Below, one piece after another: positions 1 through 64,000 of a stretch of 64,000 nucleotides of DNA (the first letter of the stretch is position 1; each line of letters begins with the position of its first letter). Source of the stretch: Swingsia samuiensis (GTDB lineage Bacteria; Pseudomonadota; Alphaproteobacteria; Acetobacterales; Acetobacteraceae); the NCBI RefSeq assembly GCF_006542355.1, contig NZ_CP038141.1, forward strand, positions 2,012,001 to 2,076,000. Reading direction: 5' to 3'. The notes under the pieces are model-generated. The model ran no database searches, was not told the DNA's origin, and saw only the letters and a list, made by a program, of their open reading frames with translations. The translations under genes were made by a program, and so were the position numbers.

Positions 1-2
1 TG

Positions 3-242
3 GCTACACCGGCCTTACTTGACCTTGCGAGACAGCATGGCTGCACTCAGCAGACACGCTCGGTTGATTGGAGACTGATTAAACAGCCTGACCCTCCAAG
101 AGGAAAGCAAGCTCCGGTAAAGGACGCTGTAGTCTTTCATGACTTTCCTGATCTGTGGCGTGGACGCGTCAAGAAAGGAGCAAAGATCACGCTTGCAACA
201 CAAGCGCATGCGTGCATCACATTGCTTTCATGGAGCGCCTGA
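3..242 (+). CDS. Partial ORF, upstream half of a broken phage/plasmid-type gene
   Basis: This frame is open from the left edge and stops at 240-242, so the gene starts outside the window. The translation is protein-like, with a stretch containing the words FHDFPDLWRGRVKKG, and is better behaved than the other frames here. It overlaps the start of the next ORF by 13 bases, in a frame one base away. I read the two as halves of one gene separated by a -1 frame change around 220-240, but two overlapping coupled genes are also possible. GC on the first line is about 58%, well above the core genes. No family is recognised for this half. Confidence 0.4.
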   Translation, partial: ATPALLDLARQHGCTQQTRSVDWRLIKQPDPPRGKQAPVKDAVVFHDFPDLWRGRVKKGAKITLATQAHACITLLSWSA

Positions 243-970
243 ATGGCATGGCCTCTCAGTTGACGATCACAGGTTGCTCTCCTCCTGTTCTGCAAATGCA
301 GTTTGGGCCCAGTATCTCCTTCTCAGGGCGGATCTATGCGCTGGGCGGGAATGATACCTATCAGAACCTTCCTGAGGCTGAGCGGCAACATATCACGATC
401 AATGGTGAGAAGGTGGTTGAGGTGGATATCAATGCCTCCTCCTTATCTGTCTTCCTTGGAATGATGAAGGTTCAGGACGAGGATAAGGGCTTAGGAAAAC
501 CTCAGGATGATCCTTACCAGAAAGGAGTGCTAGCAGGGTTTCGTCGTGACGCGGTGAAGCATTGGTTTACCTCTTCCTTACAAGGCGGAAGGTTAAAGAC
601 GCGATGGTCCGCTAATACCCCTCAGGAGGTCCGTACAGAGCGTTGTATGGCCATTCATAATGCCGCTTTAACCACGTACCCCGCTCTTGAAAGGCTGCAT
701 GAGATCTTGCCAGAACGGGAGAGAAACAGCTTACCCAGTGAGGAGTATCTTCCATGGGCAATAGCGCAGTATATTGCTTGTGTTGAATCCTCGATCATCA
801 AGTTCGTGCTCGATCAGATTATGGCCCAAGGAGGCGTTGCGCTGCCTTTACATGATGCATTGCTCGTACCGCGCTCATGGGCCGATCAAGCCGTGCGGCA
901 AATCACATTCGCAGGAAAAGGCCGATTAAGGAGAGACTTAATCATCGAGGTGAAGGACTGGTGTAATTAG
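230..970 (+). CDS. Hypothetical phage/plasmid-type protein with family-A polymerase-like motifs
   Basis: The ORF opens upstream, but the upstream neighbour uses another frame until 242, so I start it at the ATG at 230, giving 246 residues. Two patches recall palm-domain motifs of family A DNA polymerases: VVEVDINASSLSVFLGM (motif A-like, with an Asp followed by a small residue) and LPLHDALLVP (motif C-like His-Asp). A similar layout (GRxY, a conserved INGxxVVEVD, then a C-terminal HD) occurs in uncharacterised proteins of plasmids and phages of Alphaproteobacteria. This is resemblance only; no polymerase activity is implied. GC near 50% differs from the core and suggests transfer. The gene is probably the 3' part of a frameshifted copy. 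Confidence 0.5.
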   Translation: MERLNGMASQLTITGCSPPVLQMQFGPSISFSGRIYALGGNDTYQNLPEAERQHITINGEKVVEVDINASSLSVFLGMMKVQDEDKGLGKPQDDPYQKGVLAGFRRDAVKHWFTSSLQGGRLKTRWSANTPQEVRTERCMAIHNAALTTYPALERLHEILPERERNSLPSEEYLPWAIAQYIACVESSIIKFVLDQIMAQGGVALPLHDALLVPRSWADQAVRQITFAGKGRLRRDLIIEVKDWCN

Positions 971-1050
971 AGCACACTTAAGTGTTTTTGTAATAGGCAA
1001 TGATGAAAATCTGGTAGAAGATTAACACATAGGCTATTTTTATTTAATTT

Positions 1051-1481
1051 TTACCAAACAAAAAAGAAGTTTTTTATAATATATTGAGCATTAATTTCGG
1101 TGCCATTTTTATCTTTTTCTTTAATAATGACGCTACCCTCTTTTAATCCATCTTATATATATTGAAGAATATTTTTAGGCTCATAAAGGTTGCCGAGCTG
1201 ATCTAAAATAGCAAAACAGCATAAAAACGGACTAAATATCATCTCGGGAGGTTGGGGCGTGCTCAATAAAAAATCTATTGGATCGTTACGGTCAACTTTT
1301 TTTGGATCTTTAAGGGGTATATAATCCTTTACATCTTGATAATCCCATAAAGCTTTTGAAGCTTCATGATATAACGTATAAAGAGATGAATGTACTTTAG
1401 TATGCTGAAGTTGATGGAGACGCTCATCCAAACCAACATGAATCAAAGCAGCTTGTTCTTTGTTGATATCTTCGATCTTCT
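1051..1481 (-). pseudogene. Decayed ORF of unknown function
   Basis: The minus strand carries a 97-codon open frame (1446 down to 1153) whose only possible starts are TTG or similar. The frame stays open upstream to a TAG at 1480-1482 with no ATG. Below its TAA (1153-1155) the same frame continues for 33 protein-like codons (including EGSVIIKEKDKNG) before a second TAA at 1051-1053. A missing start plus an internal stop suggests a decayed 3' fragment. No family is recognised. GC here is about 30%, lower than both the gene to the left and the core. The bases 971-1050 and 1482-1587 hold nothing I can identify. Confidence 0.4.
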
Positions 1482-1587
1482 AACCACAGAGGCAGGAACA
1501 CGCCAGCATTTTAAGGTGACGCAGTGTTAAAAGGAGGTGACACTCACCAGTTTTTAAGTGCTTGTTTTATAAGGAAAAATTACATAT

Positions 1588-1678
1588 TGGCGGAGAGAGT
1601 GGGATTCGAACCCACGGTACGCTATTAACGTACACACGCTTTCCAAGCGTGCGCCTTAAGCCGCTCGGCCATCTCTCC
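1588..1678 (-). tRNA. tRNA-Ser (anticodon GGA)
   Basis: Read on the minus strand, this is a full cloverleaf with acceptor stem GGAGAGA/TCTCTCC, discriminator G and an encoded CCA. The anticodon loop CTTGGAAA gives GGA, which reads UCC and UCU serine codons. The long variable arm is typical of tRNA-Ser. The T-loop GTTCGAATC is intact. It lies 39 bases downstream of trpF in the same direction. Its 3' end faces the accessory stretch 1-1587, the usual geometry for an integration site. Confidence 0.95.
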
Positions 1679-1717
1679 TGTCGAGCTAGAGCTGTCTACG
1701 AGAGGTTGGGTTAAAGA

Positions 1718-2353
1718 TCAAGCTCTTTCACGAACTTTTTTCACAAAATCTTTAATTAAAATAGGGCTTTTGTGTCCTGGCCGATCTTCTACACCAGAAG
1801 AAACGTCTACGGCAGGCGGGGTGCATGTTTTGATGGCGTCTTGCACATTGTTGGGAGTGAGGCCGCCTGCGAGCATCCAAAAAGAGGGGGCATTCCAATG
1901 ACTGATGAGAGACCAGTCAAAGGTTCTGCCTAAGCCGCCTGGGCGAGTATCGCCAGATTGTTTGGGTGCTTCTATGACGTACCCGTTGATATCTTTTGAA
2001 ACGGGTAAGTCTTCGGAAGAAGAAATGCCGCGAGCATGCCAGACAGGTAATTTGAAACGTTTTTTTATTTCTAATGCACGATTAAAACTGGCGTAGATTT
2101 GCAGAATATTGAGGGGGACTGTTCCTAACGTTTTCTCAAGTATCTCGTCCGATGGTTCAACAAAAAGTCCTACACGAGCAGGGCCATTTTTGCTCATATC
2201 AGGGATACTGGCGTGCAATATCGCGGCTTGTTCAGGAGAAACAAAGCGGGGTGATGAAGGATGAAAAATAAAGCCGGTCCAATTGACGTTTAAGGCATGG
2301 CATAATTCCATTGTTGGGATGTCATTAATCCCACAAATTTTTATATTAGTCAT
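1718..2353 (-). CDS. trpF: Phosphoribosylanthranilate isomerase
   Basis: Catalyses the Amadori rearrangement of N-(5-phosphoribosyl)anthranilate to CdRP, the third tryptophan step, in the cytoplasm. The 211 residues are full length for a TIM-barrel TrpF. The general-base motif KICGI gives Cys7, the acid lies in AVDVSSGVED (Asp183), and the phosphate-binding LAGGLTPNNV is at 161-170. The usual LQLHG strand is LQIYA here, an uncommon variation. It sits 3 bases after pyrF in a lapA-like/pyrF/trpF operon, away from trpEGDC at 49-53 kb. trpB and trpA, which often follow trpF, are not present; tRNA-Ser and accessory DNA follow instead. Confidence 0.93.
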   Translation of the reverse strand: MTNIKICGINDIPTMELCHALNVNWTGFIFHPSSPRFVSPEQAAILHASIPDMSKNGPARVGLFVEPSDEILEKTLGTVPLNILQIYASFNRALEIKKRFKLPVWHARGISSSEDLPVSKDINGYVIEAPKQSGDTRPGGLGRTFDWSLISHWNAPSFWMLAGGLTPNNVQDAIKTCTPPAVDVSSGVEDRPGHKSPILIKDFVKKVRERA

Positions 2354-2356
2354 AAA

Positions 2357-3064
2357 CTAGGATAATTCATCTTGAATGGCTTGCGCTGTGGCTGCGGGAT
2401 TTTTTGCTTGTGTGATAGGGCGCCCAACAACAATCCAATCGGCCCCTGCATTAGATGCTTGTCGCGGAGTCATAATGCGTTTTTGGTCGTTAGCTTCACT
2501 TCCTTGCGGACGAATGCCAGGAACGACAAGTATGGGCTTATCGCCTAGATTGTCACGTAACGCGACTAGCTCATGAGCAGAGCATACTAAACCATCTGCT
2601 CCAGAATCAATCGCGAGTTTTCCTAATCTTATTACTTGATCATGAGGTGTGCCTGTTACGCCTATTTGATTTAGACCTGTTTGATCCATACTTGTTAGGA
2701 CTGTAACAGCTAAAAGTTTAGGGCGCGTATCAGGGGACGGGAAATTTTCTTCTAATGCTTCACGTGCGCGGTGGATCATTTCAGCGCCGCCACTTGCATG
2801 AATAGTCGTTAAAGCAGGAGAGAGCGATTTAGTTAGAGCGGATAGACCTGAAGCGACTGTATTTGGAATATCATGTAACTTCAGGTCTAGAAAAAGTTTA
2901 TGTCCAGCAGAAACCTCTTTAACCGCTTCTAGCCCACAAGAATATGTGAATTCGAAGCCGAGCTTAATGGCATCTACGGTTTTACCAAAGTCCTTAACCC
3001 ATTGTTTAGCTTGAGTAATATCTTTGGTATCAATCGCAGCAATAAGGCGTGTGTGTCTGGACAT
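2357..3064 (-). CDS. pyrF: Orotidine 5'-phosphate decarboxylase
   Basis: Converts OMP to UMP, the last step of de novo pyrimidine synthesis. The 235 residues carry the substrate motif AAID at 9-12 and the catalytic charged network DLKLHDIPNTV (Asp60, Lys62, Asp65). The C-terminal phosphate-binding part VVPGIRP and IVVGRPIT is intact. An AGGAGC Shine-Dalgarno lies about 12 bases before the ATG at 3064. It is the middle gene of a minus-strand operon, 9 bases after the lapA-like gene and 3 bases before trpF. Confidence 0.95.
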   Translation of the reverse strand: MSRHTRLIAAIDTKDITQAKQWVKDFGKTVDAIKLGFEFTYSCGLEAVKEVSAGHKLFLDLKLHDIPNTVASGLSALTKSLSPALTTIHASGGAEMIHRAREALEENFPSPDTRPKLLAVTVLTSMDQTGLNQIGVTGTPHDQVIRLGKLAIDSGADGLVCSAHELVALRDNLGDKPILVVPGIRPQGSEANDQKRIMTPRQASNAGADWIVVGRPITQAKNPAATAQAIQDELS

Positions 3065-3073
3065 GAACGAGCA

Positions 3074-3406
3074 TTAGCTCCTGATTTCAGGTGAAGGGGA
3101 GATCGTAGCAGGATCTTGCGTTTGTGTCTGCAGACGATCAAGGCGTTGATGAAGTTCAACAATTTGGCTCTCAAGTGTACGAACTTGCCCTTCAGCACGA
3201 CGTGCGCGGGATCTTTGACGTAAGGCGCCAATCCATCCTGTAAGATAACCGAAAACAAGGCATGCCACACTTGTCCCTAAAACGAGAGTGCCAACGGAAA
3301 TATGCCATCCAAAGGAAATAAGCCAAACAGGCTCAAGATCTGTATTGCTTAAGGCAAAGACAATGAGAATAGCTAAGATAATAACAATAATAAGCAGTCT
3401 AAGCAT
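3074..3406 (-). CDS. LapA-domain (DUF1049) inner-membrane protein
   Basis: A 110-residue protein with two N-terminal membrane helices (about 3-20 and 37-60) and a charged, probably coiled C-terminal tail (about 65-95, rich in Arg, Glu, Gln and Leu). This is the layout of the LapA/DUF1049 family, small membrane proteins linked to lipopolysaccharide assembly in enterobacteria. The exact role in Alphaproteobacteria is not settled. It is the first gene of the operon with pyrF and trpF. Confidence 0.75.
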   Translation of the reverse strand: MLRLLIIVIILAILIVFALSNTDLEPVWLISFGWHISVGTLVLGTSVACLVFGYLTGWIGALRQRSRARRAEGQVRTLESQIVELHQRLDRLQTQTQDPATISPSPEIRS

Positions 3407-3571
3407 AAGGCCCCCAATCTTGACGATTGTTTAAATGACACGAAGTTGTGTCATGGTGAGTGTGTTGGTAGCAGATATAAAGTGCTTTTGCAGGGTATAA
3501 CTATATATCGGTATTGCCGTTTCCTATTTAGATTAATAATTCATTATACAGAGTAGTGAGGGGAAATCATT

Positions 3572-3865
3572 TTGGATAACGAGGTTGTCTTTTTGAGGCC
3601 TGCTCTTCCAAAGGGTGATGAGTTGTGGGCTGTCATGGCGACACAAGGGAAGCGTAATGTTATTGCAAATGTTTATATATTAAAAGAAAAAGCAGAAGCT
3701 GATTGTCACTGGAGAACCTCTCAGGTGCGAGTATATTCGTCTTTTCTAAGAAGTGAGCAGCAAATTATTCCTAGGTATTGGGTGAAAAAAATTAAAAAAG
3801 CAGAGCTGCCAAAAAGATGGTCTCCATTGCCAGCTTTAGGGATTTTAAGGGGAAAGATGATCTAG
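3572..3865 (+). CDS. Small hypothetical protein
   Basis: A 97-residue basic protein (many Lys and Arg) that I do not recognise. The start is a TTG preceded by GAGGGG at a suitable distance; no ATG is available near the start. It begins with acidic and hydrophobic residues (DNEVVFLRPALP) and ends with a Lys/Arg-rich segment. There is no signal peptide or membrane helix. It lies alone between the lapA-like operon (divergent) and secB (same strand, 138 bases away), at core-like base composition. Confidence 0.5.
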   Translation: MDNEVVFLRPALPKGDELWAVMATQGKRNVIANVYILKEKAEADCHWRTSQVRVYSSFLRSEQQIIPRYWVKKIKKAELPKRWSPLPALGILRGKMI

Positions 3866-4003
3866 GTTTAAAGGGAGTGATGAAATATAATTTTGCAAAT
3901 TATATTTTACGAAAAGATCTTATAGCGGTTTTTGACGTTCTTTTCGTTACAGTATTTATATTTTGTTATAAAACATCAGAGACTTAAAAGAGGTATAATT
4001 AGA

Positions 4004-4510
4004 ATGAACGATCATGCTCACGCCGATACCGTTAAAGGTGCTCATCATAAAGCAGCTACCGAAAAGCAGAAATCAGCGTTGGAAATTGGATCACAGTATC
4101 TTCGTACCCTTTCAATAGATATTCCGAACACGCCTGACGTTTTTCGTCACTTGCCTTCTAAACCTTCCGTTGGATTAGTTGTGGATGTTAATGCGCGTCA
4201 GTTAGCAGACGGGCAGCCAAACTTTGAAGTCAGTTTGGTTATCCGAGCACAAGGGTTAGAGCAGCCAGAAAAAAACGGTACGACACCACGTGTATTGTAT
4301 GAGGCACATATTGCATATGCAGGTCTTTTTTCTGTTGCAGGGGTGAGTTCTCCTGCCGAGGTAGAGCCTTTATTGCTTGCAAAAGCGCCGGAGTATTTAT
4401 TCCCATCAGCACGTATTATTCTTTTAAATACGGTTCGTGAAGCGGGTTTCCCTGTTATGAATATTCAACCGATTGATTTCCATAATCTCTGGTTATCGAG
4501 AAAAAAATAA
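4004..4510 (+). CDS. secB: Protein-export chaperone SecB
   Basis: SecB is a tetrameric cytoplasmic chaperone that keeps preproteins unfolded and passes them to SecA. I start at the ATG at 4004, after an AGAGG Shine-Dalgarno; the longer frame from 3932 adds an unlikely hydrophobic leader. The 168 residues contain a typical core: [17 protein letters not shown], then [17 protein letters not shown] and the C-terminal [27 protein letters not shown]. The His/Ala-rich N-terminal 30 residues extend beyond the compact family core. It precedes the large glycosyltransferase on the same strand. Confidence 0.93.
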
Positions 4511-4573
4511 GAAATTACGAACTATAGCGTTGAATTTATTGGTGGATGTTAGCTTCGAAACAAGGTGATGAGC

Positions 4574-7500
4574 ATGAACTTTAAAGATTCCATTCTTGCG
4601 TCTCCGTCTTTTTCGGGGGAACGACATCCTGCATGGGGCAAATTTGACCCACAATGGTATAAAGAAAAATACGGACGTCAGATTCAAAATGATGATTTTT
4701 TACCTGAAGGAAAAAAAATATCTGATTTAAGTGACGAAGATTTTGAAAGGCACTGGCTTGAATACGGTGCTTTGAAAGGCTTTTCTCCAAATTATTATTT
4801 TGATGAAGAATGGTATAGGCGCCAGAACAGTGACGTTCGAAACGGCATCGAAGTGGGGATATTCAATTGTGGATATCTACACTATTGTGAAATAGGCTAC
4901 CCAAGCCGTGCGCCGCATTGGCTCTTCTCTGACAAAGAATATTTCCGTCGTAACTCTGATTTAAGTATACATAAACTGCGCTCTTCGGGGTTTGTGAATG
5001 GCTATGATCATTATTTGCGACAGGGGGTTAAAGAACAAAGGCAAGCTAGTATTTTCTTTAACCCAATTATTTTTCGTAATGCGTGCTGGGAGCAAAATCT
5101 ACCTTATGATTTTGATAAAGGGGATTTGGAACAATTCTTAGATTCAGAAGAAATGGGGGGTTCCCGAACATCTTGGTATTTTGATCCTGTATGGTATCTG
5201 GAGAAATATCCTGATGTTGCAGTTGCGATTAAGGAAGGTCGTTTTCTTAATCCGTTGCACCATTATTTAACGAATTCAACTCCGACAGCTTATGATCCTA
5301 ACCAGTGGTTTAGCGAACAATTTTACGCCCAGACATATCCTGACATAGCAAGCACTGTTGAAAATGGTGGGTTTCGTAATGGGTACGAACATTTTATCCG
5401 CTTTGGCGTGCACGAATTTCGGGCTCCGCATTCAGACGTTGATCTGAAAGCTTTTGCAGAAGATATTGAAATACAAAAGGAAGTTAATAAGAAAAAATTT
5501 GATGATGTTTTTGCGTTGTGGGTAAGCAATCAGAATAATGGGAAAGATAAAAATAAAGCAATTACAACATCAAGTGATGAATATTATAAATTAAGTGAAT
5601 TAAAATCGATTAGTTTATTACCGTCTCTTATCCGTTCACCTTTAGATTTTCGTTTAATAAAAGCACCTGTCATCAGTGTCGTTATTCCGGTTGATAATCA
5701 ATTTTCAGAGCTAATGTTGAGCTTGGTCTCATTACATGAAAATAATTTTGGCGATTTAGAAGTTATTTTAGTGGATAATGGTTCCACAGATGAGTTGGAG
5801 GATATTCATCGAGTTACAAAAGGAGTTAGAGTTTATAAAAATCATTATTCTGTAAGGGATAAGGACAGAATAAATAAGGTATTGCAGGGTGTTCAGGCAC
5901 CGCATGTATTGTTTATGTTGCCTGGGACGCAATTTTTTCCTGAAACCCTTAAAAAGACGTTAAAACATTTTTCAGCTGAAGGGGTATTTGCTGTTGGTGG
6001 GCAGTGCCTAGGGCTAGATGCTCGAGTTGTTGAAGCAGGAACTATTGTTTGGCGAGATGGAAGTTCGATTGCCTTTGGTCGTGGGATGAGAGCCAATGAT
6101 TCTACGATCAATTTCTCTCGTCATGTAGATGCAATAACGCACGGGGGGCTATTAATTAGAGCTGATAAGATTAAAGAATTGTCTGGTTTAGACGAGAATT
6201 TGATTGGATATGAGGCTCAATTCCTATCTTTGTGCTTAGGTTTAAGGGAAAAAGGCGGGAAGATCGTTTACGATCCAGCTTTATTAACTCGGGTCCAGAG
6301 GGAAATGTTCTTCCCTAGCGATTTTAAAGCCCGGAATGAATTATATTTGAGAAGAAGGTTTCCTGCGCTTTTGTCACGCCATTTGTGGGTAGGAAGCAAT
6401 ATTTTCAAAGCTCGTTTTTCATCTCAAAATGAAAATATTCTTTTTGTTTGCGGTCAATTCCCAAAGAATATGGGAGGGGGGGTAAACTTATATAATTATG
6501 AGCTGATTAGAAATTTATCTGATCTGGGATATAATGTAACTATTCTCTCACTCAGAAAAGAAATTATGGATGATATTGATATTGCTTTGGATTTTCCAAA
6601 CAATATCGAATTAATTCTGGATACGGGAATTGATGGACTATCTGGATTTTTATCAGAGCGTAGTGGATCATTTGATTATGTCTGGGTATCAGAAATTCAA
6701 ACGTTAGATCGTATAAAGCCTATTTTAGAGAATAACATACAGCATATTCCGTCTTTAAGCATGATCTTGTCTGTTAATGGCTCAAAAGCGGAAGAGGTTT
6801 ACTACAGAAAAAAAACAGGTTGTGTGGATGACAAACAACAAGAAGTAGAAGATTTAAAACAAGAGTTGTCTAATGCTTATTTATGCCAAATGATAACAGC
6901 CAGTTATCACGAAGAAACCGATAATATTAAAAGAGCTGGTTATGGGAATGTTATTTATTTAATGCCACCAGTAAAAGAATATTTGACAAAGGATTTTCTA
7001 TCTTTTGATGAACGAGAAGGAGTATTATTTAATCTGCCAATTAATGAATCTGGAGATGCTGTGCATGATGGTTTGGATTGGTTCATCAATCATGTTTTAC
7101 CAATATTAGATAAAAAGTTACCTAATAATGTTCTTGTAACGTTAGCGGCAGATTGTGACCCTTCCATTGATTTAACAGCTTATACTCAACATTCGAGAGT
7201 AGAGTTGTTTTGGGGGGATAGTAGAGAGCTTTATCGTACGAAACGAGTTTTTATAGATCCAACACGAGTTAGTAGTAAAATTGTTTTTGAAAACATTATT
7301 GCAGCTAAAGAAGGATTACCGGCGGTTATAGGTGAAACGAGTTGCAGTCAGATTGGCTGGATCGATGGAAAACAATGTTTGAATGGTGGTTTTTCTGATC
7401 CTCAGCGTTTCGCTGAAGCCATTATAAAGCTTTATACCAATAAAAATCTATGGGAAGATATATCTGATACAGTTCAGAAATTTATTCAGGATCCACCATA

Positions 7501-7762
7501 TAAAGCTCATTTTAAGGAACATGTACAACATATATTATCCCTCGCGCGGGGAGAAGGTGAGGTTCCTGTATCTCCGTATGCTTTTGAAACACATAACCTG
7601 AAAAAGGAGGTAAAACTATCACCAACTCCTTTACGTGTTCGTCCACGAAAAACGATGGATACCGTATTGCCTGAAATTCAGAGTGTTAATGACGAGAATG
7701 AAGTTTCTCTTGAAGAAAATGAAACATTTGCTCCACGTATTGGTATTGAAATCCCAGAATAG
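4574..7762 (+). CDS. Large two-domain glycosyltransferase with N-terminal repeats
   Basis: About 1062 residues. I choose the ATG at 4574 (AAGGTG lies 7 bases upstream); a GTG at 4565 and an ATG at 4568 are also possible. Residues about 20-300 hold roughly six imperfect repeats around FDPxWYxxKYPDVA...NxxxHYxxxGxxExRxP, a repeat known from polysaccharide glycosyltransferases. Residues about 365-590 form a GT-A (family 2) domain: ISVVIPVDNQ, then VILVDNGSTDELED. From about 620 a GT-B-like domain begins with NILFVCGQFPKNMGGGVN, with a C-terminal half that still shows FIDPTRVSSKIVFENIIAAKEGLPAV. The tail of about 60 residues is low complexity. A role in surface polysaccharide synthesis is inferred. 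It stands apart from any obvious polysaccharide cluster. Confidence 0.8.
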   Translation: MNFKDSILASPSFSGERHPAWGKFDPQWYKEKYGRQIQNDDFLPEGKKISDLSDEDFERHWLEYGALKGFSPNYYFDEEWYRRQNSDVRNGIEVGIFNCGYLHYCEIGYPSRAPHWLFSDKEYFRRNSDLSIHKLRSSGFVNGYDHYLRQGVKEQRQASIFFNPIIFRNACWEQNLPYDFDKGDLEQFLDSEEMGGSRTSWYFDPVWYLEKYPDVAVAIKEGRFLNPLHHYLTNSTPTAYDPNQWFSEQFYAQTYPDIASTVENGGFRNGYEHFIRFGVHEFRAPHSDVDLKAFAEDIEIQKEVNKKKFDDVFALWVSNQNNGKDKNKAITTSSDEYYKLSELKSISLLPSLIRSPLDFRLIKAPVISVVIPVDNQFSELMLSLVSLHENNFGDLEVILVDNGSTDELEDIHRVTKGVRVYKNHYSVRDKDRINKVLQGVQAPHVLFMLPGTQFFPETLKKTLKHFSAEGVFAVGGQCLGLDARVVEAGTIVWRDGSSIAFGRGMRANDSTINFSRHVDAITHGGLLIRADKIKELSGLDENLIGYEAQFLSLCLGLREKGGKIVYDPALLTRVQREMFFPSDFKARNELYLRRRFPALLSRHLWVGSNIFKARFSSQNENILFVCGQFPKNMGGGVNLYNYELIRNLSDLGYNVTILSLRKEIMDDIDIALDFPNNIELILDTGIDGLSGFLSERSGSFDYVWVSEIQTLDRIKPILENNIQHIPSLSMILSVNGSKAEEVYYRKKTGCVDDKQQEVEDLKQELSNAYLCQMITASYHEETDNIKRAGYGNVIYLMPPVKEYLTKDFLSFDEREGVLFNLPINESGDAVHDGLDWFINHVLPILDKKLPNNVLVTLAADCDPSIDLTAYTQHSRVELFWGDSRELYRTKRVFIDPTRVSSKIVFENIIAAKEGLPAVIGETSCSQIGWIDGKQCLNGGFSDPQRFAEAIIKLYTNKNLWEDISDTVQKFIQDPPYKAHFKEHVQHILSLARGEGEVPVSPYAFETHNLKKEVKLSPTPLRVRPRKTMDTVLPEIQSVNDENEVSLEENETFAPRIGIEIPE

Positions 7763-7770
7763 GTTTATTT

Positions 7771-9180
7771 ATGAATAACATGCAGTCTCTAAATTCCGTA
7801 TTGAATTATGTTGATCAAAATTTAGATGTTTCTATTCAAAAATTATTTGAACTACTGCGTATCCCAAGCATATCAACGCAACCTATACATGCTGAAGACT
7901 GCCGTAAAGCAGCCAATTGGTTGAAAGAAGATTTGCAATCAATAGGTTTTAAGGCCAGTCTAAGGGAGGTTAAATGGGCTAAACCGGGCCACCCTATGGT
8001 GCTGGCTCATTCTGACCAATCCTCTGCAAAACCACATGTTTTGTTTTATGGACATTACGATGTTCAACCCACAGATCCTGATCATTTGTGGGGAACTCCG
8101 CCTTTTGACCCTGTTTTAAAAGAAAGCGTTTCTGGACATAAAGTAATTATTGCTCGTGGTGCGAGTGATGATAAAGGGCAGGTCATGACCTTTTTAGAGG
8201 CATGTCGTGCTTGGAAAGCAGTTAACGGTTCTTTACCTGTAAATGTGAGTATTCTTTTAGAAGGAGAAGAAGAAAGCGGTGGAGAGAACTTGCTCCCATT
8301 TCTAAAAGAAAATGCAGATGAGTTACTTTCAGATGTTGTATTGGTGTGTGATACAGCAATGGCCGATCGGGTAACACCCGGTATTACCACTTCATTACGT
8401 GGAATGGTAACACAAGAAGTAACTATCCAATGCGCTTCTCATGATTTGCATTCTGGAATTTATGGCAATGCTGCGGCTAATCCCATTGCTATTTTGTGTC
8501 ATATATTAGCATCTTTAAGAGATATTGATGGCCGTGTGACACTTCCTAATTTTTACGATGGCATTATCGAGCCTTCCTCAGAGACGAGAGATCAATGGAA
8601 GAAAATTTTTCCTAGTGACGAAAATTTATTATCTGAAGCAGGTTTGAGTGTTGCAGCAGGAGAAAAAGGATATACGGCGATAGAGCAAACATGGTGCCGT
8701 CCTAGCTGTGAGATTAACGGAATTTCTGGAGGATATGAGGGGGATGGTTTTAAGACGGTTTTACCCGCAAAAGCTTCTGCAAAAGTTTCATTCCGCTTAG
8801 TCCCCGGTCAGAACCCAGCATTAATTGAGAAATCTTTTAGAGACCACGTAACATCTTTACTCCCCAAAGATGCAAAAGTGGAGTTTAAGTCTTTTGGTGC
8901 ATCGGAGGGGTTTGCCGTATCTCGGGAAAGTAAATATTTAGCTCCAGCATTAAACGCTTTAACGGAAGAGTGGGGAGTAAAAGCTGCAACAATTGGATCA
9001 GGCGGTTCTATTCCTGTCGCTGGAGAAGTGAGAGAAGCTTTAGGGCTGGATACTTTGTTAATTGGGTTTGCCCAAGCAGATGATCGTATTCATTCACCTA
9101 ATGAGCAATATGGAGTAGAGTCTTTTCATAAGGGCATTCGCTCTTGGGTTCGTATTCTCGCAGCATTAGCAGAAGCTTAA
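7771..9180 (+). CDS. M20-family metallopeptidase (dipeptidase-like)
   Basis: A 469-residue zinc peptidase of the M20 family, which cleaves dipeptides or related amides in the cytoplasm. Metal ligands are visible in YGHYDVQP (His about 93), GASDDKGQ (bridging Asp about 131) and EGEEESGG (general base and ligand Glu about 164-165). The dimerisation insert and the final metal-binding His (RIHSPNE, near residue 435) are present, so the enzyme looks complete. It starts 8 bases after the glycosyltransferase and is followed closely by pdxA. Substrate cannot be read from the sequence. Confidence 0.88.
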
Positions 9181-9188
9181 TAGATTAT

Positions 9189-10184
9189 ATGTCTTTACCT
9201 ATTGCATTAACATTAGGAGACCCTGCTGGGATTGGCCCTGAGTTGACTGTTTCTGCTTGGAAAGCATTAAAAAAAACTGGACTAGTCTTTTTTTGGCTTG
9301 GGGACTCACGATTATTCAATGACAGTGTTCCTTTTGTAGAAATACAAACTCCTGAAGAAGCAAAAGACGTTTTCCCAACAGCACTTCCTATTATTTCGGT
9401 ACGGTGCCCTGTTTTAGTTCAAGCAGGAAAACCAACGCCTCAGAATGCTTCTGCAGTTATTTCAAGTATTGAAAAAGCTGTGCACTTTGTACAAGCAGAG
9501 CAGGCATCAGGGGTAGTGACCAATCCTATTGCTAAAAATATTTTGGCGGAAGCCGGCTTTCCTTATCCAGGGCACACAGAGTTTCTCGCAGCATTATGCA
9601 ATAGTGCTGGAAATGAAATAATGATGCTAGCGTCACCCTCTTTAAAAGTGGTTCCCATTAGTATTCATGTGTCTTTAAGAAACGCGATTGAGTCATTAAC
9701 AAGTGAACGCGTGATTGAGGTTGCTAAGGCAACCAATATCGCTTTAAAAAAAGATTTTGGAATATCAGCTCCTCATTTAGCTATTGCTGGTTTGAACCCT
9801 CATGCCGGAGAGGCTGGTCTGATGGGGAGTGAAGAACAAGATATTATTATACCAGCGATAAATCGTTTAAAGTCCGAAGGTATTCACGTATCTGGGCCAA
9901 TGCCGCCAGATACCATGTTTAGTGCTGGGATAAGATCCAGCTACGATGCGGCAATATGTATGTATCATGACCAAGCTTTGATTCCATTAAAAACACTCGA
10001 TATGGCCGAAGGCGTGAATGTAACATTGGGATTGCCTATTATTCGGACATCACCCGATCATGGAACAGCATTTAATATTGCACAGCCTATCGGTTCTGAC
10101 ACAGGAAAAGCAGATGTTTCCAGTTTGTTGTCTGCCATAAAATTAGCCGATCAAATGGCTGTATATAGAAGGAAAAAATCATGA
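9189..10184 (+). CDS. pdxA: 4-hydroxythreonine-4-phosphate dehydrogenase
   Basis: NAD-dependent oxidation of 4-phosphohydroxy-threonine in the DXP-dependent pyridoxal phosphate pathway. I start at the ATG at 9189, 8 bases after the peptidase stop, giving 331 residues with the family N-terminus [16 protein letters not shown]. The zinc and substrate motifs [14 protein letters not shown], and [11 protein letters not shown] are all visible. It overlaps pdxJ by four bases (ATGA), so the two enzymes that make and consume the aminoacetone intermediate are translationally coupled. Confidence 0.95.
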
Positions 10185-10879
10185 TCCGTCTGGGAGTAAA
10201 TATAGATCACGTGGCGACTCTGCGAAACGCGCGTGGAGGAAATTATCCAGACCCTGTGGAGGCAGCACAATTAGCGATTAAGGCCGGTGCAGATGGTATT
10301 ACAGCGCATTTAAGAGAAGACAGGCGGCATATTCGTGATGCTGATATGGCAAGGCTTAAAGAACTATCTGCACCATTGAACTTTGAAATGGCCGCTACAG
10401 AAGAAATGGTCGATATCGCTGCACGTTTAAAGCCACATGCTTGCTGTCTGGTGCCAGAAAAAAGGGAAGAGGTAACAACAGAAGGCGGCTTAAATGTTGC
10501 GTCTCAAATTAATGCTTTGCATCCAAAGATTTTGAAATTGCAAGATGCCGGTATCCGTGTATCTCTTTTTATTGATCCAGATATAGAGCAAATTAGAGCA
10601 GCTAAAGAGTTAAATGTTCCCGTTGTTGAACTCCATACAGGGGCTTATGCTCATGGTGGAGTAGGGGAGTTGGAGCGGTTGGAAAAAGCTGCAAAAGAGG
10701 TAGAAAAACTTGAGATAGAACTTCATGCAGGACATGGATTAACTTTTGAAAATGTGATTCCTATTCTTCAACTCCCAAAACTAAAAGAACTGAATATAGG
10801 GCATTTTCTAATTAGTAATGCGGTTTTTTATGGTTTGGGTTATTCCGTAAAAAAAATGAAGGATCTGATTAACCCTTAA
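10181..10879 (+). CDS. pdxJ: Pyridoxine 5'-phosphate synthase
   Basis: Condenses 3-amino-2-oxopropyl phosphate with DXP to pyridoxine 5'-phosphate. The 232-residue TIM barrel opens with the family signature [18 protein letters not shown] and has [28 protein letters not shown] and the C-terminal HAGHGLT and NIGHFLIS. It overlaps pdxA by ATGA and is followed 4 bases later by a strong terminator, so it ends the operon. Confidence 0.96.
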
Positions 10880-10883
10880 AGGG

Positions 10884-10909
10884 ATGCCGGGTAAGCCCGG
10901 CATTTTTTA
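10884..10909 (+). terminator. Rho-independent terminator after pdxJ
   Basis: ATGCCGGG/CCCGGCAT stem of 8 pairs around TAAG, followed by TTTTTTA. It overlaps the stop codon of the convergent lipoprotein gene. Confidence 0.85.
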
Positions 10910-11506
10910 TTTGGCAGGTTGAATGAGGGGAACAGTTTTATCGTCACTAAACTTAGGAACATATTTTCCAGATTGCTCTGAATAGGTTGCACTTGAACTC
11001 TGAGGAGCAATTGCAGGAGAGTGGAAAGCTGAAACAGGTCCAAAAGGACCGGCATTGACACGATGCATGGTTGATTCACGCTGCCGGCCACATCCGCGGG
11101 TTATAAGAGAGCAGATACCATCTGTTCCGATATATTCATCATCGTTACCTGCATAATGAATTTCAGACACACGATCATGATCGAGCCGAAGGATCATGTG
11201 ACATGAGTTTCCGCCACCGCCGAGAGCAGATTGATAAATATTAACAAAGGATTGAACCGGGAAAAAACCACTATCTCCAGAAAGAGTTGTTAAGGTTTTT
11301 GAAGCACTATACTGCCAAATTTCGGTTGTGTTATTAAGTTTTTTGACGCTTCCCGGAATACCAGCGCAGGCTTGCAAGTCATAACTGGTCATTCCGATCA
11401 TTTCAATCTGTGCTCTATGGGCATTGCGTGAGTCAAAGTACCCACACCCTGAAAGAGTAACAGCTGAAAGAATTATCCCGGAAATGCGTAAGAAATGCAG
11501 ACGCAT
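10907..11506 (-). CDS. Hypothetical outer-membrane-type lipoprotein
   Basis: 199 residues with a lipoprotein signal peptide: basic start, hydrophobic core and lipobox LSGC (Cys about 21). The early mature region reads IEMIGMTSYDLQACAGIPG, which recalls the helix-turn start of BamE/SmpA-like lipoproteins, but the rest does not clearly fit that family. Later parts are Cys-containing (ICSLITRGCG) and end in a Ser/Pro-rich tail. It is a single gene between convergent pdxJ and the next plus-strand gene. Function unknown. Confidence 0.65.
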   Translation of the reverse strand: MRLHFLRISGIILSAVTLSGCGYFDSRNAHRAQIEMIGMTSYDLQACAGIPGSVKKLNNTTEIWQYSASKTLTTLSGDSGFFPVQSFVNIYQSALGGGGNSCHMILRLDHDRVSEIHYAGNDDEYIGTDGICSLITRGCGRQRESTMHRVNAGPFGPVSAFHSPAIAPQSSSATYSEQSGKYVPKFSDDKTVPLIQPAK

Positions 11507-11691
11507 TTTTTCTCCATTATTTTAATAAAAGCTGAAAGTCTGGTTAAAACCAGAACGGATGAGTAGAAACCACCAAACGCTTTTGAACCTTAAGGTGGGT
11601 AAAATTAAACTTTTCGATGTGACTTTACTTTTGTCCCAACGATAGGATAAGCCACCCAAAGAGTAAGGCAACGATAAGGAATACCAATTTA

Positions 11692-11916
11692 ATGGCTGAT
11701 ATAACCCTTTCCGAGGTGAAGCGTCTTCAGATAACGCTACAACGTCTTCTTGGTTCGCCAAAATTAACCGTTAATAAGCCGGCGAGAAAAGGCATGAGTG
11801 TAGAAATTGCTGTCGCTGGAGAAGTGGTCGGTACAGTTCATCGCGATGAGGATGAAGGTGAAGTTTCGTATGCTATTCACATGACTGTACTGGAAGAAGA
11901 TTTGCCGGCTGAGTAA
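11692..11916 (+). CDS. DUF3126 family protein
   Basis: 74 residues. The pattern LQxxLQRLLGSPKLTV, then EVVGTVHRDEDEGEVSYAIHMTVLEEDL, matches DUF3126, a small conserved protein of Alphaproteobacteria with no assigned function. It has no signal peptide or membrane helix and is probably cytoplasmic. It ends one base before the convergent DUF2939 gene. About 180 bases of unassigned sequence separate it from the lipoprotein gene. Confidence 0.75.
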   Translation: MADITLSEVKRLQITLQRLLGSPKLTVNKPARKGMSVEIAVAGEVVGTVHRDEDEGEVSYAIHMTVLEEDLPAE

Positions 11917-11917
11917 C

Positions 11918-12463
11918 CTAGGGTCTGGGTGTAGAATTATTAAGAGGGGTTGGAAGGTCAAAGCGAGTGATTTTCCAGCCCCATTTTACAAATTCCATAT
12001 GAATAATAAGCGGTGTCTTTCCGGGCTCCTCTAACTCTGTAGAAAATGTATTTGGGCTCGTAAAATGAGCATGTAAATGCCCAGAAAATGGCCAGAACAT
12101 AGTGCTGGAAGGGCTATTATTCTGCACTGGAAGAATAAAGCCATGGATCGATTTCAGAAAATTTTCTGGCGTATCATTATTCATCTTATTGACGATAACA
12201 CTCCCTAAAAAGGAACGCCCGAAACCGGGAAGATCTTCTCCCAAACCATCTTCAGGTGGAGTGACCTGTTTTTTGATAGAGTGCGAAACTGAAGTCCAAT
12301 CTAAATAAGAAACAACTTTTTTAGAGTTGTTTACTTTCATGGCGCGCTCAATGCTCCATAACGTCCAAAATGGAGAGATGAGATAAATAACAGCTACACT
12401 ACCTAAAGCAAATATGCTACCGAAGCCAATGCGTGAAGAGAAGATCCGTCGGATAGATGGCAT
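11918..12463 (-). CDS. DUF2939 family membrane-anchored protein
   Basis: I start at the ATG at 12463 because AAGGGAG sits 7 bases upstream; the TTG at 12484 would place that site inside the gene. The 181 residues have one N-terminal membrane helix followed by ISPFWTLWSIERAMKVNN and VVSYLDWTSVSHSIKKQV, the hallmark order of DUF2939. The rest is probably periplasmic. Function unknown. It is divergent from moeB with about 85 bases between them. Confidence 0.72.
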   Translation of the reverse strand: MPSIRRIFSSRIGFGSIFALGSVAVIYLISPFWTLWSIERAMKVNNSKKVVSYLDWTSVSHSIKKQVTPPEDGLGEDLPGFGRSFLGSVIVNKMNNDTPENFLKSIHGFILPVQNNSPSSTMFWPFSGHLHAHFTSPNTFSTELEEPGKTPLIIHMEFVKWGWKITRFDLPTPLNNSTPRP

Positions 12464-12548
12464 TTTGGATCTCCCTTTTGACAAGTGTAAGCAACGTTCT
12501 TTTACTAAACTATCTTAATTTTGCCGTAAAAGTTAGTCTTATTTTGAT

Positions 12549-13304
12549 ATGATAAATTATTTTTCTGATCGAGAGCTTGAGCGTTATTCTCGGCATATTC
12601 TTTTGCCAGAAGTTGGGGCTTTAGGTCAGTCGAACCTAAAAAATGCTTCTGTCTTGGTTGTTGGTATGGGAGGCTTAGGTGCGCCTTTGGTGCAACAATT
12701 AGCGTCTTCAGGGGTAGGGCATCTGGGGTTAGTTGATCATGATCGAATTGAATTAAGTAATTTACAAAGACAGATTTTATATCAAGAAGCAGATATTGGT
12801 CGTTACAAGGCAGAGGTTGCTGCGGAAAAAGCGGAATTATTAAATCCATTTATTACTGCAACGCCCATGGTGATCAAAGCGGATCAGAATAATCTTGATC
12901 AGATAATTCCAACATATGACATTGTTTGTGATGGGAGTGATAATTTCACAACGAGATTAACTGTGTCAGATGCATGTGTTAAACACGGGAAGACACTTGT
13001 TTCAGGAGCTGTACAGGGTTTTTCAGGACAAATAGGTGTTTTTAGACCTCATAAAGGCGGCCCTTGTTATCGTTGTCTTTTTCCTGAGGCGAACGAGACA
13101 GATGCTCTAACCTGTGGACAATCTGGGGTGCTTGGGCCCGCTGCTGGTGTAATGGGCAGCCTAATGGCGGTAGAAACCACAATTGAGATTATGCAGTTAC
13201 GCGATACAGCAGAAACATTTTTCACCGTTTGGGATGCTTTAACCAGCACCTTTCGAACTTTAAAAGTATCACGTGATCCTGCTTGTCCTATGCATGTAGA
13301 ATGA
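12549..13304 (+). CDS. moeB: MoeB/ThiF-family sulfur-carrier adenylyltransferase
   Basis: Activates the C-terminus of a ubiquitin-like sulfur carrier (MoaD or ThiS) by adenylation. The 251 residues show the ATP loop VVGMGGLGAP, then LVDHDRIELSNLQRQILY and CDGSDNFTTR. The first zinc pair is CYRC. The second pair, normally CxxC near the C-terminus, reads CPMH, so a His may replace the fourth Cys. No rhodanese domain is fused. moaD and moaE are not adjacent. It is followed 10 bases later by a DsrE-like gene, which fits a sulfur-transfer context. Confidence 0.88.
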   Translation: MINYFSDRELERYSRHILLPEVGALGQSNLKNASVLVVGMGGLGAPLVQQLASSGVGHLGLVDHDRIELSNLQRQILYQEADIGRYKAEVAAEKAELLNPFITATPMVIKADQNNLDQIIPTYDIVCDGSDNFTTRLTVSDACVKHGKTLVSGAVQGFSGQIGVFRPHKGGPCYRCLFPEANETDALTCGQSGVLGPAAGVMGSLMAVETTIEIMQLRDTAETFFTVWDALTSTFRTLKVSRDPACPMHVE

Positions 13305-13314
13305 AAGTTATTCC

Positions 13315-13692
13315 ATGGAGAAACATCTTTTTCTTAGTTTATCGGATGATTCATGGCAACGTGCCCACTATGCTTTCGTTGTCGCCGCTGGAGCTTTATC
13401 AATAGGGCGTTCTGTTACTCTTTTCGCGGGAGGGCAGAGTGTTAAAGCATTGGCAAAAGATTGGTCAGGCCTATCGGGTTATATTCCCGATGCGGAGTTG
13501 GCTTTAAAAAAAGTAGCCGGTTTTAAAGAATTACGTGATGCAGTAATTGACTTGGGAGGCGAATTAATGGCCTGTCAGGCTGGAGTAGCAATGACGGATC
13601 TTTTACCGGAAATGCTGGAGCGAGAAGTTTCTATTCGAGGTGTGGTTACTTTTTTGGAAAAGTCTCAAAATCATCAAATCTTTTCTTTGTGA
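13315..13692 (+). CDS. DsrE-like family protein
   Basis: A 125-residue single-domain protein resembling the DsrE/DsrF-like fold: an early alternating strand-helix (AHYAFVVAAGALSIGRSVTLFAG), a variable middle, and LGGELMACQAGVAM with one conserved Cys near residue 88. DsrE-like proteins bind or pass sulfur in several systems. The single Cys fits that, but activity is inferred. It lies directly after moeB and may be co-transcribed with it. Confidence 0.65.
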   Translation: MEKHLFLSLSDDSWQRAHYAFVVAAGALSIGRSVTLFAGGQSVKALAKDWSGLSGYIPDAELALKKVAGFKELRDAVIDLGGELMACQAGVAMTDLLPEMLEREVSIRGVVTFLEKSQNHQIFSL

Positions 13693-13761
13693 TTGTTTCT
13701 TCACTAAGTTTTGTTTTTTGAAGGCTTGCCGAAATTGTTTCCCGTTGGCAGGGATATGCTT

Positions 13762-14688
13762 ATGAGAATGTCTGGTCCTTTTTTCTTGCAGACTCTGCGT
13801 TACCATCGGTTTTCGATGTTAATTTTGTTAGGGTATATGGCAATAGCTGCATCTCCTGCGGATGCTGCACACCATAAACATCCTCATGCCTCTAAAGTTG
13901 AAAAAAAGACGAATAAAGTCACTGCTCGGCATTTAAAAAAAACGACCGGGAAAAAAGCTCGAACGATAGAGGCGGCTAGGGCTGCTCATAAAAAAAGATT
14001 AGTAAGACGTGCTACAACAGGGGCCGTTGCGGGAGCTGCTGTTGCTGCCGTAGGCGCATCAGTTGCAGCAACAGCTCCATCTACACAGACACCTCCAACG
14101 GCGCCTGTTCCAGATAATTCCAACAAAGGAACGAATACAGGTTTGCCACTTCCTCGCTTTGCAGCATTACGTGCTGACAAAGTTTATATGAGAAGAGGGC
14201 CAGGAGATCGTTATCCAATAGACTGGGTCTATCATCGTCGCGGTTTACCTGTTGAGGTAGAGCGCGAGTTTGATGTCTGGAGATTGGTAGAAGACTCTGA
14301 TGGTCAAAAAGGCTGGGTTCATCAGGCAACGCTCTATGGAAGTCGCACATTTGTCATTCCAGGGTTGCCACCAACAGGGGTTAAGGCTCAGGTTGGGGAG
14401 GCGTCTGCAAAAGAAGGGGACCATATTGGACGTGCTGACGCTCGTATCTTAGGACATGTTTCTACTCAAGAAGATGCGCGTTCATATAAAAATGACATTT
14501 CACTCATGAGCCATCCGGAAGAAGATAGTAGCATTGTTGCTCTTCTTCAGCCGGGAACGGTGGGTAATATTAAATTATGCCCACAAAATTCACAGTGGTG
14601 CCAAGTTTCTGTAAAAGGCTATCAGGGCTGGTTACCACGTCGTTTATTCTGGGGGCTCCTCCCTGGCGAAACGATTCAACCTAACTGA
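13762..14688 (+). CDS. Exported SH3-domain protein
   Basis: I place the start at the ATG at 13762, 7 bases after AGGGA; starts from 13711 to 13768 are possible. A signal peptide ends near SPADA, followed by a His/Lys-rich basic region and an Ala/Pro-rich linker. Two bacterial SH3 repeats follow: one around VYMRRGPGDRYPIDWVYHR to GWVHQATL, the second around ISLMSHPEEDSSIVALLQPG to GWLPRRLFWG. Such proteins usually act in the periplasm on or near peptidoglycan. It ends 23 bases before pyk. Confidence 0.8.
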   Translation: MRMSGPFFLQTLRYHRFSMLILLGYMAIAASPADAAHHKHPHASKVEKKTNKVTARHLKKTTGKKARTIEAARAAHKKRLVRRATTGAVAGAAVAAVGASVAATAPSTQTPPTAPVPDNSNKGTNTGLPLPRFAALRADKVYMRRGPGDRYPIDWVYHRRGLPVEVEREFDVWRLVEDSDGQKGWVHQATLYGSRTFVIPGLPPTGVKAQVGEASAKEGDHIGRADARILGHVSTQEDARSYKNDISLMSHPEEDSSIVALLQPGTVGNIKLCPQNSQWCQVSVKGYQGWLPRRLFWGLLPGETIQPN

Positions 14689-14711
14689 TTATTCAGCGAG
14701 GACGCCATATC

Positions 14712-16142
14712 ATGACATCCATTTCTCATCATCGTCGTACACGGATCGTCGCAACTCTTGGGCCAGCTTCATCCTCGCCAGAGATGATCCTTTCTCTTGC
14801 GAAAGCTGGTGTTAACGTTTTTCGCTTAAACTTTTCTCATGGAACACATGAAGATCATGGAAAGCGGCATGCAGCTGTTCGAGCCGCAGAAGAGCAGGTA
14901 GGTCATCCTCTTGCTATTTTAGCAGATTTACAGGGACCTAAGTTACGTGTTGGTGTTTTTGAAAATGGCCCTATTATTTTAGAGTCAGGTAAACGCTTTC
15001 GCCTAGATTTAGATAATAAACCTGGCAATCAGGATCGTGTTACGCTTCCACACCCAGAAATTATTTCAGCGGCTAAGGTTGGAAGTAATCTTCTTCTGGA
15101 TGACGGAAAACTTAAATTACGTGTTGTCGAAGTAAAAGACGGCGCACTAGAAACTGAAGTGGTTATCGGTGGAAAGCTGTCTGAACATAAAGGCGTTAAT
15201 GTTCCTGACGTAGTCCTGCCTATTCCTGCCTTGACAGAAAAAGATCATAAAGACTTTCAATACGCTCTTTCTATTGGTGTTGATTTTATTGCCCTTTCAT
15301 TCGTGCAAAGAGCGGAAGACGTTAAAGAAGCACGCAAGATTGCTGATGGACGTGCAGCGATTATTACCAAGCTTGAAAAGCCACAAGCCATTGATTCATT
15401 AGAAGAGATTATTCATCAATCTGATGCTGTGATGGTCGCTCGTGGTGATTTAGGGGTTGAACTACCTCCAGAAGAAGTTCCAGTTGCTCAGAAAAGAGCG
15501 ATTGCTGAAGCGCGTCGTCAATGTAAGCCTGTCATCGTGGCAACACAGATGCTGGAAAGCATGATTGAAAATGCAACACCTACACGGGCTGAGGTATCTG
15601 ACGTTTCGAATGCAGTTTATGACGGTGCAGATGCTGTCATGCTTTCAGCAGAAAGTGCAGCCGGTAAATATCCGATCGAAGCTGTTTCGATTATGGCACG
15701 TATTGCATCTCGTGTAGAGCAGGATCATGAATGGCGTTTGCGGATGGATCGTTTACGCCCTCAACCCGAAGGGACTGTTCAGGATGCTGTTGCACAAGCC
15801 GCTTGGCAAGTGAGCCGTACATTGACTGCGACAGCAATTGCAGCACATACCAAAAGTGGTGCAGGAGCATTGCGTATGGCACGGGAACGGCCACATTGCC
15901 CAATTTTAGCCTTAACACCAGATATTAAAGTTGCCCGTCGGCTTTGTGTTGTATGGGGCGCATTCCCTCGTGTTGTTGAAAGAGACCGTGCTGCCCATGG
16001 TATTGAAGATTTGGCCGGTCCAGCAGCTGAATTAGCTCGTAAGCTAAAGTTCAGCAATGAAGGGGACCATATTCTTGTCTTGGCTGGCCTACCATATGGT
16101 CATTCAGGAAGTACGAATACACTTCGTGTCGTGAAGGTATAG
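14712..16142 (+). CDS. pyk: Pyruvate kinase
   Basis: Transfers phosphate from phosphoenolpyruvate to ADP. The 476 residues begin RTRIVATLGPASSSPEMI and contain NFSHGTHEDH, ADLQGPKLRVG, the active-site segment IITKLEKPQA, the metal-binding VMVARGDLGVELP and the substrate loop VIVATQMLESM. The C-terminal allosteric domain is complete. GAGGA precedes the ATG. It is likely transcribed with the SH3 gene upstream. Confidence 0.96.
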   Translation: MTSISHHRRTRIVATLGPASSSPEMILSLAKAGVNVFRLNFSHGTHEDHGKRHAAVRAAEEQVGHPLAILADLQGPKLRVGVFENGPIILESGKRFRLDLDNKPGNQDRVTLPHPEIISAAKVGSNLLLDDGKLKLRVVEVKDGALETEVVIGGKLSEHKGVNVPDVVLPIPALTEKDHKDFQYALSIGVDFIALSFVQRAEDVKEARKIADGRAAIITKLEKPQAIDSLEEIIHQSDAVMVARGDLGVELPPEEVPVAQKRAIAEARRQCKPVIVATQMLESMIENATPTRAEVSDVSNAVYDGADAVMLSAESAAGKYPIEAVSIMARIASRVEQDHEWRLRMDRLRPQPEGTVQDAVAQAAWQVSRTLTATAIAAHTKSGAGALRMARERPHCPILALTPDIKVARRLCVVWGAFPRVVERDRAAHGIEDLAGPAAELARKLKFSNEGDHILVLAGLPYGHSGSTNTLRVVKV

Positions 16143-16155
16143 TTCCTTTTTAGTA

Positions 16156-16190
16156 GATTATTGTGAGGTGGTTTTCACCTCACAATAATC
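16156..16190. repeat. Perfect 15-bp inverted repeat between convergent genes
   Basis: Arms at 16156-16170 and 16176-16190 with a 5-base loop pair perfectly. It lies between pyk and the convergent tyrA, whose stop codon it touches. Neither side has a clear T tract, so it may act as a bidirectional transcript-end or RNA-stability structure rather than a classic terminator. Confidence 0.7.
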
Positions 16191-17068
16191 TAAACCTGTT
16201 TGTTTTCGATAAGTTTGCGACGAATTTGTCGGCTATGTTCGATTTTGTTTGTGATTGTTGCTCCATCACCTTCACGAATGGCCTGAGCCATTGTTTCAGC
16301 ATTTAAAATAAATCGATCTAACGTGTCTAAAATAGCGTCTTTGTTCTCAATAAAAATATCACGCCACATGATCGGGTCTGAACCTGCAATGCGTGTGAAA
16401 TCCATAAAGCCAGAGGCTGCATAATCTAAAACGGCTGTTTTAAGTTCTCCCGATAAATTGTCAGCGCTATCGCAAATTGTAAAAGCGAGTAAGTGTGGCA
16501 AATGGCTAACCATTGCGCAGATGCGGTCATGTTTTTCATCTGCTAGAATATTTGTTTTTGCTCCACATAAAGCCCAAAATTCTTCCATTTTATGAATCGC
16601 ATGGGGGTCTGTATGGGGTGGTGGAACGAGTAAACACCAACGATTTTCAAATAACTTTGAAAACCCTGCATCTGGGCCAGAATGTTCTGTTCCAGCCATT
16701 GGATGTCCGGGGACATAAGAGATATTTTGCGGTAAAATTTGTTGGATTTTTAGACTAATCTTACCACGGACGGATGCAACATCCGATAAAATTGCTCCCG
16801 CAGGCATGTGAGGCAAAACAGCTTGGGCAACGTTTTCGACAGCTCCAACTGGGACACAAATAATTACGCAATCAGCTTTGGCTGCTTCAGTTAAATCTTC
16901 TGTAACAACATCCGCTAAGTTCAGCTCTTCTATACGTTTAAGGTTGTTGGGATTATTATCTGCAACAATCAGTTTATTGGCGATTGCGTTATTTTCTCGT
17001 GCTTTTCGTAAAATAGAAGAACCAATTAGCCCCGGTCCGATAATGGAGAGGGTGTTAAAAAGCGCCAT
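16190..17068 (-). CDS. tyrA: Prephenate/arogenate (cyclohexadienyl) dehydrogenase
   Basis: NAD(P)-dependent oxidative decarboxylation in tyrosine synthesis. The 292 residues have the Rossmann loop IIGPGLIGSSI, the substrate motif GHPMAGTEHSGP, EKHDRICAMVSHLPHLLAF and SGFMDFTRIAGSDPIMWRDI. There is no fused chorismate mutase or ACT domain, which fits the TyrC-like form of Alphaproteobacteria. It follows hpnL by 18 bases on the same strand, so the two are probably co-transcribed although their roles differ. Confidence 0.92.
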   Translation of the reverse strand: MALFNTLSIIGPGLIGSSILRKARENNAIANKLIVADNNPNNLKRIEELNLADVVTEDLTEAAKADCVIICVPVGAVENVAQAVLPHMPAGAILSDVASVRGKISLKIQQILPQNISYVPGHPMAGTEHSGPDAGFSKLFENRWCLLVPPPHTDPHAIHKMEEFWALCGAKTNILADEKHDRICAMVSHLPHLLAFTICDSADNLSGELKTAVLDYAASGFMDFTRIAGSDPIMWRDIFIENKDAILDTLDRFILNAETMAQAIREGDGATITNKIEHSRQIRRKLIENKQV

Positions 17069-17086
17069 TAATGAACCTTTGCAATG

Positions 17087-18112
17087 TTAACTATTTAAAG
17101 ATTTTTTATGCTTTAAACAGGTTATTTCCACAAACTGCCAGATTAAAAGAACAGGTATTCCAATAAAAATATCACGTCCACGTCGCAAAAGAGAAATACT
17201 TAAGGAAACCTGTGCATCAATCCCAAACACCATTCCCAGAGTGACATACCCTATTTCTTGTACTCCAAGGGCGCCAGGAACGAGAAAGCCGGCTGACATA
17301 ATACCACACACGACACCTTCTATCGCTAAAGCGGCGAGAAAACTAATATGTGCTCCAAGTAGTAAAAAAGAAACCCACGTTACAAATGCGCTGCCAATCC
17401 AACAAAATAAGTGGGTTAATGCCCCAAGAGCAATACGGTCAGGCCGATCCCATAAATTTTCTAAACGTTCTTGAAAGAGCTCTGAGTTGTTGGTCATAAT
17501 TTTTTGCCAATCAGCAGCAATATGATGACCAAGAAAGGAGGATGTTTTACGCAGAAGGCTACCGCCATTCTTTTGCGTCCAAATAAACCCGACACTCCCA
17601 ACGATGAGAAAGAGCATTCCTAAAATGAGTGGGATAATAAAAGCTGAAGATCCTCGATATCCAATAAGACATATTAATGCGAGGCCGATAAACGCTATTT
17701 GTCCCAGCACTTCGGTTGTAATATCAACAAGATTTGCGGCAATCGCTTCTGGCCAAGTGATGGGTTTCCCATAAATGTCGTGTGGAGATTGGCCTGAAAT
17801 AGTGGCTCTTACACCAATTAGCATCCCCCCTAATTGAGAGAAAGGTAAACAAGCTGTCGCAGCATCGCGCACAATGCGGGCACTGGTTAAACGAAAAAAG
17901 CTAAGTTGTGGAACGGCGGCTTTCCAAGCGAGCCCTAGTCCAAGGTCCAAGATAAGCTGAATAATAATCAATAGAAGAAAGCCGCTAAAACCGACTTTTT
18001 TTAAAGCGTTGCCAACAGGATGAATGCCTGCTTTTGCTGCAATAAAAGTAAAAAGTGTAAGGCCAAGTACGGCAAGGATAATGGGAAGAGATTTTTTCAA
18101 CGTCTTAATCAC
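17087..18112 (-). CDS. hpnL: HpnL-type hopanoid-associated membrane protein
   Basis: 341 residues with about eight membrane helices, resembling the UPF0104/lysylphosphatidylglycerol-synthase transmembrane family. The segments LPFSQLGGMLIGVRA and SAGFLVPGALGVQEIGYV are characteristic. Its place opposite the hopanoid operon points to HpnL, which is found with hopanoid genes in Alphaproteobacteria; a lipid-flipping role is proposed but not proven. The start is a GTG at 18112. It shares a 135-base divergent promoter region with hpnA. Confidence 0.8.
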   Translation of the reverse strand: MIKTLKKSLPIILAVLGLTLFTFIAAKAGIHPVGNALKKVGFSGFLLLIIIQLILDLGLGLAWKAAVPQLSFFRLTSARIVRDAATACLPFSQLGGMLIGVRATISGQSPHDIYGKPITWPEAIAANLVDITTEVLGQIAFIGLALICLIGYRGSSAFIIPLILGMLFLIVGSVGFIWTQKNGGSLLRKTSSFLGHHIAADWQKIMTNNSELFQERLENLWDRPDRIALGALTHLFCWIGSAFVTWVSFLLLGAHISFLAALAIEGVVCGIMSAGFLVPGALGVQEIGYVTLGMVFGIDAQVSLSISLLRRGRDIFIGIPVLLIWQFVEITCLKHKKSLNS

Positions 18113-18173
18113 AATTTGTTTTGGTATGCCTGTAACCCACCGTTCTATAACTTTCTAGCCCTAGAGATGCTTT

Positions 18174-18199
18174 CCTATAGAGCAAGAGCAGAGTATAGG
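18174..18199. promoter_or_regulatory. Candidate inverted-repeat site in the hpnL-hpnA divergent region
   Basis: CCTATA and TATAGG are arranged as an inverted pair with 14 bases between them. They sit in the middle of the divergent intergenic region (18113-18247), where a promoter for each strand is expected. The AT-rich arms could instead be parts of -10 elements. No regulator is implied. Confidence 0.25.
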
Positions 18200-18247
18200 A
18201 ATAAAAAAGTTATTAAATTGTCGAATGAACTAAGGAGCAATGCTAAT

Positions 18248-19246
18248 ATGAACGATATAACACTCGTTACAGGCAGCTCTGGTTTTGTAGGCTCTGCTGT
18301 TGTCCGTGTTCTTCAAGAGCGTGGACATAAACTGCGCTTATTTGTACGTCCAAATTCAGATCGTTCTAATATTGCAGCCCTTGATGGTGTTGAGTTAGTT
18401 TTTGGTGACTTAACTGATCCATCAACACTGCCAAGTGCACTAAAAGGTGTAAAAAATCTTTTCCATATTGCGGCTGATTATAGACTTTGGGTGCCAGACC
18501 CTTCAGCAATGATGCAAGCCAATGTTGAGGGGACTAAACATTTGATGCTGGAAGCATTGAATGCTGGTGTTGAAAAAATTGTTTATTGCTCGTCAGTTGC
18601 CGCTTTAGGTTTAAGAAGTGACGGGGTGCCCGCAGATGAAAACACCTTTGTTGCAGAAGATAAGGTGATCGGGATTTATAAGCTCTCAAAATACAGGGCA
18701 GAGCAAGAGGTTCTAAGATTAGTACGTGAAAAAAGACTGCCTGCTGTTATTGTAAATCCATCAACTCCTGTAGGGCCTAGAGATATTAAACCCACCCCCA
18801 CAGGGCAGATGATACTGGATTGCGCGGCTGGAAAAATGCCGGCGTATGTTGAAACTGGCTTAAATATTGTTCATGTTGATGATGTTGCTGAAGGACATGC
18901 TTTAGCTTTTGAGCGTGGCAAAATAGGTGAAAAATATATTCTAGGCGGTGAAAACATGATGCTAGGAGATATTTTTAGACTGGTCAGTGAAATCGCATGT
19001 GTAAAGCCACCCCAGATTAAACTGAAACAATCATGGTTATATCCTGTAGCTATTGCCTCTGAGTGGTTGGCTCGGGGTTTTGGGATACAGCCTAAAGTGA
19101 CGCGTGAAACGTTAGAAATGTCAAAAAAACTAATGTTTTTTTCTTCTCTGAAAGCACAAAGAGATCTTGGCTATGCTCCACGGCCAGCACGTGATGCAAT
19201 CGCAGATGCAGTTTCATGGTTTCGATTACATGGGCGTATAAAATAA
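18248..19246 (+). CDS. hpnA: Hopanoid-associated sugar epimerase/dehydrogenase HpnA
   Basis: An NAD(P)-dependent extended short-chain dehydrogenase, 332 residues. The ATG at 18248 follows TAAGGAG; an upstream in-frame extension to 18020 runs through the hpnL start and is unlikely. Motifs: VTGSSGFVGSAVVRVL (cofactor loop), CSSVAALG, and YKLSKYRAE (catalytic Tyr-Lys). HpnA is the usual first gene of hopanoid clusters and is thought to act on side-chain sugars. Its stop overlaps the hpnB start (TAATG). Confidence 0.92.
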   Translation: MNDITLVTGSSGFVGSAVVRVLQERGHKLRLFVRPNSDRSNIAALDGVELVFGDLTDPSTLPSALKGVKNLFHIAADYRLWVPDPSAMMQANVEGTKHLMLEALNAGVEKIVYCSSVAALGLRSDGVPADENTFVAEDKVIGIYKLSKYRAEQEVLRLVREKRLPAVIVNPSTPVGPRDIKPTPTGQMILDCAAGKMPAYVETGLNIVHVDDVAEGHALAFERGKIGEKYILGGENMMLGDIFRLVSEIACVKPPQIKLKQSWLYPVAIASEWLARGFGIQPKVTRETLEMSKKLMFFSSLKAQRDLGYAPRPARDAIADAVSWFRLHGRIK

Positions 19247-20388
19247 TGTTGTTGAAGAGTGTTTTTGCGAGCGTCGTCGCTTGGGTATATCTGATTTTTT
19301 TTCGAGGTTTTTTCTGGCAGAAAGGGCCTATATTAGAGCGGAAAAAGCCGCCTAAATGTATTCCGGATGTAGCCATTGTAGTGCCTGCTCGAGATGAAGC
19401 AGAATCTATTTTTGAGAGTATTAGTTCGCTTCTAAAGCAACATTATGATGGAAAATTATCTGTTATTCTTGTGGATGACCAAAGCACAGACGGAACAGCA
19501 GACATTGCCCGTACGATAGACGATCCCCATCAACGCTTGACCATTATTACCAGCCAAGACCGACCGAGTGGCTGGAGCGGAAAGCTTTGGGCTGTTCATC
19601 AAGGGGCGCAGGAAGCTCTCAAACATATTAACTCAGATGGATATATTCTTCTTACAGACGCGGATATTATTCACGATCCTGACCATTTAGGCAGTTTGCT
19701 TACCAAGGCTCGTGAAGATAATCTGGATCTTGTTTCAGAAATGGTAACTCTTAATTGTATTAGCGCAGCAGAACGGTTTTTAGTTCCCGCATTCGTTTAT
19801 TTTTTTGCAATGCTTTATCCTTTTGCATCCGTTGCGAATAGAAAGTCTCATATAGCAGGTGCAGCAGGAGGGACGATTTTAATACATCGGCCTATTTTTG
19901 AGCAAATTGGTGGAATAGAATCTATTCGAGGCGCTTTGATTGATGATTGCACCTTGGCAGCACATGTAAAACGCGCTGGTGGACGGTTATATCTTGGGCA
20001 TAGCAATCTTGCCTGGTCCGTTCGCCCATATGAAGGGATGCGTGATATCTGGCATATGATTGCGCGCACCGCTTATGTTCAGTTGCGTTATTCTCCTTTT
20101 CTTTTGCTCTTAACACTTTTAGGCATGAGCCTGATTTGGTTTGTACCTGTTCTTTCTATAATGTTAGGTTGTAAAAACGCTAAAAAAGCTGGAATTTTTG
20201 CCTATTGTCTTTCGTGCCTTACATTTCTACCAACCTTAAAAAGATTTAATCTTTCTTTTTGGCGCTCATTACCTCTTCCAGTAGTTGCTGCTTTTTACAT
20301 GGCGGCAACAATAGGATCTGCCATTAACCATCATCGTGGTGTTGGTGTTCGCTGGAAAAGTCGCTCATATACAGGTGAAACAACATAA
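19246..20388 (+). CDS. hpnB: Hopanoid-associated glycosyltransferase HpnB
   Basis: A family 2 glycosyltransferase of 380 residues with an N-terminal membrane helix (about 2-20) and three or four C-terminal helices. The GT-A domain shows VVPARDEAESI, VILVDDQSTDGTADI and LLTDADI (DxD). The start ATG at 19246 overlaps the hpnA stop. It is proposed to add sugars or related groups to the hopanoid side chain at the inner membrane. It overlaps hpnC by TAATG. Confidence 0.9.
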   Translation: MLLKSVFASVVAWVYLIFFRGFFWQKGPILERKKPPKCIPDVAIVVPARDEAESIFESISSLLKQHYDGKLSVILVDDQSTDGTADIARTIDDPHQRLTIITSQDRPSGWSGKLWAVHQGAQEALKHINSDGYILLTDADIIHDPDHLGSLLTKAREDNLDLVSEMVTLNCISAAERFLVPAFVYFFAMLYPFASVANRKSHIAGAAGGTILIHRPIFEQIGGIESIRGALIDDCTLAAHVKRAGGRLYLGHSNLAWSVRPYEGMRDIWHMIARTAYVQLRYSPFLLLLTLLGMSLIWFVPVLSIMLGCKNAKKAGIFAYCLSCLTFLPTLKRFNLSFWRSLPLPVVAAFYMAATIGSAINHHRGVGVRWKSRSYTGETT

Positions 20389-21245
20389 TGGGACAAGCGT
20401 GGACTGCAAAAGACGTGACATCTACGAAAGGGAAACAGGATGAAAATTTCCCTGTTGGTTCGTGGTTGATCTCTAAAAGGAATAGATCTGACGTTCATGC
20501 ATATTATAATTTTGCACGGGCATCAGATGATATTTCGGATACGTCTGAGCTTACAAACGAGCAAAAACTTGATCGTCTTGGATCAATGGCTGCAATCATG
20601 CGAGGGGAAGAAAAAGCTCCACAACGTTATGATGCGCATACAGCCGAAGTTTTACGAGACGTTCTTATTAAAAGGTCTGTTCCAATCGAAACAGCAACAG
20701 ACCTTTTGCATGCTTTTTCCATGGATGTGAAAAAAAATCGTTACGCCACTTGGGAAGAGTTACTGCATTACTGTCAATATTCCGCAAACCCTGTGGGGCG
20801 TTTTTTATTACTTCTACACGGTGAGAATAAAGAGACACTTCCTGCTTCAGATGCTTTATGCACGGCTTTGCAAGTGATTAATCATTTGCAAGACGCGGCT
20901 AAAGATTTGAAATTTTTGGATCGATGTTATGTTCCTTCTTCTTGGATGGAAGAGGAGGGGGTAACGATAGATGATTTGCGTCTTGTCAGAAGCAAGCCGG
21001 GAATACGCCGTGTATTTGATCGGATGCTTGATGAGGTCGATCGTTTAAATAGGCAGGCAAGCACATTGCCTATGTTAATTAGAAATCGGCACATGCGGCT
21101 TGAAGCATCTGTGATTGTTAAGTTATCATGTCTTTTAGCTCAAAGGCTGCGCCAAAAAGACCCCATTCAAGAACGGGTCGCTTTAAAGAAGGCTGATGGC
21201 CTCAAAGCTCTTGCTTATGCGCTAAAATATATACCTTCTCGTTAA
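20388..21245 (+). CDS. hpnC: Hydroxysqualene synthase HpnC
   Basis: Converts presqualene diphosphate to hydroxysqualene in the three-enzyme bacterial squalene route HpnD-HpnC-HpnE. The 285-residue trans-prenyltransferase-like protein carries the first Asp-rich motif in FARASDDISDTSEL and the second in VINHLQDAAKDLKF. Its TAATG overlap with hpnB and the GTG start of hpnD 13 bases after its stop place it in the operon. Confidence 0.92.
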   Translation: MGQAWTAKDVTSTKGKQDENFPVGSWLISKRNRSDVHAYYNFARASDDISDTSELTNEQKLDRLGSMAAIMRGEEKAPQRYDAHTAEVLRDVLIKRSVPIETATDLLHAFSMDVKKNRYATWEELLHYCQYSANPVGRFLLLLHGENKETLPASDALCTALQVINHLQDAAKDLKFLDRCYVPSSWMEEEGVTIDDLRLVRSKPGIRRVFDRMLDEVDRLNRQASTLPMLIRNRHMRLEASVIVKLSCLLAQRLRQKDPIQERVALKKADGLKALAYALKYIPSR

Positions 21246-21257
21246 TGATAAGAGTTT

Positions 21258-22187
21258 GTGTCATTATCAGAGCAACAACGATATGAGACATGGTGTCAGA
21301 GGATAGAAATGTTATCAGATAAAGTACGTGCTTCTTCTGGATTGCTGTGTGCGCAGACTGATTTAAAATATGTAGAACAGATTGTTCATCATTCTGGAAC
21401 GTCGTTTGCGAAGGGAATGAAAATTCTACCTCTCGCACGGCGTCAAGGAATGTTTGCGGTATATGCCTTTTGTCGTGTCGTTGATGATATCGCCGATGGA
21501 GACGCTGGCGTTTCAGATCCGATAGCGGCACTGAAAGAGTGGCATGAAAGAGTTGATGAATTATTTTCAGGGGTTGCGAGAGATGCTCTTGACCGTGTTT
21601 TGATCGCGGTTATTTCACGCTACCAACTGCGTAAAGAAGACTTTCACGCGGTGATTGATGGAATGTTGATGGATTGCGAAGCACCCATTATTGCCCCGAC
21701 TGAAAAAAACCTTGATTTATATTGTGATCGTGTCGCTTCAGCTGTGGGTCGGCTTTCTGTACGAGTGTTTGGAGATTCATCTCCTGCGGCCGATAAAGTG
21801 TCTAACCATCTTGGCCGGGCACTGCAATTAACTAACATTTTGAGAGATATTTCTGAAGATGCTCAAAGAGGGCGTTTGTATTTGCCGGCAGAGCTTTTAG
21901 AGCGTTTTAATGTTCCATTGGATCCTCAAGAAGCACTTTATGCGCATGGTTTGGATGGTGTTGCTCGTATTTTAGCGCGTCGTGCACATGACCATTTTCG
22001 GGAAGCGCGCCGTGCAATGAAAGAATGTAAGAAGAGTGCCATGCGCCCAGCACGTATGATGGCGGCATCCTATGAACCTATTTTAAGAGCGCTTGAAAAA
22101 AGAGGGTGGAAAAATGTGGATCAGCCGCTACGCTTTAATCCGTTAGAGCGTAAATTGAAGACATTTGTAACCTATTTGATAAAGTAA
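21258..22187 (+). CDS. hpnD: Presqualene diphosphate synthase HpnD
   Basis: Joins two farnesyl diphosphates into presqualene diphosphate. The squalene/phytoene-synthase fold shows YAFCRVVDDIADGD and TNILRDISEDAQRGRLYLP, both Mg-binding motifs intact. The start is uncertain: GTG at 21258 gives 309 residues, while the ATG at 21309 has a better Shine-Dalgarno (AGAGGA) and gives 292, close to the usual length. It ends 4 bases before hpnE. Confidence 0.93.
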   Translation: MSLSEQQRYETWCQRIEMLSDKVRASSGLLCAQTDLKYVEQIVHHSGTSFAKGMKILPLARRQGMFAVYAFCRVVDDIADGDAGVSDPIAALKEWHERVDELFSGVARDALDRVLIAVISRYQLRKEDFHAVIDGMLMDCEAPIIAPTEKNLDLYCDRVASAVGRLSVRVFGDSSPAADKVSNHLGRALQLTNILRDISEDAQRGRLYLPAELLERFNVPLDPQEALYAHGLDGVARILARRAHDHFREARRAMKECKKSAMRPARMMAASYEPILRALEKRGWKNVDQPLRFNPLERKLKTFVTYLIK

Positions 22188-22191
22188 TTTT

Positions 22192-23493
22192 ATGAGCCAC
22201 GTTCATATTATAGGAGGGGGGCTGGCCGGTTTGTCAGCCGCTATTGAGTTAAGCACTCAAGCTCAGGTTACTCTTTATGAAGCTGGCCCCGTATGTGGTG
22301 GGCGTGCTCGTTCTTATTACGATCGATCATTGGATGCTTTGATTGATAATGGCAATCACCTCATCTTATCGGCAAATGCGTTAACGTTTCGTTATTTGGA
22401 TATAATTGGCTCTCGAGATACGCTGGTAGGCCCCGGGGAGCCAATATTTCCTTATTATGATCTTGCAAAAGATCTTGCTTGGACTTTGCGCTTATCCAAC
22501 GGTCGTATTCCTTTTTGGGCTTTATCGAGAAAGAAAAAAGTACCGGGGATGCGTTTATCTGAGTTTGCATCGATTTTTCGTTTGTTACGGGCGAAAGATG
22601 AGACAACGGTAGAAGAGTGTTTGTCAGAAGGGCAATTAAGCCGTCGTCTTTTAGAACCGTTATCTATTTCTGCATTAAATACAGATTTAAAAACGGGCAG
22701 TGCTTTATTATTAGCAAATGTTATGCGCCGTTCATTGATGCAAGGAGGGATGGCATGCCGACCATGGTTCCCAGAAACGGGGCTTTCTGAGACTTTTGTC
22801 GATCCTGCTTTGGCATTCCTCTCAAAATATCACGGAATAGTAAAAACAGGATCACGTGTTAACTCGATTCAAAAAGAAGGTGGACGAGTTCAATCGTTTG
22901 AAACAACACAAGGGATAATAAATCTAGGAGCAGAAGATTATGTTATTGTCGCGACCCCTGCGCCTGTAACACAAAACTTATTGCCAGAAGTCTCTGCCCC
23001 TGATGCTTATGAAAGCATTGTGAATGTTCATTATAAGCTTCCTTTTGTTCCTCATATTCAAGGCGTTGTCGCTCGGTCAAAGTTTATTGGACTTGTCGGA
23101 GGAATAGCAGAGTGGGTTTTTATAAAGGGGAATATTCTTTCCGTTACTGTAAGTGCTGCTAATCGTTACGCTGCACAGGATAATGAGACACTGACCTCCA
23201 TTATATGGTCCGAGATTAGGCGTGCGACTAATCCTGTTATTACGGAAGAACTGCCAGATGAGGCTCCGCCCTCTCGTTTGGTTCGGGAGAAAAGAGCTAC
23301 GTTTGCAGCAACACCAGAACAAAATCGAAAAAGACCTTATGCAAGAACGGATATAAAGAATATGGCCTTAGCAGGAGATTGGACAAATACAGGTCTTCCT
23401 TCGACTATTGAAGGGGCCATTCAGTCTGGCTTGTCGGCAGTATCTGCTTTGGGGTTTCGTTCTGCGGTATTTTATACTGAAAAAAATTTATGA
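22192..23493 (+). CDS. hpnE: Hydroxysqualene dehydroxylase HpnE
   Basis: An FAD-dependent amine-oxidase-like enzyme that reduces hydroxysqualene to squalene. The 433 residues start with the dinucleotide fold HVHIIGGGLAGLSAAIEL and continue with YEAGPVCGGRARSY; the C-terminal FAD contact is LAGDWTNTGLPSTIEGAIQSG. It completes the squalene route in this operon. A 96-base gap with AT-rich, promoter-like sequence (TATAAT at 23529-23534) separates it from shc. Confidence 0.92.
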   Translation: MSHVHIIGGGLAGLSAAIELSTQAQVTLYEAGPVCGGRARSYYDRSLDALIDNGNHLILSANALTFRYLDIIGSRDTLVGPGEPIFPYYDLAKDLAWTLRLSNGRIPFWALSRKKKVPGMRLSEFASIFRLLRAKDETTVEECLSEGQLSRRLLEPLSISALNTDLKTGSALLLANVMRRSLMQGGMACRPWFPETGLSETFVDPALAFLSKYHGIVKTGSRVNSIQKEGGRVQSFETTQGIINLGAEDYVIVATPAPVTQNLLPEVSAPDAYESIVNVHYKLPFVPHIQGVVARSKFIGLVGGIAEWVFIKGNILSVTVSAANRYAAQDNETLTSIIWSEIRRATNPVITEELPDEAPPSRLVREKRATFAATPEQNRKRPYARTDIKNMALAGDWTNTGLPSTIEGAIQSGLSAVSALGFRSAVFYTEKNL

Positions 23494-23589
23494 TAGAGTA
23501 GAAGAGTGTTTGTAATATTTCAATTTTCTATAATTCTGTTTAAATCTGGTTACGAATCTTTTTACTAAAATAAAGAAAAGGAGAGCAGT

Positions 23590-25545
23590 GTGAGCGAGGC
23601 TTCATTTCGCAGTTCTGTCGATATGGCAGATGTTGATCGTGCAGTCGATGGGGCTCATGCTGCTCTTGGGAACCTCCAAAAAGAAGATGGGCATTGGGTT
23701 TTTGAACTTGAAGCTGATGCAACAATTCCAAGTGAATATGTATTATTAGAGCATTATCTGGATCGGATTGATCCAGAAAAAGAAAATAAAATTGGTGTTT
23801 ATTTACGCCGTATTCAGGGCGAGCATGGTGGATGGCCTCTTTATTATGGAGGGAATTTTGATTTATCAGCCAGTGTTAAGGCTTATTTTGCATTAAAAAT
23901 TATTGGTGATGATCTGAACGCAGATCATATGAGACGTGCACGTGAAGCCATTTTAGCACATGGAGGTGCTGCAAGAAGTAATGTATTTACGCGTATTCAA
24001 CTCGCTTTATACGGAGAGGTCCCTTGGAGTGCGACCCCCGTCATGCCTGTTGAATTGATGCTTCTGCCTCGGACGGCATTCTTTTCTATTTGGAATATGG
24101 CGTATTGGTCTAGGGTGGTTGTTGCATCTTTATTGGTATTGAGCGCATTAAAACCAAAAGCTATTAATCCGAAAGATGTACATATCCCAGAGCTTTTTGT
24201 TGAGCCTCCTGCACAGGTTAAGGATTGGATTAAAGGGCCTTATCGCTCCGTATGGGGGCGTGTATTTAAACATTTAGATACAGCATTGCGTCCAATACTG
24301 CCGCTTATTCCGAAGAAAATACATGAAAAAGCAATACAAGAAGCCGTTAAATTTATAGAGCCTCGCTTGGGAGTGGGAGGCTTAGGCGCTATTTATCCAG
24401 CTATGGCCAATGTGATCATGATGTACCGCGCTTTTGGTGTTCCAGATACAGATGCGCGTGTAGTGAAAGCATGGCAGGCTATTCAAGATCTTCTTGTCAC
24501 GAAAGAAGATGAAATTTACTGCCAGCCATGTGTTTCTCCAGTTTGGGACACTGGGTTGTCTGGCTTGGCGATGTTAGAAGCAGCATCAGGGCTTAACCCT
24601 CAAAAACGTGAAGAAACAATTAATAAATTAAAGAAAAGTGCTGAATGGCTTAGGAAGAAACAAATCCTGGATGTAAAAGGAGATTGGGCGATTAATGCGC
24701 CAAATGTTCGACCTGGTGGTTGGGCCTTCCAATACGAAAATGATTATTATCCTGATGTGGATGATACTGCTGTTGTTGGTATGCTTTTACATCGGCTTGA
24801 TCCAAAGGAAAATCAGGAAGCAATTGAGCGTGCTCGTGAGTGGATTATCGGGATGCAAAGCACCAATGGGGGGTGGGGCGCTTTTGATATTGATAATGAT
24901 CTTGAGGCCCTTAACCATATTCCATTCTCAGATCATGGCGCTCTTTTGGACCCCCCAACGGCAGATGTCTCGGCGCGTTGTGTCTCTTTTTTATGTCAGT
25001 TAGGGCATCCAGAAGATCGGCCCGTGATTGAAAAAGGAATTGAATATCTTCGTAAAGAACAGGAGAAGGAAGGCTGCTGGTTTGGGCGGTGGGGAACGAA
25101 CTATATTTATGGAACATGGTCTGTTCTATGCGCTTTAAATATAGCTGGCATTTCCTACAATGATCCGATGATCCGTCGAGCGGTTACATGGCTGAAAGAT
25201 GTTCAGAGATCAGACGGCGGATGGGGAGAGGATTGCGCTACTTATGAAGGCACTGCTCCAGGAGTATATAAAGAAAGTCTTCCCTCTCAAACGGCTTGGG
25301 CTGTATTGGCATTAATGGCCGTTGGAGAACGTGATTCAGAGATGGTTAAGAAAGGAATTCAATTCCTCAAAGATCAACAGGATGAAAATGGCGAATGGCA
25401 TGAAGAGCCGTATAATGCCGTTGGTTTCCCTAAGGTTTTTTACCTGCGCTATCATGGCTACAAACAATTTTTTCCATTAATGGCTTTGTCTCGTTATCGG
25501 AATCTGTTGTCGAGCAATAGTGGGCGTGTGGAGTATGGGTTTTGA
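23590..25545 (+). CDS. shc: Squalene-hopene cyclase
   Basis: Cyclises squalene to hopene and hopanol at the membrane. The 651 residues have the catalytic DxDDTA motif (DVDDTA, residues about 389-394) and repeated QW-type motifs such as GWGAFDIDN and GGWGEDCATYEG. The length is normal. The start is a GTG at 23590 preceded by AAGGAGA. In the hpn naming it is hpnF. It overlaps hpnG by four bases. Confidence 0.96.
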   Translation: MSEASFRSSVDMADVDRAVDGAHAALGNLQKEDGHWVFELEADATIPSEYVLLEHYLDRIDPEKENKIGVYLRRIQGEHGGWPLYYGGNFDLSASVKAYFALKIIGDDLNADHMRRAREAILAHGGAARSNVFTRIQLALYGEVPWSATPVMPVELMLLPRTAFFSIWNMAYWSRVVVASLLVLSALKPKAINPKDVHIPELFVEPPAQVKDWIKGPYRSVWGRVFKHLDTALRPILPLIPKKIHEKAIQEAVKFIEPRLGVGGLGAIYPAMANVIMMYRAFGVPDTDARVVKAWQAIQDLLVTKEDEIYCQPCVSPVWDTGLSGLAMLEAASGLNPQKREETINKLKKSAEWLRKKQILDVKGDWAINAPNVRPGGWAFQYENDYYPDVDDTAVVGMLLHRLDPKENQEAIERAREWIIGMQSTNGGWGAFDIDNDLEALNHIPFSDHGALLDPPTADVSARCVSFLCQLGHPEDRPVIEKGIEYLRKEQEKEGCWFGRWGTNYIYGTWSVLCALNIAGISYNDPMIRRAVTWLKDVQRSDGGWGEDCATYEGTAPGVYKESLPSQTAWAVLALMAVGERDSEMVKKGIQFLKDQQDENGEWHEEPYNAVGFPKVFYLRYHGYKQFFPLMALSRYRNLLSSNSGRVEYGF

Positions 25546-26177
25546 TTCTAGGTGTTTTAGTTGGTCTTAAAGAAGAAGCCAGAATTATTCGTCGTTTCTT
25601 ACCAGATGCTCCCATTGCGACGAGTTATGCCACATCAGATGGAGCTCATAAGGCAGCACAAAGGCTAGTGCATGCTGGAGCGACGCATTTGCTATCATTT
25701 GGATATGCTGGCGGATTATCATCAAGTGTTTTACCGGGAACTATTATTATCCCAGATAGAGTTATAGTGGGGAAGGTCTCTTATAAAACAGATCCGCATC
25801 TAAACTCACGTATCAATATTGATAAAGCTCGGACAGGAAGTATTTTACATAGTTCTAAAATAATAGATAAAGTAGAAGAAAAGAATGGATTATACCGCAA
25901 GACGGGTTGCGTTGCAGTGGACATGGAAAGCGGTGCTTTAGCAAGCACAGGGCTTCCTTTTTCTGTTTTGCGTGTTATTTGTGACGATGTTAATCAGCCA
26001 TTGCCTGAAGCTGCTATTTCAGGAATGAAAAATGGGAATATTTATATTAAAGGGCTTGTACGTTCTTTATTACAAGATCCCTCCCAGATTTCGAGTTTAA
26101 TTGCGTTGGGAAAAGATGTTTCCCAAGCTAAGAAGTCTATAATTGACTTCTTAGAGCAGAATCCAATCAGTTTTTAA
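25542..26177 (+). CDS. hpnG: HpnG, hopanoid side-chain nucleoside phosphorylase/hydrolase
   Basis: Releases adenine from adenosylhopane to leave ribosyl- or phosphoribosylhopane. The 211 residues look like a purine-nucleoside phosphorylase: GVLVGLKEEARII, LLSFGYAGGLSSSVLPGTIIIP and VAVDMESGALAS, where Glu contacts the ribose. The start is a TTG (25542) overlapping the shc stop. HpnH, which makes its substrate, is not next to it. It ends 11 bases inside the convergent rlmE. Confidence 0.87.
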   Translation: MILGVLVGLKEEARIIRRFLPDAPIATSYATSDGAHKAAQRLVHAGATHLLSFGYAGGLSSSVLPGTIIIPDRVIVGKVSYKTDPHLNSRINIDKARTGSILHSSKIIDKVEEKNGLYRKTGCVAVDMESGALASTGLPFSVLRVICDDVNQPLPEAAISGMKNGNIYIKGLVRSLLQDPSQISSLIALGKDVSQAKKSIIDFLEQNPISF

Positions 26178-26961
26178 GGTTGTCTGGCCGGAAGCCTGTA
26201 GCAATAACGTATAATTCTTTGGACTCTTTGCGTGAAGCAGGGGGTTTTACGTGTTTTACAGATTGGAACGCGTGTTTCATGGTGTTTAACATTTGGTGTT
26301 CCGTTCCTCCTTGAAACACTTTAGCGATGAACGTTCCGCCATCTGCTAGGACGTGCATGGCAAAGTCCAATGCGCCTTCTGCGAGCCCCATAATACGTAA
26401 GTGATCTGTTGCGGCATGACCTGTTGTGTTGGGCGCCATATCAGACATCACAAGATCAGCAGGGCCGCCAAGGATGGTTTTTAGGCGGTCAGGCATATCA
26501 GGGTCTGTGAAGTCACCTTCGATAAAATCAGCGCCATGAACTGGGTCAATTGGGAGCAAGTCAACACCGGCAATGTGCGCGGCACCTCTTTTGATCGCTA
26601 CTTGAGACCACCCGCCAGGAGCTGCTCCGAGATCGATAATACGAGATTCAGGTTTGATAATTTTAAACCGATCATCAATTTCAATGAGTTTAAAGGCTGC
26701 GCGTGAACGCCAGCCTTGCTTCCGTGCTGCAGCTACGTAAGGGTCATTTAATTGGCGGTTTAACCATCTTTGTTGAGCTGTTGTACGACCACGCGCTGTT
26801 TTTAAGAAAACAGTTTTATTGCGAGCAGTTTGAGAAGTAGATGCATCAAGAGAAGCATCTTCTACACCGGGTGTTGATGTGCTTTTTAATGCCTTTCCAG
26901 GAATTCTATTGGCATCATTATTTTTTTTACGTGAATTTGAGCGAAATTTAGAAGAGCTCAT
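26167..26961 (-). CDS. rlmE: 23S rRNA (uridine-2'-O-)-methyltransferase RlmE (FtsJ)
   Basis: Methylates U2552-type uridine in the peptidyl-transferase region of 23S rRNA. The 264 residues carry a Lys/Arg/Ser-rich N-terminal extension of about 65 residues, then YVAAARKQGWRSRAAFKLIEID, the SAM loop IIDLGAAPGGWSQVA and VMSDMAPNTTGH. The K-D-K-E catalytic set (Lys in RAAFKL, Asp in SDMAP, Lys in FIAKVFQGG) is visible. It overlaps ppx by ATGA, so the pair is coupled. Confidence 0.93.
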   Translation of the reverse strand: MSSSKFRSNSRKKNNDANRIPGKALKSTSTPGVEDASLDASTSQTARNKTVFLKTARGRTTAQQRWLNRQLNDPYVAAARKQGWRSRAAFKLIEIDDRFKIIKPESRIIDLGAAPGGWSQVAIKRGAAHIAGVDLLPIDPVHGADFIEGDFTDPDMPDRLKTILGGPADLVMSDMAPNTTGHAATDHLRIMGLAEGALDFAMHVLADGGTFIAKVFQGGTEHQMLNTMKHAFQSVKHVKPPASRKESKELYVIATGFRPDNLKN

Positions 26962-28085
26962 ACAGATAAATAACTTTCAAAAGGCATGTGAGGCTGTATC
27001 CCAACACGAAAATGGCTCTTTGGACGATACGAGTGTGAACGAATACGATAGTTTCGTGCCATACGCAAAAGCATTCCGTCCCTCAGCCCACGATCTGCTA
27101 TGGTTATTTTGTTGATTGGCCAGCTTTGATGGATAGCTTCAAAAATAGCGCAACCCGGAAGAACGTATTTAACACGCTCTTTTCCAACGCAGGGATGTAA
27201 CCCTCGTAAATTATTTGGAATCTCTTGTAAGGTTTTAATGGCTTCCTTCATGACAGAACCGGGAAGTGTAATGCCATCAATAAGTGAGCGGTCGTATTGA
27301 GGTAAACGAAGGGCTATTCCAGCAAGTGTCGTGACTGTACCAGAAGTCCCAAGCAGGCAGGTTTGACCCTTACTCACCTCATCACGAATACGATGTGTCG
27401 CTTCAAATTCAGAAAGAAGGCTTTTCACATAAGAGACCATTTTTTTGTAAGAAATGGCATCATGGCCTTCGCCAAACATTTCCTGAAGAGCAATCACACC
27501 AGTAGGTAAGCTCACCATACCAATTAATGTCTGAGTTTTGCGTTTATGATCTATCTGAACCCATGCAATTTCGGTTGACCCACCGCCAATATCAAAAATA
27601 ATACCTCGTTTATGAACAGCACGAGCGTAATGTTGAGCCGATGGGAAAAGAGGAGAGCAGCTTTCTAGGGCAAGCTCAGCTTCTTCACGCGCTGTAATAA
27701 TATCGATTGTAAGACCGATTTCTTTCTGAACACGGTCTAAAAATTCTTTTCCATTAATTGCCTGACGGCACGCTTCAGTTGCAACAGCCTGAACATGGGA
27801 GAGTGGCCATTGTGTCATGCGGTCTGCACAAATTTTTAGAGCATCAAGGGTGCGTCTCATAGCGTCTTCCGCCAAAAAGCCGCTTCCTCTTAAGCCTTCT
27901 CCGAGTCGAACAGCACGGTTGAAATTATCAACTACTCGAAACCCTCGTGCTGTTGGTGCAGCAATCATAAGGCGGCAATTATTCGTTCCTAAATCGATAG
28001 CGCCAAAAAAAGGTCCTGCAAGACGAGGTGCCATTGAAGAAGTTGAAAAATGTGAGCTGAGAGTTTGTTGACCACCCTGTTTCAT
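26958..28085 (-). CDS. ppx: Ppx/GppA-family phosphatase
   Basis: An exopolyphosphatase or guanosine-pentaphosphate phosphohydrolase of the actin-like ATPase fold. The 375 residues show GAIDLGTNNCRLMIA (first phosphate loop), TEACRQAING, and the second loop IIFDIGGGSTEIAWV. The C-terminal HD-type domain of longer members is missing, as in many Alphaproteobacteria. Whether polyphosphate or pppGpp is preferred cannot be read. It leads the ppx-rlmE pair. Confidence 0.88.
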   Translation of the reverse strand: MKQGGQQTLSSHFSTSSMAPRLAGPFFGAIDLGTNNCRLMIAAPTARGFRVVDNFNRAVRLGEGLRGSGFLAEDAMRRTLDALKICADRMTQWPLSHVQAVATEACRQAINGKEFLDRVQKEIGLTIDIITAREEAELALESCSPLFPSAQHYARAVHKRGIIFDIGGGSTEIAWVQIDHKRKTQTLIGMVSLPTGVIALQEMFGEGHDAISYKKMVSYVKSLLSEFEATHRIRDEVSKGQTCLLGTSGTVTTLAGIALRLPQYDRSLIDGITLPGSVMKEAIKTLQEIPNNLRGLHPCVGKERVKYVLPGCAIFEAIHQSWPINKITIADRGLRDGMLLRMARNYRIRSHSYRPKSHFRVGIQPHMPFESYLSV

Positions 28086-28202
28086 TTTCGATTAGGCTCC
28101 CGGCCTAGCGCTCCTTAGACCTTAAATTAATTATATAATAACATGTTTCTACTTAACGCAGTAAAGTGAGAAAAATATCATTAAAAAAAATAATTATCGT
28201 AC

Positions 28203-28231
28203 TTGCGTTTTATGATATTGATCTTTATGTA
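28203..28231 (+). promoter_or_regulatory. Sigma70-type promoter for tRNA-Gln
   Basis: TTGCGT and TATGTA separated by 17 bases; the -10 ends 13 bases before the mature tRNA 5' end at 28245. Match and spacing are good. Confidence 0.5.
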
Positions 28232-28244
28232 ACTTTTGGCCGCT

Positions 28245-28318
28245 TGGGAGATAGTTTAGCGGTAGAACTACCGGCTCTGACCCGGTCAGCCCTGGTTCGA
28301 ATCCAGGTCTCCCAGCCA
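28245..28318 (+). tRNA. tRNA-Gln (anticodon CTG)
   Basis: Acceptor TGGGAGA/TCTCCCA, then G and encoded CCA. The anticodon stem ACCGG/CCGGT closes the loop CTCTGAC, which gives CTG and reads CAG. The T-loop GGTTCGAATCC is intact. The first position is U, as in many glutamine tRNAs. Confidence 0.95.
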
Positions 28319-28387
28319 AAAATACTAAAAATAAAAATTATATCTTCCCATAGGGGGGGATATTGGTTTAAGAGGACCTGCCAACAG

Positions 28388-28423
28388 CCGGAAGGGCTAT
28401 TTGGCCCCCGGTTTATATATTTT
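28388..28423 (+). terminator. Terminator-like hairpin between tRNA-Gln and guaB
   Basis: CCGG-AA-GGGC pairs with GCCCCCGG around a 6-base loop, leaving a two-base bulge, followed by TTTATATATTTT. It probably ends the tRNA-Gln transcript. It could also lie in a guaB leader. Confidence 0.55.
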
Positions 28424-28441
28424 AAGATTCTTTACATATAA

Positions 28442-29950
<1,509 letters not shown>

Positions 29951-30003
29951 TATTTTTGTTTTAAGCCCTCGCATAATTTAGATAAAAAGGTTAGGGGGTC
30001 AAC

Positions 30004-31299
30004 ATGACCCCTTCAGCCCGCCTTTCTGGTGCTATTGATCTGCTTTGTGCGATTCAGAATGCACCCCGCCGCCCAGCCGATGCTACTGCGAATACATTCT
30101 TCCGCGAACGTCGTTATATAGGCGGTGGAGATCGGCGGACTATTTCAAATCTTGTTTGGGATGTTTTAAGAGGGTGGCGCCGTTTACATTGGCATTTACA
30201 AAATACGAAAGGTGATATTTCACCACGGATTTTGTGTGCGGCTTCCATGGTTCTTTCAGGTAATTCTATGGAGCATGTGCGCCAGCTTTTTTCTGGTGAA
30301 CGATATGCTCAATCGCCTCTAACGTCGCGTGAAGATATTGCGCTTAAAACACTTGAGGGCAAAGAGCTCTCTCAGCAAAAGCAACCAATTGCCGTTCGGT
30401 TAGAATATCCAGATTGGATAGAGAGTTTGCTTAAAGAAACATTTGGTTCAAAAATGCCAGATGAGATGGAAGCTATGCTTGGCCTTCCAACGTTGGATTT
30501 AAGAGCGAATTTATTAAAAGTAACTCGGGAAGAGGCCCTGAATGCGTTAAAGCGTGAATCATTACATGCTACTGCAACACAGCTTTCCCCTTGGGGTATT
30601 CGGCTTGAAGGGCGCCAACCGGTTACAGCCGCCCAAGCTTTTAAAGATGGTTTAGTTGAAATTCAGGATGAAGGGTCACAATTGGTAGTTGCTGCTGCCG
30701 ATGCACACCCTGATCAGAGGATTGTTGACTATTGTGCTGGAGCAGGAGGGAAGACGCTTGCTTTAGCTATGGCTATGAACAACAAGGGCCATATCGTTGC
30801 GTGTGATGTGCATGAAAAACGTCTTGAAGGGGCTGTTAAGCGGCTTAGGCGTGCAGGGGTGCATAATGTAGAGCGCCACCTCATAACGGTAGGAGATAAA
30901 TGGGTTAAACGTCGTGCAAAAAGCTTTGACCGGGTTTTGGTTGATGCTCCTTGCTCAGGCACGGGAACATGGCGCCGAAACCCAGATGCAAGGCTGCGCT
31001 TAACCCCGCAGGATATAGAAGAGTTAGTTCAAAAACAGGCTGAAATTTTAGACAGGGCTGCTTCATTAGTAAAACCCGGTGGACGCATGATTTATGCAAC
31101 TTGTTCTTTATTGACGCGTGAGAATGATGAACAAATCTCTGCTTTTTTAAAGCGTAATGATAATTTTGTATTACTTCCCGCAGATGAAATGCCAGAATTG
31201 CTTCCTAAAATACTTCGAGAAAAGTCCTCTTTTTCTTTGACACCTTTACGCAATGGAACAGATGGCTTTTTTGCATGTGTTTTAAAGAGAAAAGAATAA
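30004..31299 (+). CDS. RsmB/NOP-family rRNA (cytosine-5-)-methyltransferase
   Basis: SAM-dependent RNA m5C methyltransferase, 431 residues. The N-terminal NusB-like helical part (about 1-140) precedes the catalytic domain with VDYCAGAGGKTLALA, VDAPCSGTGTWRRNPD (Cys) and YATCSLLTRENDEQ (catalytic Cys). AGGGGG precedes the ATG. The target (16S rRNA position) is assumed from the family and could differ. It is followed one base later by the antiporter gene. Confidence 0.88.
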   Translation: MTPSARLSGAIDLLCAIQNAPRRPADATANTFFRERRYIGGGDRRTISNLVWDVLRGWRRLHWHLQNTKGDISPRILCAASMVLSGNSMEHVRQLFSGERYAQSPLTSREDIALKTLEGKELSQQKQPIAVRLEYPDWIESLLKETFGSKMPDEMEAMLGLPTLDLRANLLKVTREEALNALKRESLHATATQLSPWGIRLEGRQPVTAAQAFKDGLVEIQDEGSQLVVAAADAHPDQRIVDYCAGAGGKTLALAMAMNNKGHIVACDVHEKRLEGAVKRLRRAGVHNVERHLITVGDKWVKRRAKSFDRVLVDAPCSGTGTWRRNPDARLRLTPQDIEELVQKQAEILDRAASLVKPGGRMIYATCSLLTRENDEQISAFLKRNDNFVLLPADEMPELLPKILREKSSFSLTPLRNGTDGFFACVLKRKE

Positions 31300-31300
31300 A

Positions 31301-33118
31301 ATGCCGTATGATATTTTTATAGGAGTTGCGGCAACATTTGGTGCAGGAACACTCGCTCAATGGGTGGCATGGCGCTTTCGTCTTCCTGCAATTGTTTTGC
31401 TGTTTACGATTGGCTTATTATTAGGGCCTGGCTTTGGTGTTTTACATCCCTCAGAAACAATGGGGTGGGTTTTTAGACCATTAGTCTCCTTATTAGTGGC
31501 TATTGTTGTTTTTGAAGGGGGGATGGCGTTAGATATTCGCCATTTAAAGGAAGCGGGCGAGGGCGTTGCTCGTTTAACTATGGTTGCGCTTCCAATCAAC
31601 TGGGTATTAGGGGCTGTTGCAGCGCATTATGTTGGTCATTTTGAGTGGGGCTCTTCTTTATTATTTGGTGCAATTATTGTTGTTACAGGGCCAACCGTTA
31701 TTTTGCCGCTGTTAAGAAGTGCAAAATTAAAGCCTAGGGTTGCCTCTTTTTTACGGTGGGAAGCTATTGTTAATGACCCATTGGGAGCTATTTTAGCCGC
31801 GGTTGTTTTACAACTGATGCTGTTGCATGTTGATTTAAATACGGGTGTTTTCTTTACGCACACATTGCCAGATCTTTTGGCTGCAACCATAGAGTCTGTT
31901 GCAGCAGGAATTTTACCTGCTTATCTGATACGCTATTTGTTTATTAGAGATATGATGCCTGAGTTATTGAAAACTCCGGCGCTTATTACACTAGCCCTTT
32001 TGATTTTTTCTGCGTGTAATATGGAAATGGAAGGGGCAGGATTAATTGCCGTTACAATATTTGGAATGGCCTTAACTAATCTGCACATCCCTGGTCTTTC
32101 TGAAATACGACGTATTAAAGAATCTATGGTGATGCTTGTTGTATCCGTTTTGTTTATTTTGTTAACGGCTGACCTGCATCGTGAAGTATTAGAACATCTT
32201 TCTATATCTATTTTCGTACTAACATTAGTTGTGTTGTTTGTTGTTCGCCCGTTAGGGATATTTCTATCTACCCTTGGGACCAGTATGCCATGGAAAGAGC
32301 GTGTTTTTGTTGGCTGGATTGCTCCTAGAGGAATAGTCGCAGCGGCTGTAGCGGGCGCGGCAGGTATAAGATTAAAAGAAGCAGGCTACCACTCAGCTGA
32401 TCTTATTATGCCTGCTGTTTTTGCTGTTATTGCCGTTACAATGATTTTGCATGGGTTTTCGTTGAGGCCTTTTGCTCGAGCTCTTAAGCTCACACTTTCC
32501 AATAACCCGGCGATTGCGATTGTGGGGGCTAATAACTGGTCTATTGATTTTGCTGGGTGCTTATCACGCGAGAAAATTCCGGTCTTGCTCGTTGATAATC
32601 GTTCAAATGCTCTTAATATAGCTCACAAACGGCATATCCCTATCTTCCGAACAGAGCTTTTATCGCAACATGGGCAAGAAGCGTTGGAAGAACGGCCGGT
32701 AGACTATCTTATTGCGACGACAGCAGATGGAATTTACAATGGCATGGTTTGTGGCCATCTAGCACCTTCAATGGGGCGGGAGCGTGTGTTTCAAATTAGT
32801 CCAGGGGTGGCGCGTTTAGATTTTTATCATGGATTATCAAGGGATGCTCGCGGGAAGGTTCTCGGAGAACCTGCGTGGAATTACACCTTGTTTGAAAATT
32901 TGTATGCGCAAGGGTGGAGATTTTTATCCCGGGTCGTTACGGAAGAAGATATTGAGACTTTTGGAGCAGATGAAGAAAGGTTGGATATTCTTATCAGTCG
33001 GAAAACCTCAATTCTCATTCGCTCGGCCGAAGACCCAACTAAAATCACTCCGAATGTCGGAGATGTGATGGTCTCAATGGCACCTCTAGTGATCAAGAAC
33101 ACAGGAGTAACAGCTTAG
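31301..33118 (+). CDS. CPA1-type Na+/H+ antiporter with C-terminal nucleotide-binding-like domain
   Basis: A 605-residue transporter with about 12 membrane helices in residues 1-395, including ATFGAGTLAQWVAWRFRLP at the start and FEGGMALDIRHL. The segment WEAIVNDPLGAILAAVV holds the paired Asn-Asp ion site typical of electroneutral CPA1 exchangers. A soluble TrkA-N-like part follows (AIVGANNWSIDFAGCLSREKIPVLLVD), suggesting control by a nucleotide. It exchanges Na+ or K+ for H+ across the inner membrane. It overlaps the convergent L,D-transpeptidase gene by four bases. Confidence 0.86.
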   Translation: MPYDIFIGVAATFGAGTLAQWVAWRFRLPAIVLLFTIGLLLGPGFGVLHPSETMGWVFRPLVSLLVAIVVFEGGMALDIRHLKEAGEGVARLTMVALPINWVLGAVAAHYVGHFEWGSSLLFGAIIVVTGPTVILPLLRSAKLKPRVASFLRWEAIVNDPLGAILAAVVLQLMLLHVDLNTGVFFTHTLPDLLAATIESVAAGILPAYLIRYLFIRDMMPELLKTPALITLALLIFSACNMEMEGAGLIAVTIFGMALTNLHIPGLSEIRRIKESMVMLVVSVLFILLTADLHREVLEHLSISIFVLTLVVLFVVRPLGIFLSTLGTSMPWKERVFVGWIAPRGIVAAAVAGAAGIRLKEAGYHSADLIMPAVFAVIAVTMILHGFSLRPFARALKLTLSNNPAIAIVGANNWSIDFAGCLSREKIPVLLVDNRSNALNIAHKRHIPIFRTELLSQHGQEALEERPVDYLIATTADGIYNGMVCGHLAPSMGRERVFQISPGVARLDFYHGLSRDARGKVLGEPAWNYTLFENLYAQGWRFLSRVVTEEDIETFGADEERLDILISRKTSILIRSAEDPTKITPNVGDVMVSMAPLVIKNTGVTA

Positions 33119-33624
33119 TTAGCTTCTACTTCGATCGTATCAAGGCCTTCGCTTAAACATTGGCGAAGGTCTTTTTCGTTTAAGGCTATGCATCCTTCCG
33201 TAAATCCACTCGCGGGCGGGAGGTGCAGAAAAATAGCTGAGCCTCGACCAGGAATGGGTGGAGCATCATTCCAACCCAGAACAATGCAAATATCATAAGT
33301 GTGATCCTCTCTCCATAACTGTTCATGGGAACCTTCATGAGGGAGATTGACATGCTGATTATAGTGAATGTGTGTTGGATCATCGCACCAGCCATCTTTA
33401 AGGCTGATCGGTTGAATAGGAATGTTTAAAGGTGTGATAGGTTTATTAAGACGATCGGCTCGATAAAAAATTTTTTGCAACGGAAGTATACCCACAGGCG
33501 TTGTATAATCACCTTCCGTTTTGTCTTGATTTAAGCCGTTTTTTCCAATGAGAGCGGTAAACTTTTGTTGATTGAAGTATAAAAAAGCCTGAGAATCTTC
33601 GATTTTCAAAATAGCTTTCTTCAC
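33115..33624 (-). CDS. L,D-transpeptidase (YkuD) family protein
   Basis: 169 residues with the YkuD catalytic signature: HIHYNQH, FLHLPPASGFTEGCIALNEKDL, giving His134 and Cys145. YkuD enzymes cross-link or trim peptidoglycan peptides. No signal peptide is visible, so a cytoplasmic or non-classically exported role is possible. It is a single gene facing the antiporter, with the response regulator divergent on the other side. Confidence 0.82.
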   Translation of the reverse strand: MKKAILKIEDSQAFLYFNQQKFTALIGKNGLNQDKTEGDYTTPVGILPLQKIFYRADRLNKPITPLNIPIQPISLKDGWCDDPTHIHYNQHVNLPHEGSHEQLWREDHTYDICIVLGWNDAPPIPGRGSAIFLHLPPASGFTEGCIALNEKDLRQCLSEGLDTIEVEAN

Positions 33625-33783
33625 AAAACTGTTTCCTTTTTGCTCAATCTTTGTAATATTTTAACCGATAAGTGCTTTAAGAGTATTCCTTAAATGAATA
33701 TCTTTTAAAGATTAATGCACTATTTTGAGTGCGACACATAGCGGATGTGACATTTTCCGCCGAGACAAGACGAGATAGGTACT

Positions 33784-34521
33784 ATGGCAGGAACCCGCCC
33801 CATCCTCGTAGTTGATGATGATGACACATTGAGATCACTCCTTGCTGAGCAACTTCGCCACGGCGGAGAGCTTGAAGCGGTTGAGGCTTCTTCTGTAGCT
33901 TCAGCGCGTGAGCTTGTGAATCGGCCAGGAGCACGTTACGACGCAATGCTTTTAGACGTTACGTTACCAGATGGTGATGGACGTGATTTTTGCTCCGAAT
34001 TAAGAAAAGCTGGTGTACGGATGCCAATCATTATTCTGACAGGATCAGATGATGAAAGTGATGTCGTACGTGGATTAGATGCTGGTGCAAATGATTATGT
34101 AGCGAAGCCATTTCGGATTGGCGAATTGCTTGCACGACTTAGAGCCCAGCTTAGAATATTTGAAAATAGTGAAGACGCTGTTTTTGATGTTGGTCCGTAT
34201 GTATTTCGTCCATCGTCAAAACTATTGGTTGAAAAAGCGAAGAATCGTCGTATCCGCTTAACTGAAAAAGAAGCTGCAATCTTAAAGTTTCTGTATCGTG
34301 CAGGGCATAGGCCTGTAGCGCGGCAAGTGCTGTTAAATGAGGTATGGGGTTACAACGCTGCTGTCACCACACATACTCTTGAGACACATATTTACCGTTT
34401 GCGTCAGAAGATTGAGCCTGATCCCAATAAAACGTCTTTGCTAATAACAGAAGGCGGGGGATATCGGTTAGAAGCAGAAACACATCATGCTGTTTCTGCT
34501 CCTGCCTTTATGCCGGCTTAA
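33784..34521 (+). CDS. OmpR-family response regulator
   Basis: 245 residues: a receiver domain (about 5-120) with acidic pocket VDDDD, phosphoacceptor Asp58 (LLDVTLPDGDG), Thr in IILTGSD and Lys in DYVAKPF. A winged-helix DNA-binding domain (about 140-235) follows, with RLTEKEAAILKFL and THTLETHIYRLRQKIEPD. No sensor kinase is adjacent, so the partner and targets are unknown. It ends just before the xthA terminator hairpin. Confidence 0.9.
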   Translation: MAGTRPILVVDDDDTLRSLLAEQLRHGGELEAVEASSVASARELVNRPGARYDAMLLDVTLPDGDGRDFCSELRKAGVRMPIIILTGSDDESDVVRGLDAGANDYVAKPFRIGELLARLRAQLRIFENSEDAVFDVGPYVFRPSSKLLVEKAKNRRIRLTEKEAAILKFLYRAGHRPVARQVLLNEVWGYNAAVTTHTLETHIYRLRQKIEPDPNKTSLLITEGGGYRLEAETHHAVSAPAFMPA

Positions 34522-34533
34522 AATAACAACAAA

Positions 34534-34569
34534 GCCGGTTATGATGGATTTATGTCCATCATAACCGGC
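34534..34569 (-). terminator. Rho-independent terminator of xthA
   Basis: A perfect 15-pair stem (34534-34548 with 34555-34569) around a 6-base loop, followed on the minus strand by T-rich TTTGTTGTTATTTT. The hairpin overlaps the last codons and stop of xthA. It could also stop plus-strand transcripts of the response regulator, although no T tract follows on that side. Confidence 0.7.
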
Positions 34570-35336
34570 ACGTGGTCTGACGGGGTTTCCCAGTCACGGG
34601 CGTGACTTAAGACAGTGATATTTTGAACTTTTTCTTTTAAATCTGGTGAGATCCAGATGTGGTCAAGGCGACGGCCACGATTGGATTTTTTCCAATCTTT
34701 ATTACGATAAGACCACCAAGTATAGAGTTTTTCACTTGCCGGAATAATTTGCCGCATTGCATCAATAAAGCCAGTATTTATCCATTCGTTAAGGCTTTCT
34801 GTCTCTACGGGGGTGTGGCTAACTATTTTTAAAAGTTGTTTATGGCTCCATACGTCATTTTCTAGAGGTGCAATATTTAAATCCCCTACTAAGATACTCC
34901 GAGTAGGAGGTGTTTTTTGAAACCAGTTGGTCGTTTCTTTTAAAAAATTTAATTTATGAGCGAATTTTTCATTTTCTGTAGGATCTGGAATATCACCGCC
35001 GGCAGGAACGTAAAAATTATGTAATAGAATAGGTGCGTCTGGAGTGCCGATAGAGACAGCAAGGTGGCGGCAATCTTTTTTCCCGCACCATTCAGGGAAG
35101 TGATCCACTAATTCTAAAGGGTAGCGTGAGAATATAGCGACGCCGTTATAACTTTTCATTCCTTTATAAAGGTAGTGAGGAAGTCCTAGGTCATCTAAGG
35201 CGTGTTGAGGAAAAAGGTCGTCATGTACCTTTGTTTCTTGAAGGCAGATAATATCTGGCGTTTCTTCTTCGACAAGCTTTCTGAGTAAAGGAAGCCTTAG
35301 ACGGAGAGAATTAATGTTCCATGTTATGATGCGCAT
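34539..35336 (-). CDS. xthA: Exodeoxyribonuclease III / AP endonuclease
   Basis: Cuts at abasic sites in base excision repair and degrades 3' ends. I start at the ATG at 35336 (MRIITWNINSLR), giving 265 residues; the longer frame adds 49 unlikely residues. Motifs: CLQETKV (Mg ligand Glu), VGDLNIAP (Asp, Asn), RLDHIW and a C-terminal DHVPV with catalytic His. The last codons form one arm of the terminator hairpin. It is divergent from the dipeptidase gene. Confidence 0.94.
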   Translation of the reverse strand: MRIITWNINSLRLRLPLLRKLVEEETPDIICLQETKVHDDLFPQHALDDLGLPHYLYKGMKSYNGVAIFSRYPLELVDHFPEWCGKKDCRHLAVSIGTPDAPILLHNFYVPAGGDIPDPTENEKFAHKLNFLKETTNWFQKTPPTRSILVGDLNIAPLENDVWSHKQLLKIVSHTPVETESLNEWINTGFIDAMRQIIPASEKLYTWWSYRNKDWKKSNRGRRLDHIWISPDLKEKVQNITVLSHARDWETPSDHVPVMMDINPS

Positions 35337-35392
35337 AGAATTTAGCGAGCACCTCTCTTGTGTATTGCGTGAAGTTATACAATGTAAAATAC

Positions 35393-36394
35393 ATGATTGA
35401 TTTACATGACACACTCCTAACGTTCGATACTCATATTGATATTCCTTGGCCGGATCAAAATGATGCGTGGACTGAAAATACATCCCGTAAGTTTGATACC
35501 CTTAAAGCTCACAAAGGTGGACTGAAAGCTGTTTGTTTAGCCGCTTACATTCCTCAAGGCAGTAGGGATGAGAATGGGCATGAAGAAGCATGGCAGAGGG
35601 TTCAGGCCATGTTGGATGTCATAACTCGTTTAAATGGGAAAAAGGCTGATATCCAAGCTAAGGTATGCCACGGGTCCAAAGATATTAAGAAGGCTGTAGA
35701 GGCTGGGTCTATTGCTATAGTTCCGGCAATAGAAAATGGATATGCCCTCGGAGATAAGCCTGAACGTATCGAATTTTTAGCTCAAAAATATGGAGTTCGA
35801 TATATGACACTTACTCATAATGGGCATAACCTTCTAGCAGATGCGGCTATTGCACGGTCTGATTTAAATGATGCGTCAACCTTACATGGGGGGCTGTCTG
35901 CGTTAGGAAAAAAAACGATCCAGATAATGAATAAACATGGCGTACTTGTTGATGTATCGCATGCGGCTAAATCAACAATGATGCAGGCTTCTGAGATTTC
36001 TGAAGTCCCTATATTCGCTAGTCATTCATGTGTGCGAACATTATGCGACCATCCCCGTAATTTAGATGACGAGCAGCTGGATCGACTGAAAGAAACAGGG
36101 GGGTTAATACAGATTACAGCTATGAGTCCTTTTTTACGAAAAGGTGGTGGTGCGACAACAACAGATCTTGCCCAACATGTGGCTTATGTTGCAGATCGCA
36201 TTGGGGTTGAACATGTTGGGGTCTCATCTGATTTTGATGGTGGAGGAGGAATAGAGGGCTGGCAAAGTGCTTTGGAGACACCCAATGTCACGCTCGCTTT
36301 AGAAAAAATTGGTTTTAATAAGGATGACATTTCTAAAATATGGGGTGGGAATATGTTAAAGTTACTTAATAAATCAGAAGAAATGAAAGTCTAA
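35393..36394 (+). CDS. Membrane-dipeptidase-like (M19) metallopeptidase
   Basis: A 333-residue peptidase of family M19. I start at the ATG at 35393 (MIDLHDTLLTF); a GTG at 35360 would add 11 residues. The binuclear zinc site is visible: THIDIPW (His14, Asp16), PAIENGYALG (bridging Glu), VDVSHAA and FASHSCVRTLCDHPRN (His ligands), and SSDFDGGGG. No signal peptide is seen, so it is probably cytoplasmic. Members hydrolyse dipeptides, and some act on D-residues. Confidence 0.87.
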   Translation: MIDLHDTLLTFDTHIDIPWPDQNDAWTENTSRKFDTLKAHKGGLKAVCLAAYIPQGSRDENGHEEAWQRVQAMLDVITRLNGKKADIQAKVCHGSKDIKKAVEAGSIAIVPAIENGYALGDKPERIEFLAQKYGVRYMTLTHNGHNLLADAAIARSDLNDASTLHGGLSALGKKTIQIMNKHGVLVDVSHAAKSTMMQASEISEVPIFASHSCVRTLCDHPRNLDDEQLDRLKETGGLIQITAMSPFLRKGGGATTTDLAQHVAYVADRIGVEHVGVSSDFDGGGGIEGWQSALETPNVTLALEKIGFNKDDISKIWGGNMLKLLNKSEEMKV

Positions 36395-36624
36395 TTAAAA
36401 GAGGAAGAAAGCATTTTATCATGGTGTTTTTAACTGATTACTCGGGAGATAAGCACCATATAAGATTATTTATTTCGTCATTCAGAAAGACCTGTTTTTT
36501 CTAAGCGAGTGATTAAAAAATAGGCAATCTGATATCAAAGCTGGTGGAGCTTGGGTTTCATCAATTTGTCATGGGGAAACCCACAGACTTGTCCACACAA
36601 ACGGTGGATGACTGAAAAAGGACT

Positions 36625-38526
36625 ATGAACGCTTTTTCTCAAGATGAACAAAAAAGCTCAGATAGCACCCCACTAACCGTTCAGAAGAATGGAGTGGAAG
36701 CTATTCGAGAAGCTTTGAAGACAATTCCCCAAAATCCCGGAGTTTACCGCATGCTGGGGGAGAAAGGGGAGGTGTTATATGTAGGGAAAGCATTGAACCT
36801 TAAAAATAGGGTTACATCTTATACAAGAATAAGCCAGCTACCGGACCGATTGCGTCGCATGGTTTCTTTGACGTTTTCTATGGAAATAGTCATTACGCAC
36901 ACAGAGGCCGAAGCACTCTTATTAGAAGCTAATTATATTAAACGCATGATGCCTCGGTTTAATATTCTTTTACGTGATGACAAAAGTTATCCGTGGCTTA
37001 TGTTAACAGAGAAACATGAATTTCCTCAGATTACCAAACAAAGAGGCAAACCCGTCAAAGGAGCAACATATTGGGGGCCATTTGCATCGGCTTGGGCCGT
37101 TAAACAAACATTAAATCTGCTACAGAAAAGCTTCTTACTAAGATCATGTTCTGATTCTGTTTTGAACAGCCGGACACGCCCGTGTTTGCTTTATCAAATT
37201 AAGCGTTGTTCTGCTCCATGCGTCGATAAAATTACACCATCAGATTATGATGAGTTGGTTAGCCAGGCTAAACAGTTTTTGTCTGGAAAAAATACAGATC
37301 TTCATCAGGAGCTTGTTTCGCAAATGGAAGCAGCTTCTGAAGCGATGGAATATGAACGCGCTGCGGCGATACGGGACCGTATTCGTGGGTTTTCAAGTAT
37401 TCAGAATTCTGGAGTTGTGAATCCTGCCACTATCATTGATGCGGATGTTGTTGCTATTGGTCAGGAGGCTGGTCAGAGTTGTATTCAAGTCTTTTTCATT
37501 AGAGGCGGCCGAAACAATGGGAACCGTGCATTTTATCCTGTGCATGCAGCAGAAGATTCAGCAGAAGAGATTCTTTTTTCCTTTTTGATGCAATTCTACG
37601 ATGACAAGCCGCCACCTTCTACGATTTTGGTGAATCGTGATTTAAATGAGAAAAAACTTTTAGAAGATGCTCTCACAATAAGCCGTAAGCAAAAGGTAGA
37701 AATTCTTTTTCCCCAAAGAGGTGAAAAAAAATCTGTCATCGATCATGCAGCGTTGAATGCTCGTGAAGCTTTAGAGCGTAAACTTGCAGAACATGTTGGA
37801 CAACAAAAACTTCTGGAAGGGGTGGCTAAAATATTTCAATTGCCAGCGCCTCCTAAACGAATTGAAACCTATGATAACTCTCATATCATGGGGCAAGCTC
37901 CTTATGGGGTTATGGTCGTTGGGGGGCCAGAAGGTTTTGAGAAAAAATCATACCGTAAATATGCGATAAAAGGACCAGTCACTCCAGGGGATGACTTTGG
38001 AATGATGAGAGAAGTTATGGAACGTCGCTTTAATAAAAAGAAAGTGGAGGAGGAACAAAATTTACCAGATTTGCTTTTAATTGATGGTGGGTTAGGACAA
38101 TTCAATGCCGTGAAAGAAATTTTAACCAGTCTGGGAATAAACAATATTCCAATTGTAGCTATCGCTAAAGGGCCAGATCGCGATGCGGGAAGAGAATGGT
38201 TTTTTACGGAGAATCAGCAACCTTTTCAATTACCCCCTCAAGATCCAGTTTTATATTATTTACAGCGCCTTAGAGATGAAGCGCATAGATTTGCCATTAC
38301 AACGCATAGAGCAGGACGCTCTAAAAAATTAAAACAATCTGAACTTGATGATGTCCCTGGAATTGGAGGGGCACGAAAGAAAGCGTTACTTCATCATTTT
38401 GGCTCAGCAAAAAATGTACGCCAGTCGAGTTTGGAAGAGCTGGAAGCCGTTGCGGGGATAAGCACGGCAATAGCCAAGACGATATATGGATATTTTCATC
38501 CAGAGTGGGTGAAAAAACAGAGCTAA
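36625..38526 (+). CDS. uvrC: Excinuclease ABC subunit C
   Basis: Makes both incisions in nucleotide excision repair. The 633 residues contain the GIY-YIG domain ([20 protein letters not shown], about 37-60), the Cys-containing linker CSAPCVDKI, a UVR domain (about 225-260), the RNase H-like endonuclease ([11 protein letters not shown] and [14 protein letters not shown], with Asp residues) and helix-hairpin-helix motifs at the end ([18 protein letters not shown]). The 230-base gap upstream holds an 8-pair hairpin (36552-36583) but no clear LexA site. Confidence 0.95.
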
Positions 38527-38631
38527 AGGGAGGGCGGAAGGAATTTAACGTTTGACGGAATGAATATAAGATTTCATATTTGTGGATGAAAATATTATGC
38601 AGACCACAAGAAGCATTTAAGCTAACGACCA

Positions 38632-39213
38632 ATGTTAACTGACTTACCAAACATTCTCACCTTATTGCGGATTGCTTCCATCCCTGTTCTGGTTGGTCTC
38701 TTATCTTTCCATTCCCCTTATGCACGTTTAGGCGCTTTCATTGTTTATGTTTTTGCCTGCGTTACAGATTACTATGACGGTGCACTGGCGCGCCGATGGC
38801 ACCTGTCGTCTGATTTGGGAAGAATGATGGACCCTATAGCTGATAAGCTTTTGGTTGGTTCTTTGCTTCTCGCTCTTGCAGGGCTAACGCATTTACCTAT
38901 TTTTTCCATTTATGCGGCTATTCTCATTATGATTCGAGAAATTCTTGTGAGTGGTTTGCGAGAATATATGGCGCATCAATCATTAACGTTGCCGTCATCT
39001 CGATTAGCAAAGTGGAAAACAGGGATTCAAATGATTGCAATTGGCTTCCTCGTTGCCGGGGATGAGACAGCACAGCTCATTCAATGCTCTTTTCTACATG
39101 CGTCTTTGGTAGGGGGAGTATTATTATGGTTGTCTGTTATTCCAACCATTGTAAGTGGCTGGCGTTATTTAACCGTGAGCCTATCACAAATGACTTCAAA
39201 CATGGTTCGTTAA
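38632..39213 (+). CDS. pgsA: CDP-diacylglycerol-glycerol-3-phosphate 3-phosphatidyltransferase
   Basis: Makes phosphatidylglycerol phosphate, the precursor of phosphatidylglycerol and cardiolipin, at the inner membrane. The 193 residues have about five membrane helices and the CDP-alcohol phosphatidyltransferase signature DYYDGALARRWHLSSDLGRMMDPIADK. The first segment PNILTLLRIASIPVLVGLL is typical. It follows uvrC, an order common in Alphaproteobacteria. Confidence 0.93.
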   Translation: MLTDLPNILTLLRIASIPVLVGLLSFHSPYARLGAFIVYVFACVTDYYDGALARRWHLSSDLGRMMDPIADKLLVGSLLLALAGLTHLPIFSIYAAILIMIREILVSGLREYMAHQSLTLPSSRLAKWKTGIQMIAIGFLVAGDETAQLIQCSFLHASLVGGVLLWLSVIPTIVSGWRYLTVSLSQMTSNMVR

Positions 39214-39333
39214 TTTGATGCATCATTTTGAAGACATTTCAGATGATAAATATTTAAAAGTTTTTTACTCAACATCTGGCGCTTTTGTTTAAAGCCAGCT
39301 AAAGAGAGTAAATCGACCTTATGGGAGTTAACA

Positions 39334-39954
39334 ATGCGTAAGGCCGCTCTGCTGGCACTACCTCTCGCTCTGAGCGGATGTTCAGGCATGGGCAAATTTT
39401 TCCACGATACTTCCGTTTTGTCTGGAAGTAACCCGAATGCTCCAAGAGGAGATAGCGTCAATATAAGACGCGTGCGTGGAGAAAATGTAGCCATTCAGCC
39501 TATATTACCTGAAAATGGAAATATGTGGCCCGGTACACCACAGCCATTGCCAACATTAAAAGATGTTGAAGATCCTAATAGCTTCTTTAGTCGTGCTTTG
39601 GGAGATCCTGCTACTTATTTCGGTGGGGCTAATATCGATAAGAATTTCATGGGTGGTGGAATCGGAGGATCTGGTCCTCTAGGTGCACGTGGTCCCCAAA
39701 TGCCTTCAGGGCAAAGTATGTCTGTTGGTGAAAGTACAGATGCTCATTATGGGGTTTCTTTAGATAGAAGCCATATGTTCCCGCCTTTGCCTTCTAGCGT
39801 TCCAGACAATGCTTCACGCTTTATGGGTAAAAACCCCAATGGAACAATCGTCATTCCTAACGGAGATGGGACAAGTACACTGATTGCACCAGATGGAACG
39901 GTTCATGTCGTAGGTGGAAAAGCTAGTATTAGCAGGCCGAACAAAAAGAAATAA
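39334..39954 (+). CDS. Hypothetical lipoprotein
   Basis: 206 residues with a lipoprotein signal peptide ending in LALSGC (Cys16). The mature protein is Gly-, Pro- and Asn-rich, with MGGGIGGSGPLGARGPQ and a C-terminal stretch NGTIVIPNGDGTSTLIAPDGTVHVV that looks like short beta-repeats. I do not recognise a family. GGGAG precedes the ATG. It is convergent with lexA. Confidence 0.65.
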   Translation: MRKAALLALPLALSGCSGMGKFFHDTSVLSGSNPNAPRGDSVNIRRVRGENVAIQPILPENGNMWPGTPQPLPTLKDVEDPNSFFSRALGDPATYFGGANIDKNFMGGGIGGSGPLGARGPQMPSGQSMSVGESTDAHYGVSLDRSHMFPPLPSSVPDNASRFMGKNPNGTIVIPNGDGTSTLIAPDGTVHVVGGKASISRPNKKK

Positions 39955-39991
39955 AAGAAAATTAGTAGAGGTAAGATTCCTCTTATCTCTA

Positions 39992-40675
39992 CTAATATTG
40001 CCTAAAAAGAGCTATTAATCTTCCTTGAATACGAATGCGTTCAGCAGAGAATATTTTATTCTCATAAGCACTATTCGCGGCTTCAAGAGTAATTTCTTTT
40101 CCTCTGTGTTTTAATTTTTTGAGCGTTACTTCCTGTTCGTCGATAAGAGCAACAACAATTTGTCCATTCTCTGCTCTATCTCCACGGCGAATAATTGCAA
40201 TATCTCCATCCACAATGCCTTCACCAACCATAGAATCGCCTGAGATAGTCAGAGCATAATGATCACCTGCTCCAAGGAGAGAGGGAGGCACTTGAATTTG
40301 AGTTACTTCATCTTGAAGTGCCTCAATAGGAATGCCTGCTGCAATTCGGCCATAGAGAGGAATAGAAACATGTTTTTCTTCTACAGCTTCCTGAGAAGGT
40401 TCAGAGAAAGAAGAACTGAATTTATTTATTTTTGCAGGCAAGGTGTGCGGAAGGCTAGTTGTCGGAGGAACCTTTAAAACATCTAATGCACGTGCTCGAT
40501 TATGGTGACGTGTTAAAAAACCTCGCTCTTCTAGCGCTGATATAAGGCGATGAATACCAGATTTGGATTGAAGACCTAAAGCAGATTTCATTTCTTCAAA
40601 AGAAGGGGAGTAACCGTTTTTTTGAACATATTCCTTGATATAAATAAGCAGTTGATGTTGTTTTTTTGTAAGCAT
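39992..40675 (-). CDS. lexA: LexA repressor
   Basis: SOS repressor and self-cleaving serine protease. I start at the ATG at 40675 (MLTKKQHQLL), giving 227 residues; the longer frame adds 32 unlikely residues. A winged helix-turn-helix covers about 1-65. The cleavage site is AAGIP (Ala113-Gly114), with Ser148 in SGDSMV and the catalytic Lys about 186 in VTLKKL. The linker (about 70-100) is longer than in E. coli, as usual in Alphaproteobacteria. An imperfect LexA-type site overlaps its ribosome-binding site. Confidence 0.95.
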   Translation of the reverse strand: MLTKKQHQLLIYIKEYVQKNGYSPSFEEMKSALGLQSKSGIHRLISALEERGFLTRHHNRARALDVLKVPPTTSLPHTLPAKINKFSSSFSEPSQEAVEEKHVSIPLYGRIAAGIPIEALQDEVTQIQVPPSLLGAGDHYALTISGDSMVGEGIVDGDIAIIRRGDRAENGQIVVALIDEQEVTLKKLKHRGKEITLEAANSAYENKIFSAERIRIQGRLIALFRQY

Positions 40676-40681
40676 ATGGGA

Positions 40682-40696
40682 GTTCCTAAGCACTTC
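40682..40696 (-). promoter_or_regulatory. Candidate LexA box upstream of lexA
   Basis: On the minus strand it reads GAAG-N7-GAAC, one base off the alphaproteobacterial direct repeat GAAC-N7-GAAC. It overlaps the AGGAA ribosome-binding site. Autorepression of lexA is expected; the mismatch lowers confidence. Confidence 0.35.
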
Positions 40697-40857
40697 CAGA
40701 GAGAATAATCTGTTGATATTTAGATTACAATTGAGTATTTTCTCTATACAGACTTGACCTTTGCAAGACAAATCAGCATGGTGCGTCCAACTAGGTCAAT
40801 TTGTTGTTTTCTGCATTTTGCAAGCAGCATAAGTAAAGGCACAAGCCTGAGGGTGAT

Positions 40858-41025
40858 ATGGCAAAAACCAACGTTATTCAAATTCGTCTTGTATCGTCAG
40901 CTGACACAGGTTATTTTTATGTAACCAAAAAGAATGCTCGCTCTTCAACAGGGAAAATGGAAGTTCGTAAATACGATCCTGTTGCACGTAAGCATGTCAC
41001 TTTCCGTGAAGCAAAAATCAAGTAA
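40858..41025 (+). CDS. rpmG: 50S ribosomal protein L33
   Basis: A short gene of 55 codons. The protein begins [20 protein letters not shown] and ends VTFREAKIK, with the central [17 protein letters not shown] typical of L33 without the zinc Cys pairs. GAGGGTGAT precedes the ATG. It is divergent from lexA and followed by a strong terminator, so it is monocistronic. Confidence 0.95.
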
Positions 41026-41065
41026 TTCAATACTTTCCTAAAAAGGAATGTAAAGTTTACTTATA

Positions 41066-41087
41066 GGCAGCTTAGGCTGCCTTTTTT
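41066..41087 (+). terminator. Rho-independent terminator after rpmG
   Basis: GGCAGC/GCTGCC around TTAG, followed by TTTTTT. Confidence 0.88.
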
Positions 41088-41107
41088 ATTATTATTTAGA
41101 GTGACGA

Positions 41108-41437
41108 CTAAAATAATTTATTGCGTTTGTCGTACGGGACAACGATATCGCCATCTTGCGTTAAATTGAGCATAGCGCGAGAACGCTCATCTAACATATC
41201 AGCATCTAAAGCTTTTTCTTTTAAAGCAGCCACTCGTCTGCGCCAGACAATCTGTTCATCTTGTGCATCTTGCTTAGCTTGCAAAGCTTCTTTCTGAAGG
41301 CCTAGCTGATCTTGATAGGCTCGAATACCATGAGCACCATGAAGCGCATTCCAAGCGAAATAAACAGTTAAGGATAAAAAGAAAGTAGGGGGGGCAACAA
41401 CACGAAAGGCCTTCTTAAGAATTTTTCGAAGTCCCAT
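41108..41437 (-). CDS. ftsB: Septum-formation initiator, FtsB/DivIC family
   Basis: Membrane-bound partner of FtsL and FtsQ in the divisome. The 109 residues have one N-terminal membrane helix (about 12-32) and then a coiled coil (about 40-85) rich in Gln, Lys and Glu, followed by DERSRAMLNLTQDGDIVV. It lies downstream of eno on the same strand, the usual alphaproteobacterial order, but a strong hairpin separates the two. Confidence 0.85.
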   Translation of the reverse strand: MGLRKILKKAFRVVAPPTFFLSLTVYFAWNALHGAHGIRAYQDQLGLQKEALQAKQDAQDEQIVWRRRVAALKEKALDADMLDERSRAMLNLTQDGDIVVPYDKRNKLF

Positions 41438-41522
41438 GAAACAAAATGCCCCTCTAAAAAGAAAATTTATATTAGTCTAAACATCACTTTTAAGCAAAAC
41501 AATGACAGACTGAAAATAAATT

Positions 41523-41561
41523 ACATATGACAGTCTTTATTTTCAAAAGACTGTCATATGT
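41523..41561 (-). terminator. Terminator-type hairpin after eno
   Basis: A perfect 16-pair stem (41523-41538 with 41546-41561), loop of 7 bases. On the minus strand it is followed by AATTTATTTTC. It lies 6 bases after the eno stop and before ftsB. The tail is not a clean T tract, so partial read-through to ftsB is possible. Confidence 0.6.
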
Positions 41562-41567
41562 GAATGA

Positions 41568-42884
<1,317 letters not shown>

Positions 42885-42950
42885 TCAGTATCGTTTGAGA
42901 CAGACAATACTATTCCTTCTTAAAGTCATAAGACAAGGTCAACCACGCAC

Positions 42951-43423
42951 ATGCAACTGCCTTTCCTCGTTCTTGTTCTCGGATTAGGGGGTTTAATTCC
43001 GTTTATCACACTCGGTGGTTGGATTTTTCTGGCTGGATTTTTCTCCCCTTTACCGCACCTTACCGTCATTCTTTTAGCTTATAGTGCATGCATTTTATCA
43101 TTTATCGGGGCTGTGCACTGGGGCTTTGCCATGGAACGCCCTGATATTATCACAATTCGGGGAACAGAAAAAAAAGATCAGCAGAGACTCCTGCTTGGAG
43201 TTTGCCCTGCTTTATGGGCGTGGCTGGCATTATGCGTAGGGCTGCTTTTAGACCTACGGGTGGGTTATTTTTTAGAAATAATCGGATTTTTATTCACTCT
43301 TTTTGTCGAAAGAGCTGCGTGGAAGAAAGGAAATCTTCCACCAGGATATATGCCGTTAAGGGCTTTTCTCACTGCGGGGGCCACCATAAGCTTGCTTATG
43401 GCAGCAATGTCCCCTTTGCAGCA

Positions 43424-43436
<13 letters not shown>
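42951..43436 (+). CDS. DUF3429 membrane protein
   Basis: 161 residues with about five membrane helices. The segment AYSACILSFIGAVHWGFAMERP and the later PALWAWLAL match DUF3429, a small membrane family without assigned function that is common in Proteobacteria. Its last 13 bases overlap the convergent kdsA. Confidence 0.75.
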
Positions 43437-45903
<2,467 letters not shown>

Positions 45904-45953
45904 TTATACACCGAAGGAATAGGAAAGGGGAAGTAGAAAGACGTTATGAAAAA

Positions 45954-46262
45954 TTAATGTGTTGTTTTTGGTGCTGTAGGGGAGGTGTTTGCTGGAGGCT
46001 GAGCCAGAATATCATGACCACTCACACCAGAAGAAGCGCCACGATTCAAGACAGCAAGCGTCAGGCAAAGCAACATAAAAATACCGGCCAAAACAGAGGT
46101 AGCTCGTGTCAGTAATGTTGCTGTGCCTCGGCCCGTCATAAAGGAACCCATACCTTGGCTGCTACCAATTCCAAGACCACCGCCTTCGCTACGCTGAATA
46201 AGAATCGTACCGATTAAGGCTAATGTGACCAATAAATTGAGAACGAGTAAGAAAGTGGTCAT
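45954..46262 (-). CDS. secG: Preprotein translocase subunit SecG
   Basis: Helper subunit of the SecYEG channel. The 102 residues have two membrane helices (about 4-22 and 52-72), the conserved LIQRSEGGGLGIG between them, and a Ser/Pro/Thr-rich tail. It follows tpiA by about 24 bases once the tpiA frame is corrected, and pyrG follows by 59 bases. Confidence 0.92.
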   Translation of the reverse strand: MTTFLLVLNLLVTLALIGTILIQRSEGGGLGIGSSQGMGSFMTGRGTATLLTRATSVLAGIFMLLCLTLAVLNRGASSGVSGHDILAQPPANTSPTAPKTTH

Positions 46263-46286
46263 GAACGATTGAGCCTGCGTAATAGT

Positions 46287-47059
46287 TTACGATGAAACTT
46301 GCTGGGAAGCACATTCTGCAATGCGTAAAAAGCTTTTCGCATCCAAGCTGGCACTTCCAACAAGTACTCCACCGACAGATCCTGTTGAAAAATTTCAGGA
46401 GCCTGAGAGGGAGTAACTGACCCGCCATACAATATTGGCATGCGAATGTCATCTATATTAAGCCGAGATTGTAATAATCCCTTGAGAAGAAAGAGAGTAC
46501 GAGAGAGTTCGGTATATGTTGGGGTAATGCCTGTTCCAATTGCCCAAACAGGTTCATATGCAATAATGCCATTGAAGTTTTCTGTTAATGAGCCATCTAT
46601 CTGACTAGCTAAAACAGTAGCAGCACGGCCTTCCTGACGCTCTTTGAGCGTTTCCCCAAAGCATACAATCGGCGTTAGGCCGGCTGATTTGGCCGTCCGT
46701 ATTTTACGACGGATCATAATATCTGTTTCGCCATGAGCTTGGCGACGTTCAGAGTGACCTAAAATAACATATTGTGCGCCAATATCGGCAAGCATCTCGG
46801 CTGAAATATCTCCTGTAAACGCCCCAGAAATATTTGTATGGCAGTTTTGCCCACCTATTTTGATAGTGGATGAAAGCCCCGCAGAATCTACAATCCCACG
46901 AACACGTTCGATTTGTGTGAAAGGCGGGCAAAGAATCATCTGAACATCGTCAGGAAGCGAAAGCGCGCCCTCAACAATTGCGGATGCAAGGTGGCTTGTC
47001 TCTTCTCTCAAGCCGAACATTTTCCAATTTCCAACAATATATTTTAATTCTTTAGTCAT
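46287..47059 (-). CDS. tpiA: Triosephosphate isomerase, with a frame change near the 3' end
   Basis: Interconverts dihydroxyacetone phosphate and glyceraldehyde 3-phosphate. From the ATG at 47059 the protein shows VGNWKMFG (Asn11, Lys13), VILGHSERR (catalytic His), AYEPVWAIGTG (catalytic Glu) and ILYGGSVTPSQAPEIF. After that the uninterrupted frame continues into unrelated sequence to 46259. The expected C-terminus (SVGGVLVGSASLDAKSF...) is present one frame back and ends with TAA at 46287-46289. The switch lies at an A5 run on the plus strand (46388-46392). The GG loop that binds phosphate would be lost without the frame change. It may be a sequencing slip or a real mutation. Confidence 0.85.
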
Positions 47060-47179
47060 ATTTCCTGCTCTCGGTCGCTCTTGTTCTGGTCAAGTGGCGT
47101 TCTCGACATTATGGTAGGGGTACTTTCTATCGGTCTTATTATGTCCGTGTCATTCTGTCATTTGGATCCGCTCTGATCT

Positions 47180-49116
47180 ATGATTACACATCTACGTCAT
47201 TATCTTATTGATTCTTGGGTTGGGCGCGTGATCGCTCTTCTTGTCTTTTTTGCCTTTGTTGGCTGGGGAGCTGGAGATTATTTCTTTAGTGGCGATACGC
47301 CCAATGGAAATTCTATTATAAAAGTTGGTGATCGAAATATTTCTCCTAATGATTTTGCTCAAGCATTTTCAAGAGGATTACAAGCGCAAGCGCAGCAGAT
47401 GGGCCTTTCTGATCCATCTCGAATCCCAGCATCTACTAAGCACGAGATTGCCAGTATTGTGTTACACAATCTGGTGATTCAACGGGAAATTCAGCTGGCT
47501 GCTCAACGATCCAACATGGTTGTTCCTGATGAGTTGGTAAGAAAAGAAATTTTCTCTCTTCCTGTCTTTCATAATGCTGCAGGGCAATTTGATCGTTCTA
47601 AATTCAATGATACGTTAAGGCGTATTGGCCTTACGGAAGGGCGGTTTATCGCACTCATGCGTGAAGATATTAATTCACGTAGTTTGATGCAGGGAATGGG
47701 GTCCTCCGTTCAGGTTCCAAGCAGTTTAGTTAATCATCTGGTTGGATTTTATAGCCAGCAGCGTGTTGTGGATGTGGTTAGAATTCCATTCAGTGGAGAA
47801 ACTGTTGCTCAAAATCCAACAGAAGCGCAGTTGCATCGCTATTATGACAACCACCCACAAGATTTTCATGCTCCAGAGTACCGTCATGCAAAAATCGCTG
47901 TCATGACTTTAGAGAGTGTAGAAAAGACGATTGAAGTCCCAGATGACGTTTTACATAAATTATATGACTTCCAAGCACGAAACTATAATGTGCCAGAAAC
48001 ACGTAGTCTTCAGGTTTTAACATTTACTACTGAAAATGACGCTAAAAATGCAGCACAGAAATGGCATGATTCAAATGATTGGGAAGCTGTACAAAAAGTT
48101 TCCCTAATGCCGCAACAGTTTCTTTACCACATGTTCGTCAAACAGATGTGCCTAACCCTGAGCTTGCAAAAGCAGCGTTCTCAGCTTCTGCCCGTCAGGT
48201 TACAGGTCCTATCAAGACGTCGGCTGGTTGGGTTGTCTTTAACGTGAGTGATGTTGCTGCGCCACACCAAGTTACTTTTGATCAAGTGAAAGCGAGCCTG
48301 AAAGAACAAGTACAAAAGCAAGAAGCTCCTGAAGCGTTGCAGGCACGTCTTCATCAGTTTCAAGATGCTGTTGCTGGCTCTGGGAGTTTAGATAAAATTC
48401 CAGCTGATTTAGGGATTATTCCAGCTGCTGGATCATTAGATGCAAAGGGAATGACCCCCGATGGAATACCTGCTCCAATACCAGGAAGCATAGCCCTACG
48501 GCAGAGCATTATTCAGCATATTTTTGAGCAAAGCAAAGATGCTCAGCCTAGCGTTATTCAAGGGCCAGATGGAGCTGCTTTTGCTCTTTTAGTGGATGAT
48601 GTTCATCCAGGAGCCTCTCGCTCCTTTAATGATGTGCGTGAGCAAGTTCTACAAGGATGGAAAGCTGACCAGCAATTACATTCAGCAAATGTAAAAGCTA
48701 CCTCCTTTTTTACAGATGCTAAAAAAGCAACCTTGGCTAAAGCTCTTAATGGCAAGCCAGAAGAAGGCTTAATGCAGCACGGTTTGACATTATCTCGTCT
48801 CCATCCGGCCGGAAGTTTTCCTAAAAATGTTATGGAAGGAGCATTTTCTTTAAAGGTTGGGGAAACAGGTATGTATCAAACTCAAGAGGCTTTTTGGCTT
48901 CTTAACGTGGTGGGAGAAAAACCAGCGCTTGCGAGTGATGAGCAAACATTACACCATAATATAGAGGGCCAATCTTTAGAGGCGATGCAAGCTGATATTG
49001 CTCAAACATTGGATGCAAATTTAATGAAGGCTGTTCCTCCCTCACATATTAATGTGAAGCTTTATAATCAGGTTATTCAATCTGTATCCCCTGACGCAAA
49101 TGGAGGGGCGCAATAA
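47180..49116 (+). CDS. ppiD: PpiD/SurA-type peptidyl-prolyl isomerase, with a frame change
   Basis: A membrane-anchored periplasmic folding factor of about 645 residues once the frame is corrected. The N-terminal helix (VGRVIALLVFFAFVGWGAGDYFF) is followed by a SurA N-terminal-type domain and a parvulin-like domain. The first frame reads to EAVQK and then into unrelated sequence, stopping at 48247. One base back, the protein continues SFPNAATVSLPHVRQTD and runs to the stop at 49114-49116. The switch is at an A5 run near 48096-48101. One extra A would restore the reading. Its stop overlaps the trpE start (TAATG), so trp expression may be coupled to it. Confidence 0.8.
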
Positions 49117-50543
49117 TGTCAATCGCTTATACAGTAGAAGCAGCAGACTTATTAACACCTGTCTCTGCATATTTACGTCTGTCTAAAATTGCCGACGGTC
49201 CATACAAAATTCTTTTGGAAAGTGTGGAAGGAGGGGCAGCACGCGGCCGATATTCTGTTATTGCGTTACTTCCTGACTTGATATGGAAAAGCTGTAACGG
49301 GCAAGCAACTTTGGATGGTGTTCATCTCGACGGAAAACCTCTGGATACGTTAGAAAAAATTATTAATGACAGCCAGATGGATCTTCCTCCTCACTTGCCG
49401 CCTATGATTGGAGGGGTTTTTGGGGTTTTAGGATATGACATGGTGCGGCAAATGGAGAATTTGCCTAATGCTCCAGAAAATGACTTGGATCTTCCCGAAG
49501 GAATTATGATCCGTCCCAAGTTGTTTGCTGTTTTTGATTCAGTTCGAGATGAGTTAACTCTCGCTGTTCCTGTGCGGGGAGAAACAACTCACGAGCAAGC
49601 ACAAGCGCTACTCAAACAAGCAAAAGAAGCCTTGCAAGCGCCATTAGCGGAAGAAAAAGAAAGGCTTCCTCCAGGAACCCAGCTCTCTCCACCCATTTCT
49701 AATATTACTAAAGAGCAGTTTGAAAAAAATATTCTCGTTGCACAGGAATATATCGCATCAGGAGATGCTTTTCAGATTGTACCAAGCCAACGGTTTTCAA
49801 CAGAATTTCCTCTCTCAGCGCTCTCGCTTTACAGAAGTTTACGTAGAATAAACCCGGCTCCCTTTTTGTTTTTAATGGAGCTGGATGAATATTCTCTTGT
49901 TGGTTCATCTCCAGAAATTCTGGTGCGTCTAAGGGAGGGTGAAATCACTGTTCGGCCATTGGCTGGAACCCGTCCTCGAGGTGATAATAAACAGCACGAC
50001 CTAGAGCTGGAAGCAGAGTTACTCGCAGATAAGAAAGAATTATCTGAACATCTAATGTTGATTGATCTGGGACGTAATGATGTTGGCCGTGCATCCAAGC
50101 TTGGAACCGTAAATGTTCCAGAGCAGTTTGTGGTCGAACGCTATAGTCATGTCATGCATATATCTTCCACAGTGACAGGGCAGGTGGAAGATGGAAAAAC
50201 CGCTATGGATGCTCTTGTTGCCGCATTTCCTGCGGGAACATTAACGGGTGCTCCTAAAATTCGCGCGATGGAAATTATAGATGAATTAGAGCCAACGCGC
50301 AGAGGCCCTTACGCAGGATGTGTAGGTTATTTTGCCGCCGATGGAGAGATGGACACGTGCATTGGTCTGCGCATGGCTGTTTTGAAAAATGGACAGATGT
50401 ATGTTCAGGCCGGATGTGGTGTAGTGGCTGATAGTAACCCAGAATCAGAGTTTAAAGAGACACAAGATAAAGCAAAGGCTCTTTTTAAAGCCGCAGAAGT
50501 AGCCATATACCAAGCAGCAAAAGCGTCTCAGAATGAGCTATAG
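49116..50543 (+). CDS. trpE: Anthranilate synthase component I
   Basis: Makes anthranilate from chorismate with TrpG. The 475 residues have an N-terminal regulatory half with LLESVEGGAARGRYSVIA (tryptophan-feedback region) and the chorismate-binding half: FQIVPSQRFS, FLMELDEYSLVGSSPEILVR, RPLAGTRPRG, ERYSHVMHISSTVTG, PAGTLTGAPKIRAMEIIDELEPTRRGPY. It starts inside the ppiD stop and is followed 28 bases later by trpG. Confidence 0.96.
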   Translation: MSIAYTVEAADLLTPVSAYLRLSKIADGPYKILLESVEGGAARGRYSVIALLPDLIWKSCNGQATLDGVHLDGKPLDTLEKIINDSQMDLPPHLPPMIGGVFGVLGYDMVRQMENLPNAPENDLDLPEGIMIRPKLFAVFDSVRDELTLAVPVRGETTHEQAQALLKQAKEALQAPLAEEKERLPPGTQLSPPISNITKEQFEKNILVAQEYIASGDAFQIVPSQRFSTEFPLSALSLYRSLRRINPAPFLFLMELDEYSLVGSSPEILVRLREGEITVRPLAGTRPRGDNKQHDLELEAELLADKKELSEHLMLIDLGRNDVGRASKLGTVNVPEQFVVERYSHVMHISSTVTGQVEDGKTAMDALVAAFPAGTLTGAPKIRAMEIIDELEPTRRGPYAGCVGYFAADGEMDTCIGLRMAVLKNGQMYVQAGCGVVADSNPESEFKETQDKAKALFKAAEVAIYQAAKASQNEL

Positions 50544-50571
50544 TCATTGTAACGTCAGAGGTTTGTAGGTC

Positions 50572-51168
50572 ATGATCTTACTCATTGATAACTATGATAG
50601 CTTCACCTTTAATATCGTGCATCATTTGGGTGCGATGGGTGTTGAATGTGATGTCCGGCGTAATGATGCTTTAACAGCTAAGGAAGCGCTTGCTCTGAAG
50701 CCTTCAGCCATTATTCTCTCACCTGGTCCATGCTCTCCTAATGAAGCGGGTATTTGCTGTGACCTTATTCGAGAGGCTGCCGGCAAAGTTCCGGTTTTGG
50801 GTGTGTGTTTAGGCCATCAAGCCATAGGGCAGGTATTTGGAGCAACAGTTGTCCGTGCACCCGTACCAATGCATGGGAAAATTAGTCGTATTAGCCATGA
50901 CGGTTCAGGTGTATTTAAAGGGTTGAGTAAAGATCTGGATATGGTTCGCTACCATAGCCTGACGATTGATCCTTCTTTTATTCCTGATGATATAGAGGTA
51001 AATGCGACCAGTGAGGATGGTGTTATTATGGGAGTGAAGCATAAGCACTACCCAATCCATGGAGTGCAGTTTCATCCAGAAAGTATTGCTTCGACACAAG
51101 GTCGGCACTTGCTCGAGAACTTCTTGGAAATTGCCAATATAAAAGTAAAAGATACTATTGCTGCATGA
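50572..51168 (+). CDS. trpG: Anthranilate synthase glutamine amidotransferase
   Basis: Supplies ammonia to TrpE. The 198 residues show LLIDNYDSFTFNIVHHLG, ILSPGPCSPNEAG, the nucleophile Cys in VLGVCLGHQAIGQ and the His-Glu pair in GVQFHPESIAS. It could also serve aminodeoxychorismate synthase. It overlaps trpD by four bases. Confidence 0.95.
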   Translation: MILLIDNYDSFTFNIVHHLGAMGVECDVRRNDALTAKEALALKPSAIILSPGPCSPNEAGICCDLIREAAGKVPVLGVCLGHQAIGQVFGATVVRAPVPMHGKISRISHDGSGVFKGLSKDLDMVRYHSLTIDPSFIPDDIEVNATSEDGVIMGVKHKHYPIHGVQFHPESIASTQGRHLLENFLEIANIKVKDTIAA

Positions 51169-52256
51169 GTTTAAATCCGTCTTTTCTGGAATTATTTCAT
51201 AAAGTATCTCGTGGAGAAAAACTCAGCTTAAAAGAGGCTGAGTTTTCTTTTTCGTATATTATGGAAGGTCGTGTTGAAGAGCCGTTGCTAGCCGCTTTTT
51301 TAACAGCTCTAAAAGTTCGTGGAGAGTCTACGGATGAATTAACTGGAGCGGTTAAAGCTGTTCGTCGTTATATGACAACGCTCCCATATGTTCCTGATGG
51401 CACGATAGATGTGTGTGGAACGGGGGGAGATGGTTTAAAAACTTTAAATATATCAACGGCTGTAGCTTTTGTTTTGGCTGGCCTTGGTGTGCAGGTGGCT
51501 AAACACGGGAATAGGGCATTATCCTCCCAATCAGGGGCTACGGATGTGCTTGAGGAGCTTGGTATCCCGCCTTCTGATGATTTAGCTCTTCAATCTCAAA
51601 GATTATCAGAGTATAATTTGACCTTCCTTGCAGCACCTTATCATCATCCAGCGATGCGTTATGCTGCACCTGTACGGAAAAGTCTTGGTATTCGAACTTT
51701 GTTTAATCTGGTTGGTCCTTTATGTAATCCTGCACAGGTTAAGCACCAACTCATTGGTGTTTACGATGCTGCATGGTCAGAACCAGTGGTCAGAACACTT
51801 GCTGCTTTAGGAAGTAAAAAAGTTTGGGCTGTAAATAGCGTAACAGAGGAGGGAGGAAGTGATGAACTTACCCTCGCAGGACAAGCTGACGTTGCAGCCT
51901 ATGAGAATGAAACATTTTTCCACGTATCCTTTGATCCAGAATTAAGTGGTTTACCCTATGCTCCGGTTTCTGCTATTCGGGGCGGTGATGCAAAAGAAAA
52001 TGCCATGGCTCTTCTTGAACTCTTAAAGGGTAAAAGCGGGCCTTATCGAGACGTTGTTCTTTTAAATGCAGCAGCTGCTCTGCATGTGGCCGATTTGGGA
52101 AACATTATAGTGGACGGACGCATTGATCCTAAAGCCTTCCGTAACAATGTAGCTTTAGCTGCACGCTCAATTGATAATGGATACGCGCTCAAAGCGTTGC
52201 AGAATTTGCGCGATTCTACATCTTCTTCCATTCATACCAATTCAGGACTATCATGA
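51165..52256 (+). CDS. trpD: Anthranilate phosphoribosyltransferase
   Basis: Adds the phosphoribosyl group to anthranilate. The 363 residues have the PRPP motif CGTGGDGLKTLNISTA, KHGNRALSSQSGATDVLE, APYHHPAMRYAAPVRKSLGIRTLFNLVGPLCNPA and the metal-binding EEGGSDELTL. A slightly extended C-terminus. Overlaps trpG and trpC by ATGA on both sides. Confidence 0.96.
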   Translation: MSLNPSFLELFHKVSRGEKLSLKEAEFSFSYIMEGRVEEPLLAAFLTALKVRGESTDELTGAVKAVRRYMTTLPYVPDGTIDVCGTGGDGLKTLNISTAVAFVLAGLGVQVAKHGNRALSSQSGATDVLEELGIPPSDDLALQSQRLSEYNLTFLAAPYHHPAMRYAAPVRKSLGIRTLFNLVGPLCNPAQVKHQLIGVYDAAWSEPVVRTLAALGSKKVWAVNSVTEEGGSDELTLAGQADVAAYENETFFHVSFDPELSGLPYAPVSAIRGGDAKENAMALLELLKGKSGPYRDVVLLNAAAALHVADLGNIIVDGRIDPKAFRNNVALAARSIDNGYALKALQNLRDSTSSSIHTNSGLS

Positions 52257-53170
52257 CCCTCATGCATTCACGCAACGCAATTCATTATGCGCCTGACGGG
52301 CTAGAGAATTTTCCTGACCCTTCAGTGCCTGAAACAATGACATCTCCTTTGGAAAATCCAGAGGCAGAAGATCGTAAAGACGTTCTTAAACGCATCTGCG
52401 CACGGACACGCGTTGATGTTGAACAACGATCACAGATTATGTCTTTGAAAGAAATTACAGCCCGTGCAGCGGAAGTTGAAACTCCTACACGTGGATTTGG
52501 CCAAGCGTTACAAGTCTTAACAGCTGATCGACAGGTTGGGTTGATTGCGGAAATCAAAAAAGCATCGCCTTCTGCAGGTGTGCTCCGCCCAGATTATAAC
52601 CCTGTAGAGATCGCTCAATCGTATGAAGCCGCAGGGGCAACATGCCTCTCCATCCTGACAGAAGGGTCATGCTTTCACGGCAGCACAGATGATATCCGCG
52701 CTGTAAGAGAAGCATGCCGTCTACCAATCCTTCGTAAAGATTTTATTCTTGATCCATGGCAAGTGCATGAAAGCCGTTTGATTGGTGCAGATTGTATTCT
52801 GTTAATCATGGCAGCTTTGGATGAAACACAGGCTGCTGACTTAATCAGTATCGCGCGTGGTCTGGATATGGATGTTCTGGTGGAAGTCCATAATGAAGAA
52901 GAGCTTAATAAAGCGTTAGCTCTCGATACGTCGTTAATCGGTATTAATAATCGTAATTTAAGTACGTTAAAGACTGATATCCAAACGACCATAGATTTAG
53001 CGCCTTTGGTTCCACCAGATAAGCTTGTGGTTTCTGAAAGTGGAATTAAAACTCAAGATGACATGTTAAAAGTTGGTGCAGTAGGCGCGAGTGCTGTTCT
53101 TGTTGGTGAAAGTCTCCTAAGGGAAGAGGATCCTGGTCTAGCTGCTCGCAAACTTCTAGGGTTTGTTTAA
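52253..53170 (+). CDS. trpC: Indole-3-glycerol-phosphate synthase
   Basis: Closes the indole ring from CdRP. The ATG at 52253 overlaps the trpD stop, giving 305 residues, about 40 more than usual at the N-terminus. A second start at the Met before TSPLENPEAED would give the normal size. Motifs: LIAEIKKASPSAG, CLSILTEGSCFHG, PILRKDFILDPWQV, GINNRNLSTLKTD and VVSESGIKT. The trp operon ends here without trpB or trpA. Confidence 0.95.
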   Translation: MTLMHSRNAIHYAPDGLENFPDPSVPETMTSPLENPEAEDRKDVLKRICARTRVDVEQRSQIMSLKEITARAAEVETPTRGFGQALQVLTADRQVGLIAEIKKASPSAGVLRPDYNPVEIAQSYEAAGATCLSILTEGSCFHGSTDDIRAVREACRLPILRKDFILDPWQVHESRLIGADCILLIMAALDETQAADLISIARGLDMDVLVEVHNEEELNKALALDTSLIGINNRNLSTLKTDIQTTIDLAPLVPPDKLVVSESGIKTQDDMLKVGAVGASAVLVGESLLREEDPGLAARKLLGFV

Positions 53171-53265
53171 AAACATCCTTTAGAGATGCGCATCACCAGC
53201 TCTGGTCATGATGCTTAAGAACGAGTAAGAGATTTAAAATATTTGTGATTTCTCAGGAGACCACC

Positions 53266-54270
53266 ATGGGAGAAACAGCGTCTGCTCCTAGCAGAAGTAA
53301 TGGCCCGGCTCTTTCGCCGGAATTAATGAAACGTGCGTATAAGGATATGCTCCTTGTACGCCGTTTTGAAGAGAAAGCTGGGCAACTTTATGGCATGGGG
53401 TTGATTGGCGGTTTTTGTCATTTGTACATCGGGCAAGAGGCTGTTGTTGTTGGTCTTGGATTAAATATGAAAGAAGGTGATCAATCGATCACTTCATATC
53501 GTGATCATGGTCAAATGCTTGTCGCAGGTATGACAGCGCGTGGTGTGATGGCTGAGCTTACAGGACGTGCAGGAGGGTATTCCCGTGGGAAGGGCGGCTC
53601 TATGCACATGTTCTCTCGTGAAAAAGAGTTTTATGGTGGTCATGGGATTGTAGGAGCGCAGGTCGCTATCGGTACAGGGCTAGCTTTTGCTAATAAATAT
53701 CGTGGCACAGACGATGTAGCTGTTGTTTACTTTGGTGAAGGTGCTTCTTCTCAAGGTCAGGTATTTGAAAGCTTTAACTTAGCCGCACTCCATAAACTTC
53801 CTTGCGTTTACGTGATTGAAAATAATCGCTACGGGATGGGGACGTCAATTGAACGTGCGTCTGCTTCCAAAGATCTCTCCCGGAATGGTGAACCATGGGG
53901 TATTCCAAGCCGAAAGGTGGATGGAATGGACGTGTTTGCGGTTAACCAAGCGGCTCAAGAAGCTTTTGAACATTGCCGTTCAGGTAAAGGGCCTTTCCTG
54001 TTGGAAATGGAGACATATCGTTACAGAGGCCACTCCATGTCTGACCCTGCCAAATATCGTCAACGGTCAGAAGTAGACGAAATACGGAATAACCGTGACC
54101 CAATTAATACACTTAAAACAGAAATGTTAAATAACGGTATAACAGAAGATATTTTTAAAGAGATCGAGAAAGACGTAAAAGCCGTTGTAGCTGACGCGGT
54201 TGAGTTTGCTCAAACCAGCCCGGAACCAGATGCGTCTGAACTTTGGACTGATATTTTGGTGGAGGCATAA
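53266..54270 (+). CDS. pdhA: Pyruvate dehydrogenase E1 component, alpha subunit
   Basis: Thiamine-diphosphate-dependent decarboxylation of pyruvate. The ATG at 53266 follows AGGAG by 6 bases, giving 334 residues; a GTG at 53245 is an unlikely alternative. Motifs: [44 protein letters not shown], the thiamine motif [33 protein letters not shown], and the phosphorylation-loop-like [10 protein letters not shown]. First gene of the complete complex operon. Confidence 0.97.
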
Positions 54271-54274
54271 GTAT

Positions 54275-55648
54275 ATGGCATCGTTAATTTTGATGCCGGC
54301 GTTATCGCCGACCATGACAGAAGGTACCATTACGCGTTGGTTATGCTCTCCGGGCCAGTCTGTAAGTTCAGGTGACATTATTGCAGAAATAGAAACCGAT
54401 AAAGCAACGATGGAAGTCGAAGCGGTTGATGATGGCATTATAGGAAAAATTTTGCTGGATGCTGAGAGTGGGAGTGTTGCTGTAAACACTCCTATCGCGG
54501 TTTTGCTGCAAGAAGGTGAGGATATTTCAGCCGCAGACCACGTGACCCGTTCGGAAGAAACTCCATCAGCGGGAGCCTCTGTCGCGACTGAGGCAAAAGA
54601 AAATACTGAACATAAAGCTTCACTCCCAAAAACTACTCCCGTAGAAGACGATAAAGACTGGGGCGAAACAAAAGAAATTACGGTTCGCGAAGCATTGCGT
54701 GATGCAATGGCTATGGAGCTTCGTCGGGACCCTAATGTTTTTCTAATGGGAGAAGAGGTCGCTCAATATCAAGGGGCTTATAAAGTGAGCCAAGGGTTGC
54801 TGGATGAGTTCGGTGAAAAACGTGTCATCGATACCCCCATTACTGAGCATGGATTTACAGGCATGGCTGTTGGCGCAGCTTTGACAGGATTGCGCCCAAT
54901 TGTTGAGTTCATGACGATGAACTTTTCGATGCAGGCTGTAGATCACATTATTAACTCTGCTGCAAAAACGCTTTATATGTCTGGCGGCCAAATGGGATGC
55001 CCCATCGTTTTTCGCGGTCCTAATGGTGCTGCTGCACGTGTTGGCGCACAACATTCCCAGTGTTTTGCAAGTTGGTATGCTCATATTCCTGGGATGAAAG
55101 TTGTAGCACCTTGGTCTTCTGCAGATGCAAAAGGTTTATTACGGGCTGCAATTCGTGATCCCAATCCGGTTGTGGTGCTTGAAAATGAGATCCTTTATGG
55201 CCAAAAATTCCCATGCCCTGTGGATGAAGAGTTTATTCTTCCTATAGGAAAGGCCAAAATTGAACGGACTGGAAAAGACGTTACACTCGTAGCTTTCTCC
55301 ATTATGGTTGGCGTTGCGTTAGAAGCGGCTGAGTTGTTAGCTAAAGAAGGTATTGAAGCTGAAGTTATAAACCTTCGTTCACTTCGCCCTCTTGATACGG
55401 AAACAATTATTCAAAGTGTAAAAAAGACAAACCGTATTGTTTCTGTTGAAGAGGGATGGCCGGTTGCAGGGATTGGGGCTGAAATTTGCACCATCGCTGT
55501 TGAACAAGCATTTGATTGGTTAGACGCTCCACCTGCTCGTGTGTGTGGTCTGGATATACCGATGCCATATGCGGCAAATCTTGAAAAATTAGCTCTTCCT
55601 AAGCCTGAGTGGGTTGTGGACGCAGTACGCAAGCAGTTTCGGGACTAA
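54275..55648 (+). CDS. pdhB: Pyruvate dehydrogenase E1 component, beta subunit, with lipoyl domain
   Basis: Forms the E1 heterotetramer with PdhA. The ATG at 54275 follows GGAGG and gives 457 residues. An N-terminal lipoyl domain (about 1-80) has the lipoyl-Lys motif [13 protein letters not shown]. An acidic, Ala/Thr-rich linker follows to about 130, then the transketolase-type domain ([60 protein letters not shown]) and the C-terminal [16 protein letters not shown] lipoyl-bearing E1 beta is typical of Alphaproteobacteria such as rhizobia and Zymomonas. Confidence 0.97.
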
Positions 55649-55652
55649 AATA

Positions 55653-56876
55653 ATGGCCAATAATATTTTAATGCCAGCCTTATCGCCGACCATGACGGAG
55701 GGTAAATTAGCCCGATGGTTAAAGAAAGAAGGCGATCATATTTCTGCTGGAGATATAATTGCGGAGATCGAAACTGACAAAGCGACAATGGAAGTTGAAG
55801 CTGTAGATGAGGGGGTTTTAGGGCGCATTCTCATTCAAGAAGGAGAAGAAGGTGTTGCTGTTAATACACCTATTGCCATTCTGGTTGAGGAAGGTGAAGA
55901 TATACCCGAAACAGCTTTAAAAACACCGTTTACTCCACAAAAATCCTCTTCTGATGGTCAAGCACCTTCCAGCGGGGAAGAAAAGAAAGTGCTACCAGCT
56001 TCTCATAAAACATCTCATGAGAAGCGAATTTTTATCTCTCCGTTAGCAAAAAGAGTTGCTCAAGAAAAAGGGATCTCTTTGGAAAGCCTGAAGGGAACTG
56101 GCCCTAATGGACGTATTATAAAAAGAGATGTTGAAAAAGGGAGTATCCTTCCGGCTCCAGATAATACAAATTCTGGCACAGCTCAAAGTGATATTAAGCG
56201 TATTTCAAACTCTACAATGCGGAAGGTGATTGCCCGTCGTTTAACAGAGTCCAAAACGCAAGTTCCTCATTTCTATGTGTCGGTTGATATTGAGCTTGAT
56301 AGGCTTCTGGAACTTCGTTCAAAGCTGAATGCTACGGCAGAAGAAAATAGTTTTAAAATTTCTGTGAATGATATGATGATCAAAGCTGTAGCTTTGGCAT
56401 TGAAAAAAGTTCCGGGCCTGAACGTACAGTTTACAGAAAAAGAAATACTACATTATGAAAATGTCGATATTTCTATGGCTGTTTCAATTCCAGATGGCTT
56501 GATTACGCCAATTATTCGTAATGCTGATCGTAAATCGCTGCGTGAAATTAGTGTAGAAGCTAAAAGCCTTGCTAAAAAGGCTCGAGCTGGAAAATTAAAA
56601 CCTGAAGAGTTCCAAGGGGGTACATTCTCTATTTCTAATATGGGAATGTTTGGCGTACGGGATTTCTCAGCAATTATTAATCCACCTCAAGCAGGAATTT
56701 TGGCCATTGCAGCAGGTGAAAAGCGTGCTGTTGTGCGAGGAGATAAGCTTGAAATAGCTACGGTCATGACAACAACTCTATCTGTTGATCATAGAGCTGT
56801 GGACGGAGCGTTAGGAGCCCAGTGGCTCAATGCTCTGAGAGATATTATTCAAAACCCCTATTTTTTGGTGGTCTAA
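55653..56876 (+). CDS. pdhC: Dihydrolipoamide acetyltransferase (E2)
   Basis: Transfers the acetyl group to CoA and forms the core of the complex. The ATG at 55653, 4 bases after pdhB, gives 407 residues. One lipoyl domain (about 1-80, Lys in [13 protein letters not shown]), a peripheral-subunit-binding domain ([28 protein letters not shown], about 135-165) and the catalytic domain ending with [15 protein letters not shown] (His-Asp) are in order. Confidence 0.97.
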
Positions 56877-56879
56877 CTT

Positions 56880-58286
56880 ATGTCTGATACATTTGATTTA
56901 ATCGTCGTTGGTGGTGGCCCTGGTGGGTATGTTGCTGCGTTAAGAGCAAGCCAGTTAGGGATGAGTGTCGCGGTTGTTGAAAGTACTCACCTTGGTGGTA
57001 TTTGCTTAAACTGGGGCTGTATCCCAACGAAGGCTTTATTACGCTCATCGGAAATACATCATCTGCTGCATGAACTAGATAGCTATGGTTTTTCTGCAGA
57101 TAATATTAAATTTGATATTCCTAAAATTGTTGCCCGTTCTCGTGCTGTTGTAAAGCGAATGAATACAGGCGTTGCACATCTATTGAAAAAAGCAAAAGTA
57201 CAGGTTTTTGACGGGCGAGCAAAACTTGCAGGAAAAGCTGGAGAGGCTCATAAGGTTTCTATCACAAAGGATGGTCAAGAGATTGCTGTAATTAAAGCTC
57301 CTCACGTTATCTTAGCGACTGGAGCAAAAGCCCGACAACTTGCTGGCTTGGAAACAGACGGGCATTTAGTCTGGGGCGCTCGGGAAGCAATGACACCAAC
57401 TGAATTACCTAAAAGGTTGCTCGTCATTGGATCTGGAGCCATTGGTGTTGAGTTTGCTTCTTTCTATCGAAATATGGGCAGTGAAGTGACCATTGCAGAA
57501 GTAGCAGACCGCATTTTAATTGCGGAAGATCCTGAGATCAGTGCCGCAGCCCGTAAGTCTTTTGAAAAGCAGGGAATTAAAATTATTACCAATGCCAAAG
57601 TTGGGCCTTTGCAAAAGGGTAGTAACGAGGTTTCAACTACGATTGAAAGCCCTCAAGGCACTGTTAACCTTACGGTTGATCGGGTTATTTGTGCCGTTGG
57701 TATTGTGGGAAATGTTGATGATCTAGGACTTGAGAATACGAAAGTTCAAATTGATCGTACACACATTATAACAAATGAATTCTGCGAGACGGCTGAGCTC
57801 GGGGTATATGCTATTGGAGATGTAGCAGGTGCTCCATGGTTAGCGCATAAGGCCAGTCATGAAGCTGTCATTTGTGTTGAGAAAATTGCAGGGCGTTCGC
57901 CTGAACCCTTACATCCACTTAACATTCCCGGTTGCACATACTCACGCCCACAAGTCGCTTCTGTCGGTTTGTCGGAAGAAAAAGCCATTGCAGCAGGCCA
58001 TAAAGTACGCGTTGGACGTTTCCCTCTGATGGCTAACGGTAAAGCTGTCGCTATGGGAGAAACAGATGGAATGGTAAAGACCGTCTTTGATGCGACTACG
58101 GGCGAGCTTTTAGGTGCGCATATGATTGGTGCAGAAGTAACTGAGATGATCCAAGGGTATGTGATTGCTCGAACAGGGGAACTAACAGAAGCTGAGCTTA
58201 TGGAAACAGTTTTCCCACATCCAACAATTTCAGAAACGATGCATGAAGCAACTCTTGCGGCCTTTGATGGTCCTCTTCATATATAA
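56880..58286 (+). CDS. lpdA: Dihydrolipoamide dehydrogenase (E3)
   Basis: Reoxidises dihydrolipoamide with FAD and NAD. The 468 residues have the FAD fold LIVVGGGPGGYVAALRA, the redox disulfide GGICLNWGCIPTKALL, the NAD fold LLVIGSGAIGVEFASFY, AIGDVAGAPWLAHKA, and the C-terminal His-Glu pair in FPHPTISETMHEA. It lies 3 bases after pdhC. Confidence 0.97.
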   Translation: MSDTFDLIVVGGGPGGYVAALRASQLGMSVAVVESTHLGGICLNWGCIPTKALLRSSEIHHLLHELDSYGFSADNIKFDIPKIVARSRAVVKRMNTGVAHLLKKAKVQVFDGRAKLAGKAGEAHKVSITKDGQEIAVIKAPHVILATGAKARQLAGLETDGHLVWGAREAMTPTELPKRLLVIGSGAIGVEFASFYRNMGSEVTIAEVADRILIAEDPEISAAARKSFEKQGIKIITNAKVGPLQKGSNEVSTTIESPQGTVNLTVDRVICAVGIVGNVDDLGLENTKVQIDRTHIITNEFCETAELGVYAIGDVAGAPWLAHKASHEAVICVEKIAGRSPEPLHPLNIPGCTYSRPQVASVGLSEEKAIAAGHKVRVGRFPLMANGKAVAMGETDGMVKTVFDATTGELLGAHMIGAEVTEMIQGYVIARTGELTEAELMETVFPHPTISETMHEATLAAFDGPLHI

Positions 58287-58292
58287 CGCCTC

Positions 58293-59261
58293 ATGTCTCA
58301 ACGTATTACCATAGATCATCGAGGAAATTCGTCATCCCGTCACCCAGAAAAGGTGAACCGTCCTGATAATCCAATTCAGCGTAAGCCGTCTTGGATTAGG
58401 GTTAAGGCGCCTAACCATCCCGTGTACCATGAAACACGGGATTTAATGCGAAAAGCTAATCTGGTAACGGTGTGTGAAGAAGCTGCTTGCCCTAATATTG
58501 GTGAATGCTGGTCTCAACGGCATGCAACCATGATGATCATGGGAGATATTTGTACACGCGCTTGTTCTTTTTGTAATGTGACAACAGGTTTGCCGCGAGC
58601 ATTGGATGAAGATGAGCCAAGGCGAGTTGCAGATGCCGTTTCAAAGCTAGGTTTGCGTCATGTTGTGATAACATCAGTGGATCGAGATGATTTGGAAGAT
58701 GGGGGAGCTCGTCACTTTGCACACGTTATCCGTGCCATTCGTCAACAATCTCCTGACACAACAATTGAAATCTTAACGCCTGACTTCCTTCGTAAACCAG
58801 GTGCTCTTGAAGTGGTGGTGGAGGCTAAACCGGATGTTTTTAATCACAATATAGAAACAATTCCGCGTTTATACCCGACTATTCGTCCAGGAGCACGTTA
58901 TTATCAATCTGTAAGATTGTTGGATGATGCAAAAAAAATAGATCCATCTCTCTTTACAAAATCAGGCCTGATGCTGGGCTTAGGAGAAGAAAAGATGGAA
59001 GTCTGGCAAGTGATGGATGACTTTAGAATTGCTGATGTCGATTTTTTGACCTTAGGCCAATATTTACAACCCTCCATAAAACATGCTGCTGTCAGTAAAT
59101 TTGTTACACCTGAAGAATTTGATGATTATGCTGTTGCTGCGCGCTCAAAGGGTTTTTTACAGGTGAGTGCAAGCCCTTTAACTCGGTCATCATATCATGC
59201 GGACAGTGACTTTGCTCAACTTAAAGCTACACGAAACAATCGTTTGAAAGAGTTGTTATAA
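58293..59261 (+). CDS. lipA: Lipoyl synthase
   Basis: Radical-SAM enzyme that inserts two sulfurs into octanoyl groups, making the lipoyl cofactor needed by the preceding genes. The 322 residues have the auxiliary cluster motif [13 protein letters not shown], the radical-SAM motif [10 protein letters not shown], and the C-terminal Arg-Ser-Ser-Tyr segment (LTRSSYHAD). It lies 6 bases after lpdA and overlaps ratA by one base. Confidence 0.96.
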
Positions 59262-59701
59262 TGCCGACGCACGCTGAACAACGGCTTCTTGTTTATACTC
59301 CTGAACAATTATTTGATTTAGTTGCTAACGTTGCAGAATATCCCGAATTTCTTCCATGGTGCACTAAGGCAGATGTTAAATTACAAACAGAAAAAGAAAT
59401 TATTGTTGATTTAACTGCTGGTTTTGGCCCCTTCAAAGAAACATTTACGAGCAGAGTAACTCTTAATCGACCTTCTCAAATTAGAGTTCGTTATGAGAAA
59501 GGTCCTTTCAGATATTTAAACAATGTATGGACATTTACGCCTAATCCGCAAGGATGTTTAATCGATTTTTTTATTGATTTCGAGTTTAAATCAAGGCTTT
59601 TGCAGAATGCAATGGGGGTAGTTTTTAATGAAGGTGTCCGTTTGATGGTTTCTGCTTTTATTAAGCGGGCACGAGAAAAATATGGTGTTGATAAAAAATA
59701 A
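59261..59701 (+). CDS. RatA/COQ10-family START-like protein
   Basis: 146 residues of the polyketide-cyclase/START-like fold: YTPEQLFDLVANVAEYPEFLPWCTKADV, then VDLTAGFGPFKETFTSRV and FFIDFEFKSRLLQNAMGVVF. The family includes the ubiquinone-binding COQ10 proteins and the E. coli protein RatA; lipid or quinone binding is the likely role. It completes the pdh-lipA operon, a usual alphaproteobacterial arrangement. Confidence 0.88.
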   Translation: MPTHAEQRLLVYTPEQLFDLVANVAEYPEFLPWCTKADVKLQTEKEIIVDLTAGFGPFKETFTSRVTLNRPSQIRVRYEKGPFRYLNNVWTFTPNPQGCLIDFFIDFEFKSRLLQNAMGVVFNEGVRLMVSAFIKRAREKYGVDKK

Positions 59702-59801
59702 TTCTACCAAAGAGTTGATTTTTTTGAGCTATAACTTGAACTGTCGTTATGCTAAAGCGTAATTCATCAATCGGTTTTATATAAAAAGGGAAACCTGATC
59801 C

Positions 59802-60122
59802 ATGAAAAAACTTTCTGCTGGTGTATTTGCACTTTCTGCTCTCGTTGCATTCTCTGCACCTGCTATGGCGAAGCATCATCACGCTGGTGCTCATCACCAC
59901 CACAACCATAAAGGTGCAGCTGCTTCTCAAAAAGCACAAGATTCTACAACAGATGATTTGAACAGCCGTTCTTTGCAACAGGCACAAACACCACTTCCAA
60001 GCACAACGGCTCCAGCAGCACCTAACGCAACAGCTACAGTGCCATCAGCTCCTAACCAATCTGTTGTTGTTCCACCAGCAGCAGATTCAAAAATGCCTGC
60101 TGGTATGGCAATGCCTAACTAA
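59802..60122 (+). CDS. Small His-rich exported protein
   Basis: 106 residues. A clear signal peptide (MKKLSAGVFALSALVAFSAP, cleaved near AMA) is followed by a His-rich cluster KHHHAGAHHHHNHK, a Gln/Thr/Pro/Ala-rich middle, and a Met/Pro-rich end KMPAGMAMPN. No Cys is present in the mature part. His and Met clusters can bind metals such as copper, nickel or zinc; that role is inferred only. No family is recognised. It is monocistronic, with a strong terminator after it. Confidence 0.7.
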   Translation: MKKLSAGVFALSALVAFSAPAMAKHHHAGAHHHHNHKGAAASQKAQDSTTDDLNSRSLQQAQTPLPSTTAPAAPNATATVPSAPNQSVVVPPAADSKMPAGMAMPN

Positions 60123-60153
60123 TAACGCATAAATTTTATACTGCGTTATTTAG

Positions 60154-60187
60154 CCTCTGCCTTTTTTAAGGGCAGAGGTTTTTATTT
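60154..60187 (+). terminator. Rho-independent terminator after the His-rich gene
   Basis: CCTCTGCC/GGCAGAGG around an A/T-rich loop, followed by TTTTTATTT. Another 9-pair hairpin (AATAACGCA/TGCGTTATT, 60121-60150) sits just upstream. It overlaps the 3' end of convergent pncC. Confidence 0.85.
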
Positions 60188-60663
60188 AGTAAGAGTTCTA
60201 AAGAAAATTTAACGGCTTGTTGTCTGATTTGATTTCGATCCCCGCGGAATTGCATTTTCTTCGTTATTGTTTTTAGTCTCGTTGAAGCAAGCCCAAAGCA
60301 AACTGTTCCCACTGGCTTTTGTGGTGTCCCGCCTTCTGGCCCAGCTATGCCTGTTATAGAAATAGCAACATGGTCCTTTGAAAATAACTTTAAACCTCCA
60401 TCAGCCATAGCCTGTGCTGTTTCAACGCTAACAGCTCCAAACTTTTGAAGGATATCTTTATCAACTCCGACTGAATGTATTTTCATTTCATTAGAGTACG
60501 TTACAAACCCTCCTTCCAATACAGAGGAGGAACCTGATATATTTGTTAAGTAAGAAGAGAGCATACCACCTGTGCAGCTCTCAATCGTAATTAATTTTAT
60601 TTTGTTCTGTTTGAAGATATCAATAACTTGATTAGATAGATCATTAATTTGTTTATCGTACAT
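60166..60663 (-). CDS. pncC: Nicotinamide-nucleotide amidohydrolase (CinA C-terminal family)
   Basis: Deamidates NMN to NaMN in pyridine-nucleotide recycling. The 165 residues are the stand-alone CinA C-terminal domain: LITIESCTGGMLSSYLTNISGSSSVLEGGFVTYSNEMK, and ISITGIAGPEGGTPQKPVGTVCFG. The first 11 bases overlap the end of the lytic transglycosylase gene, so the two are likely translationally coupled. Confidence 0.9.
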   Translation of the reverse strand: MYDKQINDLSNQVIDIFKQNKIKLITIESCTGGMLSSYLTNISGSSSVLEGGFVTYSNEMKIHSVGVDKDILQKFGAVSVETAQAMADGGLKLFSKDHVAISITGIAGPEGGTPQKPVGTVCFGLASTRLKTITKKMQFRGDRNQIRQQAVKFSLELLLNKNLCP

Positions 60664-62545
60664 AATTTTTACTCGCTCTATATACCCACATATTACCTTC
60701 TATATTTTTTATATATGTACGCGTTTCTTGATAAGGAATTTTTTCAATCCAATCAATTAAATATTCGTCCGTAAGGTTAGTATTGTTAGATTGCTCTGAC
60801 TGGAGCCATGTGTCTACGCGGTGTGGTCCTGCATTATATGCTGCTAAAGCGTAAGGCACTACATTATCAAAATGCTCTAACAATTGTTCCAAATAAGCTG
60901 AGCCGATTAGAATATTGGTTGAAGGGTCTAATAATGCTGCTGATGATGTATTGACCCTTAAATGTGCCTTTCGAGCTACGTCATAAGCTGCCGTAGGGAG
61001 AAGTTGCAACAAGCCTATGGCATGGGCTGAGCTGATCGCTTGTGTATCAAATCCGCTTTCTTGGCGTATAACAGATAAAAGAAAATCAGAGGGTAAACTG
61101 GTAGTAGTGGGCTCTTGCCAAGGAGATGGATACCCTTGAGGATAAAGCGCTATTCTGGAATGGGCGAGAGTGTGCGCTGCAAAAACTTCCCCAGCTGGGA
61201 TGTTAAGTCGCTCGCTTAAATCAGCGATTGATTTTTGGTCGGCTGGTTCATGTGTTGTGCTAAGTAAAAACAATAAAAAAACCTTGGCTTTTTCTGAATT
61301 GCCACTTTGAGATAATAATATTGCTGCCTGAACTAGGTCAGACCTTTGAAGGTTTTCAGGAGCAGTTCCTTTAATATTAGGAACTATATCAAGGCGATGC
61401 TGTAAATCAGAAAGAAATCTTGAAGATACGTTTGGATTTGCATTTAACAATCCAATTTCATTGTTAAGAGCTGCTAAAGCCAATTGACCATAAAATGTTG
61501 TAGGGTTTTTGGCCGCATTTATAAAAGCTTTCTGTGCTTCTTTAACGTCTCCGAGTTCTTGTCTAGATCTTCCAATCCAATACCACCCTTGAGATTGAGT
61601 AGCTAACGAGACTGCATCAGTTAAAGGGGAAAAGAAATGCTCTGCTTGGTCGGGCTTTTTAAAGAAGCGTAATTGAATAAATCCAGAAAAGAACTGCGCT
61701 TCTAATCGATCCGATGTTGATAAGGGAAGGGAGGTATCATCTGCTATATTTGCAGCGTTCTCGATGTCATTATTCAACAATAATGCATGAGCAAAACTAA
61801 GGCGTTCAGCAGACCACTCATGCGATGGAGAGTTTTCTTGAATAGCGATTCCGGCCGAGTGCCATAGATCCAACGCTTCATTAAAACGCTCTGAGTGACG
61901 TAACATTTTAAGGCGATAACGGATAAGCGTAGGGTCTTGTCGTAATTCAGATGGAAGGCTTGAGAATAAGTAATCAGCATCTGCGCTGTTTGTTTTTTGC
62001 GCCAGACGTGCTTGAGCTAAAGCTTGTTGTGCTGGTGTTAAAAACGAGATTTGTCGTCTGGCGGATGCAATATTTCCGCTTTTCTCTAGCGTTTCATACC
62101 GTTTCCAATAATCATCAGACGATAAATCACTACTATATTGATTTAAAAATAAACTTTCATCAGATGCTGATCCTGCTCCCGATTGCCAAATTAGTTTTGC
62201 CTTTTTAGATTCTTCCAAGAGCTGCCCATGGCAAACAAGAAAAGCTGCCATAATGGTTAAAGGCTGGACACGACAAAGAGCTTTTAGCGTATCAGGATCA
62301 GAAATTTGAGATAGAGCGTTTTGATAACGCCATAAGATACGAGCATTTTGAGGCCATATCGGCCCCTTGGTAAGGAAATCGGCGTATCGCTCAGCTGGTA
62401 AATTCGTACCCTCTGGTGAGGTTAAAATTAACCATTCGTTTAGTCTGGACTGAACATCTGTGCTCTGTGCATGCGCAGAGAATGTTACTGAAAGAAAGAC
62501 AGAAGAAGCTAAGAGAAAAGCCCGGTTAATGCGATAAAGAGACAT
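60653..62545 (-). CDS. Soluble lytic murein transglycosylase
   Basis: Cleaves peptidoglycan glycan strands in the periplasm. I start at the ATG at 62545 (MSLYRINRAFLLASSVFLS), giving a signal peptide ending near SAHA and 630 residues. A long superhelical, TPR-like helical part (about 30-460) precedes the SLT domain, with the catalytic Glu in SVIRQESGFD, then SAHAIGLLQLLPTAA and YALAAYNAGPHRVD. It begins inside the end of terC and overlaps pncC. Confidence 0.9.
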   Translation of the reverse strand: MSLYRINRAFLLASSVFLSVTFSAHAQSTDVQSRLNEWLILTSPEGTNLPAERYADFLTKGPIWPQNARILWRYQNALSQISDPDTLKALCRVQPLTIMAAFLVCHGQLLEESKKAKLIWQSGAGSASDESLFLNQYSSDLSSDDYWKRYETLEKSGNIASARRQISFLTPAQQALAQARLAQKTNSADADYLFSSLPSELRQDPTLIRYRLKMLRHSERFNEALDLWHSAGIAIQENSPSHEWSAERLSFAHALLLNNDIENAANIADDTSLPLSTSDRLEAQFFSGFIQLRFFKKPDQAEHFFSPLTDAVSLATQSQGWYWIGRSRQELGDVKEAQKAFINAAKNPTTFYGQLALAALNNEIGLLNANPNVSSRFLSDLQHRLDIVPNIKGTAPENLQRSDLVQAAILLSQSGNSEKAKVFLLFLLSTTHEPADQKSIADLSERLNIPAGEVFAAHTLAHSRIALYPQGYPSPWQEPTTTSLPSDFLLSVIRQESGFDTQAISSAHAIGLLQLLPTAAYDVARKAHLRVNTSSAALLDPSTNILIGSAYLEQLLEHFDNVVPYALAAYNAGPHRVDTWLQSEQSNNTNLTDEYLIDWIEKIPYQETRTYIKNIEGNMWVYRASKNYVR

Positions 62546-63128
62546 AATGCCAAACCTCTCCGCCTCCACGAATGATAAGTTCAATTGCAACGGCGAGCAC
62601 GACAAGAAGGCCACCCCAGGCTATCCAACGATATTTTGCTAATAAACCAGCGATAAAAGAAGCCGCAACGCCCATGAGTAAAACAGAAAAAACTAAACCG
62701 CCCGTTAAAATCCAAGGGTGACCAATAGATGCCCCAGCCACGGCTAAAACATTATCCAAACTCATGGAAAGATCAGCGATAACAATTTTTATAATAGCAG
62801 GCCCAAGTTTAGAGGGACCGTCTACTTCAGCCTCATCTCCACCGTGCCGAAGTTCACGGTACATTTTCCAACATACCCATAAAAGCAAAATCCCGCCCGC
62901 AAGCGTCAGGCCAACAACGGAAAGAAGGCGAGACGCAACAAGAGCAAGCGCTATACGCAGCAGAGCAGAAAGAAGGGTGCCTATTAGAATCGCAATGTGT
63001 CTTTCACGACCAGCTAAACGACGAACTGCCATCCCTATGACAACGGCATTATCTCCCGCTAATGTGACGTCAATCAAGGTCACTTGCAGCAAGGCAATCA
63101 GGGCATGAGTGAAGCTATCTGGTAACAA
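62526..63128 (-). CDS. TerC-family membrane protein
   Basis: 200 residues with about seven membrane helices. The family motifs DVTLAGDNAVVIGMAV and IADLSMSLDNVLAVAG give the paired Asp-Asn sites of TerC proteins, which export or load manganese and other metals. Metal and direction cannot be read here. It overlaps the start of the transglycosylase gene by 20 bases. The upstream 89-base divergent region shows no riboswitch that I can recognise. Confidence 0.87.
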   Translation of the reverse strand: MLPDSFTHALIALLQVTLIDVTLAGDNAVVIGMAVRRLAGRERHIAILIGTLLSALLRIALALVASRLLSVVGLTLAGGILLLWVCWKMYRELRHGGDEAEVDGPSKLGPAIIKIVIADLSMSLDNVLAVAGASIGHPWILTGGLVFSVLLMGVAASFIAGLLAKYRWIAWGGLLVVLAVAIELIIRGGGEVWHYVSLSH

Positions 63129-63217
63129 GATGATTAATCTTTCAAAACGGAACGTGGCATTCTTGTCGTATTTGGTTTAAGCACCCTTCGTAAAGCCCAT
63201 TTTTTTTCGGAGTTTTC

Positions 63218-64000
63218 ATGGTTCCGCGTTATAGCCGTCCACAAATGACCGCCATCTGGTCTCCTACAAACCGTTACCGTATCTGGTTTGAGATCGAAGC
63301 TTTGGCTTGTGAGGCTATGGCTCAACAGGGAATAATTCCAGAAAGTGCAGCAAAAAATATCCGAGAAAAAGGCGATGCAGCCATGGCTGCATTTTCTGAA
63401 CAAGATATTGCACGTATTGACGAGATCGAAGCAGAAACGCGCCATGACGTCATTGCGTTCCTCACATGGCTAGCAGAAAAAATTGGTCCTGATAGCCGCT
63501 TTGTGCATTTAGGCATGACCTCTTCAGATGTTCTGGATACGTGCTTCTCTGTTCAGCTTAAGCAAGCGAGTGATCTTCTGCTCGAAGATTTAGATCAAGT
63601 CTTAAGTGCACTAAAGAAACGCGCCTATGAGCATAAAAACACAGTCACCATTGGTCGTAGCCACGCTATTCATGCAGAGCCAACAAGTTTTGGTTTAAAA
63701 CTAGCTGGCCATTATGCTGAGTTTGCTCGTGATCGGGAGCGTTTGCTTCAGGCTCGAAAAGAAATTGCTGTAGGCGCTATTTCAGGAGCCGTTGGCACGT
63801 ATGCGCATATTGACCCAGCAATTGAAGAATATGTTGCAAATAAACTTGGCTTAGTCGCAGAAAGCGTTTCAACGCAGGTTATTCCCAGAGATCGGCACGC
63901 CGCTTTCTTTTGCACATTAGCTGTTATTGCGAGTGGGATCGAGCGCCTCGCTGTTGAGGTAAGGCATTTGCAGCGTTCAGAAGTTCGGGAAGCAGAAGAG
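63218..64000 (+). CDS. purB: Adenylosuccinate lyase (3' end outside the window)
   Basis: Removes fumarate from SAICAR and adenylosuccinate in purine synthesis. The frame is open from the ATG at 63218 (GGAG upstream) to the right edge, 261 codons, roughly 60% of the usual length. Motifs: [54 protein letters not shown] (catalytic His) and [13 protein letters not shown]. The signature loop near the C-terminus lies beyond the window. Divergent from terC. Confidence 0.95.

Follow-up and report, generated by a model that had tools for sequence, protein, structure and literature searches.

Bacterial triosephosphate isomerases (TIM; PF00121/TIGR00419) carry a G-G pair in their phosphate-binding loop. 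The TpiA encoded in the window, by which we mean the whole 64,000-nucleotide stretch of the Swingsia samuiensis genome analyzed here, resembles these enzymes over residues 7-227 in its zero frame, while the remainder follows in the next frame. The zero-frame product is without the phosphate loop, and in the window's genus the loop itself has G-S or G-N in place of G-G.

Programmed -1 ribosomal frameshifting, as its features are generally understood, shares with this locus the -1 direction and an A/T-rich site. The locus differs from it in that a tandem slippery heptamer is absent, a stimulatory structure is not evident, and the shift is not conserved. A case from the same genus is the decayed tpiA of relative G010, which likewise lies between ppiD and secG and changes frame at the same T-rich spot. 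There, in contrast to the window, tpiA has mostly disappeared and what is left of it has decayed; the genome also keeps another TIM gene, and ppiD is intact.

Errors in long-read consensus sequences offer a further comparison. According to the accessible part of the Kastor study, deletion errors in a nanopore assembly occurred most often after runs of 4-5 identical bases, and most of all after A/T runs (PMC12007338). Compared with the deletions described in that portion of the text, tpiA and its neighbor ppiD are alike in lacking one base at or next to a short A/T run, in the fragmentation of the gene, and in the disagreement with relatives. They differ in that there are only two cases here, which are neighbors, and long-read finishing of this genome is our own presumption.

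Results

Frame change in tpiA

The tpiA ORF scores 226 bits against PF00121, above the cut-off of 20.1, with the match confined to residues 7-227. The C-terminal phosphate-binding loop and the last helix are absent from the zero frame and occur only in the -1 frame, where the loop reads VGSASL. When TpiA proteins of relatives were used in tblastn, the frame switched at 46388/46391 in 19 of 20 relatives, and a MAFFT nucleotide alignment placed a one-base gap in the T5 run of the window against all 20 aligned relatives, at a position that may be off by a base or two. Together with the TIM profile match, these alignments confirm the -1 frame change at an A5/T5 run that an earlier note on this DNA had described. 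They also bear out its placement of the TpiA C-terminus one frame back, with a stop at 46287. Over its roughly 33 residues, the -1 segment shares 61-79% identity with the four relatives for which values are given, so the match is not a matter of chance. The loop itself, which the note had called a "GG" phosphate loop, is actually VGSASL or VGNASL in this genus, aligned to the VGGASL of a solved TIM.

We also examined the region as a possible pseudogene. Across 19 relatives (L131, which carries an insertion, was left out), mismatch by codon position in tpiA was 18/9/60% ahead of the break, compared with 23/15/72% from the break to the TAA. The codon-position pattern is kept to 46287, and constraint is not relaxed past the break. 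Since the segment beyond it diverges like coding sequence, the break at 46388 would be either recent or not real.

The TAA at 46289-46287 of the -1 frame lies 24 nt ahead of the secG ATG at 46262, a spacing that the earlier note took as normal but that is not the norm of the genus: in the 20 aligned relatives, the stop codon of tpiA and the start codon of secG overlap in the sequence ATGA. The nucleotide alignment contains a second one-base difference near 46286, opposite in direction to the T5 gap, and, counted from a shared Ser-Ser, the end of the stop lies 31 nt on in the window, compared with 30 nt in most relatives. This difference returned the zero-frame ORF to the ATGA overlapping secG and gave it a total of 266 aa, which is also the length of 13 of the 20 relatives' mechanical tpiA ORFs, the remaining ones being 264-294. 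In the tail, mismatch by codon position is 46/31/28% (19 relatives) and divergence is no longer of the coding type; this evidence is modest, as it comes from 30 nt and from relatives that are not independent. The stop at 46287 is apparently an older, harmless truncation that arose from the separate indel near 46286. In its wider setting, tpiA sits between divergent ppiD and secG, and the gene after secG is, judging from its sequence, CTP synthase-like.

Table 1. Features of the tpiA-ppiD region (positions in the window).
Feature	Position	Strand	Remarks
tpiA zero-frame ORF	46259..47059	minus	266 aa; TIM-like to about residue 224-227, unrelated sequence beyond
Coding-strand T5 run (A5 on plus)	46388..46392	minus	frame-change site; one base fewer than in 20 aligned relatives
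Conserved TpiA C-terminal segment, -1 frame	46287..46391	minus	ends with TAA 46289-46287
Tail matching the relatives' last 9 codons	46263..46290	minus	one base longer than in most relatives; zero frame ends on ATGA overlapping secG
secG	45954..46262	minus	ORF intact
ppiD first fragment (SurA-like N-terminal domain)	47180..48247	plus	relatives match this frame to about 48097-48100
A5 run at or beside the ppiD frame change	48093..48097	plus	window one base short against 19 aligned relatives
ppiD second fragment	48094..49116	plus	-1 frame

Frame change in ppiD

The neighboring gene ppiD is broken as well, a twin break that the earlier note did not mention. Its two fragments both match the PRK10788 peptidylprolyl isomerase profile, at the successive positions 11-301 and 327-551. 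MAFFT sets a one-base gap just after the A5 run against 19 of 19 aligned relatives, although its exact place is uncertain. The two genes are adjacent and divergent, and each lacks one base at or next to a five-base A/T run, the two sites lying 1.7 kb apart. Both sites show the one-base difference from relatives, at or beside a run, that marks a homopolymer indel.

Comparison with relatives

At this locus, 24 of the 25 other same-genus genomes carry a full-length tpiA without a shift, and ppiD keeps its frame across the site in all 24 genomes that cover it (the count leaves out L114, where a contig end cuts the comparison off at residue 209, ahead of the site). Across these genomes, neither gene shows conservation of a programmed shift. 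The one exception for tpiA is G010 (L184, about 8291-8502), where the gene is, in its assembly, a decayed remnant of about residues 196-266 only. The remnant changes frame near residue 225, and ppiD and secG are intact on either side of it. Elsewhere G010 retains one TIM gene, which scores 139.2 bits against the TIGR00419 cut-off of 130.6. The remnant indicates that tpiA can be lost in the genus and that the T-rich spot may be a natural slip site, and it shifts the odds from consensus error towards real loss.

A search of relatives' contigs considered the best 80 of 490 relatives; all were 41-47% identical, so that no close species was added to the comparison. The window has a GC content of 43%, against 51-61% in the syntenic stretches of 20 relatives, and at 2.19 Mb its genome is smaller than the 25 same-genus genomes (2.4-3.6 Mb).

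Search for further broken genes

We aligned proteins of relatives to the window's genome with a frameshift-aware method, used in place of a simpler HSP filter that had overlooked the short tpiA segment. The comparison comprised 258 rows, which represent no more than 256 distinct genes and cover about 87,300 aligned residues and about 260 kb. Flags were raised in 9 of 114 rows in one set and in 8 of 144 in the other. All flagged rows were inspected, and tpiA and ppiD were the sole broken genes found in these 258 rows. In the first set, three of the nine rows were tpiA and ppiD, the latter spanning two rows, in one of which three of the four flags lay upstream of the start codon used in the window; the six remaining rows reflected over-extended mechanical ORF starts, one gene boundary, and one stretch without a clear gene. 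In the second set, two genes that are intact here and frameshifted in relative G011 account for three of the eight rows, and the remaining five were start or boundary effects. In contig C1 of G011, three genes appear frameshifted (at about 2306806, 31.6 kb, and 58.3 kb) that are intact in the window's genome. By simple arithmetic, two random breaks would hit neighboring genes in about 1% of cases, and a local cause for the breaks in tpiA and ppiD is thus indicated.

As a control, we used the syntenic stretch of about 20 kb, whose 17 genes are each present in 18-20 of the 20 relatives' stretches. In 328 gene comparisons, a single internal frame change was seen, in secG of L128; of the 35 control rows flagged, the other 34 were due to over-extended starts of two window ORFs. 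The L128 frame change (about 9247, relative G007) falls near residue 62 of secG, with the two halves recognizable in two frames.

Homopolymer runs and slippage signals

A/T runs of at least six bases number 137 in the window, against about 115 expected under a first-order Markov model, and are thus not depleted. Runs of at least nine number 0 against about 4 expected, too few to judge. General under-calling of homopolymers is therefore unsupported for runs of 6-8.

At the two sites, the zero-frame codons are GAA ATT TTT CAA in tpiA and GTA CAA AAA GTT in ppiD. No zero-frame X_XXY_YYZ heptamer was found in the tpiA ORF or in the first ppiD fragment. One 93-nt stretch per site folded no better than shuffled sequences, with z-scores of -0.40 and +0.78 under a model without pseudoknots. 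A/T runs exactly five bases long occur 269 times in the window, and no further shift-dependent gene came to light. Our literature search found no publication on a tpiA frameshift involving slippage.

Second TIM gene and metabolic context

A search for a second tpiA, as the earlier note had advised, has now been made: the sole match in the window's genome, which is rated 100% complete, is the broken tpiA. PF00365 phosphofructokinase likewise gave no match there. The accessible part of a study of Gluconobacter oxydans likewise reports no phosphofructokinase, together with two annotated tpi genes (PMC6191907).

A cell without phosphofructokinase should depend mainly on TIM for the DHAP that goes into its lipids. 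The window's genome has a gene with a glycerol-3-phosphate dehydrogenase C-domain. It also has a Dak1 dihydroxyacetone kinase gene, with a glycerol-kinase-like gene at a distance of about 2 kb (G000 C1 2099976-2104005, in L157); the latter scores below its family cut-off. The Dak1 and glycerol-kinase-like genes are a possible bypass for DHAP if TIM were lost.

Discussion

The earlier note had left three options for tpiA unranked. All three still stand, now in the order of a base-calling or consensus slip, a recent mutation, and, as a distant third, slippage. Two local homopolymer under-calls in the consensus, one in tpiA and one in ppiD, are the likely explanation, given that the broken genes are adjacent and the only ones found in about 260 kb, that nearly all same-genus relatives have them unshifted, that divergence past the tpiA break is of the coding type, and that this tpiA is the genome's sole TIM match. 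The cell would then have an intact tpiA encoding a triosephosphate isomerase of about 257 residues that ends at 46287, and the adjacent ppiD would be intact too. In each gene, one base would be missing from the deposited consensus at or next to a short A/T run, with the stretch probably locally poorly polished or thinly covered. On this reading, the reads would show longer runs, the genome would presumably have been finished with long reads, and the enzyme would be produced normally. The apparently older difference near 46286 suggests that indels arise naturally here, and we counted it against a consensus error, together with the G010 remnant and the undepleted A/T runs of six or more.

The assembled sequence itself speaks for the alternative of a real, recent one-base loss in tpiA, which would remove the phosphate-binding loop and the last helix, with ppiD hit separately. 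It would perhaps be an early stage of the loss completed in G010, with DHAP perhaps derived from dihydroxyacetone or glycerol; the G010 precedent, with its frame change at the same T-rich spot, and the Dak1 and glycerol-kinase-like genes (the second below its family cut-off) are consistent with this. Such a loss nevertheless requires hits in two adjacent genes with none elsewhere in the 260 kb or so compared, finds no relaxation of constraint past the tpiA break, and would leave the genome, unlike G010, with no other TIM gene. We regard it as unlikely, though worth serious consideration. Far more improbable is that the ribosome (or transcription) slips by -1 at the five-base runs, in a programmed or leaky way, and so yields full-length TpiA and PpiD from frameshifted genes. 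Re-pairing of a single codon could occur at both sites (TTT to TTT, AAA to AAA), and the downstream frames of both genes are conserved, but both sites lack a zero-frame heptamer, the one 93-nt stretch folded at each did no better than shuffles, relatives produce both proteins without a shift, and no other shift-dependent gene was found in a window with many five-base A/T runs. We accordingly give very little credence to the idea that tpiA and ppiD both rely on -1 slippage at a minimal A/T run, as a lineage-specific recoding without the classical heptamer.

Returning to the two under-calls, an organism with one TpiA and one PpiD probably appears in the consensus with the first broken and the second split. 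Such errors would mislead metabolic models and gene-loss surveys, and the importance of the finding lies mainly in quality control. If the five bases are real, this would be an acetic acid bacterium without an intact TIM and without PF00365 phosphofructokinase, which, taken with G010, would point to tpiA having been lost repeatedly in the genus.
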